Assembly (NCBI GenBank): GCA_913061075.1
Contig: CAJXSK010000013.1
Location: 1-45,871 of the forward strand
Direction: 5' to 3'
From: an uncultured Piscirickettsiaceae bacterium
GTDB lineage: Bacteria > Pseudomonadota > Gammaproteobacteria > Methylococcales > Cycloclasticaceae
Length of the DNA: 45,871 bases
A program made the position numbers and the translations under genes. Below, in pieces: positions 1 through 45,871 of the stretch. A model generated the notes under the pieces. The model had not been told where the DNA came from. It was given only the letters and a program-made list of their open reading frames with translations, and did no database searches. Numbering within the stretch: position 1 is the first letter of the stretch; each line of letters starts with the position of its first letter.

Positions 1-5
1 CTTCA

Positions 6-449
6 TTATTTCACCGTTTTAAATACTATGACTAAGCCGCCGCCAATAACAACCCATTTAATAAGACTCTGATAATTTTGCGAATCTTCTGTTTTATTAG
101 CTTCTTTTACCTGATCTATTGCACTCTGAGCAAAGGATAAAACCCCCTCGTTTGCTCCTGCCACCTCTTTTAATGAACGCTCGTTTATTTTGTCGTAATA
201 CGACAACGCCGCACTTGATAACTCAATACTTTTATTAACCGCCGCCGCTGCACCTTCGATAGCGCCGTGATCTGTGACAGTGTATTTTTTTGACTGATCT
301 AAACTTAAATTAACGTTAGCTGTTGTATATTTGCCGCCTTTAATGTCTACCGTTGGTATAGATATCGGTGCTGTGTTGCCTTGCTGATTCGTGTTTGCTG
401 TTTTCGCACTCGTTGATTGACTTGACTTACTGCTACTTTTGCCACCCAT
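6..449 (-). CDS. Small prophage virion-membrane protein with C-terminal anchor (147 aa)
   Basis: I do not recognise a named family. The N-terminus is Ser/Thr/Lys/Gln-rich and looks disordered. The middle (about residues 55-115) is Ala-rich and probably helical. The last 20 residues form one hydrophobic segment with a Lys on each side (LIKWVVIGGGLVIVFKTVK), so the protein looks tail-anchored. It is the last visible gene of the minus-strand structural block, and its ATG shares one base with the stop of the gene before it (TAATG). In a PM2-like phage with an internal lipid membrane, proteins of this shape are expected membrane-associated virion components; that role is inferred. Confidence 0.7.
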   Translation of the reverse strand: MGGKSSSKSSQSTSAKTANTNQQGNTAPISIPTVDIKGGKYTTANVNLSLDQSKKYTVTDHGAIEGAAAAVNKSIELSSAALSYYDKINERSLKEVAGANEGVLSFAQSAIDQVKEANKTEDSQNYQSLIKWVVIGGGLVIVFKTVK

Positions 450-736
450 TACAAGGCCACCCTATACACTCGCTCGACTTCTTCAAAGCCTAAGCTGTTT
501 AAATACTTGCCCATTCCTTTGCGCGCTGAATGGATTCGGCAAGTATTAAAATTTAATTGTTTCTTGTTTTTCATAAATAGCTTTATTACTTCTCTTGCGT
601 TTTTTCCTGAGCCTGCGACAAAAACCAATTCTTGCCCCTCTTGACGTGTGACTAGCCAGCCGCAGCCGATACAATTCCAAAGGATAGCTATTCCGCGCTC
701 TACTTCATCTTTTATAAATGCCGCATCTTCACCCAT
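449..736 (-). CDS. GNAT-fold-like small phage protein (95 aa)
   Basis: The C-terminal half (CRIHSARKGMGKYLNSLGFEEVERVY) resembles the acyl-CoA-binding helix and terminal strand of GNAT-like proteins found in many small and tailed phages. No full catalytic set can be assigned at this length. The ATG at 736 has only a weak Shine-Dalgarno sequence. The frame is open upstream to a stop, but the only alternative starts there are rare ATT codons, so I kept the ATG. It lies between two virion-membrane-type genes, with a one-base overlap to the next gene. Function unknown; GNAT-like fold is a moderate-confidence reading. Confidence 0.6.
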   Translation of the reverse strand: MGEDAAFIKDEVERGIAILWNCIGCGWLVTRQEGQELVFVAGSGKNAREVIKLFMKNKKQLNFNTCRIHSARKGMGKYLNSLGFEEVERVYRVAL

Positions 737-783
737 TGCCGCCGCTAAAGAATCCGCAGCCGATTGGTTCCACTGGCTGCGAA

Positions 784-1044
784 TTAGTTTAATTTTTTCT
801 TTTTAAGCAATAACATCAACACAAAAACAGCCGCCGCATAATAATAAACACTTAAATCATGCGCTTTAGCTGTTGGCATAAAATCGAAAAAGTCTCGATC
901 GATTGGCGTTGTTATCAGTTCCGCTGGGTAATTTGGTACGTTCAAGCCGCCTTGCGTTACATTAACCGCGCCATTTTCTGACAAAGCTGGCCCCGAATCA
1001 CCGCCGTATGTTGGACTAAAATCAGGTAAAGGAACGCCAATCAT
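784..1044 (-). CDS. Small tail-anchored prophage membrane protein (86 aa)
   Basis: No family recognised. Residues 1-60 are soluble, rich in Pro/Gly/Asn, with no signal peptide. Residues about 66-80 form a single hydrophobic helix (YYYAAAVFVLMLLL) followed by a KKKKLN tail, which fits a C-terminal membrane anchor. The start codon overlaps the stop of the upstream gene by one base (TAATG), indicating translational coupling. Position directly downstream of the capsid gene and its 127-aa neighbour suggests a structural protein of the internal-membrane virion (inference). Confidence 0.7.
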   Translation of the reverse strand: MIGVPLPDFSPTYGGDSGPALSENGAVNVTQGGLNVPNYPAELITTPIDRDFFDFMPTAKAHDLSVYYYAAAVFVLMLLLKKKKLN

Positions 1045-1427
1045 TATTTAAGCAATAAATAAGCTGCCAACAAACCGCCAGCAATCAACAAACGCTTATC
1101 AATTCCACCCGTTTTCACTGGTACGCCCTGATAATTTGGTGATAATGGAACCGCGCCGGTGTTTTGCTCGTTTTCAACGCTCGCCAATACTGCTTGCTGC
1201 TGCGCTAGTTGGTTTTTATAACCTAGCTGCTCTTTTTTAAGATTGAAATCTAAAAGACTGCCTAACCAATCGCCTGCGGTATCTGTGACTGAGCCGACAA
1301 CATCGCCACCCCAATCAAAAATATCTTCATACCATGCATTGACTACTGGTTCCGGTGTTGATGGGGTAACCCCACCTACACCGCCATATAGTGAATCAAA
1401 GCTTGCCCAATCATCATAAGCTGACAT
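1044..1427 (-). CDS. Small tail-anchored prophage membrane protein (127 aa)
   Basis: No family recognised. The N-terminal 60 residues are acidic, with many Asp, Trp and Gly (for example DDWASFDSLYGG), followed by a helical Gln/Lys/Asn stretch and a C-terminal hydrophobic segment RLLIAGGLLAAYLLLK that looks like a membrane anchor. A strong Shine-Dalgarno AAGGAG sits 6 nt before the ATG. It is the first gene after the major capsid gene in transcription order and overlaps the next gene by one base. A virion membrane protein is the likeliest role, by analogy with the several small membrane proteins of PM2. Confidence 0.7.
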   Translation of the reverse strand: MSAYDDWASFDSLYGGVGGVTPSTPEPVVNAWYEDIFDWGGDVVGSVTDTAGDWLGSLLDFNLKKEQLGYKNQLAQQQAVLASVENEQNTGAVPLSPNYQGVPVKTGGIDKRLLIAGGLLAAYLLLK

Positions 1428-1438
1428 ATAAAACTCCT

Positions 1439-2251
1439 TTAAATTCCTGCGAATCCATCAATATATTCAACTACAGCACGAACGCTGCCACTTGTATCAA
1501 GCGTTGGCCTGATTCGCATATCCTGAACGCCTCTAGTATCTAACGCTTGCTTTAAATCACCTTCTAACAAGTAATCAATGTGTGTTGCGTTGGCTGTTTG
1601 TGGTGTTTTGTTATATCGTGACTGCATTTCTTCAGCATAAGCCTTAGTTGCATCAAACGCCTTGTTTGAATTAACCTCCATTTCAACGTTTGAAATATCC
1701 GATTTAAACAAGTGAATCGCTCCAATCATTGCGCCGCCGTTGCGTGGGATATTGTCAATTTCAACTTCACCCGATACCGCGAAAGAGGCTGGAAATGCTT
1801 TTATTTTAGTAATAGCACCCATCAATTGAGGTTCTGATTGAACCGCCTTTGCACTTAGGCTTAAACTGGCTAGCGTAGACTCACCATCCACATGAACGGA
1901 CAATGTTTGCACATCACGAGTGCCCAAAGCGGTTAAGCGTTGGTCAGTAAGTGTTGCCATTTCTGGCCTAACAAACCAAAGATTCAAAATGCCTGCTGCT
2001 GCACCACGTCCGTGATACTGATTGATTCTATCGACTTCCAAGCCATCCTTAAATGACTGAATCGCTTTACCATTTACACGCACTTCGATATTTTGCAGAT
2101 CATCAAGCGTGATATCTGTTGTGGTATCTGCTTTCTTACCTGAATATTCTAGCGAAATCACATCATAAGTTAAGCCAACCGGGCAATTAAGCGTGGCCGT
2201 TTGCCCTGCTCCAACGTTTGCCATGCTTGGCATTTTGACTGTTTTTCTCAT
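1439..2251 (-). CDS. PM2 P2-like double-jelly-roll major capsid protein
   Basis: The 270-aa product matches in length the major capsid protein P2 of corticovirus PM2 (about 269 aa). Its opening, MRKTVKMPSMANVGAGQTAT followed by a conserved-looking LTYDVISLEYSG strand, fits my recollection of the P2 N-terminal domain. The rest is a run of beta-rich segments (for example IEVRVNGKAIQSF, LSVHVDGESTLASLSLSA, ASFAVSGEVEIDNIPR) without signal peptide or membrane helix, as expected for two stacked jelly rolls forming trimeric capsomers. The start at 2251 has a GGGG Shine-Dalgarno; an in-frame ATG six codons later is possible. It sits in a block with a packaging ATPase and small membrane proteins. FLiP-type ssDNA phages have similar capsids, so the exact virus family is open. 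Confidence 0.8.
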   Translation of the reverse strand: MRKTVKMPSMANVGAGQTATLNCPVGLTYDVISLEYSGKKADTTTDITLDDLQNIEVRVNGKAIQSFKDGLEVDRINQYHGRGAAAGILNLWFVRPEMATLTDQRLTALGTRDVQTLSVHVDGESTLASLSLSAKAVQSEPQLMGAITKIKAFPASFAVSGEVEIDNIPRNGGAMIGAIHLFKSDISNVEMEVNSNKAFDATKAYAEEMQSRYNKTPQTANATHIDYLLEGDLKQALDTRGVQDMRIRPTLDTSGSVRAVVEYIDGFAGI

Positions 2252-2264
2252 TGTTCAGCCCCCG

Positions 2265-2363
2265 TTAAACTAAATAGTCTTGAACGACTGGTACTTTTTT
2301 CGCTACTGCAACCGCTACAATTGCAATGGCTGCCGTTTTTAAAATTGTTTTCATGCTTGGCAT
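2265..2363 (-). CDS. Tiny prophage membrane protein (32 aa)
   Basis: A 33-codon reading frame starts at an ATG preceded by a good Shine-Dalgarno (GGAG, 8 nt spacing) and ends just before the capsid gene. The product begins MPSMKTI and contains one Ala/Val/Ile helix (about residues 8-21), then KKVPVVQDYLV. It resembles in size and form the very small membrane proteins of PM2 virions. It shares 15 identical bases (catgcttggcatttt on the plus strand) with the start region of the capsid gene. Confidence 0.6.
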   Translation of the reverse strand: MPSMKTILKTAAIAIVAVAVAKKVPVVQDYLV

Positions 2364-2469
2364 TTTTAATGCTCCTAATTAATTAATAAATTGCCGCCAC
2401 CGTTGACGACTTGACGACTATCTAAAATTAATTAATGGCTAAAGACAAGCCCCTGAAAAGGCGGTTTTC

Positions 2470-2829
2470 TTATAAGAAAAAATTCTTTAAATTAAGTGCT
2501 TTTTTGCTGAAATAATCGCATATTTTGCATTTTGTCCGGCACTCGTTGCCGTAATGTTTGCCCCCAAACACCCGAACACTGCCCCAATAAACCCAAGGCA
2601 AAACCTTAAACTTATAAAAACCTACCCCTTTTTTGCTGATACATTGCCTCAATTTTTTATCAGCTTGCCACCGTGTTATTTTTGCCGCGCCATAATCTTC
2701 ATCATGTACGTTACAACAATCTGTAAAATTAAAATCAGGTGAAGCCGTGCAACCATCAGCCATAATTTTATTTAATTTTTCGATCTTTTCAGCTTTGTTA
2801 ACTGCTTTTTTTATTATCGCCTGCCCCAT
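2470..2829 (-). CDS. Putative phospholipase A2-like enzyme of the prophage (119 aa)
   Basis: Residues 38-46 read CCNVHDEDY, the secreted phospholipase A2 active-site signature CCxxHD with His42 as general base and Asp43 beside it. Cys27 precedes it and ADKKLRQC follows, giving Asp57 as candidate second catalytic Asp and Cys63 as disulfide partner. This is the layout of compact bacterial and viral PLA2 domains. No signal peptide is seen. The C-terminus holds more cysteines (ECRTKCKIC), perhaps extra disulfides or a metal knot. The gene lies between the packaging ATPase and the capsid genes, with GAGGT as Shine-Dalgarno. In a phage with an internal lipid membrane, a lipase could act in entry or release (inference). 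The fold call rests on the motif. Confidence 0.65.
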   Translation of the reverse strand: MGQAIIKKAVNKAEKIEKLNKIMADGCTASPDFNFTDCCNVHDEDYGAAKITRWQADKKLRQCISKKGVGFYKFKVLPWVYWGSVRVFGGKHYGNECRTKCKICDYFSKKALNLKNFFL

Positions 2830-2830
2830 T

Positions 2831-3430
2831 TTAAAACCTCAAACGCCCTTTTTTAAATTGTCCCTCGGCTGTGCTTTCGACCCAATCAAGCGGCTTTAAT
2901 TTATCCATTATTTCCTGCTTTATATTCATTTCTAACGCCATATATTTTCTATCCTGCGGCCTCTTCAACATGCCGCAATGGATTAAAGAGGCATTTCCAA
3001 TAATTGTTTTGTCGCTTTCAGCCGGTCTTTGAGTTACTCCTATGATAGTTATCCCACGCTTGCGGCCTCGCCTTATTAACATCCCCCAGCCCTCAGGTGC
3101 TTTTGCTGGCGTGGTGACATCGGCGGTTTCTTCTGCTATCGCTGTGCAATTGCCCCAAGCAAATGCGGCCTTACTCCATAAATCAAAATCCGCCAGCGAC
3201 TTAGGCACATAAGCAAACCTTCCCTTTTTGCGTTTTAACAATAATTCAATCAATTTCCCACGATCACGCACCGCAACAAATCCCTTTTCTTTTACATATT
3301 CCTCGTCTACGTCCCAAACAATCACCCGTGCTCGGCCTTTTAACTGTTGCTTAACCCATGCTGATTTTCCCGAACCTGACGAACCGCAAACCGCCGTAAT
3401 ATTCGCCTTTAAAGTGACATCAACCGCCAT
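2831..3430 (-). CDS. Packaging ATPase, PM2 P9-like (FtsK/HerA type)
   Basis: The 199-aa protein has a Walker A loop GSSGSGKS (residues 16-23), a hydrophobic strand ending in a Glu pair as Walker B (TAIAEE, Glu100-Glu101), and a sensor-like strand ITIIGVTQRP with Gln134. That arrangement is typical of genome-packaging ATPases of membrane-containing double-jelly-roll viruses (PM2 P9, PRD1 P9). The length fits the family. It is expected to drive DNA into the preformed capsid. It starts immediately after the stop of the 136-aa gene and lies one base upstream of the PLA2-like gene, so these are one transcription unit. Confidence 0.85.
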   Translation of the reverse strand: MAVDVTLKANITAVCGSSGSGKSAWVKQQLKGRARVIVWDVDEEYVKEKGFVAVRDRGKLIELLLKRKKGRFAYVPKSLADFDLWSKAAFAWGNCTAIAEETADVTTPAKAPEGWGMLIRRGRKRGITIIGVTQRPAESDKTIIGNASLIHCGMLKRPQDRKYMALEMNIKQEIMDKLKPLDWVESTAEGQFKKGRLRF

Positions 3431-3841
3431 TTATTCGGCCTCATCGCTTAATTCGCCTGGTACTGGTTCCGCTGTTGGTTCCGGTATGTTTCGCGGCTTT
3501 CCTAATCGTGGCGCGACCACTGCAAAGGTCATCATTACCGCCGATATTTCTACGCCGTATTTGCCTAAACCGTCTGGACAATATTTGCAAAGCAAGGCGG
3601 TATAAGCCTCTGTTAGCTGCTCGACTTCTTCCTGTTGAACTTGCCAATTCGGTGCTAATACGGAAAAACCCATGCCCAGCACACCGCCGACCAAGCCGCG
3701 CAACTCTTCATCCAGCGGCGCAACTGCTTGCGCTGTTATATCGCCCACCGCCGCCGCATCGCTGTTTATCTCTCCGATCACTTCTGCCTCTAAACCTCTT
3801 AACTCTGGCTCATTTATAGCCGCTTCGTTTTCTTCACTCAA
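3431..3841 (-). CDS. Prophage protein of unknown function, TTG start (136 aa)
   Basis: I do not recognise a named family. Acidic N-terminus, then two moderately hydrophobic stretches (LRGLVGGVLGMGFSVLA and ISAVMMTFAVVAP) around a CKYCPDG segment, and an acidic Pro/Glu tail (IPEPTAEPVPGELSDEAE). The start is TTG with a strong AGGAG 7 nt upstream, overlapping the stop of the preceding gene by three bases. Its tail resembles the PTPE repeats of the preceding gene product. It directly precedes the packaging ATPase. Membrane association is possible. Confidence 0.65.
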   Translation of the reverse strand: MSEENEAAINEPELRGLEAEVIGEINSDAAAVGDITAQAVAPLDEELRGLVGGVLGMGFSVLAPNWQVQQEEVEQLTEAYTALLCKYCPDGLGKYGVEISAVMMTFAVVAPRLGKPRNIPEPTAEPVPGELSDEAE

Positions 3842-4152
3842 AATCCCATCTCCTGATCTGTTGTTTTTCGTACTGGTTCCGGTGTTGGTTCCGGTGTTGG
3901 TTCCGGTGTTGCTTCCGGTGTTGCTTCCGGTGTTGCTTCCGGTGTTGGTTCCGGTGTTGGTTCCGGTGTTGCTCCAACAATAGGCCGCATATTTTTATTC
4001 ATGTATTCCTGAAATTTGGCGGCGCGTGGTGACGTGATACCGCATAAATCACAATAAATATAAAGCTTGCCTTTTTTATCTTCTCTAACGTGCGCTGGAT
4101 AGGGTTCATCGTGAAACTGGCATTCAATCGTACCTAAATTCTCATTCGCCAT
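3838..4152 (-). CDS. Zinc-ribbon-like protein with PTPE repeat tail (104 aa)
   Basis: I place the start at 4152 (MANENLG), which has AGAGG 7 nt upstream; an in-frame ATG farther up at 4197 lies inside the previous gene. Residues about 8-46 contain one Cys and a His, then YCDLCG, resembling a small zinc-binding finger with an incomplete cysteine set. The C-terminal third is eight repeats of Thr-Pro-Glu-Pro/Ala, encoded by a 12-bp tandem repeat, followed by VRKTTDQEMGF. Such PE/PT linkers are extended and flexible. Role unknown; PM2 also carries small Cys-rich proteins near its replication genes. Confidence 0.6.
   Translation of the reverse strand: MANENLGTIECQFHDEPYPAHVREDKKGKLYIYCDLCGITSPRAAKFQEYMNKNMRPIVGATPEPTPEPTPEATPEATPEATPEPTPEPTPEPVRKTTDQEMGF
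3875..3970. repeat. 12-bp tandem repeat, 8 units, coding TPEP/TPEA
   Basis: Eight consecutive 12-bp units of ggttccggtgtt or gcttccggtgtt (plus strand) encode Thr-Pro-Glu-Pro or Thr-Pro-Glu-Ala on the minus strand. Units are arranged 3 + 3 + 2 by the g/c variant at position 2, which points to local duplication. Copy number should be prone to slippage. Confidence 0.9.
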
Positions 4153-4300
4153 TTTCCAACCTCTTAATTCTTTCATCTTGCTTAATGACAATATCAATTA
4201 AATCAGCAACCAAATTTTCTGCTACTGCTGCTTTATTAAAAACAGGTGTTTTTTTCAAAATCGCCACGCCATTTTTTACCCTTAACAATTCTGCTTTCAT
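4142..4300 (-). CDS. Small prophage protein (52 aa)
   Basis: The frame opens with ATG at 4300, preceded by AGAGG at 7 nt, and ends inside the start region of the zinc-ribbon gene (11-base overlap). The product starts MKAELLRVKNGVAILKK and ends in a charged helix QDERIKRLENGE. It is amphipathic, has no membrane helix, and I recognise no family. The good Shine-Dalgarno and the tight overlaps on both sides support it as a real gene. Confidence 0.55.
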   Translation of the reverse strand: MKAELLRVKNGVAILKKTPVFNKAAVAENLVADLIDIVIKQDERIKRLENGE

Positions 4301-4458
4301 TCGCTGGCCTCTTTGAATTGATGTTTTTTAACGTCAAACGGCAAACCACAACACCGAACGCTCAAACCGCCATTGTTTATTTGCTTTAGGACCACCGCCC
4401 TTTTACCGTTGAACTTCTTTTTTTTATTTCTTAAACTTTTTAAAATTACTTCTTCCAC
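4297..4458 (-). CDS. Small basic prophage protein, GTG start (53 aa)
   Basis: A GTG start at 4458 has AGGGG 8 nt upstream, and the stop overlaps the next gene's ATG as ATGA. The product is strongly basic (SLRNKKKKFNGKR near the N-terminus) and has a CC pair (VRCCGLPF). It could bind nucleic acid, but no domain is recognised. It follows the replication gene and precedes two other tiny genes in a tightly packed series. Confidence 0.55.
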   Translation of the reverse strand: MEEVILKSLRNKKKKFNGKRAVVLKQINNGGLSVRCCGLPFDVKKHQFKEASE

Positions 4459-4490
4459 TTTTAAACCCCTTTTTTTAATGTTCCGTACAG

Positions 4491-6080
4491 TTATTTACAG
4501 AACTCCAAGTGCGGCGAATTGCCGCTAAAACCTAAAACCTCTTTTTTTGTGATTGTCCACTGATAGAACCGCGTTAAATAATGAACGCCTTTAGAAACCA
4601 AACCAAAAACACGACCTTTGATTAACTCACCGTATCGGTTAACGGGTGACTGCTTTAATTCGCCCGTTTCGCTGTCGAACTCATCCCACTTTGCAATGGC
4701 TATCTTTAAACTATCGCGCCGCACAAAAACGCCGCCTTGTGCCTTTTGATAGGCCGCCCAATCTGAACAATCCGCCGCCTGCCTTGCCTCTTCTATCGTG
4801 CCGCTTTCTTCATCACGCAACCGCCGCAACTCACGCCATACTCCAACGGGTGCGCCGCCGATCTGTTGAAACTGCCGAATGCCCCACGTTGCCGCCCACG
4901 CTTCCACACGTTCAGAACTATCCGCCGCGCTTTTGCCCGTCTCGAAATCTTCACCAACTCCAAAACCATCTATATTTTTAGCAATGTATTTTGCAATGTA
5001 ACCCGTTGCGCTTCCTTTGCTTTCATCAATCGCCACCGCTTCAAATCGGTACTTTTTCGCGCCACGCTCTTCCGGTGTATCTTGCAAGGCATAATATTTA
5101 ATAACCTGCCTGACGTTTGCTGCGTGTTGCTTTTGCATGAATAACAATAAATGCCAATGCGGTGTGCCGTCATGGTGTGCTTCAGCTACTCTAAAGCCAT
5201 ACACGCCAATCTCTTCACGCGCCAACTTTGCACGAATACGAGCCCAAACTGCGCATAAGTATTTTTGCGCATCTCTCGGTGTAGCACCGCTGTATTTTGG
5301 ATTAACCGCGCCGCTTTTCGATAAGCGAGCGTGAAACCTTGACGGGCAAGTGATTGTGTAAAACTCTGAAACATGGCCAGCTTCTTTCGCTATCTCTTCA
5401 AAGCCTCTCATTCTCACCATTAACTCACTGCGTTTTATTGCTGGATTAGAAACTCCCAACTCTGCCAACTCATCAAGCGCATACTTATCGCCTTCTTGGT
5501 TTTCGGCTTCAAGCTGGTTAAGTATTCTTGCATTTCTTCGCTTCTGGCTTTGCCTACGCTCTAGCGCATGATCTGAACAATAAGCCCCCGTTTTTTTGTG
5601 GACCAAACCTAAATCAATCCCGATTTTTTCCGACTTGCGCCCGTGTAGCTTCCTTAACTGCCTGCGCCACCATATTGAACACTTAAAACGCTCTATAAGA
5701 AATGGCTTTTCTATTTTCGATAAACTTTTAGAAATAACCACGCCGCGCCGCTTCAGATATTCGAGTGATATTAAGTATTGGTAATCCAAATCATCATGCG
5801 CCATCTCTGCCAGCACACGCGACAATTCAACCGCGTATTCATCCGCCGCCGTTTTAATGTCGTGATCTGAAATCATCAAACGATCATTTCCAACCGTTGC
5901 CACTTCCGAAAGTTCTAAAAGAAAATAATTGCCTGCTTTTCGATTATTCTTGTATCTATCCATTGCTAAATAAGCAGCTTTTTTCTTATAAGAAAAAGGC
6001 AAGGAAGAAAGACACCTTTCTTGATGCGCCCAATCATCGCGCAGCGTTGCCGCCTTTAAGAAACTAAACGCGCTTTGCAT
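4491..6080 (-). CDS. Rolling-circle replication initiator, HUH endonuclease (phage GPA type)
   Basis: The 529-aa product shows all three motifs of phage replication gene A proteins: motif 1 [10 protein letters not shown] (about residue 240), the metal-binding HUH motif HWHLLLF with His308 and His310, and the two-tyrosine motif [12 protein letters not shown] with Tyr361 and Tyr365. The Tyr pair spaced by three residues is typical of phiX174 A, P2 A and PM2 P12, which nick an origin and stay bound to the 5' end. The start at 6080 has an AGGTGA Shine-Dalgarno and lies 17 bases inside the preceding gene. The C-terminal 100 residues are unassigned. It shows that the element replicates by rolling circle. 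Confidence 0.9.
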
Positions 6081-6252
6081 TGCCCGTCACCTGATACTTA
6101 ACATCGTTAAAAATAAAAACGGGTTGATCTGAACCACCACCAAACACCAAATTTTTAAAAAAGAACTCTAACGCCTCACGATCAAAGCGATCAGACAAAC
6201 CGCGCTCAACTCGCAGCAAAACCACATCAATATCTATTTTCGGATAGTTCAT
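6064..6252 (-). CDS. Small early prophage protein (62 aa)
   Basis: I start it at the ATG at 6252 ([11 protein letters not shown]), which overlaps the stop of the previous gene as ATGA; a longer frame with ten extra residues is less likely. The protein is short and soluble, with no recognised motif: an acidic N-terminal strand, an Arg/Asp-rich middle ([16 protein letters not shown]) and a basic end. It is translationally coupled to its upstream neighbour and overlaps the rep start, so it belongs to the replication/early block. Confidence 0.6.
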
Positions 6253-6533
6253 AGCTCGACCAACTCCAAAGAATTTGCCCAACTAGCCGCCCTTTTTGCG
6301 GCCTCTCTTATTTGCTGCTGGTCGGCTGGCTGTATGCCGTCCCAAGAAACACGAATAAACCCGTCATCTCCTATTAGCTTTTTATCAAGCCTTGCGCTTC
6401 TAACAAGTAATGCCCTGTCACCGTTTGACATTCTTTCCCACGCGACAAAATCCCGTGATGGCATAGACAATGTTTTTTTAATTTCTTTTAGATATTCGCG
6501 GCCTGATTTGGCCTGACCTGTATTTTTTGACAT
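6249..6533 (-). CDS. First gene of the prophage operon, unknown (94 aa)
   Basis: Highly charged and Lys/Arg-rich, with probable helices (REYLKEIKKTLSM and ADQQQIREAAKRAASW). Not recognised; a small DNA-binding or regulatory protein is possible but unproven. It is the promoter-proximal gene of the minus-strand unit. Its Shine-Dalgarno AAGGTG is part of a 10-bp sequence that recurs in inverted orientation 53 bases upstream in the leader, so its translation may be controlled by RNA structure. Confidence 0.65.
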   Translation of the reverse strand: MSKNTGQAKSGREYLKEIKKTLSMPSRDFVAWERMSNGDRALLVRSARLDKKLIGDDGFIRVSWDGIQPADQQQIREAAKRAASWANSLELVEL

Positions 6534-6674
6534 AACGCACCTTTATGAGTTATTAATAAATGCACCTTAAGCGCGGCGGTCGTTAAACCGCCGCTAAGGT
6601 GCGTTAAAAATAAGAAATAATTCTTATTTAACTAGGTGCAAGTGATTGATTTTAAAAGATAATTAGCCTGATTA
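6534..6674 (-). promoter_or_regulatory. Prophage leader region with inverted repeats
   Basis: This gene-free stretch between the first prophage gene and the dif-like site holds an imperfect dyad (gcaccttaagcgcggcggt at 6562-6580 against aaaccgccgctaaggtgc at 6585-6602), a perfect 10-bp inverted pair (6534-6543 and 6596-6605), and a 9-bp inverted repeat aaataagaa/ttcttattt (6608-6616 and 6621-6629). The core gcacct occurs four times in two orientations. The region must carry the promoter of the minus-strand operon and may hold operators or a replication element. I see no gene in it. Confidence 0.5.
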
Positions 6675-6702
6675 ATGTGGCTAAATGTATATTATGTTAA
6701 AT
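6675..6702 (+). other. dif-like XerCD recombination site (prophage/host junction)
   Basis: The central hexamer TGTATA (6686-6691) and the XerD arm TTATGTTAAAT (6692-6702) are identical to the E. coli dif site over all 17 bases. The XerC arm (6675-6685, atgtggctaaa) matches in only about 5 of 11 positions. The conserved arm faces the host gene etfD and the diverged arm faces the prophage. This is the expected product when an element supplies the XerC-side half during Xer-mediated integration. Confidence 0.8.
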
Positions 6703-6849
6703 AAGATCACGAAAACACAATCAAGAATCAACTGAGCGGTGTTCTCTTGCGAATGTAAATTATTTTGTATAGTTAATGAATTGGGTAACTATTAAGTGAC
6801 AAATAACATTAACTAAAAGACATAACTAATTGTACTTAATGTAAAATAA

Positions 6850-8502
6850 TTACATATTTCCATAATTAGGGCCACCACCACCTTCAGGTGTTACCCAAGT
6901 GATATTTTGTGCAGGGTCTTTAATGTCGCAGGTTTTGCAATGTATACAATTTTGACCATTGATTTGAAACTTATCATTTCCTGACTCGTCCTTTACCACT
7001 TCATATACACCAGCTGGGCAATAACGCTGTGCAGGTTCATCGTATAGCGGTAAGTTTTGAGTAATAGGAATATTGCTGTCAGCAAGCTTTAGATGGCATG
7101 GCTGATCTTCTTCGTGATTGGTGCTCGATAAAAATACAGATGAAAGTTTGTCAAATGTTATTTTACCGTCTGGTTTTGGGTAATTAATCACGTCGCATTC
7201 AGCAGCCGGTTTTAATGTGTCGTAATCTGGTGTTGTGTTATGCCAAGTAAATGGCATTTTTCCACCAAATATATTTTGATCTAACCACGCAAATGAACCG
7301 CCTAATAACGTACCAAATTTATGTAATGCAGGGCCAAAATTACGCGTTTTGTGTAACTCATCAAATACCCAAGATGATTTGTATTTCTCATCCATCATGC
7401 TTAATTCTTTATTTGAAATGTCACCAACTTTTAGCGATTCGATAATTGTTTCGGCAGCTAACATGCCTGTTTTCATTGCTGTGTGATTGCCTTTTATTTT
7501 AGCGCCATTTAAGAAACCAGCATCACAACCCACTAATAAACCACCTGGGAAACTTAGTTTTGGTACAGATTGCATGCCGCCTTTGTTAACAGCTCTTGCG
7601 CCATAAGAGACACGTTCGCCGCCTTCTAAAAATTGGCTAATTTTTGGGTTAGTTTTCCAACGTTGCATTTCATCGAATGGACTTAGATGTGGGTTTGTAT
7701 AGTTTAATGCGACAATAAAGCCTAGCGACACCTGGTTGTTTTCCATGTGATACAAGAAGCCACCACCTTCGGTGTGGTTATCTAACGGCCAACCAGCTGT
7801 ATGCACTACCAAGCCTTCTTGGTGTTTTTTAGGGTCAATAGTCCAAATTTCTTTAATACCTAAACCGTAGTGCTGTGGGTCTGCATCTTTGTTAAGGTCA
7901 AAGCTGTTCATGAGTTGTTTGCCTAGGTGCCCACGGCAACCTTCGGCAAATATAGTTTGTTTAGCAAGTAGCTCCATACCTGGCATGTAGCCGTCTTTTT
8001 CGCTGCCGTCTTCTGCAACACCCATGTCACCCGTTAAAATACCTTTAACACTTCCATCGTCGTTATAAAGAATTTCCGCTGCGGTAAAGCCTGGGAAAAT
8101 TTCAACACCCATACCTTCTGCTTGTTCTGCTAACCAACGGCATACATTGCCCATGCTGACAATGTAATTACCTTCATTATGCATAGGTTTTGGTACTAAG
8201 AAGCCGGGCGTTTTAATGCCTTTTTCTTCGCTAGTAAGGTAATAAACATCATCGCCATCAACTTCTACATTAATGGGTGCGCCCTTCTCTTTCCAGTCAG
8301 GGAATAGTTCATTGATGGCAGTCGGTTCCAGTACCGCACCAGAAAGAATGTGCGCCCCTACTTCCGAGCCTTTTTCAATAACGCAAACCATCAATTCTTG
8401 TTCAGTTTCTTGAGCTAATTGCATCAATTTACATGCAGCCGATAACCCAGCAGGGCCAGCACCTACGATGACAACATCAAATTCCATCGATTCACGTTCC
8501 AT
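6850..8502 (-). CDS. etfD: Electron transfer flavoprotein-ubiquinone oxidoreductase
   Basis: A 550-aa protein, the usual length of the family. It starts with an FAD-binding GAGPAG loop (VVIVGAGPAGLSAA) and ends with a ferredoxin-type 4Fe-4S domain whose ligands are visible as C495 and the CIHCKTC group (C519, C522, C525). It takes electrons from reduced ETF and passes them to ubiquinone at the inner membrane (EC 1.5.5.1), linking the acyl-CoA dehydrogenase of this cluster to respiration. The ATG at 8502 has GAGGA as Shine-Dalgarno. It lies downstream of etfBA but is separated by a terminator and a hairpin repeat, so it probably has its own promoter or relies on read-through. Confidence 0.95.
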   Translation of the reverse strand: MERESMEFDVVIVGAGPAGLSAACKLMQLAQETEQELMVCVIEKGSEVGAHILSGAVLEPTAINELFPDWKEKGAPINVEVDGDDVYYLTSEEKGIKTPGFLVPKPMHNEGNYIVSMGNVCRWLAEQAEGMGVEIFPGFTAAEILYNDDGSVKGILTGDMGVAEDGSEKDGYMPGMELLAKQTIFAEGCRGHLGKQLMNSFDLNKDADPQHYGLGIKEIWTIDPKKHQEGLVVHTAGWPLDNHTEGGGFLYHMENNQVSLGFIVALNYTNPHLSPFDEMQRWKTNPKISQFLEGGERVSYGARAVNKGGMQSVPKLSFPGGLLVGCDAGFLNGAKIKGNHTAMKTGMLAAETIIESLKVGDISNKELSMMDEKYKSSWVFDELHKTRNFGPALHKFGTLLGGSFAWLDQNIFGGKMPFTWHNTTPDYDTLKPAAECDVINYPKPDGKITFDKLSSVFLSSTNHEEDQPCHLKLADSNIPITQNLPLYDEPAQRYCPAGVYEVVKDESGNDKFQINGQNCIHCKTCDIKDPAQNITWVTPEGGGGPNYGNM

Positions 8503-8523
8503 AACTATTCCTCATTTTGCTAA

Positions 8524-8561
8524 TAAAAAAGGCGCCAATACTATTAGCAGTACTCGCGCCT
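8524..8561 (-). terminator. Intrinsic terminator downstream of etfA
   Basis: On the minus strand the sequence reads aggcgc, a 20-nt partly paired middle with a ctaa apical loop, gcgcct, then a T run. It would end the etfBA transcript before etfD. Confidence 0.75.
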
Positions 8562-8566
8562 ATCCT

Positions 8567-8714
8567 TAATCTGAAACCTTTGCACGAAAGTTCTTTTGTT
8601 CCCATTCGGCGTTAAAAAAGTGCTCAATAGTTCATTTACTCCAGTAAACTCACTCTTTCCGCGCATTTTTGCCTTGTCTGGAAACAAAATCTTCTTCCGT
8701 GCAAAGGTCTTAAT
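8567..8714. repeat. Long imperfect hairpin (MITE- or REP-like intergenic repeat)
   Basis: The left arm (8577-8622, starting cctttgcacg) and the right arm (8661-8708, ending cgtgcaaagg) are nearly complementary over about 45 bases. The apex contains a perfect tttact-cc-agtaaa palindrome (8636-8649). The whole stretch can fold into one long stem in DNA or in the etfBA transcript. No coding potential. It resembles the non-autonomous palindromic repeats scattered in gammaproteobacterial intergenic spaces, but copy number cannot be judged here. Confidence 0.6.
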
Positions 8715-8724
8715 TTAATAAATT

Positions 8725-9663
8725 TTAAAGTGCTTTTTCAAGCTCTTCAATCACTTCAAATAAATCAGCGACTAAACCATAATCAGCCACTTCAAATATT
8801 GGCGCATCGGCATCTTTGTTGATAGCCACGATAGTTCCAGCATCTTTAATGCCCGCTAGATGTTGAATGGCGCCTGAAATACCAAAAGCCATATACAAGT
8901 CGGGTGCGATGATTTTACCGGTTTGGCCTACTTGGTGATCATTGGGAATGAATCCAGCATCAACTGCGGCACGTGATGCACCAACACCAGCGCCCATTTT
9001 GTCAGCCAAGTTGTATATGACTTTAAAGTTTTCTTCACTACCCACACCACGACCACCTGACACGACTTTAGATGCCGCTTGTAAGTCTGGACGATCTCCG
9101 CCGCCGCCTGATGCTAATTCCACAAAGCGTGTATGCGTAGGAAGTGTTACATCGACACTGCGTGTTTCTACAGATGCTGATCCATCATTTGCAGCTGCTT
9201 TGTATGATGCAGTCCTTACTGTGCCTATAACAAGCCCTTCAGGTGCTTCCACTGTAGCGATGGCGTTACCGGCATAAATAGGGCGATCAAAAACATGGCT
9301 ACTTTCTACACGCATAATGTCGCTGATTTGTGGACGGCCTAAATGCGCAGCAACGCGTGGCATTAAATCTTTACCAAATGTTGTACTTGGAGCTAGTACG
9401 TGGCTGTAATCTGTGGCTAAGGCTTCAATTTGTGGTGCAAGAAACGCAGCAACTGCGTTTTCATTTGCAGGGTTTTGCACTAATAGCACGTTACTAACGC
9501 CTGATATTTTTGCAGCTTGTTCTGCAACAGCAGAACCATCAGAAGCTAGTACAACAATATCAATACCATCTAAGCCTAAATCGCTAGCGCAGCTGACTGC
9601 TCTTGCTGTAGAGCCATTTAAATTTGTACCGTCGTGTTCAGCAATAACTAATACTTTACTCAT
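8725..9663 (-). CDS. etfA: Electron transfer flavoprotein, alpha subunit
   Basis: A 312-aa protein with the C-terminal FAD-binding domain clearly visible: GRGVGSEENF, then VGASRAAVDAGFI, HQVGQTGK and FGISGAIQHLAG. These are the family signatures that hold the FAD isoalloxazine and phosphates. With EtfB it accepts electrons from acyl-CoA dehydrogenases and delivers them to ETF-QO. It overlaps the stop of etfB by one base pair set (TAATG), so both are co-translated. A dimer-interface N-terminal domain (residues 1-190) precedes the FAD domain. Confidence 0.96.
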   Translation of the reverse strand: MSKVLVIAEHDGTNLNGSTARAVSCASDLGLDGIDIVVLASDGSAVAEQAAKISGVSNVLLVQNPANENAVAAFLAPQIEALATDYSHVLAPSTTFGKDLMPRVAAHLGRPQISDIMRVESSHVFDRPIYAGNAIATVEAPEGLVIGTVRTASYKAAANDGSASVETRSVDVTLPTHTRFVELASGGGGDRPDLQAASKVVSGGRGVGSEENFKVIYNLADKMGAGVGASRAAVDAGFIPNDHQVGQTGKIIAPDLYMAFGISGAIQHLAGIKDAGTIVAINKDADAPIFEVADYGLVADLFEVIEELEKAL

Positions 9664-10409
9664 TAGATTAACCCCTTTTCTTTAAGTGCTGTTACCAGTT
9701 CTGTAACAGACTCAACTTTAATGCCAGCTTGTCTTTTAGCTGGCGCTGCCGTTTTTAATACTTTAACGGTCGCTGCATGTTCTACACCTAGATCTTCTAT
9801 TGATACAGTCTCCATTGGCTTACGCTTGGCTTTCATAATATCTGGAAGTTTCACATAACGAGGTTCGTTCAAGCGTAAATCAGCACTGATAACCGCTGGC
9901 AGATTAACTGAAATAGTTTCAAGGCCCGCATCTACTTCACGGGTAACGGTAGCTGTTTCGCCTTCAATTTTTACTTCTGAGGCAAATGTAGCTTGTGGCC
10001 AATGCGATAACGCACCTAGCATTTGAGCTGTTTGATTGTTGTCATCGTCAATGGCTTGTTTACCTAGCAATACAATTTTAGGTGATTCTTTATCAGCCAA
10101 TGCTTTCAAAATACGAGCGCCGGTTAGTGGCTGTATTTCTTCATCCGTCAGTACGTGAATGGCACGGTCAGCACCCATAGCTAAAGCTGTTCTTAATTGC
10201 TCTTGGCAGGCTTTAGGGCCAATAGTGGTCACAATGACTTCTTCAGCATGCCCCGCTTCTTTAATACGCAAAGCCTCCTCTACTGCAATTTCGTCAAATG
10301 GGTTCATGCTCATTTTAACGCCATCTGTCGCAACACCCGAGCCGTCAGGCTTAACTTGTATACGCACGTTGTAATCGACAACACGTTTAACGCCTACTAA
10401 AATTTTCAT
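9663..10409 (-). CDS. etfB: Electron transfer flavoprotein, beta subunit
   Basis: A 248-aa protein opening [20 protein letters not shown], the family's AMP-binding start. The recognition loop that docks on acyl-CoA dehydrogenases, [18 protein letters not shown], lies near residues 180-200. The start has AAGGT as Shine-Dalgarno. Upstream, a 16-bp dyad matching the two sites in the tetR/liuA gap (10443-10458) overlaps the likely promoter, so the etf genes probably belong to the TetR regulon of the leucine cluster. Confidence 0.96.
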
Positions 10410-10442
10410 TCACTTACCTTACTTGTTATATAAATTTAAAAA

Positions 10443-10458
10443 TCTAACGATGATTAGA
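10443..10458. promoter_or_regulatory. Putative TetR operator upstream of etfB
   Basis: The dyad tctaacgatgattaga has perfect TCTAA/TTAGA arms with a 6-bp spacer, extended outward to aatctaa/ttagatt. It matches the two sites at 19278-19310 (shared form TCTAACGnnrrTTAGA). It sits between the divergent etfB and nitroreductase genes. Confidence 0.6.
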
Positions 10459-10473
10459 TTGTATCGTACAATA

Positions 10474-10503
10474 CTCAATATATCTCAATATATCTCAATA
10501 TAC
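10474..10503. repeat. 10-bp direct repeat, three units
   Basis: ctcaatatat occurs three times head to tail (last unit ends ac), in phase with one DNA turn. It lies between the etfB operator and the nitroreductase start. It could be a curved upstream element or a stacked protein-binding site; no function can be assigned. Confidence 0.6.
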
Positions 10504-10536
10504 CGAAATTTTCACATAACACACGACCATAATAAT

Positions 10537-11202
10537 ATGAATATTAAAGAAGCTATCGAAGGGCGCATTTCTACACGTGCCTTTTTGGATAAAGATATAC
10601 CCAAAGAAACAATCAATAATTTGCTTAAAACGTCGCGTTGGGCACCTTCTGGAACAAACACTCAACCTTGGAAAGTGATTGTTGTTAATGGCGACACAAA
10701 ACAAAAGATTAGTGATGCTTTATTAACGGCTGTTAAAAACAAGGTGAAAGGTCATGCTGATTATCAATACTACCCAGAAGCATGGGTTGAGCCATTCAAA
10801 GGTAGGCGTTTTCAATGTGGTATGGATTTATATTCCGCATTAGACATTGGTCGAGATGATAGTGAAAAGCGTATGGAAGCAGGATTGAATAACTTTAGGT
10901 TTTTTGGTGCGCCAACCAGTCTGTTTTTCTTTATAGATAAAGATATGGGCAAGGGTTCTTGGGTTGATATGGGGATGTTTATTCAATCTGTCATGTTGGC
11001 AGCGCGTGAATATGGTTTAGGTAGCTGCCCGCAAGCGTCGGTTGCTGACTATCCAGATATTGTTCGTGAAATAACGGGGGTGTCTGATCAACACCATTTA
11101 ATATGTGGTTTGTCGCTAGGATACCCAGATGAAAGTAAGCCAGTGAATCAATACAGAACAAGGCGCGAAGATGTTGACTCATTTACTACATGGCTTGATT
11201 GA
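10537..11202 (+). CDS. Nitroreductase family flavoprotein
   Basis: I take the ATG at 10537 (MNIKEAIEGRISTRAF) because family members begin this way and are about 220 aa; the open frame extends 38 codons upstream through the intergenic region. SRWAPSGTNTQPWKV is the typical FMN-binding stretch, and a C-terminal GLSLGYPDESKPVNQYRTRR is also usual. Such enzymes reduce quinones, nitro compounds or flavins with NAD(P)H. The Shine-Dalgarno is weak. The gene is divergent from etfB and convergent with the CoA-transferase gene, ending two bases from it. Substrate unknown. Confidence 0.88.
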   Translation: MNIKEAIEGRISTRAFLDKDIPKETINNLLKTSRWAPSGTNTQPWKVIVVNGDTKQKISDALLTAVKNKVKGHADYQYYPEAWVEPFKGRRFQCGMDLYSALDIGRDDSEKRMEAGLNNFRFFGAPTSLFFFIDKDMGKGSWVDMGMFIQSVMLAAREYGLGSCPQASVADYPDIVREITGVSDQHHLICGLSLGYPDESKPVNQYRTRREDVDSFTTWLD

Positions 11203-11204
11203 GT

Positions 11205-12035
11205 TTACTTAATTTCAGCTAAAGGAATGTCCCGTTCTTTAGCCCATGTTACCCATTCAGATGCGGTGCTTTGTTTAAAGACTTGAGACAGCGATTCAGC
11301 ATTCAACGTTTCTAGCTCTAACTGCTCTTTTAAACGGGCACTAAAATGCGGCTCTAACGCAGCTAATGCAACTGAGCCTTTTTTAGTTTCATATATTGCG
11401 TACTCAGGTAACGTGCCAGCAAGCAACCCACCTTCATTGGTCAGTTTATATTTTAGCGGTTGTGCCATATATTTTGCCGACTCGGAAAGAGCGATAACTT
11501 TCTTTTGCCCTTTTTTAGTTTTCTTACTCTCCATTAATAAAGCTAACCCTTCTAAAGCGGCCATTTCAGCACCGGCCATATCGGATATTAATGTACTGGG
11601 CATATTGCCATCTTTTAACACACCTAGTTTAGCTTGATAGGTTAAATCATGGCCTGCTTCGTTATCATTGGGCGTTGGGTAACCAACAATGGCTATATGA
11701 TTTATTTGAGGGTAGTTTTGCTGCAAAGATGCCCAATCTAAACCTAAATTATCCAGCGCTTTTGTGCGCTGTGCAGTAAGGAGTAGATCAGCGGATAAAA
11801 ACAGTTGTGACAACGCTTTTTTACCTTCCTTTGTTTTCAAATTTAAGCGTTGTATGTGCTGGCCAGCATTTACTTCTTGGTACCAATCGGGGCAATAGCG
11901 TTCTAGTGGGTCGCCGTCTGGCGGTTCAACTTTTGTAACTGTCGCGCCAAGGTTTAACCACCTTTTTGCTGCCAATGGGCCTGGTATATTAACTGCTAAA
12001 GTGACAATATTGATGTTTTTTAAAGGCTGTGACAT
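11205..12035 (-). CDS. Short CoA-transferase family III (CaiB/BaiF-like) protein
   Basis: The N-terminal half has the family layout: VTLAVNIPGPLAAKRWLNLGATVTKVEPPDGDPL, then LNLKTKEGKKALSQLF and ADLLLTAQRTKALDNLGLDW. At 276 aa it is about 100 residues shorter than typical members (380-400 aa), lacking much of the C-terminal half. The LISDMAGAEMAALEGLALLMES helix is present. Family members move CoA between carboxylic acids or racemise 2-methylacyl-CoA (AMACR type). It is the last gene of the minus-strand acyl-CoA operon. It may be a compact AMACR-like form or a degraded transferase. Confidence 0.75.
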   Translation of the reverse strand: MSQPLKNINIVTLAVNIPGPLAAKRWLNLGATVTKVEPPDGDPLERYCPDWYQEVNAGQHIQRLNLKTKEGKKALSQLFLSADLLLTAQRTKALDNLGLDWASLQQNYPQINHIAIVGYPTPNDNEAGHDLTYQAKLGVLKDGNMPSTLISDMAGAEMAALEGLALLMESKKTKKGQKKVIALSESAKYMAQPLKYKLTNEGGLLAGTLPEYAIYETKKGSVALAALEPHFSARLKEQLELETLNAESLSQVFKQSTASEWVTWAKERDIPLAEIK

Positions 12036-12053
12036 TTGTGTCTATACCTAACG

Positions 12054-12812
12054 TTATTTTTTGTTGAGAAAGTTATTCATCAACTGTTTAGCTTCTGGGG
12101 AATCAAATAAGGGCACAAAGGCTGTTTGTTCGTAGGCTAGGCCTTCGTCCAATGTTGTGTTCAGGGCTTTATTTACACAGGCTTTGGCAACTTGCGAGGC
12201 TTGAGCTGTTTTACTGGTTATTGTTTCAGCCAGTTTGATTGAATCTGGCATTAGTTTTTTAATGTCAACCACGCGGCTTATAACCCCTCTTTCTAAGGCC
12301 TCGTTTGCCGACATCGGCCGTGCTGTTAATATCATTTCCATTGCCAATGATTTACCGATTAACTTTGTAAGGCGTTGCGTACCACCAGCCGCTGGAATTA
12401 ACCCCAACGTTATTTCAGGTAAAGCAAACTTAGCGGAGGTGGATGCAATAATCATGTCGCATTGCAGTGCTAGTTCAAAACCACCGCCATAGGCGTAACC
12501 GGATACTGCTGCAATGGTCGGTTTTTTACATTCAGATATCGCCGTCCAACCACTGGTATTTTCAAACACAGCGCTCATCTCAATGCCTGTTTTATTGGCC
12601 ATTTCTGCAATATCTGCACCTGCTGCGAAGGCTTTTTCTGACCCGGTAATAATAATGACAGCAATATCGTCATTAGCGTCAAATGTGGCTAGAGCCTCGC
12701 CTAATTCAGTGAGTAATTGGTTATTTAAAGCGTTATATTGTTTTGGCCGGTTGAATCGAATTAATCCAACGCCATCGGCAGGCGTTTCGACAATAATTGA
12801 ATTGAAAGACAC
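12054..12812 (-). CDS. Enoyl-CoA hydratase/isomerase family protein
   Basis: A 252-aa crotonase-fold protein. The oxyanion-hole segments are seen as AFAAGADIAEM and YAYGGGFELALQCDMIIAS, and the two catalytic Glu positions fall in the ALPEITLGLIPAAGGTQRL segment and its upstream helix. It hydrates trans-2-enoyl-CoA to 3-hydroxyacyl-CoA. It starts two bases after the stop of the SDR gene, which would oxidise its product. Confidence 0.92.
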   Translation of the reverse strand: MSFNSIIVETPADGVGLIRFNRPKQYNALNNQLLTELGEALATFDANDDIAVIIITGSEKAFAAGADIAEMANKTGIEMSAVFENTSGWTAISECKKPTIAAVSGYAYGGGFELALQCDMIIASTSAKFALPEITLGLIPAAGGTQRLTKLIGKSLAMEMILTARPMSANEALERGVISRVVDIKKLMPDSIKLAETITSKTAQASQVAKACVNKALNTTLDEGLAYEQTAFVPLFDSPEAKQLMNNFLNKK

Positions 12813-12814
12813 TG

Positions 12815-13585
12815 TTACCTTGCTCCCATTCGCATGGCACCATCAAGCCGAATCACTTCAGCATTAAGCATGGTGTTTTCAATGATATGGCAAGCAAGCG
12901 CGGCGTACTCTTGAGGTTTGCCTAAACGTGATGGAAACGGTACTTGGTCTCCCAATGAATCACGCACATGTTCCGGCAAACCAGCTAACATTGGTGTTTC
13001 AAATATGCCGGGGGCGATAGTGCATATGCGAATACCGTGTTGGGCTAATTCTCGTGCTATGGGTAACGCCATACCAATAACACCCGCTTTAGATGCCGCG
13101 TAACTGGCTTGACCAATTTGCCCATCTTCTGCGGCGATGGATGCCGTATTGATAATAATGCCCCGCTCGCCATCGTCACTGGGTTCGTTTTTTGCCATCG
13201 CCTGAGTAGCTAGGCGAATGACATTGAATGTACCAATAAGATTAACGTTGATGCCACGCTCGAATAATTCTAATGGGTGTGGTTTACCTTCTTTATCTAA
13301 TACTTTGTTAGTAACAACGATACCGGCTGCATTAACAACGCCGTGAATGCCAGTAAAGTTGTTCTTAGCCACTTCAACAGCTGCCATTACATCGGCTTCA
13401 CTGGTTACGTCCGTTTTAACAAAACGACTGTTAGTGCCTAATTCTTTTTCTTTGGCTTTGCCTGTGTCTTCATTAACATCAAGGATAACAACGTTTGCGC
13501 CCTTCTCTATTAACACCGATGCTGTTGCACCGCCTAAACCAGAACTACCGCCGGTCACTAAAAATGTTTTATTTTCGTAATTCAT
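12815..13585 (-). CDS. SDR-type 3-hydroxyacyl-CoA dehydrogenase (HSD17B10-like)
   Basis: A 256-aa short-chain dehydrogenase with [10 protein letters not shown] for NAD binding, NAAGI, a catalytic Ser in INTASIAA and the YAASK pair. The C-terminus ([37 protein letters not shown]) is characteristic of the HSD17B10/FadB2x subgroup, which oxidises 3-hydroxyacyl-CoA, including 2-methyl branched forms. Neighbouring hydratases and ligase support a beta-oxidation role. Confidence 0.88.
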
Positions 13586-13631
13586 TATTCTCTTTTAAAT
13601 TTAATTCGTGTTGACGTTTATATATCTAATT

Positions 13632-15254
13632 CTATTTGTCCCAAACCCAATCTTTATACATTTCTCGCAGTGTTAATTTTTTAAATTTTCCTGTACCTGT
13701 TTTGGGGATAGCATCGACTGTTTCGACAGCATCTGGTAACCATATTTTTGTGAATGAACTGGCTAGGAAATCACGAATATCTTGGGTTGAAACTATCGCA
13801 CCATCTTTTACAACGATAGCGGCCAGTGGGCGTTCATCCCATTTAGGGTGAGGTATTGCGATGACGGCGGCTTCTATTACGTCTGGGTGCCCCATGATGG
13901 CATTTTCAAGTTCAACTGAGCTAATCCATTCACCGCCGGATTTAACGAGGTCTTTACTTCTATCTGTTAATTGCACATAACCATGCGAATCAATTTTGCA
14001 AACATCGCCGGTTTTAAACCAACCATCTCCGCTGAACTTATCCTTAGCATCATCGTCTTTATGATAGGCTGCAGTAATCCAAGGCCCTCTTAGTTCTGCA
14101 TCGCCTTGAGACTCACCATCCCAAGGTTGAATAACGCCTTCTTCATCGACAATTCTTACTTCTACAAAGGGAAGCGGAACGCCTTGTTTTGCTCTAACTT
14201 TATATTGCTCATCTTCACTCAAGGTCAGTAATTCATTTTTGATATTACCGGTTGTCGCAAGAGGTGACGATTCGGTGAGCCCCCATGCTTGGATAATTCT
14301 CATATCAAAGCGATCAAAAGCACGAAACAGTGATTCCGGAACTGCCGCTCCGCCAACGGCCATGCGCATATTGGGAGTTGTTTTCCATCGCTGTGGTTCA
14401 GCTTCCATTGCTTCTTTAATAGCAAGCCAAACCGTTGGGACACCGGCACTAAAAGTAACTTGTTCTGTTTCATATAGGTCGAGTAGGCTGACAGCATCCA
14501 AATGTGGACCGGGGAATACCTGTTTGGCGCCAACCATCACTGAAGCATAAGGTAACCCCCAAGAATTAACATGAAACATCGGCACCACCGGCGTAATTAC
14601 ATCATGCTGGCTAATGGCGAGGCAATCTGTCATAGAGGTGGCCATAGAGTGGAGAACGGTTGAACGGTGGCTAAACACAATGCCTTTAGGCCGACCAGTT
14701 GTACCGGATGTATAACACATGCCAGCAGCTTGGTTCTCTTCAATAGCTGGGTAATCAAAATCACTATCACCGGTTGATATAAAGTCTTCATAATCGGTGT
14801 ATCCATCTGCCACAATGTCACCCGTTAAAGGAACAACAATGACTTTTTTAAACGAAACCTTATCTTTGAATTGCTCGTAAAGGGGTAGCAAAACATCATC
14901 AACAATTAATATTTGGTCGTTGGCATGATTAGCAATGTAAGCAATATCATCGGCTGATAGCCTTAGGTTTAGGGTATGTAAAACGCCGCCCATAATAGGG
15001 ATGCCTAAATAGGCTTCTAAGTGAAAAGAATGATTCCACATTAAAGTGGCAACTGCTTCGCCTTTTTGAATCCCGCTTTTAGTTAACGCTGATGCCAGCT
15101 GTTTGGTGCGTTGTTGAACTTGGCCATACGTTGTACGGTGAAGTTGCTTATCAGGCATTCTGGAAACGACTTCTACGTTTGGAAAAAGTAAGCCGACCCT
15201 TTCAACCAAATGTGGCAAGGTCAGAGGAAAATCCATCATAGTACTTTTAATCAT
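13632..15254 (-). CDS. AMP-forming acyl-CoA synthetase
   Basis: A 540-aa adenylate-forming enzyme. The phosphate-binding loop [16 protein letters not shown], the motif GWFKTGD, and the C-terminal catalytic Lys region KTGTGKFKK are all visible. It resembles medium-chain acyl-CoA ligases. It would activate a free carboxylic acid for the rest of the operon, perhaps a short or branched-chain acid such as isovalerate, but specificity cannot be read from sequence. GGAG precedes the ATG at 15254. Alternative in-frame Met at residues 6 and 7. Confidence 0.92.
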
Positions 15255-15299
15255 GCTATCTCCATTTAGCCAAGTCAGAACGTACGAAACTTTATTTTA

Positions 15300-16085
15300 T
15301 CAAAGAGGTTTTTTGTTGAAAAAGGCCTTTAAAGCTGCTTCGTGCTCTGGCGCATGATGTAACATCGCTTGATTAGCCGCGCACAATTCCAGGTGATCTG
15401 TAAAACTTAAGCGATCTGTCGAATTGAGCAAACGTTTGGCAAGCCTTAATGTATCTGGAGATTTGCAAGCTATTGATTGGGCTAACAGCATGGCTTCATC
15501 AAGCAATTCAGCTGGCTGGACTACTTTTAACAACAAGCCCATTTCTAATGCTTCATCGGCTTTAAAAACCCGACCGGTTAAGACCAATTCTGCGGCCCGT
15601 TGTGCGCCGACTAATTTGCTGAGCAACCATGCACCACCATCTCCGGGAATAATAGCTAAGTTCACAAAAGTGGAACCAAAACGCGCTTTGCTTGATGCAA
15701 TACGAATATCGCACAACATAGCTAAGTCAAGCCCAGCACCCACTGCTGCGCCATTAACTGCGGCAATCAAGGGCTTTTCAAAACCGTACATTAGTTTTGA
15801 TAGGCGATGAATACCTTTACGGTAATTTTCTTGTAACTCCAAGGGATCACCTGCAAACATCTTCACGCGACTCAACATATCTTTAACATTGCCACCAGAA
15901 GAAAATGCCTTATCAACACCGGTAAGCACGCAAACTCGCACGCTTTCATCAATTTGAACCTCTTTAAACGCAGCAATAACACTTTCTAAAACAACGGGGT
16001 CTGTAATAGCGTTCATCGTTGTAACATCGTTCATGCTGATGAGTGCGACACCTTTATTTTTTGTTACTTGTATGATGTCTGGCAT
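15300..16085 (-). CDS. Enoyl-CoA hydratase/isomerase family protein
   Basis: A 261-aa crotonase-fold protein with KAFSSGGNVKDML and AAVGAGLDLAMLCDIRIAS as oxyanion-hole elements and VNLAIIPGDGGAWLL in the catalytic region, where Asp replaces the usual second Glu context (PGDGG). It is the second of three crotonase paralogues in this operon. It lies four bases downstream of the CoA-transferase gene. Substrate not predictable. Confidence 0.9.
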   Translation of the reverse strand: MPDIIQVTKNKGVALISMNDVTTMNAITDPVVLESVIAAFKEVQIDESVRVCVLTGVDKAFSSGGNVKDMLSRVKMFAGDPLELQENYRKGIHRLSKLMYGFEKPLIAAVNGAAVGAGLDLAMLCDIRIASSKARFGSTFVNLAIIPGDGGAWLLSKLVGAQRAAELVLTGRVFKADEALEMGLLLKVVQPAELLDEAMLLAQSIACKSPDTLRLAKRLLNSTDRLSFTDHLELCAANQAMLHHAPEHEAALKAFFNKKPL

Positions 16086-16089
16086 TGGT

Positions 16090-17427
16090 TTATTTCCAGT
16101 GTTTTTTAGATAAAATTCTGTTTTCGCAAGCCTGTTGGTGAAGCTGTTCTCTATCCTCTGGATGTGCGATGCTAATAAGTGCTAAAGCACGATCATTAAC
16201 GCTTTTGCCTTTAAGATTAACGATACCGTATTCGGTTACCACGTACATAACATCCGAACGAGGTGTCGTGACCACAGTGCCAGGCGCAATGCCGGGTACT
16301 ATTCTTGATACTGGGTTGCCATCAGCATCGTTATAGCGAGATGACAAACACATAAACGATAAACCACCTTTGGATTGTACTGCACCGCGAACGAATTGTA
16401 GCTGCCCACCAGTTCCAGATATATGACGGTAGCCAGAGCTTTCAGATGCCACTTGCCCTGAAAAGTCAATTTGTAAACAGTTGTTAATGGACACGACATT
16501 GTCATTCGCCGAGATGAATTGAGTTAAATTTGTCTCATCCACAGGCAAGCTTAAACACATGTCATTCTTGTGAATAAAGTCGTAAGTTCTTTTAGTTCCT
16601 AAGGCAAAGGCATAGGTAATTTTTCCGCGATGGGTCTGCTTTTTCCAACCGGTGATTTTTCCCGCTTCAACTAAATCCACCATTCCATCAACAAACATTT
16701 CAGTATGAATGCCTAAGTCTTTAATATCAGACTCTGCCAGCGCTGAACACACCGCGTTAGGCATGCCGCCAATACCAATTTGCAAACAACTTCCGTCTTG
16801 CACTAAAGGCACAATATGGCTGGCAACCGTTCTATCTAAATCTGATATCGGTGCATTTGGTAGTTCAAATAAAGGCGCATTATCACCTTCAATCACCGCA
16901 TCAACTTCAGAAATATGAACACTGTTTTCTGTACCGTAGCAATACGGCATTTCTGTACAGGTTTCCACTACAATTTTTTTGGCCACATCACAGCTGGCAC
17001 GCACATAGGCATTGGTTGCACCGTAGTTAAAGTAGCCATGCTCATCCATGGGTGCTGTCTTGATGACAATCATATCTACTTGACGGTATTGACGATAAAT
17101 TCCGGGGCCTTCACCAAAGTTAAACGGTATATAGCTTTGCAAACCTTGATCAAATTTTTTGCGGTCATAACCCGAAAAGTGCCAGTTCTCAAAGGTAAAG
17201 TGTTGCTGTTGAGGGTCGCATTCAATCACTTGTCTGGCGCGTGTTGATAGCGTGCCCCTAACCGTTACATCGATTAAACGGTCTTTTTGTAAGGCCAACG
17301 CAGCATCAAACGCATCGGGTTGTTGAATAGACATGCCAAACTCGAGCATATCACCACTGTTGACCCAAGCAGCGACCGTATCGGCCGTCTTTGTTTTTTC
17401 TTTTAGTAATGTCTGAACTAGCATCAT
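16090..17427 (-). CDS. Acetyl-CoA hydrolase/transferase family (4-hydroxybutyrate CoA-transferase-like)
   Basis: A 445-aa protein of the Cat1/AbfT class I CoA-transferase family. Visible signatures are the nucleotide/CoA loop LQIGIGGMPNAV, the segment LGIHTEMFVDGMVDLVEAGKITG with the likely catalytic Glu, and GVVTTPRSDVMYVVTEYGIVNLKGKSV near the C-terminus. It exchanges CoA between acetyl- or succinyl-CoA and a carboxylate. Together with the acyl-CoA ligase it gives the operon two ways to activate its acid substrate. The start is the first of two adjacent ATG codons. Confidence 0.9.
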   Translation of the reverse strand: MMLVQTLLKEKTKTADTVAAWVNSGDMLEFGMSIQQPDAFDAALALQKDRLIDVTVRGTLSTRARQVIECDPQQQHFTFENWHFSGYDRKKFDQGLQSYIPFNFGEGPGIYRQYRQVDMIVIKTAPMDEHGYFNYGATNAYVRASCDVAKKIVVETCTEMPYCYGTENSVHISEVDAVIEGDNAPLFELPNAPISDLDRTVASHIVPLVQDGSCLQIGIGGMPNAVCSALAESDIKDLGIHTEMFVDGMVDLVEAGKITGWKKQTHRGKITYAFALGTKRTYDFIHKNDMCLSLPVDETNLTQFISANDNVVSINNCLQIDFSGQVASESSGYRHISGTGGQLQFVRGAVQSKGGLSFMCLSSRYNDADGNPVSRIVPGIAPGTVVTTPRSDVMYVVTEYGIVNLKGKSVNDRALALISIAHPEDREQLHQQACENRILSKKHWK

Positions 17428-17434
17428 TATGCTC

Positions 17435-17845
17435 TTATGGCTTCATCATAGTGGCTTCACCAACAATGACCGGTTTACCTGCAACAGAACAAATCGTTTC
17501 TAGAACGACAATTTTTCTTTTTTCATTAATTGATGTAATCGTTACAGTTGTTCTGACGGTATCACCGATCAAAACAGGTGCTTTAAACTTTAACTCTTGT
17601 CCTAGATAGATAGAACCTGGCCCAGGTAGCTGCATAGCTAGGGTTGCGCTGATAAAACCAGCTGATAACATACCGTGTGCGATGCGTTCTTTAAACATGC
17701 TGGCTGCCGCGTATTCAGCATCAATATGTGCAGGGTTAAAGTCACCGGTTACACCTGCAAACATAACAATATCCGCCTCGGTAACGGTTTTAGCCATTGA
17801 AGCTGACATACCTACTTCTAAATCATCAATTGTATAATTACTCAT
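17435..17845 (-). CDS. MaoC-like (R)-specific enoyl-CoA hydratase
   Basis: A 136-aa single hotdog domain. The catalytic Asp/His set is seen in FAGVTGDFNPAHIDAEYA followed by KERIAHGMLSAGFIS. Single-domain MaoC/PhaJ proteins of this length give (R)-3-hydroxyacyl-CoA. A stereochemically distinct hydratase beside three crotonase-type hydratases is unusual for simple leucine breakdown. Confidence 0.92.
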   Translation of the reverse strand: MSNYTIDDLEVGMSASMAKTVTEADIVMFAGVTGDFNPAHIDAEYAAASMFKERIAHGMLSAGFISATLAMQLPGPGSIYLGQELKFKAPVLIGDTVRTTVTITSINEKRKIVVLETICSVAGKPVIVGEATMMKP

Positions 17846-17854
17846 TATTTCCTC

Positions 17855-18640
17855 TTATGTAGTCCAATCAGGTTTTGTTTTGTTGAAAAAGGCATCGATG
17901 CCCTCCTTCGCTTCATCCCTTTCCCAAACATCAGCTAAGCTTTCCGTTGTATATAACTCGCACTCATCATCTGAGTGGGTCGCAACATAGTCAATTAAAT
18001 TTTTAGCGGCGCGTATAGAATTGGGGCCGCATTTCAAGATAAGCGACACTTCTTTCTCTATCGCCTCATCTAAATCGCTCTCTGGAACAACAACAGCGAC
18101 TAAATTCATGTCTTTTGCGTCTTGTGCGCCAAATATTCGCGCATTGAGAAAATTACGCCTTGCCTGCGCTTCACCAATTCGTCGCACAACATACGGTGAA
18201 ATAGTGGCGGGTATCAACCCTAGTTTAACTTCTGTTAAACCGAGCTTGGCTGAGTCAGAACAAACGGCAAAATCACACACAGATACAAGACCAACGCCGC
18301 CACCAAATGCAATTCCATTTACTTTTGCTATCAATGGCTTAGAAAGACTATTTAAAGTCTTTAATAGCTTTGCTAAATAGCTGCTTTCTTCAATACGTTG
18401 AGTTCGAGGTTTGCCGATATTGCTTTTCATCCAAGCCAAATCACCGCCTGCACAAAAGCTTTTGCCTGCACCAGTCAAGACAACGACTCTTATATCGCTT
18501 GAGGCATTAATGTCATCGCAGGCATTTTGCAATTCGGCAATGAGTTGTGCACTCAGTGCATTATGAACATCCGGGCGGTTTAGCGTTATGGTCGTAACAC
18601 CACGCTTATCCGTCTCAACCTTTATACAATCATAATTCAT
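17855..18640 (-). CDS. liuC: Methylglutaconyl-CoA hydratase-like enoyl-CoA hydratase
   Basis: A 261-aa crotonase. SFCAGGDLAWM and IAFGGGVGLVSVCDFAVCSDSAKLGLTEVKLGLIPATISPYVVRRIG fit LiuC/AUH-type methylglutaconyl-CoA hydratases, which have ATISPYV in place of the GGTQRL of generic hydratases. It would convert 3-methylglutaconyl-CoA to HMG-CoA, the step missing from the divergent liuABDE set. It is the first enzyme gene after tetR. Confidence 0.85.
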   Translation of the reverse strand: MNYDCIKVETDKRGVTTITLNRPDVHNALSAQLIAELQNACDDINASSDIRVVVLTGAGKSFCAGGDLAWMKSNIGKPRTQRIEESSYLAKLLKTLNSLSKPLIAKVNGIAFGGGVGLVSVCDFAVCSDSAKLGLTEVKLGLIPATISPYVVRRIGEAQARRNFLNARIFGAQDAKDMNLVAVVVPESDLDEAIEKEVSLILKCGPNSIRAAKNLIDYVATHSDDECELYTTESLADVWERDEAKEGIDAFFNKTKPDWTT

Positions 18641-18647
18641 AACGATT

Positions 18648-19259
18648 TTAACGGCAGCCGTTTAGGAAAATATCGGCATATTGTTTAACCAAATCATCAA
18701 TAGTAGCGGCGTTTGGCTTGTACCATACAGATGACCAATTTAAGCAACCCAGAACCATTAGCCGGAAAAGCTGTTCGTCGAGCTCTTCACGAATAACATT
18801 TTCGGTTTTACCTTGGGTCATTAAATTACGCCATTGTTGTTCGTAATGTTCACGCTTCTTGTGAGCTGAAATTTGAACGGCTTTTGGTATTTGGCCGTTA
18901 TTTCTTATCGTTGTCGTGGTGTAATCAGGGTGTTCTAAAATAGCGGTTAAATGCCCGCGCATAAATGCTCTTAAACCCATTTCGAATGAATAATCATCCG
19001 GGAGTTTCTCTATTTCTTCAGCGACGGTATCACTAATAAACTGAATACTTTGATCAAGCACTTCCACCATCAACGCTTCTTTCGACGCAAAATGATAGTA
19101 CAAGCTACCTGCTTTCATATCGGCGGCGGCAGCAATTTCTTTTAATGAGGTGGATTGATAACCTTGCCGACTAAACATTTGCGCTGCCTTATCTAGAAGA
19201 AGTTTCCGCGTTTTTGCCTTTTTTAAAACCGGTTTAATTTGGGTGACTTTTTGATTCAT
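18648..19259 (-). CDS. TetR-family transcriptional regulator of the liu cluster
   Basis: A 203-aa regulator with an N-terminal helix-turn-helix: AAQMFSRQGYQSTSLKEIAAAADMKAGSLYYHFASKEALMVEVLD (about residues 24-70). The remaining helices form the ligand domain. It heads the minus-strand operon and faces liuA across a 100-bp gap carrying two identical-type dyads, so it most likely represses both operons and itself, with an acyl-CoA as inducer (inference). It is a different family from the MerR-type LiuR known in other gammaproteobacteria. Confidence 0.9.
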   Translation of the reverse strand: MNQKVTQIKPVLKKAKTRKLLLDKAAQMFSRQGYQSTSLKEIAAAADMKAGSLYYHFASKEALMVEVLDQSIQFISDTVAEEIEKLPDDYSFEMGLRAFMRGHLTAILEHPDYTTTTIRNNGQIPKAVQISAHKKREHYEQQWRNLMTQGKTENVIREELDEQLFRLMVLGCLNWSSVWYKPNAATIDDLVKQYADIFLNGCR

Positions 19260-19277
19260 TATTTTTTCGAACTCATT

Positions 19278-19310
19278 TCTAACGAAGGTTAGATTCTAAT
19301 TAGCGTTAGA
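19278..19310. promoter_or_regulatory. Twin TetR operators in the tetR/liuA gap
   Basis: Two 16-bp dyads lie 17 bp apart: tctaacgaaggttaga (19278-19293) and tctaattagcgttaga (19295-19310). Both have TCTAA/TTAGA arms and a 6-bp spacer. Read on the minus strand, the second also fits TCTAACGnnrrTTAGA. The second overlaps the spacer between the likely -35 and the -10 TATAAT of liuA at 19316-19321, ideal for repression. Confidence 0.7.
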
Positions 19311-19315
19311 ATTAG

Positions 19316-19321
19316 TATAAT
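19316..19321 (+). promoter_or_regulatory. liuA promoter -10 element
   Basis: A perfect TATAAT follows directly after operator 2, 42 bases upstream of the liuA ATG. A weak -35 (attcta) overlaps the operator. Confidence 0.55.
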
Positions 19322-19362
19322 GATACTATTTCATCTTAGCAATAATTATATGGAGTGTCACC

Positions 19363-20523
19363 ATGCCGTTTAATATCAAAATCAACGATGACGTTGATGA
19401 ACTAAGAGACGCTGTTCGTAAATTTGCAGAGGGCGAAATAGCGCCTCTAGCAGATGAAACTGATTTAAAGAATGAGTTCCCTAACCAACTTTGGAAAAAA
19501 TTTGGCGACATGGGTCTACTCGGGATAACCATCCCCGAAGAATATGGCGGTACTGGTTTAAATTACCTATCACACCTTGTTGTGATGGAGGAGATTTCTA
19601 GAGCCTCTGCCTCTATTGGGCTCTCATACGGAGCCAATTCTAACTTATGCCTAAATAATCTTTATTTAAATGGTACTGAAGCACAGCGGCATCAGTATTT
19701 ACCTAAATTATGTACGGGCGAATACATCGGTGCTCTTGCTATGTCAGAACCTGGAGCGGGTTCAGATGTTGTGGGTTCAATGAGTTGCCGAGCGGTTAAG
19801 AAAGGCGATAAATGGATCGCCAACGGCAATAAAATGTGGATCACCAATGGACCGGATGCTCATGTGCTTGTCGTGTACATGCGTACAGCCGGGCCAGAAG
19901 CCGGTTCAAAATGCATGACGGCGTTTATTGTTGAAAAAGGTTTTAAAGGCTTTAGCACGGCACAAAAGCTAGACAAACTCGGTATGCGTGGTTCAAACAC
20001 ATGTGAACTTGTTTTTGAGGATTGTGAAATCCCTGAAGAAAATGTTCTTGGTGAAGTGAACGAAGGCGTTAAAGTCCTGATGAGTGGCCTCAATACCGAG
20101 CGCATGGTGTTATCAGGCGGCCCTATTGGTATTATGCAAGCGGCTATGGATATTTGCTTGCCTTATATTCATGAGCGAAAGCAGTTTGGCAAACCAATTG
20201 GCATGTTCGAACTGATGCAAGGAAAAATGGCTGATATGTATGTGGCTCTACAATCAACACGTGCTTTCGCCTACCGATTAGCTGAACAGTATGACAAAGG
20301 CAATGATTCGCGAAAAGATGCAGCCGGCTTATTATTATTTGCTTCGGAAAACGCGGTCAAAGTATCACTAGAAGCAATTCAAACGCTCGGTGGTAACGGC
20401 TACATCAACGAATTCCCAACGGGACGCTTATTACGTGACGCAAAACTATACGACATTGGTGCCGGCACCAATGAGATTCGTCGAATGTTGATTGGCCGTG
20501 AGTTATTTGAAGACACTAAATAA
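19363..20523 (+). CDS. liuA: Isovaleryl-CoA dehydrogenase
   Basis: A 386-aa acyl-CoA dehydrogenase. [47 protein letters not shown] and [14 protein letters not shown] are characteristic of the isovaleryl-CoA subgroup, and the C-terminus has [20 protein letters not shown]. It oxidises isovaleryl-CoA to 3-methylcrotonyl-CoA and passes electrons to ETF. GGAG precedes the ATG by 8 nt. It is the first gene of the plus-strand liu operon. Confidence 0.93.
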
Positions 20524-20535
20524 ATAGGTAACTCA

Positions 20536-21717
20536 ATGTCCCCTAAATCAGTTGTTATTGTCGCTGCAAAAAGAACCCCGTTAGGCTCCTTTCAAGGGCA
20601 ATTCTCAAGTTTAACTGCCACCGATCTTGGTGCAAATGCAATACAGGCCGTATTAGACTCTGTACAGATACGCACTGAGCAAATAGACAGCGTGCATTTT
20701 GGTTGCGTTTTACCTGCAGGCTTAGGTCAAGCACCTGCTCGTAACGCGGCTTTAAAAGGTGGCGTTAGTTTATCAACACCCTGCACCACCATTAATAAAG
20801 TATGTGGATCTAGCATGCAGGCCGTTATTTACGGCTTTAACCAAATAAAAGCCGACGATGCTAAAGCTGTTGTCGCAGGCGGCATGGAATCAATGAGCAA
20901 CGCACCTTACCTGCTCCCTACTGCACGTAGCGGGCAAAAAATGGGCCACGGTGAAATGATTGATCATATGTTCTTTGATGGGCTTCGTGACACCAAACAC
21001 GGTAATTTGATGGGTTCATTTGCTGAGTTATGTGCCGACAAGTTTAGCTTTACTCGTGAGCAACAAGATGACTTTGCTATTAATTCATTGCAACGTGCGA
21101 CAACGGCCATTGAATCCACCGCGTTTGTTAATGAAATTACAGCAGTTGGCGTTAAAACTCGTAAAGGCGAAACTTTTTATTCAATAGATGAACAACCATC
21201 AAAAGCTAATATTGAAAAAATTCGCAGCTTGCGTCCTGCTTTTAAAAAGGACGGCAGTGTCACCGCAGCGAACGCCTCATCAATTTCTGATGGTGCGGCT
21301 GCGTTATTGTTAATGGATGCCGATGAAGCCAGTCATCAAAATATAAAGCCACTCGCTAACATCATTGCCCATACGACACACGCACATGATCCTGACTGGT
21401 TTAGTACCGCGCCGATTTATGCCATAGAAAAACTTCTTAAAAAATGTGACTGGGCACTCGACGACGTTGATTTATTTGAAATAAACGAAGCCTTTGCCGT
21501 TGTCACAATGGCCGCTATACAAGAACTCAAGCTAGACCCAAACAAAGTAAACGTTAATGGAGGCGCTTGTGCGTTAGGCCACCCCATTGGCGCGTCGGGC
21601 GCACGTATTATCGTCACGCTCATTCATGCATTAAAAAACCGTGGCCTGAAAAAAGGCATTGCAACACTCTGTATTGGTGGTGGCGAGGCTACTGCCGTTG
21701 CCATTGAAATAATTTAA
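20536..21717 (+). CDS. Acetyl-CoA C-acetyltransferase (thiolase)
   Basis: A 393-aa thiolase. The nucleophilic Cys lies in NKVCGSSMQAV (near residue 88), the second active site in GGACALGHPIGASGAR, and the third Cys in TLCIGGGEATAV. In this operon it would split acetoacetyl-CoA made by the HMG-CoA lyase/acetoacetyl-CoA synthetase branch into two acetyl-CoA. Twelve bases separate it from liuA. Confidence 0.93.
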   Translation: MSPKSVVIVAAKRTPLGSFQGQFSSLTATDLGANAIQAVLDSVQIRTEQIDSVHFGCVLPAGLGQAPARNAALKGGVSLSTPCTTINKVCGSSMQAVIYGFNQIKADDAKAVVAGGMESMSNAPYLLPTARSGQKMGHGEMIDHMFFDGLRDTKHGNLMGSFAELCADKFSFTREQQDDFAINSLQRATTAIESTAFVNEITAVGVKTRKGETFYSIDEQPSKANIEKIRSLRPAFKKDGSVTAANASSISDGAAALLLMDADEASHQNIKPLANIIAHTTHAHDPDWFSTAPIYAIEKLLKKCDWALDDVDLFEINEAFAVVTMAAIQELKLDPNKVNVNGGACALGHPIGASGARIIVTLIHALKNRGLKKGIATLCIGGGEATAVAIEII

Positions 21718-21732
21718 CAAAAACAACACGCT

Positions 21733-23340
21733 ATGCGACATATATCCTCAAAAATCGAAACTGCATCCCCTGCTTTTAAAGACAATGCCGAGCAAATGAG
21801 CTCCTTGGTGGATCAAATGAAAGAGCGCATTCAAACCGCGTCATTAGGTGGCGGTGAACGGCCTCGTGCAAAACATATCGCTCGGGACAAGCTACTTCCG
21901 AGAGATCGAATAAAAGCCTTACTTGACCCTGGTAGCCCCTTTTTGGAACTGTCTCAACTGGCTGCTTACGGCATGTACGATGATGATGCGCCCGCAGGCG
22001 GCATTATTACCGGCATAGGCCGTATTCACGATGTTGAAGTAATGGTCGTGGCAAACGATGCCACTGTTAAAGGCGGGACTTATTACCCGATTACCGTAAA
22101 AAAACATTTACGCGCACAAGAAGTCGCCCGTGAAAATAACTTGCCGTGTATTTACCTTGTGGACTCCGGCGGTGCCTTCCTACCCTTGCAGCATGAAATA
22201 TTTGCAGACAAAGAGCACTTCGGCAGAATTTTCTTTAACCAAGCGAATATGTCAGCACTGGGGATTCCTCAAATTGCCGTGGTAATGGGCTCATGTACCG
22301 CTGGTGGCGCTTACGTACCTGCCATGTGCGATGAATCGATTATCGTTAAACAACAAGCAACAGTCTTTCTTGCTGGCCCACCGCTAGTAAAGGCGGCAAC
22401 GGGTGAAGAAGTTAGTGCCGAAGAACTCGGTGGTGCTGAAGTGCATTGCAAACAATCCGGTGTAACCGATCATTTAGCCGAAGATGACAGTCATGCGTTG
22501 TCTATTGCGCGCGATATTGTTTTTAACCTGAACCGTAAGAAAGATGTTCCTGTAAAAGTACGCGAAACAACAGAGCCGCTTTACCCTACGTCCGATTTGC
22601 TCGGCGTTATTCCCAAGGATGCAAAACAGCCGTTTGATATTCGTGAGGTTATTGCGCGCCTAGTTGATGGCTCAGAATTTCATGAATTTAAACCTTTATA
22701 CGGCAGCACCTTAGTCTGCGGTTTTGCGCACTTGCACGGCTACCCGGTCGGGATTATTGCCAATAACGGCATCTTATTTTCAGAATCGGCACTTAAAGGT
22801 GCGCATTTTATTGAACTGTGTAACCAACGAAAAATACCGCTTGTTTTCCTACAAAACATTACTGGCTTTATGGTCGGCAAAAAATACGAACATGAAGGAA
22901 TCGCAAAAAATGGTGCGAAAATGGTGACTGCTGTGTCCTGTGCCAGCGTACCAAAATTCACCATTATCGTGGGCGGTTCATACGGCGCAGGCAACTACGG
23001 TATGTGCGGTAGAGCCTATGGTGCTCGTATGATGTGGACATGGCCTAATTCGCGTATTTCTGTGATGGGCGGTGAACAAGCAGCATCTGTTTTAGCGACG
23101 GTTAAACGCGACAACTTTGAACGTAAAGGTGAAGAGTGGTCTAGTGAAGATGAAGAAACATTCAAACAACCTATTCGTGATGAATACGAAGAAAAAGGTA
23201 ACCCCTACTATGCAACAGCACGCCTTTGGGATGACGGTATTATTGACCCACGCGACACACGAAAAGTTTTAGGCTTGGCGATTGCTGCATCAATGAATGC
23301 ACCGATTGAAAAAACAAATTACGGCATCTTTAGGATGTAG
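21733..23340 (+). CDS. liuB: 3-Methylcrotonyl-CoA carboxylase, carboxyltransferase (beta) subunit
   Basis: A 535-aa carboxyltransferase, the usual family length. [39 protein letters not shown] and [16 protein letters not shown] are typical of the MCC beta subunit, and [15 protein letters not shown] is near the C-terminus. With LiuD it carboxylates 3-methylcrotonyl-CoA to 3-methylglutaconyl-CoA. It lies between the thiolase and the biotin subunit gene. Confidence 0.95.
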
Positions 23341-23349
23341 GTTAAAGAT

Positions 23350-25353
23350 ATGTTTAAAAAAGTATTAATTGCAAACCGTGGCGAAATCGCTTGCCGTGTC
23401 ATTTCCACGCTTAAAAAAATGGGCATTACCAGTGTTGCGGTATATTCGGAGGCTGACCGCCACGCACGACACGTTAAACTTGCCGACGAAGCTTATTATA
23501 TTGGTGGATCACGCCCTGACGAGTCGTACCTAAAAGTCGACACACTGATTGAATTAGCACAACGGATTGGTGCAGAAGCCATTCACCCTGCTTACGGATT
23601 TTTATCCGAAAACAGTGACTTTGCCCGTGCCTGCCTTGCTGCCGGCATTACTTTTATTGGTCCCTCAGCAGAATCCATTGAGAAAATGGGTGCAAAAGAT
23701 GCGGCTAAAACATTAATGGAAGCTGCCAATGTGCCCGTTGTGCCGGGCTATCACGGTAAACAACAAGGTGCTGAGCATTTAAAAAATGAAGCCGATAAGG
23801 TTGGTTATCCTTTACTAATTAAAGCGGTATCTGGCGGTGGTGGTAAAGGCATGCGTGTAGTTAACGCACCTGACGATTTTGTCGATTTACTCGATGCTGT
23901 TATGCGTGAGGCTCAAAATGCTTTTGGTGATGATCGGGTGTTACTCGAACGCTATATTGGCAAACCACGTCATATTGAATTCCAAGTGTTTGGCGATACG
24001 CACGATAACTATGTGCATTTACACGAACGTGAATGCTCGTTACAACGCCGTCATCAAAAAATTATTGAAGAAACGCCCTCTCCATTTTTAGATGATGCCA
24101 CTCGGGAAGCCATGGGCATTGCCGCAGTTAACGCGGCTCGTGCTATTGATTACAACGGCGCAGGCACCATTGAATTTATCGTCGGCGAAGACCGTTCGTT
24201 TTACTTTATGGAAATGAATACTCGCCTTCAAGTCGAGCACCCTGTTACCGAAATGGTCACCGGGCAAGATCTTGTTGAATGGCAATTACGAGTGGCAGCA
24301 GGCGAACGGCTACCGCTGACCCAAGAGCAAATCACCAGCACAGGGCATTCATTTGAAACCCGATTGTATGCCGAAAACCCAAATAATTTATTTTTGCCAT
24401 CAACCGGTAAGCTGCAACACCTTATTTTCCCGCAAGCCAATGAAAACTGCCGTATAGAAACTGGTGTCGAACAAGGCGATACCATCAGCGTGTTTTACGA
24501 CCCAATGATTGCCAAATTGGTGGTTTGGGGTGAAAACCGTGAAGTGGCCAGAGCACGCCTTGTTAATGCACTCGGTGAAACTGGCATTATGGGTGTTGAA
24601 AACAATATCGCTTTTCTCGAAACCTTGGCGAACCACCCAGATTTCATCAATAACAACATCGACACGCAATACATTGATGCAAAACTTGATGGCTTGCTTG
24701 CGGATAGCGATGTTGAATTGCCACAAGCTGTGTTACTTGCAGCCAGTGTTCGCTTGCTGTTGGATGAACAAAAAGCGGTGGCCTCTATGGCGGCTCAATC
24801 AAAGGAATCAAACTCCCCTTGGTTCGATACAACAGGCTGGCGACCAAACGGCCAAAGTGAACGCAGTTTATATTTTAAATACAAAGATGGTGAGCCGTTA
24901 GACGTTACTGTGACTGAGCACGATCATCATTTTATAATTCATTTAGATAATGACTTAGAAGTGCTATTAGATGAATCTAATGGCTCATCGATTCGCTTAC
25001 AAATTAATAAGTGCTGGGAGCGATTTAACATCCTTAAACACGGTGAAGAGCTCAGCATATCGTGGAAAAACCGCTGGTACGCACTGACGGTTATCAATCC
25101 ATTTGAACCAGACTTGTCCGGCTCAAGCTTGGCGAGCAATATCATAGCGCCGATGCCTGGAAAATTACTAAAAGTATTCGTTAACCCCGGTGATTCGGTA
25201 AGTGAAAACCAGCCCCTAGCAATCTTGGAAGCAATGAAAATGGAACACACGCTCACCGCTCCTTTCGATGGCGTTGTTGACGATGTATTCCATGCCCAAG
25301 ATTCTTTTGTGGAAGCTGATGTCACCTTAATAACTTTTGTGGAGCCAGAATAA
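23350..25353 (+). CDS. liuD: 3-Methylcrotonyl-CoA carboxylase, biotin-carrying (alpha) subunit
   Basis: A 667-aa protein beginning FKKVLIANRGEIACRV, the biotin carboxylase domain with ATP-grasp motif KAVSGGGGKGMR and FMEMNTRLQVEHPVTE. The biotin attachment Lys lies in EAMKMEH near residue 620, in the C-terminal carrier domain. Its start is 10 bases after liuB. Together they form the alpha-beta holoenzyme. Confidence 0.95.
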   Translation: MFKKVLIANRGEIACRVISTLKKMGITSVAVYSEADRHARHVKLADEAYYIGGSRPDESYLKVDTLIELAQRIGAEAIHPAYGFLSENSDFARACLAAGITFIGPSAESIEKMGAKDAAKTLMEAANVPVVPGYHGKQQGAEHLKNEADKVGYPLLIKAVSGGGGKGMRVVNAPDDFVDLLDAVMREAQNAFGDDRVLLERYIGKPRHIEFQVFGDTHDNYVHLHERECSLQRRHQKIIEETPSPFLDDATREAMGIAAVNAARAIDYNGAGTIEFIVGEDRSFYFMEMNTRLQVEHPVTEMVTGQDLVEWQLRVAAGERLPLTQEQITSTGHSFETRLYAENPNNLFLPSTGKLQHLIFPQANENCRIETGVEQGDTISVFYDPMIAKLVVWGENREVARARLVNALGETGIMGVENNIAFLETLANHPDFINNNIDTQYIDAKLDGLLADSDVELPQAVLLAASVRLLLDEQKAVASMAAQSKESNSPWFDTTGWRPNGQSERSLYFKYKDGEPLDVTVTEHDHHFIIHLDNDLEVLLDESNGSSIRLQINKCWERFNILKHGEELSISWKNRWYALTVINPFEPDLSGSSLASNIIAPMPGKLLKVFVNPGDSVSENQPLAILEAMKMEHTLTAPFDGVVDDVFHAQDSFVEADVTLITFVEPE

Positions 25354-25356
25354 GCC

Positions 25357-26259
25357 ATGGCAACATATCCAAAATCTATACGCATTGTTGATGTATCGCC
25401 TCGTGATGGCTTACAAAACATTAAACAAAACGTTTCTACAGCGGATAAAGTTGGGCTTATTAATCGGCTTCAACAAGCGGGTGTTAACAATATTGAAGTA
25501 GCTAGTTTTGTCAGCCCAAAGTGGGTGCCGCAAATGGCCGATGCAGTGGATGTGCTTGCCCAACTAGACTTAAACAATGGCATTAATTACGCTGTTTTAA
25601 CGCCCAACTTAAAAGGTGTAGAACGCGCATTAGAGTGCGATGTTAAGGAAATTGCAGTTTTCTCAGCCACATCAGAAAGCTTTACGCAGAAAAACACCAA
25701 TTGTTCTATTGATGAATCGTTACAACGTATAGAAGAATTGATGCGCCCTGCTATTGCACAAAACGTGCGTGTTCGCGGCTATGTGTCCTGTGTGCTGGGT
25801 TGTCCTTATGATGGTGATATTGCCGCAGAAAAGGTGGCTGAGGTAAGCGAAGCGCTTATAGACTTAGGGTGTTACGAAGTTTCATTGGGTGACACCATTG
25901 GTATCGGTACGCCTCTAAAAGCTAAAAGGATGCTTGATGTTGTTCTTAGCAAAGTGTCAGCTGATAAAATTGGCTTACATTTTCATGACACACGCGGGCA
26001 AGCCTTAGCAAACTTATTAGCTTGCTTGGAATACGGTGTCGCAAGTATAGATGCGTCTGTCGCTGGATTAGGCGGCTGCCCTTATGCCAAAGGTGCATCG
26101 GGCAATGTTTCAACTGAAGATGTGGTGTATATGCTCCACGGCATGGGCATTGAGACTGGTATTAATCTAGAGAAGCTCGCTGCTGCCGGTCAATACATTA
26201 CTCAACAAATTGGCATAGCTAGTAATAGCCGTGTCGGTAACGTTTTAATAAAAAACTAA
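25357..26259 (+). CDS. liuE: Hydroxymethylglutaryl-CoA lyase
   Basis: A 300-aa lyase. DVSPRDGLQN carries the metal-binding and catalytic Asp, LHFHDTRGQAL the metal-binding His pair, and GLGGCPYAKGASGNVSTED the signature with the catalytic Cys. It splits HMG-CoA into acetoacetate and acetyl-CoA, the last step of leucine degradation. Only 3 bases separate it from liuD. Confidence 0.95.
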   Translation: MATYPKSIRIVDVSPRDGLQNIKQNVSTADKVGLINRLQQAGVNNIEVASFVSPKWVPQMADAVDVLAQLDLNNGINYAVLTPNLKGVERALECDVKEIAVFSATSESFTQKNTNCSIDESLQRIEELMRPAIAQNVRVRGYVSCVLGCPYDGDIAAEKVAEVSEALIDLGCYEVSLGDTIGIGTPLKAKRMLDVVLSKVSADKIGLHFHDTRGQALANLLACLEYGVASIDASVAGLGGCPYAKGASGNVSTEDVVYMLHGMGIETGINLEKLAAAGQYITQQIGIASNSRVGNVLIKN

Positions 26260-26260
26260 T

Positions 26261-28201
<1,941 letters not shown>

Positions 28202-28219
28202 AATATAAGCAAAAACTGA

Positions 28220-28290
28220 TGAAAGTCACTGGCATAAATTTCAATTCGCTTTAGAATAATATCTTTATCAATAATTAAGGTGAAAGTCAC
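28220..28290 (+). promoter_or_regulatory. nahE leader with 10-bp direct repeat
   Basis: tgaaagtcac occurs at 28220-28229 and again at 28281-28290, immediately before the nahE ATG. A possible -10 (tagaat, around 28252) lies between them. The repeat spacing is about six DNA turns. No known operator is recognised. Confidence 0.4.
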
Positions 28291-29289
28291 ATGGCTAGAA
28301 GACAAGATAGATTAACCGTAGACGACGTAAACGGCGCATGGGCGATTATTCCAACCCCAGCTATTGATACTGGTGATCAATGGCAAACTGAAGACAGCGT
28401 TGATTATGACGAGGTAGCTAAAGCGGTTGAAGGTCTTATCACTGCTGGTGTTGATGCCATTATGTGCCAAGGCACGTTTGGTGAAGGTGCGACGCTAACA
28501 TGGGAAGAAAAGAAAAAAATGATGGAAGTGATGGTTGAAACAGCCAATGGCCGTGTACCGGTTTTTGTTGGCGTTACCACCATGAATACCCGTGAAACCA
28601 TTCGTCAGTTAAAGCACGCTCGTGATATTGGTGCAGATGGCACCATGCTTGGCTTACCGATGTGGCAACAAATTGATGTGCCGGGTGCTGTTCGTTTTTA
28701 TCAAGATGTGGCAGAAGCCGTGCCAGAAATGGCTATTTGTGTTTACGCCAATCCAGAAGCCTTTAAGTTCGACTTCCCTGCACCATTTTGGGCTCAAGTC
28801 GCTAACATTCCACAGGTTATTACGTGTAAATATATTAATATTGGCCAATTGCATTTACATACGTTGGTCTCACGTAAACAAATTCGTTTCTTACCATTAG
28901 AATTTGATCACGCCGATGCGGCTAAAATGGACCCTGAATTCCATACCGCATTTTGGTCACCTTGTGCCTGTACAGGCCCAGAATTAACCATTCTTTGGCG
29001 TGACAGCGTTAAAGAGTCCGTTAAAACGGGTGATTGGTCTGTACCGAATGGCTTATATGAGAAAATGATTCCTGTATTAGCGAATTTATTCCCACCAGGT
29101 GGCTTTGCTGAATTCTCTCGTTACAACATACAGCTAGAGAAAGAACGCATCAATGCCGGTGGCTGGATGAAAGCCGGCCCTTGTCGCCCGCCTTACCAAT
29201 CTGCGCCTGCAAATTATTTAGAAGGTGCTGCTAAAGCGGGTTCTGGCTGGGCTGACTTAGCTCAAAAAGTTATTGATGGTACGCTTTAA
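28291..29289 (+). CDS. nahE: Hydratase-aldolase, NahE/PhdJ-like
   Basis: A 332-aa class I aldolase of the DHDPS superfamily. NGAWAIIPTPAIDTGDQWQTE at the start, CQGTFGEGATLTWEEK, YANPEAFKFDFPAPFW, the Schiff-base Lys in VITCKYINIG and KAGPCRPPY match trans-o-hydroxybenzylidenepyruvate hydratase-aldolase (naphthalene pathway, NahE) and carboxybenzalpyruvate aldolase (PhdJ). These give an aromatic aldehyde and pyruvate. The start follows AAGG and TGAAAGTCAC. It is a separate unit after aacS, with its own 88-bp leader and terminator. It is the main pointer to aromatic hydrocarbon use; no dioxygenase is in the window. A different but related substrate cannot be excluded. Confidence 0.85.
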   Translation: MARRQDRLTVDDVNGAWAIIPTPAIDTGDQWQTEDSVDYDEVAKAVEGLITAGVDAIMCQGTFGEGATLTWEEKKKMMEVMVETANGRVPVFVGVTTMNTRETIRQLKHARDIGADGTMLGLPMWQQIDVPGAVRFYQDVAEAVPEMAICVYANPEAFKFDFPAPFWAQVANIPQVITCKYINIGQLHLHTLVSRKQIRFLPLEFDHADAAKMDPEFHTAFWSPCACTGPELTILWRDSVKESVKTGDWSVPNGLYEKMIPVLANLFPPGGFAEFSRYNIQLEKERINAGGWMKAGPCRPPYQSAPANYLEGAAKAGSGWADLAQKVIDGTL

Positions 29290-29318
29290 CTAAGGACTAT
29301 AACTTTCTGTTTTAGAAG

Positions 29319-29347
29319 GGAAGCAATTTATTTTACTTCCTTTTTTA
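29319..29347 (+). terminator. Intrinsic terminator of nahE
   Basis: ggaag, a 12-nt AT-rich loop, cttcc, then six T. The T run overlaps the stop codon of the convergent umuC gene. Confidence 0.7.
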
Positions 29348-30619
29348 TTGCAGTTTAACTTTAGCTAGACCCTTCCAGTCGGTTGTGTATTGATTTGAAC
29401 GATTAATGAGTACTGATTGCCGCAGTTTTTTATCACCTACCGCTGCGAGCGTTAATTGGTTGTTAAAACGCCGGTTGATTTGGTCTAAGGTGGTCATCAG
29501 TTTTTCACTAAGTTCATCTACGTTTGGTGCGAATAAGTCGTGCTGTGTTGTCCTGCTGGCGCCTGAACTTGTAATGTCCCCTAGTACAACGCCCGCTTGT
29601 TGGTATTGGTGTCCTTCTTTATAAATGTTAGCCAGTAATTGTTTGGTTATTTTCAGCAAGTCTCTGCTGTCATGCGTAGCGGATTTTAGTTTGTAGTGTG
29701 CCGATTTTGAATACACCTCACTGTTGTCAAAGGGGCTGGTGCGAATAAATACGCTCACTTTTCTTGCTAGCCCTTGCTGCGCGCGTAGTTTTTCTGCGGC
29801 TCGCAGGCAAAACACACTAAGCGTTTGCGCTAAATCTTGTTCACTGGTTAGCTTGGCTTTAAAGCTTCTAGAGCAAATAATTTGTTGCTTGGGCTTGGCA
29901 GGTTCCGCAAATGGCATAACAGGCGTGCCTTGTAGCTCTTGCACTGTTTGAGCCAAGGTTATATTGAAGTGTTTTCTAATTGAACCTATGGATTGAGACT
30001 GTAGATCCCAAACGCTTTCTATTCCCCGTGCGTTTAATTTTTCTGTTGAACGTCGCCCAACGCCCCATACTTCATTAATAGAGGTTATTTGCATGATTTT
30101 TTTTCGCTTAACAGCATTGCTAATATCAACCACTCCACCTGTTTTCGGCCACTTCTTGGCTGCATAGTTTGCTAGTTTTGCAAGTGTTTTGGTTGGACCA
30201 ATACCCACGCCAACGGGTATGCCTACCCACTGAGATAAGCTGTTTTTAATATCATGCCCTAATTCGCTTGGCTCAACGTTCGCTCTATCTAAATCGACGA
30301 ACGCTTCATCAATAGAATAAACATCTACTCTTGGGGAAAACGCAGATAAGCTGTGCATAATGCGCGCAGACAAATCGGCATATAGGGGGTAATTAGAGGA
30401 AAATAACTGAATATCGTGCTGTTGGATAAGACCTTTCACCTCGTGGACTGGCACAGCCATTTTGATGCCTAAATCTTTAACTTCTTGGCTACGTGCCACA
30501 ATGCAGCCGTCATTATTGCTGAGGACAGCAACCGGCTTATTTATTAGATCTGGGCGGAATAATCGCTCGCAACTGACATAAAAATTATTGCAGTCAACAA
30601 GCGCTATATTTGCAGGCAT
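29345..30619 (-). CDS. umuC: DNA polymerase V catalytic subunit UmuC
   Basis: A 424-aa Y-family polymerase of the expected UmuC length. ALVDCNNFYVSCERLF holds the first catalytic Asp, YSIDEAFVDL the second Asp/Glu pair, and GIGPTKTLAKLANYAAKKWPKTGGVVD and GVGRRSTEKLNARGI are the typical little-finger/HhH segments. It copies past DNA lesions with low fidelity when activated by UmuD'. It lies 21 bases downstream of umuD. Confidence 0.95.
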   Translation of the reverse strand: MPANIALVDCNNFYVSCERLFRPDLINKPVAVLSNNDGCIVARSQEVKDLGIKMAVPVHEVKGLIQQHDIQLFSSNYPLYADLSARIMHSLSAFSPRVDVYSIDEAFVDLDRANVEPSELGHDIKNSLSQWVGIPVGVGIGPTKTLAKLANYAAKKWPKTGGVVDISNAVKRKKIMQITSINEVWGVGRRSTEKLNARGIESVWDLQSQSIGSIRKHFNITLAQTVQELQGTPVMPFAEPAKPKQQIICSRSFKAKLTSEQDLAQTLSVFCLRAAEKLRAQQGLARKVSVFIRTSPFDNSEVYSKSAHYKLKSATHDSRDLLKITKQLLANIYKEGHQYQQAGVVLGDITSSGASRTTQHDLFAPNVDELSEKLMTTLDQINRRFNNQLTLAAVGDKKLRQSVLINRSNQYTTDWKGLAKVKLQ

Positions 30620-30640
30620 TTAGCTGTTTTTTCGACGAAT

Positions 30641-31237
30641 TTAGACATTGTGGATAACACTGGTTACCACACCCCAAATAACCATCTCTGCGCCCTCATT
30701 CAGCGGTATATCAGGGAACTCAGGGTTCTCGGGCGCTAATACGAGTTTGCCTTCTTTTGAGCGTAAACGTTTAACCGTTAACTCGCCATCCAATGCGCAA
30801 ACAACAACTTTACCAACACTGGGGTTTAGAGAGCGATCAACAACCAACACATCCCCAGAATGTATACCTGCGCCGAGCATTGACTCACCTTGCGCACGAA
30901 CGAAAAAGGTTGATGCAGGCTTGTTGATCAGTAGTTCATTTAAGTCAAGTCGTTTTTCAACGTAATCATCAGCGGGAGACGGGAAACCCGCGGCAACACT
31001 AGCTCCGTAGAAAGGGATTGATGGTGAGGAGCCATCAAGATCTGGAAAAAAAACATTTGGGTAGTCAATGTCAGTGATTTCCGATTGTTTCTTTTTATAG
31101 TCCAGTAGTTCTGTAACAGTTGCTAATAAACTTTCTGGAATTCTAACCGCTTTAGTGGGTTCGCCATATACAGAAGAACCTTTCTTACGCCCTGCTCCTG
31201 CACGCACGCCGCCTCGTTTTGATGTGTTGTCTGCCAT
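30641..31237 (-). CDS. umuD: UmuD-like self-cleaving peptidase with extended N-terminus
   Basis: A 198-aa S24 peptidase. Cleavage would fall at Ala83-Gly84 (AAGFPSP), with catalytic Ser119 (GESMLG) and Lys156 (LTVKRL). E. coli UmuD is 139 aa; this one has about 60 extra N-terminal residues with a basic RGGVRAGAGRKKG segment and TKAVRIPESLLATVTELLDYKKK. Such extensions occur in UmuDAb of Acinetobacter, which acts as a LexA-like repressor (from memory). An AT-rich inverted repeat lies 27-50 bases upstream of the ATG and could be its own operator. No CTG-N10-CAG LexA box is seen. Confidence 0.88.
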   Translation of the reverse strand: MADNTSKRGGVRAGAGRKKGSSVYGEPTKAVRIPESLLATVTELLDYKKKQSEITDIDYPNVFFPDLDGSSPSIPFYGASVAAGFPSPADDYVEKRLDLNELLINKPASTFFVRAQGESMLGAGIHSGDVLVVDRSLNPSVGKVVVCALDGELTVKRLRSKEGKLVLAPENPEFPDIPLNEGAEMVIWGVVTSVIHNV

Positions 31238-31263
31238 AGGTATAACCTCTTACGATATTGTCT

Positions 31264-31287
31264 TTTGATTAGTGTACTTAAATCAAA
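31264..31287. promoter_or_regulatory. Inverted repeat upstream of umuD
   Basis: tttgatt and aatcaaa flank a 10-bp spacer (agtgtactta). Position and symmetry fit an SOS-type operator for the umuDC promoter. Confidence 0.45.
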
Positions 31288-31307
31288 TGATAATTAAAAG
31301 AGGTTTT

Positions 31308-31338
31308 AAAGTTATCCACTGAATCTGTGGATAACTTT
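31308..31338. promoter_or_regulatory. Perfect 12-bp inverted repeat made of DnaA-box-like sequences
   Basis: aaagttatccac (31308-31319) and gtggataacttt (31327-31338) are exact inverted copies, 7 bp apart. The right arm contains a consensus DnaA box on the minus strand (TTATCCACA) and the left arm TTATCCACT. It lies about 70 bases upstream of umuD. Confidence 0.6.
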
Positions 31339-31388
31339 GTGTAAAAGTCGCTTAAAAAAAGAAAAATTGAAGACTGGCTTATACTTAT

Positions 31389-31412
31389 AAAAAACGGTCA
31401 CTTTTTGACCAA
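31389..31412 (-). terminator. Intrinsic terminator of the fumarylacetoacetase-family gene
   Basis: On the minus strand: ttggtca, aaaag loop, tgacc, then g and six T. It lies ten bases downstream of the gene's stop codon. Confidence 0.65.
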
Positions 31413-31421
31413 TTAACCAAT

Positions 31422-32270
31422 TTATGTAGTGTGGTCAATGATGGAATGCTCTTGAACGCCAAGCCCTTCTACTTCGGCAATAATATGGTCACCTGCTTGC
31501 AAAAACTGTGGCGGCTTAAACCCAAGCCCAACGCCTTCAGGAGTGCCGGTAAAAATCAAATCCCCCGGTTGTAGGCTCATAAATTCATTAATGTAGCTGA
31601 CGAGTTTTTTCACAGAATGAATCATTGTGTCAGTATTACTGGATTGTTTACGTTCGCCGTTTACATCTAGGCGTACATTGCATGATTGATACTGCTTAAA
31701 TTCATCCAAGGTAACGAAATATGGTCCAATGGGGGCAAAAGTATCAGCACTTTTACCTTTTAACCATTGACCACTGCGGTGTTTTTGAAAATGACGCTCG
31801 GAGACATCAATGCCGGTACAAAACCCGGCAATATGCGCCTCTACTTGGTCTTCTGTAATATATTTAGTTTCTTTACCAATAATAACGACCAGCTCAATCT
31901 CCCAGTCAACCTGTGTTGCGTTTTTAGGGCGTTCAATGGGGTCAAATGGACCATTTAACGAACTCACTGCTTTTGTAAACAACACAGGTTCTTCTTGCTG
32001 CTTAGAGCCTGTTTCTTTGATGTGCTTGTCGTAATTAAGGCCAACGGCAATAATTTTACCTGGGTTTAGTAGTGGTGCGCCAATGCGTTCATTACTATTT
32101 ACTATGGGTAACGTATTTATATCAATATTATTTAACAGGGTTAAACCACCATTCGCCAGAAAAGACGATGAAATAACATCACAAACACCCTCTAAGGACC
32201 GTATGTTTTGCTCATTATCTAGCAAGCCCGGTTTTTCTTGCCCTTTCGGGCCATAGTTCAGTAGTTTCAT
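31422..32270 (-). CDS. Fumarylacetoacetate hydrolase family protein
   Basis: I use the ATG at 32270 (MKLLNYGPKGQEKPGLLD); the frame extends two codons to a TTG, but the ATG better fits the AAGG upstream. The 282-aa product has the family core: GKIIAVGLNYDKHIKETG, VDWEIELVVIIGKE with metal-binding Glu, GFCTGIDVSERHFQ, KSADTFAPIGPYFVT and DLIFTGTPEGVG. These enzymes hydrolyse acylpyruvates or decarboxylate/isomerise aromatic meta-cleavage products. It would be a plausible partner of NahE-type catabolism, but it stands alone here. Confidence 0.88.
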   Translation of the reverse strand: MKLLNYGPKGQEKPGLLDNEQNIRSLEGVCDVISSSFLANGGLTLLNNIDINTLPIVNSNERIGAPLLNPGKIIAVGLNYDKHIKETGSKQQEEPVLFTKAVSSLNGPFDPIERPKNATQVDWEIELVVIIGKETKYITEDQVEAHIAGFCTGIDVSERHFQKHRSGQWLKGKSADTFAPIGPYFVTLDEFKQYQSCNVRLDVNGERKQSSNTDTMIHSVKKLVSYINEFMSLQPGDLIFTGTPEGVGLGFKPPQFLQAGDHIIAEVEGLGVQEHSIIDHTT

Positions 32271-32296
32271 ATGCAAATGCCTTTATAATTATTCCA

Positions 32297-33133
32297 ATGA
32301 ATTTCAAACAAACACTCTTGTTGATTAGCTTAAGTGCGCTTTTTTATAGTGTGTCTACTATAGCAAAGTCACAACGGGTTGTTTCATTGAACTTATGTGC
32401 AGATCAACTGTTAATGGAATTACTAAAACCCTCTTCACTTGTTGGTATTACTCAGCTTGCGTCTGACGCTTCGGCATCTTTTTCCTATAAGAAAGCCAGT
32501 AATTTCCATCAACATAACGACCGCATTGAAGAGGTGATGGCGCTAAAACCGGATTTGATTGTTGCGGGTGCCTTTACATCTACGGCAACCAACCAAATGC
32601 TTGATCAGTTGGGTTATAAGGTTGTTAAGCTCGGCTTGCCTAAAACTGTTGACGATATTATTCAGCAAATAGCCTTTTTGGGTGAGCAAGTAGGTCAGTT
32701 GCAACGTGCGAACAAACTCATTAAAACGATGCGCGATGAGATAACAGCTTTAGAATCAGGCGACCAGGCGGCACCTGCATTACGCGCTGTTGTGTATTAC
32801 GCCAATGGCTTCAGTGCCGGCAAAGAGACGATAGTGAATGAAATATTACAGCTAGCTGGTTTAAAGAATATTGCGGCTGAAACGGGTATGGCGTATATCG
32901 CACCGCTATCATTAGAGTCTTTGCTCGTATCTAACCCCGATGTTCTGCTGTTAGGCAGATTAGACGCTAATACAGATTCGCTAGCGCACCAAGTGTTACA
33001 ACACGATGCGATAGAAAAACTCAGCGCGTTGGAGCACGTACAGAAAATTAGCGTGCCAGACCGTTACTGGAGCTGTGCAGGCCCATCATCCATTGCTGCA
33101 GCTTCTTATATTCAGCAAAGCATAACGCACTAA
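32297..33133 (+). CDS. btuF: ABC transporter periplasmic binding protein, BtuF-like
   Basis: A 278-aa protein with an N-terminal signal peptide (hydrophobic LLLISLSALFYSVST). RVVSLNLCADQLLMELL and RIEEVMALKPDLIVAG are typical of the BtuF/FecB class III binding fold, and the C-terminus has VPDRYWSCAGPSSIAAA. It should deliver cobalamin to BtuCD. Only 26 bases separate it from the divergent fumarylacetoacetase gene. No clear Shine-Dalgarno precedes the ATG. Confidence 0.82.
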   Translation: MNFKQTLLLISLSALFYSVSTIAKSQRVVSLNLCADQLLMELLKPSSLVGITQLASDASASFSYKKASNFHQHNDRIEEVMALKPDLIVAGAFTSTATNQMLDQLGYKVVKLGLPKTVDDIIQQIAFLGEQVGQLQRANKLIKTMRDEITALESGDQAAPALRAVVYYANGFSAGKETIVNEILQLAGLKNIAAETGMAYIAPLSLESLLVSNPDVLLLGRLDANTDSLAHQVLQHDAIEKLSALEHVQKISVPDRYWSCAGPSSIAAASYIQQSITH

Positions 33134-33134
33134 T

Positions 33135-34157
33135 ATGCCGACATTAAACTCATTAAATAACCGCTACCAAGAAAAGCGTCTGACCATTATGTTGATTATT
33201 GCATTGCTCGTGTTGTTTGTTATTTCATTAATGGTTGGCGATGTTAATTTAAGTATAATCAATACGTTAAAAAACATTTCTAATGATAACTCTAGCTTAG
33301 AATCCATCATCCTAATGGATATCCGTTTGCCAAGAACTTTATTAGCCGTATTGATTGGTGCATCGCTAGGCTTGTCGGGTGCCGCCTTGCAAGGGATGGT
33401 TCGCAACCCATTAGCTGAGCCCGGCATTATAGGCGTTTCTACCAGTGCGGCATTGGGCGCAGTGATTGTCTTTTATTTTGGATTGGCAACGGCTTTCCCG
33501 ATGGCGTTACCCTTGGGTGGCATTGTGGGTGCGTTATTAGCCGTTATCTTCCTGTATGCATTAACGCGGCATAACAACAGCATGCTAACGCTTATTTTGG
33601 CCGGTGTAGCCGTCAGTAGTTTATCTGCTGCCTTAACAGCCTTAGCGCTAAACCTGTCCCCTAACCCGTATGCAGCCTTAGAAATATTTTTTTGGTTAAT
33701 GGGGTCGCTGGCCGATAGAAGTTTTACTCACGTCTGGCTTATATTACCTACAACACTGATTGGTTGGTGGTTGATGCTTAGCACGCGACATGACTTGGAT
33801 GTTTTATCATTAGGCGACGATACGGCTCAATCATTAGGTGTTCAAATTCAACGATTGAACAAACGAATAATTCTGGGCGTGGCTTTATCGGTAGGTGCTG
33901 CCGTATCAGTCAGCGGTGGTATAGGGTTTGTCGGTTTAGTGGTGCCGCATGTATTGCGCCCTTATGTAGGTTACCAGCCGGGGCGTTTACTTATTTGTAG
34001 TGCATTAGGTGGCGCGGTGTTGCTATTAGCTGCGGATATAACCGTGCGATTATTAGCGACCCAACAAGAGCTAAAAATAGGCGTTTTAACCGCGTTATTA
34101 GGCGCGCCCTTCTTCTTACATTTGATTCTAAAATCTAAGCGGGAATGGGCACCATGA
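33135..34157 (+). CDS. btuC: ABC transporter permease, BtuC/FecCD family
   Basis: A 340-aa polytopic protein with about ten hydrophobic segments. DIRLPRTLLAVLIGASLGLSGAALQGMVRNPLAEPGIIGVSTSAALGA and GGIGFVGLVVPHVLRPYVG (the coupling helix contacting the ATPase) are family signatures. It forms the inner-membrane channel for cobalamin. It follows btuF after one base and overlaps btuD by four. Confidence 0.9.
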   Translation: MPTLNSLNNRYQEKRLTIMLIIALLVLFVISLMVGDVNLSIINTLKNISNDNSSLESIILMDIRLPRTLLAVLIGASLGLSGAALQGMVRNPLAEPGIIGVSTSAALGAVIVFYFGLATAFPMALPLGGIVGALLAVIFLYALTRHNNSMLTLILAGVAVSSLSAALTALALNLSPNPYAALEIFFWLMGSLADRSFTHVWLILPTTLIGWWLMLSTRHDLDVLSLGDDTAQSLGVQIQRLNKRIILGVALSVGAAVSVSGGIGFVGLVVPHVLRPYVGYQPGRLLICSALGGAVLLLAADITVRLLATQQELKIGVLTALLGAPFFLHLILKSKREWAP

Positions 34158-34936
34158 GCATTCAGGCGTCAAACATTCACGTTACCCTATCCGGGCAATT
34201 GATTTTAAACGATATTAATGCCGAATTCCCGCCCGGGCAATTGATTGGCTTAATTGGCCCTAATGGTGCGGGTAAATCAACATTATTGCGCGTCTTGGCG
34301 GGTCTACAAATGATTCAAAAAGGCCATGTCAGCATTAATGGTGAAAGGCTTCAAGAACTGCAACGAATTGATTTAGCAAAAAAAATGACTTACTTGGCAC
34401 AATCAACAGAATGCCATTGGCCAATGAGTGTGGAACGCGTTGTTATGTTAGGCCGGCATCCGCATGTTAATAGCCAACAGATTGGCGACGTAGATATGGA
34501 AGCGGTCAAGCAAGCGATTAAAGATGTGGATATTGAACACCTTATTGGACGTTCGGTGAACGAACTATCTGGTGGTGAACGAGCACGCGTGATGTTAGCA
34601 AGGGCATTAGCGACTGGAAGTGATATTTTGTTAGCTGATGAACCGATTGTGTCGCTAGATCCACGGCATCAAATTGAAGTGATGGCACTGTTGCGAAATC
34701 AGGCGAACAGAGGGAAAACCGTTATTGTCGTATTGCATGAATTACATTTGGCCATGCGGTATTGCCAACATTTGATGCTGCTAGACAATGGGCGAAAAGT
34801 GGCTGAAGGGTTAACAGAAGATGTATTAACCGAGTCAAACTTGAAACGGATATATGGCGTAAATGCTTTGTTTGGTAACCATCAAGGAGTGCCTTGGGTT
34901 TTACCGTGGAGTAATGAAAAAGAGGAGAGTATTTAA
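34154..34936 (+). CDS. btuD: ABC transporter ATP-binding protein, BtuD/FepC-like
   Basis: I use the ATG at 34154, which overlaps the btuC stop as ATGA; another in-frame ATG lies three codons upstream. The 260-aa product has Walker A GPNGAGKST, the signature LSGGERARVMLARAL, Walker B ILLADEP and the switch His in VIVVLHELHLAMRYCQ. It energises BtuC. It ends inside a bidirectional terminator. Confidence 0.88.
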   Translation: MSIQASNIHVTLSGQLILNDINAEFPPGQLIGLIGPNGAGKSTLLRVLAGLQMIQKGHVSINGERLQELQRIDLAKKMTYLAQSTECHWPMSVERVVMLGRHPHVNSQQIGDVDMEAVKQAIKDVDIEHLIGRSVNELSGGERARVMLARALATGSDILLADEPIVSLDPRHQIEVMALLRNQANRGKTVIVVLHELHLAMRYCQHLMLLDNGRKVAEGLTEDVLTESNLKRIYGVNALFGNHQGVPWVLPWSNEKEESI

Positions 34937-34951
34937 ATACTCCCCTCTTTT
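34919..34951. terminator. Bidirectional terminator between btuD and btuB
   Basis: aaagagg and cctcttt enclose a palindromic gagtatttaaatactc core, giving a strong hairpin with T runs on both strands. The btuD stop codon is inside the stem. It separates the convergent btuFCD and btuB units. Confidence 0.8.
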
Positions 34952-34963
34952 ATTCAAGGGGCT

Positions 34964-36784
34964 TTAATTAACGGGTTGATAGTTAATTGAGAAAAATACA
35001 TTAGTACCGTCTGTGTTGTAACCTGAGACCGTTTCATATTCTTCGTTAAACAAATTAGCCACTTTAATTTGGGCTGTTAAATCTTTATTGATATTGTAGG
35101 ATCCGGTTAAATCAACCGTTGTAAACCCCGCAAGTCGTCGAGTGTTAGCGGCATTATCGAAACGACGCCCTGAAACAAAAACCTTACTCGCCACATTGAA
35201 ATTACCAAAAGATTTATTTGCATTGAGTGTAAACGTTTGTTCAGCACGTCTAGCTAATACATTCCCATCATTCACACCACCGCTTTTGTTTTCTGGGTCT
35301 AGCCAAGACAATTGGCCATCCAGATTAACACCAGATAATTGGGTCGCTGCATGCAGTTCCAAGCCTTTAATAACCGCTTCAGAAATATTTTGTGGCACAA
35401 AGAAATTATCCAGAGCGATGAGGTCTTTGATTTTTGTACGATAAATATTTGCAGACCAGTTTATACCGACGTGTTGACCTTGAACTCCTAATTCATAGGA
35501 TTTTGATTGCTCAGGGTCTAGGTTTGGGTTAGAACCAAAAGGTGAATATAGGTCAATTAACGAAGGCGCTACAAAGGCCGTACCAAATGAGGCGGTTATG
35601 CGTAAGTTATTCGCTAAAGCAGTACCCCATGCGATATTGCCCGTTGTATGGCTGCCAAACTGTTCATCATCTTCATTTCTTATGGCCAACTGGTACGAAT
35701 GTGCGTCATATTCGCCCAATAATTGTGCAAATACTGCGTTACTATGACGGTTTGTTTCAGCAAAACCAGAAGACTCTTCAACTTTGTCATCTTCATAGTC
35801 ATAACCAATGGTAAGTAAATGTTCATCATTTAACTGAACATCACTTTGAATACTAAAGTTATCTTGAAGGTTATCAGCAAAGCTCGTTGCAAAAGCGCCC
35901 TCATTATCTAGCTCCATACGACCTTGGCTCAAGGTGCTTTTAATAGTCCAACTATCCGAAACATCGATGCTTAGCGTACTACCATACGTATGTTGTAAAA
36001 AATCACTGGTATTAAAAAACCCGTCAAATTCGCTTTCGCCTTCGCTGTATAAGCTAAAAAACTCCAACTCGGCAGTGTTACCAAAACGATGTCCAACACG
36101 TAACGAAGCGTTAGCATTACGGTAGGCATCCCTGTCTGGTTCAGTTGCAAAACAGCCAATAAAAAGTGTGCCGCTGCGCCCATCACAGGAATTAAAGCCG
36201 TTCGTTTCTGTATAGCCACCACTTAAGTTATACCATGTTGAAGAATCTCCGCCAGATAACCCAAAGGTGGACTCTTTTGTGCCATGTGTGCCAAAACCAA
36301 CTGAAAGACTAGGCGTTAATTCCCCCGAACCTTTTTTAGTGAAAATCTGAATTGTCCCACCAATAGACCCAGAACCATATAAACCTGACTGAGGACCGCG
36401 CACCAACTCAATACGTTCAATTTGATTTAACGGTATATGCTCAATTTGCGGGGCGCCAAATGAATTTTTGGCCAATTTAACCCCATTTAAAAGTATTTGA
36501 GTATGGTTAGACTCAGTTCCCCTTAAAAAAATAGATGTTTGTTTACCAAGGCCACCAGTATTGCCGATCGTGACGCCAGCAAGCCCTGAAATAGCTTCCG
36601 CAACAGTTTTGTATTGGTATTTAGTTATATCTTTTTTAGTAATGACAGATACCGACGAAAGCGTTTCATCAGCAGTTTGTGCCGTTCGCGTGGCTGTAAC
36701 AATAACCGTGTCGTCTTCAGCAAATACGGCAGATTGAGATAGTGATAAAGCAGCAACACTTGCCGCTAATAGTGTTTTTTTCAT
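34964..36784 (-). CDS. btuB: TonB-dependent cobalamin receptor BtuB
   Basis: I start at 36784, which has GAGGAAA before the ATG and opens a signal peptide (MKKTLLAASVAALSLSQSAVFA); an upstream in-frame Met is less suitable. The mature start DDTVIVTATRT is a TonB box. The plug domain follows (FLRGTESNHTQILLNGV, RIELVRGPQSGLYGSGSIGG), then a 22-strand barrel to the C-terminal Asn. Identification as a B12 receptor rests on the cobalamin riboswitch upstream and the btuFCD genes alongside; the barrel sequence alone does not prove substrate. Confidence 0.9.
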   Translation of the reverse strand: MKKTLLAASVAALSLSQSAVFAEDDTVIVTATRTAQTADETLSSVSVITKKDITKYQYKTVAEAISGLAGVTIGNTGGLGKQTSIFLRGTESNHTQILLNGVKLAKNSFGAPQIEHIPLNQIERIELVRGPQSGLYGSGSIGGTIQIFTKKGSGELTPSLSVGFGTHGTKESTFGLSGGDSSTWYNLSGGYTETNGFNSCDGRSGTLFIGCFATEPDRDAYRNANASLRVGHRFGNTAELEFFSLYSEGESEFDGFFNTSDFLQHTYGSTLSIDVSDSWTIKSTLSQGRMELDNEGAFATSFADNLQDNFSIQSDVQLNDEHLLTIGYDYEDDKVEESSGFAETNRHSNAVFAQLLGEYDAHSYQLAIRNEDDEQFGSHTTGNIAWGTALANNLRITASFGTAFVAPSLIDLYSPFGSNPNLDPEQSKSYELGVQGQHVGINWSANIYRTKIKDLIALDNFFVPQNISEAVIKGLELHAATQLSGVNLDGQLSWLDPENKSGGVNDGNVLARRAEQTFTLNANKSFGNFNVASKVFVSGRRFDNAANTRRLAGFTTVDLTGSYNINKDLTAQIKVANLFNEEYETVSGYNTDGTNVFFSINYQPVN

Positions 36785-36904
36785 GAGATTTCCTCGTTGT
36801 AAGGCGCAGCCCCGCGCCAATAAATAAAAACGCCACAAGAGGAATAGGAAGAAGTTGAGAATAAAAAATCAACATCAGCCAAGTTGCCCACCCGCAACGT
36901 ACCG

Positions 36905-37100
36905 GTTTGCTAGTGGCAGGTCTCCGGGCTCATAAGTGATTAATTATTACGTTAATCAATGTATCGCCTTCCCATGTTTTGACACAGTGACGTTTGATAC
37001 ATTTTGGCTTATATACCGTTGCGGGGGCAGCGTTGGGCTTGAAATAAATCGTACCAACTTCCCTATTAGTTGAGTGCTATACTCAACACCAAAAGCGAAC
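36905..37100 (-). ncRNA. Cobalamin riboswitch upstream of btuB
   Basis: Read on the minus strand, the conserved blocks appear in order: a hairpin gttgag/ctcaac, aatagggaag, gctgcccccgcaac, cactg, gggaaggc, and gcccggagacctgcc (B12 box region at 36916-36930). These are the consensus core of the AdoCbl riboswitch. A stem gttgc/gcaac and a T run (around 36865-36870) downstream could form the expression platform. High cobalamin should turn btuB off. Confidence 0.92.
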
Positions 37101-37166
37101 GCATTATCTGTTCTTTTAATAATGTGAGTCAAGCGACTTTATTTAAAACAACAAAAAAAGCCATCC

Positions 37167-37814
37167 ATGGGTACGAATAAAATTAATATTTTGCTGGTTG
37201 ATGACCATGAACTTGTCCGCTCAGGCATTGAACAATTACTAGCGACCGACCCAGATATTGACGTATTAGCTGTTGCCTCATCTGGCGAAGAAGCGATGCG
37301 TCTAAACGACCAACTTAATCCCGATATTATTCTTATGGATTTAAATATGCCAGGGATGGGTGGCTCTGAGGCAATCAAATGTATTTTAAGACACAAACCC
37401 GATGCAAAAATTATTGCCCTGAGTGTTTATGATGATGGCCCTGTGCCTCATCAATCATTATCAATTGGGGCTAAAGGCTATATCAACAAAGGTTTCCCTG
37501 TTGATGAAATGATAAAAGCCATCGTCATGGTCTATCAGGGAAAAAATTACTTATCTTCCGCTGTTGCAACCAATATGGTCTTTACTAACAGCGAACCAGA
37601 AAAAAACACGTTTTCTCAGCTCAGCAGTCGTGAATTCCAAATAGTAAGCAAATTACTCGAAGGCGAAAAGATTAACGACATAGCGGTTGCGCTTTCAATC
37701 AGCCCTAAAACTGTTAATACACACCGCTATCGAGTACATCAGAAATTAGGTGTTGGTGGCGACATAGAATTAGTAAAACTGGCGATTAAGGAAGGCTTTA
37801 TAACAAATGTATAA
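37167..37814 (+). CDS. gacA: GacA/UvrY-type NarL-family response regulator
   Basis: A 215-aa regulator. The receiver domain has the acidic pair Asp12-Asp13, the phosphoacceptor Asp58 in LMDLNMPGMGG and the conserved Lys in YINKG. The C-terminal LuxR-type helix-turn-helix is FSQLSSREFQIVSKLLEGEKINDIAVALSISPKTVNTHRYR. The linker and C-terminus match GacA/UvrY closely. Its partner sensor BarA/GacS is not in the window. In many gammaproteobacteria this gene is followed by uvrC and pgsA; here it is followed directly by tRNA-Leu. The Shine-Dalgarno is weak. Confidence 0.85.
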   Translation: MGTNKINILLVDDHELVRSGIEQLLATDPDIDVLAVASSGEEAMRLNDQLNPDIILMDLNMPGMGGSEAIKCILRHKPDAKIIALSVYDDGPVPHQSLSIGAKGYINKGFPVDEMIKAIVMVYQGKNYLSSAVATNMVFTNSEPEKNTFSQLSSREFQIVSKLLEGEKINDIAVALSISPKTVNTHRYRVHQKLGVGGDIELVKLAIKEGFITNV

Positions 37815-37839
37815 AATTTTAAAATTTATGCTCGTCATA

Positions 37840-37870
37840 ACTAAACTCATAGGGTAAAATTCGCGCTCAA
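37840..37870 (+). promoter_or_regulatory. Likely tRNA-Leu promoter
   Basis: A -10-like taaaat (about 37854-37859) is followed by a GC-rich tcgcgc discriminator, typical of stringently controlled stable RNA promoters. The -35 is weak. Confidence 0.4.
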
Positions 37871-37877
37871 TTTGATT

Positions 37878-37965
37878 GCCTGGGTGGTGAAATTGGTAGA
37901 CACACGGGACTTAAAATCCCGCGACTTTAACGGTCGTGCCGGTTCGATTCCGGCCCCAGGCACCA
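37878..37965 (+). tRNA. tRNA-Leu (anticodon TAA)
   Basis: Acceptor arms gcctggg and cccaggc pair fully. The anticodon loop acttaaaat carries TAA in the gggac/atccc stem region, a long variable arm is present, the T loop is gttcgattc, and CCA is encoded. All features of a functional tRNA-Leu(UAA). Confidence 0.97.
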
Positions 37966-37978
37966 TTGAATATCGAGG

Positions 37979-38010
37979 CTCCAGCAATTATTTGCTGGGG
38001 CTTTTTTATT
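37979..38010 (+). terminator. Intrinsic terminator after tRNA-Leu
   Basis: gctccagcaa, ttat loop, ttgctggggc, then a T run. Ten base pairs including one G-T pair. Confidence 0.85.
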
Positions 38011-38026
38011 GCCTATAGTTTTCGGG

Positions 38027-38206
38027 TCAATGCGGGGTCAATGCTGAATTGTTATTTGTTATCTTTTTAGCAATCGTTTCCCCATCGTAAGAATGGGACG
38101 AATATAAAGCGTCGATAGACTCGCGCTCAACATATTTCCCTAGATCACAAATAACCAAGAAAAACATAGAATACTTTGCTCCCAAAAGGTTTGCGGCAGT
38201 AATCAA
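38027..38206 (-). pseudogene. Severed ORF next to the tRNA-Asn fragment (59 codons)
   Basis: An open frame from a TTG at 38206 to TGA at 38027 encodes a normal-looking soluble sequence including DLGKYVERESIDALYSSH and SYDGETIAKK. An in-frame stop lies directly upstream, close to the tRNA-Asn fragment. No Shine-Dalgarno supports the start. It reads like the C-terminal remnant of a larger gene cut at the junction. Family not recognised. Confidence 0.4.
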
Positions 38207-38216
38207 CTATATAAAA

Positions 38217-38264
38217 CAACTGTTAATCATTGGAACACTGATTCGAATCCAGTCGGAGGAGCCA
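38217..38264 (+). pseudogene. 3' fragment of tRNA-Asn (GTT), probable att remnant
   Basis: From the anticodon loop onward (ctgttaa, anticodon 38222-38224, tcatt, T arm attcgaatccagt, cggagga, g, cca) the sequence follows tRNA-Asn. The 5' half (acceptor strand, D arm) is absent and the T stem has one mismatch. The break in the anticodon stem is where many integrases cross over. Confidence 0.75.
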
Positions 38265-38490
38265 TATATCAAAGTCTTAGTTACCCTTGCGGTGCTGGGG
38301 CTTTTTTATTTTCAGATATATCCTTGATGTACCGTCACCACCACGACGGGCTCATAGTTCATTTCCTCAGTCCATTTTCTATTTCTGTATTGCTAGCAAC
38401 ATTCACCTCAAAATAAACCCAACAAACCACTTAATTTAGAATAAACACTAATTTGACAAGCGACAGTTCAAAGGGTTAGAGTTCGCGCCA
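38265..38490. other. Scar region without genes; second terminator tail and candidate promoter
   Basis: Downstream of the tRNA fragment, gctggggcttttttatt (near 38294-38310) repeats the tail of the tRNA-Leu terminator, but its upstream stem partner is missing. A TTGACA at 38453-38458 with a weak -10 (ttagag) 17 bases later is a possible promoter for the metal genes. Otherwise I see nothing. Confidence 0.5.
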
Positions 38491-38838
38491 ATGTTCCCGA
38501 AAAAACACATCGTGCTTAAACACCTAACCATACTGCTTCTGATTCTTAGCACACTAAGCTATAGCAGTGTGTGGGCAATGAGCGGTCATGATGATATTGC
38601 CGGGGAACATCAGCAAACTATATCTCATATAGCTGATTTACACAGCACTGATCTAACTAGTGATCAAGACAACCACCTAGATGATGATCACTGCTGTCAC
38701 GCCGGTGCTCATTTGTTAGGCTTGATTGGTCTCTATACAAAAGTATCACTTCACGTAGCTAAACGTGACACCTTGGCATATAACCTACTTTTTCAGTCAC
38801 ACCAAACCAGCCCGCTCCAGCGTCCCCCTCTTAGCTAA
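38491..38838 (+). CDS. Secreted His/Asp-rich protein of the metal-efflux locus (115 aa)
   Basis: An N-terminal signal peptide (LTILLLILSTLSYSSVWA) is followed by a His/Asp-rich stretch (SGHDDIAGEHQQTISHIADLHS, DNHLDDDHCCHAGAHLLG) suited to binding divalent metals in the periplasm. Short proteins of this kind often head czc operons. No named domain. It lies 91 bases upstream of czcC in the same direction. A metal chaperone or sensor role is inferred. Confidence 0.65.
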   Translation: MFPKKHIVLKHLTILLLILSTLSYSSVWAMSGHDDIAGEHQQTISHIADLHSTDLTSDQDNHLDDDHCCHAGAHLLGLIGLYTKVSLHVAKRDTLAYNLLFQSHQTSPLQRPPLS

Positions 38839-38929
38839 TTCCTAATAATTTTGTCGGTTATAGCCGGCGATACCTACACGATTCATTAATTTAAATCGTC
38901 TATGTTTTATTTTATTTATAGGAATTACC

Positions 38930-40207
38930 ATGAGATTTTTAAATGTCATTAGCCTTTTTGCATGCGCCTTATTGTTGCCCTCAACAGTTGGTGCTAACGA
39001 GCAACAGAAGTTCGAAAGTTGGCTAAACCAAGTAGTACAACATCACCCTAGGTTGCAAGCAGCTCAAGCTTCTGCTGATAAAGCAGCAGCTGAGCTTCGT
39101 GCTGCCAATCAACCCTTGTTCAACCCTGAACTTGAATTTGAGTATGAACGAGCAGGTGTTGACACAAAAACAGCGGGCATCACTCAGACCATTGACTGGG
39201 GCGATAAACGATTAGCTCAAACACATCTTGCCGATTACAAATTACAACTTAGCCTTACTGAATTAACTGTCGCACAGCAAAAGTTATCTGCTGAAGTTTT
39301 ATTAGCATTGGTTACATATCAAGCCAGTTTTGATACCCTGAAAATAACCGAAAAACGCTCAAATTCGATGTCACAGTTTTTCAGTATTGCCAAACAGCGC
39401 TATCAGGCTGGAGACCTTACCGAAATTGAACTGGCTCTAGCCCAACTAGCAAGCAGCGAAGCGAATTTTGAGTTAGCTGATGCTCGCTCTGAGTTAATTA
39501 TCAATAAACAAAATCTTTACGTGGTATTAGGAAACAGGAGTAACTCTTCACTAATACCATTACCAGTAATGAACAGCATACCTAGCAGCTCCGAATATCC
39601 GGTAAAAGATTCAAATCAAATACTCGATCGCTTACCAGAAATGCGCCTTGCCATTACTCGAATGAACATTGCTCGTGCAGAAATTAAATTACGTCAGAGT
39701 GAACAACGCCCTAACCCAAGTATTGGAATAAAAGCGGGTAAGGAAGGCAACGACAATTTAACAAGTCTTAGTTTCTCCATGCCTCTGTTTGTACGAAATA
39801 ATTTAAGCGCTGAAGTAGATGCTGCCCGCTTACTACTTATACAGCGTGAGTATGAAGCGACAAGCACAAGACAAGCATTACTCGCTCAACTTACTTCAGC
39901 AGAACAAACACTTCAGGTTAATCGTCAAGCATGGGCTCAGTGGAAAGCGACCGGAGGTCAGCATTTATTACGAAAAGAAAAACTGTTAGGCCGTCTATGG
40001 AAAGCAGGTGAATTAAGTACAGCCGACTATTTGGTGCAACTCAAACAATCACTTGATACCGAAGAAAGTGTCATTAGGCAGCGCGCTCAACTATGGCAGT
40101 CTTGGACGCAATGGCTCATTGCCTCTGGCGATATTGCTAAATGGATAAGCCCCCAAAGTAGCCTACAAACAAACAGCATCCCTAAGAAATTAGGCAGTGG
40201 AGAATAA
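38930..40207 (+). CDS. czcC: CzcC-like outer membrane efflux protein
   Basis: A 425-aa TolC-family protein with signal peptide (VISLFACALLLPSTVGA) and long Ala/Gln/Leu-rich helical hairpins (HPRLQAAQASADKAAAELRAANQP, AKQRYQAGDLTEIELALAQLASSEANFELADARSE). It forms the outer-membrane exit duct of the metal efflux complex. AGGA precedes the ATG. First enzyme-complex gene of the czcCBA operon; two bases separate it from czcB. Confidence 0.9.
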   Translation: MRFLNVISLFACALLLPSTVGANEQQKFESWLNQVVQHHPRLQAAQASADKAAAELRAANQPLFNPELEFEYERAGVDTKTAGITQTIDWGDKRLAQTHLADYKLQLSLTELTVAQQKLSAEVLLALVTYQASFDTLKITEKRSNSMSQFFSIAKQRYQAGDLTEIELALAQLASSEANFELADARSELIINKQNLYVVLGNRSNSSLIPLPVMNSIPSSSEYPVKDSNQILDRLPEMRLAITRMNIARAEIKLRQSEQRPNPSIGIKAGKEGNDNLTSLSFSMPLFVRNNLSAEVDAARLLLIQREYEATSTRQALLAQLTSAEQTLQVNRQAWAQWKATGGQHLLRKEKLLGRLWKAGELSTADYLVQLKQSLDTEESVIRQRAQLWQSWTQWLIASGDIAKWISPQSSLQTNSIPKKLGSGE

Positions 40208-40209
40208 TA

Positions 40210-41442
40210 ATGAATAAGTTTAATACCATTTTTTTGATCACTCTTTTAACTCTATCAAGTGCTCAAACCATCCATGCATCAGAAGATGACCATGACCACA
40301 AAACCGCACATACTGAAGAAGATCATGATACGCATGAAGAAGACGGTGATGCCCATGAAGAAGATCATGATACGCATGAAAATGACGGCAAAAAACATGA
40401 AAAAGGCGGTGATGCACATGAAGAAGAGGAAGGAATTCATTTAACAGCTGCTCAACAAAAAGCAGCAGGCATAACCACTACGCCCCTCCAGTTAACGAAT
40501 ATAGACCTCAGCATTAGTGCACCAGGCGAAATAACCCTAAATGCTTATGCAACCAGTCAGGCTGTATCACTCATTAATGCTCAGGTTGTTAAAAGACATG
40601 CAAAACTAGGTGATTTAGTGTCTACGGGGCAGCCATTAGTCACGTTATCTAGTGTTGAAATGGCACAGGCACAGGGCGACCTTTTAGTAGCTGCTCGAGA
40701 ATGGACCCGTGTTCGAAAGTTAGGACAAAAAGTAGTTTCTGCGGCTCGATACATACAAGCCAAAGTAAACAATGAACAGGCTCGTGCAAAAGTGCAGGCA
40801 TATGGCATGAACCAACAACAAGTTGAGGCCATTTTAAAAGCGGGTAATGCCAGACTGGCCAACGGTCGCTTCCAACTATTAGCGTTGCAAAGTGGCACCG
40901 TAATTCAGGATCAATTTACATTGGGTGAAGTAGTTAATGCAGGTCAAATGTTATTTAAAGTTAGTGATGAAACGAAACTTTGGGTAAATACTCGACTAAC
41001 CGCAAAACAAGTTACAGACGTGCAAATAGGAGCTATGGCCAATGTCATTTTTGGTAAAAAAACATTAAAGGGAACCGTTATTCAACGTCATCATTCTTTG
41101 GATGAAAGCACACGTACTATTGGTATTCGTATCGAAGTAGCAAACCCTGATGACGTATTACACCCAGGTGTTTTTGTTGACGTAAACATTGCTGCAAATA
41201 ACGCAGAAAAAGTACTGTCTGTTCCTGCCGATGCGGTTCTACGTAGCCCTGATGGCGATTGGATGGTATTTGTTGAGCACGAAGACAACCAATTCGAGCC
41301 TAAAGAAATCAATGTATTACGAACAAATAATGGAGTGACGGTAATTGATGGTATTGATGCAGGCACTCGCGTCGTAACTCATGGTGCATTCTTTTTACAA
41401 TCAGAATTAGCAAAGTCTGGTTTTAACATTCATAACCATTGA
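40210..41442 (+). CDS. czcB: CzcB-like membrane fusion protein with His-rich N-terminus
   Basis: A 410-aa periplasmic adaptor of the HlyD/CusB type. After the signal peptide come about 50 residues of repeated HEEDHDTHEEDGDAH type (residues about 26-75), a likely metal-binding segment. The lipoyl/barrel parts follow (ALQSGTVIQDQFTLGEVVNAGQMLFKVSDETKLWV, DVNIAANNAEKVLSVPADAVLRSPDG). It links CzcA to CzcC. GGAG precedes the ATG. Confidence 0.92.
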   Translation: MNKFNTIFLITLLTLSSAQTIHASEDDHDHKTAHTEEDHDTHEEDGDAHEEDHDTHENDGKKHEKGGDAHEEEEGIHLTAAQQKAAGITTTPLQLTNIDLSISAPGEITLNAYATSQAVSLINAQVVKRHAKLGDLVSTGQPLVTLSSVEMAQAQGDLLVAAREWTRVRKLGQKVVSAARYIQAKVNNEQARAKVQAYGMNQQQVEAILKAGNARLANGRFQLLALQSGTVIQDQFTLGEVVNAGQMLFKVSDETKLWVNTRLTAKQVTDVQIGAMANVIFGKKTLKGTVIQRHHSLDESTRTIGIRIEVANPDDVLHPGVFVDVNIAANNAEKVLSVPADAVLRSPDGDWMVFVEHEDNQFEPKEINVLRTNNGVTVIDGIDAGTRVVTHGAFFLQSELAKSGFNIHNH

Positions 41443-41452
41443 GGCCACAACC

Positions 41453-44400
41453 ATGTTTAATAAAATTATTGACCTCGGTATTAATAATCGTCTGCTGGTA
41501 GTGCTTTCACTGCTGGCGACTCTTGTTGGCGGAACATTAATATTACCTTCACTTAATCTTGATGCCTTTCCGGACGTAACCAATGTTCAAGTACAAATTA
41601 ATACTGAAGCTCGTGGACTTGCTTCGGAGGAAGTCGAGCAACTAATCACCTTCCCTATCGAATCCGTGATGTACGCCTTGCCTGATGTTGAAGAAGTTCG
41701 CTCAATATCTAAAACAGGGCTATCTGTTATCACTGTCGTTTTCAAGGAAGGAACCGACATCTATTTTGCCCGGCAACTTATTTTTCAACGCCTGCAATCG
41801 GCACGTGAGCAAATTCCAGATGGTATTGGAACCCCTGAAATGGGGCCAAATACTTCAGGGCTTGGGCAAATATATCAATATATTTTGCGTGCTGACGATC
41901 CTGAAAAATTTGATGCTATTGCCTTGCGAAGTCTAAACGATTGGGTGGTCAAGCTGCTATTAATGCCTGTTAGTGGGGTAACCGAAGTCTTATCATTCGG
42001 CGGTGAAGTTAGGCAGTACCAAGTGCAAGTACATCCCAGTAAATTACTGTCTTATAAACTAACCATTAAAGATATTGCTGAAGCTATTGAAGAAAACAAC
42101 CGTAATGCAGGTGGCTGGTATTTAGACAGAGGTGCGGAACAACTCATTATTCGTGGTGTAGGCTGGGTACGAAGCGACAAAGAGGGTTTACGTGACATCG
42201 GTAATATTCCGTTAAAAAATATTGACGGCGTATCAGTACGAGTCAGTGATGTGGCAATAGTCGATTTTGGCCCTGAAATTCGTCAAGGCGCTGTGACTAT
42301 GTCGACTCGTGATGTTAAAGGAAACCCAGTTGCAATGGGCGAAGTAGTAGCAGGGATCGTAATGAAACGCTTAGGCGCTAATACAAAGGCGACTATCGAT
42401 GGTATTAAGGCAAGGCTACCCGCGATACAAACGGCATTACCGGACGGTGTGACTATTGAACCTTTTTACGATCAAGCAGACTTAGTCAATCAAGCTGTTA
42501 AGACGGTAAGCTCAGCATTATTACAAGCATTCGTATTGATTATTGTTGTCTTAATGCTGTTTTTAATGAACATCCGTGCCGCTTTTTTGGTGCTCATCTC
42601 AATGCCAATATCGGTTGGTTTAGCACTCATGTTTATGGCCTATTGGGGTATTTCAGCGAACCTGATGTCGTTAGGTGGTTTAGCCATAGCTATCGGTATG
42701 ATGGTCGATGGTTCGGTTGTGATGATGGAAAATGTTTTCAGTCATTTAAGTAAGCCTGATAGGGAGCACGAGCAATACGCTCAAACAGTGCTAGCGGAAG
42801 GTGCACCCGATCCATATAACGTAGCTCAAGACCATCATGGGATTTCGCTTCGAATTCTAATAGCTGCCCGTGAAGTCGGCAGGCCGGTGTTTTTTGCGGT
42901 GATGATTATCATCATCGTATTCGCACCATTATTTACGTTGGAAGGTGTCGAAGGCAAGTTGTTCCAACCAATGGCTATTTCAATTGTATTGGCTATGTTA
43001 GCTTCGTTATTAGTTGCGCTTATTATTGTGCCTGCGCTGGCAACATACATGTTCCGTCACGGGGTTAAAGAAAAAGATAATCCAATTGTTACCTTTTTTG
43101 ACAATATGTACCGCCCGCTGTTATCACGGGCTTTAGGTGCACCTCGTAAAATTGTCTTCGGCGCCGTCATCTTGTTTATTGGCTCACTCGCTTTAGTGCC
43201 TTTTCTTGGAACAGAGTTTGTGCCTGAATTGGAAGAAGGCACCTTAAACATTCGTGTCACACTAGCGCCTTCATCTAGCTTAGAAACCTCATTAGAAGTA
43301 TCTGGCAAGCTTGAAAAGAAATTGATGACCTTCCCAGAAGTTCTATACGTTTCCAGTCGAGCTGGACGTGCTGAAATTGGCGGTGATCCTGAACCTGTAT
43401 CCAACGTTGAGATATTTGTTGGCTTGAAACCTGTAGATGAATGGACAAGCTCATCCAACCGTCAAGAATTACAAAAATTGATGGAGGAAAAGATGTCAGT
43501 TCATCCTGGTTTGCTATTCTCATTTTCACAGCCCATTGCTACTCGCGTAGATGAGTTACTGTCGGGTGTGAAAGCACAATTAGCTATAAAGCTGTTTGGC
43601 CCAGATTTAGCCACGCTTGCAAGCACCGGTAAAAAAATAGAAGGCTTGGTGCGCAAAATTGAGGGTACTCGCGGCGTTGAAATGGAACAAATTGCGGGTG
43701 AAGCTCAATTGGCTATTCGTCCTAATCGCGATTCATTAGCACGTTATGGCATTCCTGTTGCGCAAGTAATGGATCTAGTCGCCAATGCCATTGGTGGCAT
43801 GGAAGCAGGTCAAGTCATTAACGGCAACGAACGTTATGATATTACTGTTCGTTTGGATGCAGGTTATCGCAACAGCATAGAAGCCATTCAAAATATCACC
43901 TTACAAGCACCAAACGGTGCATGGGTTAAATTGGCTGATGTAGCTGAGGTGAAAATCGAATCAGGTCCACCACAAATCCGTCGAGATGATGTGCAACGAC
44001 GAGTGGTCATTCAATCCAATGTTGAAGGCCGTGATATGGGTGGCCTTGTAGCTGAAATAAATCAGCGAATCAATGACGAGATTGATTTACCCGCTGGTTA
44101 TACCGTTGTGTTTGGTGGGCAGTTTGAAAACCAAAAGCGAGCACAAGATAAGCTGATGATTGTCGTTCCCGTTTCACTGGGAATGATATTTTTAATGCTG
44201 TACTTTGCATTCAATTCTGTCGGGCAATCCTTATTGATTATGTTGAATGTGCCACTGGCAATGATTGGCGGTATCGTTGCATTATTTATCTCTGGCCAAT
44301 ACTTGTCTGTACCGGGTTCAATTGGCTTTATTGCCTTGTTTGGTGTTGCGGTATTGAATGGTGTGGTGATGATCAATGCCATTAATCAACGCATTGAAGA

Positions 44401-44644
44401 TGGGCTATCTTGTGAACAAGCCGTGTTTGAAGGTGCTGTGTCACGTTTACGACCCGTGCTCATTACCGCCGCAACCACGGCTCTTGGGCTTATCCCAATG
44501 TTACTAGCGACAGGGATTGGCTCAGAAGTACAGAAGCCACTGGCAACGGTTGTCGTTGGCGGGCTTTTCTCAGCAACCTTGTTAACGTTGGTGGTAATAC
44601 CTGCGTTATATGCGTATTTCTCAAAGCAACATAATGAAGGGTAG
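41453..44644 (+). CDS. czcA: CzcA-like heavy-metal RND efflux pump
   Basis: A 1063-aa inner-membrane antiporter with the duplicated six-helix RND layout. Heavy-metal (HME) class features are [18 protein letters not shown] near the start, [13 protein letters not shown] in TM4 (proton-relay Asp near residue 418), and [37 protein letters not shown]. The TM4 motif is closer to divalent-cation (Co/Zn/Cd/Ni) pumps than to the Cu/Ag CusA type, but exact metal is uncertain. It exports metals from periplasm or cytoplasm using the proton gradient. Confidence 0.93.
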   Translation: [1063 protein letters not shown]

Positions 44645-44653
44645 GAAATAGAA

Positions 44654-45274
44654 ATGGCCGGATGTGATAGCTGTTCCAGCGATAAAATAGAAGCGGCAAC
44701 GAAACAACAAAAACGCGTATTGATCTTAGTTTTATTAATAAATGCGGTGATGTTTGTCGTTGAATTTATTGCTGGCATGCTAAGCCACTCCACCGCATTA
44801 ATGGCGGACTCATTAGATATGCTGGCCGATGCTTTGGTGTATGCTCTAGGGCTATTTGCCCTAGGGCGTGCAACTCATTGGAAGAGTCGCGCGGCATTAA
44901 CTAGCGGTATATTTCAGATGATATTGGGCTTAGGAATTTTAATACAACCAATCTACCTACTAAGCACTAACAATATACCTGATGCCTTCAATATGGGGGT
45001 GTTTGGGGTGTTGGCGCTCATTGCCAATTCAATATCTTTCTTCTTGTTAATGGCGTATCGAGACGGGGACATCAATATGCGAGCCACATGGGTATGCACG
45101 CGCAACGATATGATTAACAACGTCGGTGTGCTCATTGCAGCCGGCTTGGTTTATTGGTTCTCATCGCCGTTACCTGACATTATTATTGGCTTGATCATTG
45201 CCATAATCGTTATGCATTCTGCTTGGGGTGTTATTCGTGAGGCTAAGAGCACTTTAAACATAGACTTAGAATAG
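44654..45274 (+). CDS. Short cation-diffusion-facilitator-type transporter
   Basis: A 206-aa membrane protein with six predicted helices and no C-terminal cytoplasmic domain. An N-terminal CDSC pair (Cys4, Cys7) could receive metal. TM2 has DMLAD (Asp55, Asp59) and TM5 CTRND (Cys148, Asp152) at the positions of the CDF metal site; the usual TM5 His is a Cys. It follows czcA by nine bases and is therefore co-expressed. It probably moves metal from cytoplasm to periplasm for CzcCBA. Best called CDF/CzcD-like. Confidence 0.85.
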   Translation: MAGCDSCSSDKIEAATKQQKRVLILVLLINAVMFVVEFIAGMLSHSTALMADSLDMLADALVYALGLFALGRATHWKSRAALTSGIFQMILGLGILIQPIYLLSTNNIPDAFNMGVFGVLALIANSISFFLLMAYRDGDINMRATWVCTRNDMINNVGVLIAAGLVYWFSSPLPDIIIGLIIAIIVMHSAWGVIREAKSTLNIDLE

Positions 45275-45503
45275 CTTTAAAGTGAGTACGAAAAATAAGT
45301 CTAGAGGCTCATTAACCGCAATCTTTTCAGGTACTCATGGATGACATTGGGAAAATAATATATCTTCACCAGTAGTGATAACACTTAAAGTAAAAGGTGG
45401 TTACTTATTCCCCGCATTGAAAAAAAACACGTTGGGTAAGCCTATTTATAGGTACAAAAAAACAACTCATATAACAATTGAGTAATTCAAGAAGAGCATT
45501 AAT
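45275..45503. other. Intergenic, no gene found
   Basis: I see no reading frame, clear promoter or terminator here; AT-rich sequence between the transporter gene and the mini-ORF. Confidence 0.5.
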
Positions 45504-45605
45504 ATGCGAATTCAATCATTAATTTTTAGTCTAATTATCTTTCTTTTTCCATTAGTAGGTTTTTCTGAAAGCTCTCATGACCACGGTTACGGCACATTAC
45601 TGTAA
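45504..45605 (+). CDS. Mini-ORF: signal peptide plus His-rich stub (33 aa)
   Basis: The frame starts at an ATG with AAGAG upstream and encodes MRIQSLIFSLIIFLFPLVGF, a clear signal peptide, then SESSHDHGYGTLL and a stop. It looks like the start of a secreted metal-binding protein cut short, either a remnant or a genuine short peptide. Context with the metal efflux genes supports the metal link. Confidence 0.4.
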   Translation: MRIQSLIFSLIIFLFPLVGFSESSHDHGYGTLL

Positions 45606-45633
45606 TGATATAAATAAGAAACTTATAGAGGGT

Positions 45634-45663
45634 TTTAATTACAACAATTTTGTTGTAATTAAA
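45634..45663. repeat. Perfect 13-bp inverted repeat
   Basis: tttaattacaaca and tgttgtaattaaa with a 4-base atttt-type loop. AT-rich and without a following T run, so a poor terminator; could be an operator or an insertion scar. Confidence 0.55.
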
Positions 45664-45773
45664 TAAACATTACTTGAAAGCTCATTTCATAATAACTGAA
45701 ATTAGAAATATTCACGGCCAGAAAGTAATAAACTTAGACAGGTTGCCGAGATTAAAAAACAGCCTTCTTCATC

Positions 45774-45871
45774 TGTCTGTAATCCCCCCATTCCTAACCG
45801 AAGTTAAAAGTAGAGGTTAAGCTGCATTCAGTAACTGTCTAGGCGGTATGCCTCCAATCGCCGTATGCGGG
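45774..45871 (-). mobile_element. End of an IS3-family element (partial)
   Basis: The sequence from about tgtctgtaatcccccc (45774) to the window edge carries the 3' end of a transposase on the minus strand. The TG start and C-rich run fit a terminal inverted repeat. The boundary is inferred; the rest of the element lies outside. Confidence 0.55.
45817..45871 (-). CDS. IS3-family transposase OrfB, C-terminal end (partial)
   Basis: Read on the minus strand, the last codons encode PHTAIGGIPPRQLLNAA and a stop. This is the characteristic C-terminus of IS3-type DDE integrases (RPHxALGGxPP). Only the final 17 residues are in the window. Confidence 0.75.
   Translation of the reverse strand, partial: PHTAIGGIPPRQLLNAA

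Follow-up and report, generated by a model that had tools for sequence, protein, structure and literature searches.

Positions 6675 to 6702 of the window (the whole 45,871-nucleotide stretch analysed, which is all of contig C13 in the 2.26-Mb, 20-contig genome G000) very probably represent the right junction (attR) of a corticovirus-type prophage that was integrated at dif by the host recombinases XerC and XerD. We read the site this way because of its hybrid structure, its uniqueness in the genome, the phage genes on its left, the host XerC and XerD, the attP sites of related phages and a two-junction layout in the congener G013. Against this reading, the left junction is unseen, the GC skew of the window is flat, and the etf genes adjoin the site only here. 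The central idea of an earlier note on this DNA, that a double-jelly-roll prophage meets its host at a hybrid dif site, is supported by the P2-type capsid gene, the host XerC/XerD, and the attP and intact dif sites of relatives.

The 28-bp site reads ATGTGGCTAAA-TGTATA-TTATGTTAAAT on the plus strand. Positions 6675 to 6685 form the diverged, phage-side XerC arm of this attR-like site, as judged from the sequence, from 12 canonical arms of the genus and from a consensus score. The arm is identical to the commonest genus arm, ACTTCGTATAA, at 5/11 positions and reaches 7/11 in the better of two consensus scores, so the divergence seen in the earlier note is real. By sequence comparison, TGTATA (6686 to 6691) is the centre of the genus dif, and TTATGTTAAAT (6692 to 6702) is its XerD arm. 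Centre and XerD arm together match at 17/17 positions both the dif of 13 of 17 congeners and E. coli dif, which upholds the likeness to E. coli claimed before. An identical XerD arm is found in phages of this design, so the arm could belong to either the host or the phage. The 17-mer is present in a single copy in its own genome, also when one mismatch is allowed. With at most one mismatch it was found in 34 of the 41 genomes searched, while the reversed 17-mer, used as a control, matched none of them. When the window or its phage part was put through 300 Markov shuffles, no shuffle attained 17/17, and the best reached 15. As the earlier proposal had implied, a canonical dif was not found elsewhere: the whole assembly contains no site with three or fewer mismatches from the E. 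coli dif 28-mer.

Among the 17 congeners searched, the exact 17-mer was present in 13 and had no match in four (G003, G009, G010 and G015). The XerC arm joined to it is ACTTCGTATAA in nine congeners, a near variant ending in CG[TC]ATAA in three, and ATGGTATTGAA in G013. The window site could in principle be the host's own dif with a decayed XerC arm, the phage being merely adjacent, and just one such site does occur in the assembly. However, a canonical XerC arm with CG[TC]ATAA is kept in 12/13 congener sites, the exception in G013 being itself a prophage junction, and phage attP sites of the same design as the window site exist; we consider a decayed host dif very unlikely.

In the finished genome of the congener G014, dif is located at 1,195,134; all 11 of the 20-kb samples up to position 1,190,000 have a positive GC skew, and all 9 from 1,200,001 on have a negative one. 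Since the skew changes sign at dif, the 17-mer site is the terminus dif of the genus. In the window, the host genes start 147 bp to the right of the site with that for an ETF-ubiquinone oxidoreductase (6850 to 8502, minus strand, identified by family search), followed by the etf subunit genes. The distance between dif and etf is 4, 20, 42, 51, 68 or 69 kb in all six congeners with both on one contig (13 have dif), with etf on the XerC side in G007, G016, G014 and G008 and on the XerD side in G005 and G004. The etf genes are a terminus-linked block in the genus. Among the congeners compared, etf directly adjoins a dif-type site in the window only, and therefore a local rearrangement or deletion is needed there. 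The expectation that relatives would carry one intact dif before etf was thus borne out for the intact dif and not for its position. The host part of the window has a flat GC skew of 0.0007 without terminus signal, contrary to the earlier prediction, and contains no KOPS-like GGGNAGGG octamers. Because the window's own skew is flat, the terminus placement made in the earlier note rests on the relatives, where the skew switch at the G014 dif and the linkage of etf to dif speak for it.

The recognisable phage genes left of the site (Rep, packaging ATPase, capsid and small ORFs) all read leftwards, on the minus strand. Nearest to the site is a small phage ORF of 94 amino acids (6249 to 6533), which lies between Rep and the site, has no family above cut-off and weakly matches a frame of L129, a circular IMG/VR genome. 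A gpA-type (Phage_GPA) rolling-circle replication initiator, identified by family search, occupies 4491 to 6080 on the XerC-arm side and reads away from the site. It is followed by a packaging ATPase of the PM2 P9 kind (2831 to 3430; a head-and-packaging PHROG, 34% identical to the PM2 ATPase frame and 50% to L129) and by a P2-type double-jelly-roll (DJR) capsid protein (1439 to 2251), which scored 93.3 bits with P2_N and 118.6 bits with P2_C (cut-off 25 each) and shares 42% identity with NO16-like phages, 31% with PM2 and 53% with L129. Downstream of the capsid gene, the ORF list gives four small phage ORFs (6 to 1427), of which the ORF at 449 to 736 matches phages. The element therefore has the PM2-type DJR capsid protein and, near its gene, the PM2-type packaging ATPase that mark the Corticoviridae and Vinavirales. 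Within its own genome, the P2_C model matches nothing but the window; across the order, 2 of 311 genomes have a match, the window's genome included. The window Rep is 45% identical over 80% of the protein to P2-like tailed phages versus 35% to the PM2 Rep; this closeness to the gpA of P2-like tailed phages suggests a swapped replication module. A run of 12-bp units like GGTTCCGGTGTT occurs at 3874 to 3978 within the phage ORF region.

Contig C13 begins inside the phage at base 1, with 6.7 kb of the phage present and about 4 kb missing as estimated from 10-kb relatives. In agreement with the earlier note, searches of this incomplete 6.7-kb phage part revealed no integrase. The missing part could encode an integrase of the phage's own which uses dif as attachment site, so that XerCD would not be the integration enzyme, and tailless Vibrio prophages at dif are described by Steensen et al. 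as regularly having integrase genes (PMC11630473). On the other hand, PF00589 was matched at E≤1 in 0/14 related phage records (tyrosine-type PF00589 model only, some records maybe being fragments), and the site agrees in its centre and in one arm with the Xer site proper, so that an integrase of the phage's own appears improbable. The genome has six PF00589 matches. The host XerD and XerC exceed the curated cut-offs of TIGR02225 and TIGR02224, respectively; the other four proteins are on C1 (two), C6 and C10, and the one on C6 is related to one of the two on C1 (60% over 127 amino acids).

Under integration by host XerC/XerD, the left junction should carry a canonical XerC arm, which the earlier note expected to be joined to a phage arm. 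Such a junction was not found in the assembly, where C13 starts inside the phage, and a search of the own genome with the E. coli dif pattern gave none. A loose XerC/XerD pattern had 53 matches in the own genome versus 61 for the reversed control, which is noise, and the XerC half of the genus dif had one match on C14 directly before an ORF, with two control matches, and was rejected on inspection. The remaining 19 contigs were also scanned, six over their full length and the rest at both ends, 354,136 bases in total. A set of 667 stop-to-stop frames, taken from 13 loci of related phages, gave six matches there at E≤0.01, about the number expected by chance, whereas the window, as the positive control, gave many strong matches. 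The best contig-end match (3e-5, C15) was in the wrong frame inside an ORF of a flagellar-looking operon (by eye), and a second, weaker one (C14) was beside a peptidase-like ORF; both were rejected. Blastn gave no contig-end overlap with the phage part of the window. The last genes of C9 adjoin dif in three congeners (G016, G007 and G002), and the C9 end was considered as the missing flank and rejected, as it has no dif and breaks off in a repeat that also occurs at the start of C3 and at the end of C17. Separately, the 40-mer at 45792 to 45831 of the window is the reverse complement of the C9 and C14 starts and is a probable insertion-sequence end. Several contig ends of G000 (e.g. L080, L081, L083-L085, L101, L103 and L113) carry Nextera-like adaptor sequence.

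The assembly is thus imperfect, with adaptor-like sequence or shared repeats at several contig ends, and the stretch shared at the junction is only 17 bp, as would also be seen if the assembly had fused a free phage contig with the chromosome over a dif half-site common to both. Yet C13 continues through both sides of the junction, the rest of the phage was not found at other contig ends, and assembly overlaps are usually longer than 17 bp; such a chimera has very little probability in our view.

If the site is attR, the phage attP would have a dif-like centre between a diverged XerC arm and an intact XerD arm, and the host XerC/XerD would recombine it with dif, by which the phage would enter dif. 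By geometry, the left junction would then be a rebuilt intact dif made of the host XerC arm, TGTATA and the phage XerD arm, and the host would retain a working dif. As to the order of strand exchange, our preferred guess is that XerD would act first with a phage XafT-like helper. The same geometry is observed in G013, in which an element is bounded by two dif-type sites 5.9 kb apart: the left junction, TATGCGTATAA-TGTATA-TTATGTAAAAT, keeps an intact dif, and the right junction, ATGGTATTGAA-TGTATA-TTATGTTAAAT, has a diverged phage-side XerC arm. G011 has an element similar to that of G013. Unlike the window phage, these elements have filamentous-phage-like ORFs (Zot-like and pIII-like, by eye), which suggests that, inside one genus, the same 28 bp serve filamentous as well as tailless phages.

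Related loci were obtained from an alignment scan of viral contigs (12 loci) and from genome contigs (4 loci), an earlier viral-contig scan with a single protein having given no matches. Left out of the comparison were L065 (PG21), whose best site of 17/28 made no convincing attP; L127, where one intact dif-like site was seen and a second junction was not; the short pieces L128, L117 and L118; and the PM2 duplicate L137. L129, L133, L134, PM2, L136 and L138-L140 each have one clear attP, in which a dif-like centre lies between a diverged XerC arm and a XerD arm. The attP is TTGCGGAACAA-TGTATA-TTATGTAAAAT in L129, TTAACAGCCAA-TGTATA-TTATGTTAAAT in L133 and TTAACATGCAA-TGTATA-TTATGTAAAAT in L134, while the PM2 group (PM2, L136 and L138-L140) has the centre TTTATA and the XerD arm TTATGTTAAAT. 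PM2 is a circular record, and L129, L133, L134 and L138-L140 are taken as circular because of their end repeats. The dif-like attP that characterises an IMEX (integrative mobile element exploiting Xer) is therefore present in circular relatives in the design of the hybrid site 6675-6702, from which we infer the attP of the window phage. The observed 17-mer match was reached by 0 or 1 of 300 shuffles in each of the eight attP records, and in 8/8 Rep is on the XerC-arm side and reads away, as in the window. The PM2-like prophage L135, which by eye is flanked on either side by genes of host appearance, has two junctions 10.4 kb apart: the left one is ACCTCCTATAA-ATTAGA-TTATGTTAAAT, with a XerC arm of 9/11 and an adjoining DUF3653 gene, and the right one is GATACTTGATA-GGTCGA-TTATGTTAAAT, with a diverged XerC arm. 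L135 is a weaker parallel, because its centres differ (at 3/6 bases, the two bases next to the XerD arm being equal) and 14/300 shuffles attain its best 17-mer match.

A mirror design, with a near-canonical XerC arm and a diverged XerD arm, was found in NO16, L131, L132 and the Photobacterium prophages L125/L130 and L126. In the Photobacterium prophages both junctions can be seen; one pair, 10.2 kb apart, is AGTGCGCATAA-CATAGA-GTGTGGTAAGT and AGTGCGCATAA-CATAGA-TTATGTTAAAT. As each attP is the best-scoring place in its record, the division into two designs is post hoc. The 17-mer shuffle test was not or only weakly significant for NO16 (104/300), L131 (66), L132 (287), PG21 (296) and L135 (14); for NO16, L131 and L132 a weak score is expected, because their XerD arm would be diverged and the test covers the XerD-arm design. 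In all 14 of the 16 comparison rows in which Rep was found, it is on the side of the diverged arm and reads away, with L125 and L130 having the same sites and counting as one element, and with five PM2-group rows being non-independent (Rep 90-100% identical). An HTH-type regulator ORF with its 3' end in the attP or junction, and a C-terminus with CILC, was seen in L129 (2953-3351) and L069 (6882-7211); such an attP-ending ORF is common to the corticovirus L129 and the G013 element, that of L129 being below the HTH cut-off.

DUF3653 (PF12375) was matched at E≤1.8e-5 in 12 of 14 corticovirus records, 11 of them over the cut-off. The match in PM2 (orf a) is borderline: the protein alone falls slightly short of the cut-off, and together with its neighbours it passes. 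No DUF3653 match was found in L133, L134 or G000, whose phage is incomplete. In 14 control genomes, the model had a match at E≤1 in five and over the cut-off in one. The DUF3653 gene is beside the better-kept arm and reads away in 9/9 rows of the comparison placeable against a single site, and in L125/L130 and L126 it is found some 485 bp inwards of the right junction, which is intact. In NO16 (L064, MH730557), gene 7 (3558-3989) matches DUF3653 with 58 bits, its start being some 250 bp away from the dif-like attP. We take XafT, the XerD-activating factor of a Vibrio cholerae IMEX, to be a DUF3653 protein. The existence of a XerD-activating factor from an IMEX is stated in PMC9765430. Gene 7 of NO16 is annotated as S-adenosylhomocysteine hydrolase and serves as the third family marker in PMC9966536; judged by the match, it is probably misnamed.

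Tentatively, and with somewhat less than even confidence, we suggest that corticoviruses as a group may be Xer-exploiting and that the DUF3653 (XafT-like) gene next to attP may activate XerD without FtsK. The two mirror attP designs would be an intact XerD arm with a diverged XerC arm (the window, PM2 and L129) and an intact XerC arm with a diverged XerD arm (NO16 and the Photobacterium prophages); DUF3653 would flank the intact arm and Rep the diverged arm, and integration would always rebuild an intact dif beside the activator gene. If this rule is true, the NO16-like "S-adenosylhomocysteine hydrolase" marker would be a recombination activator. The fresh part of the analysis is the DUF3653 match in the related phage records, which on sequence grounds flanks the intact arm where mappable. 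In the literature searched, mostly outside subscription papers, mirror attP designs and a DUF3653 gene were nowhere found linked to each other in corticoviruses, and none of the papers naming XafT was, judged by titles, about corticoviruses. DUF3653 is named there in one paper, by its title a study of phage resistance in Vibrio alginolyticus. In G005 (L009) and G017 (L005), DUF3653-like ORFs of 133 and 113 amino acids are found on the XerC side of an intact dif, at distances of 75 and 69 bp, with the HMM match of such congener ORFs tested in G017 only; they are possibly scars of earlier Xer-exploiting elements.

Filamentous prophages at dif fall into CTX, VGJ and TLC types in PMC4246890, which also describes the CTX attP as two inverted dif-like sites folding into a single-stranded DNA attP and the TLC attP as having a dif-like XerC arm and centre with a degenerate XerD arm. 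The window phage differs from the TLC type, as its diverged arm is the phage-side XerC arm, opposite to TLC. The CTX-type comparison made in the earlier note received no support: the centre is that of dif, and no second dif-like site above 19/28 was found in the phage part, which is incomplete, or within 300 bp of the junction. The next-best scores in the phage part are 18-19/28, and the 19 is the reverse of the site itself. For PM2-like prophages, the CTX precedent was raised in 2007 (PMC1950889).

The closest capsid among annotated phage records (42%) is that of Vibrio phage NO16, which like the window phage is tailless and has a dif-like site. Its attP is the mirror image of the window, with a near-canonical XerC arm, TGTATA and a diverged XerD arm. 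Its GenBank record lists Corticoviridae, whereas PMC9966536 proposes 'Asemoviridae' together with XerCD integration, and already mentions that PM2 has a dif-like site. Pseudoalteromonas phage PM2 and L136 have the attP design of the window (diverged XerC arm, intact XerD arm) with Rep on the XerC side, although the PM2 capsid and Rep are only 31% and 35% identical to those of the window phage and the PM2 centre is TTTATA instead of TGTATA. Rhodobacter phage Jorvik, like the window phage, belongs to the Vinavirales; it has no predicted integrase, and its attP and attB are dif-like. Its XerCD integration is supported by sequencing of lysogens, which mapped the integration site. Unlike the window phage, it is integrated in the RuBisCO operon, and the attB location "seems variable" and is not given as the terminus dif (PMC10589892). 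For the FLiP-like phage CjT23 and its Flavobacterium prophages, XerCD integration was deduced by the authors (PMC9719478). It has also been seen for some tailless prophages at dif in Vibrio, where integrase genes are regularly present (PMC11630473). Thus, XerCD integration of tailless phages has been described before, and the window phage adds a further case of tailless phages apparently entering the chromosome through the dimer-resolution site.
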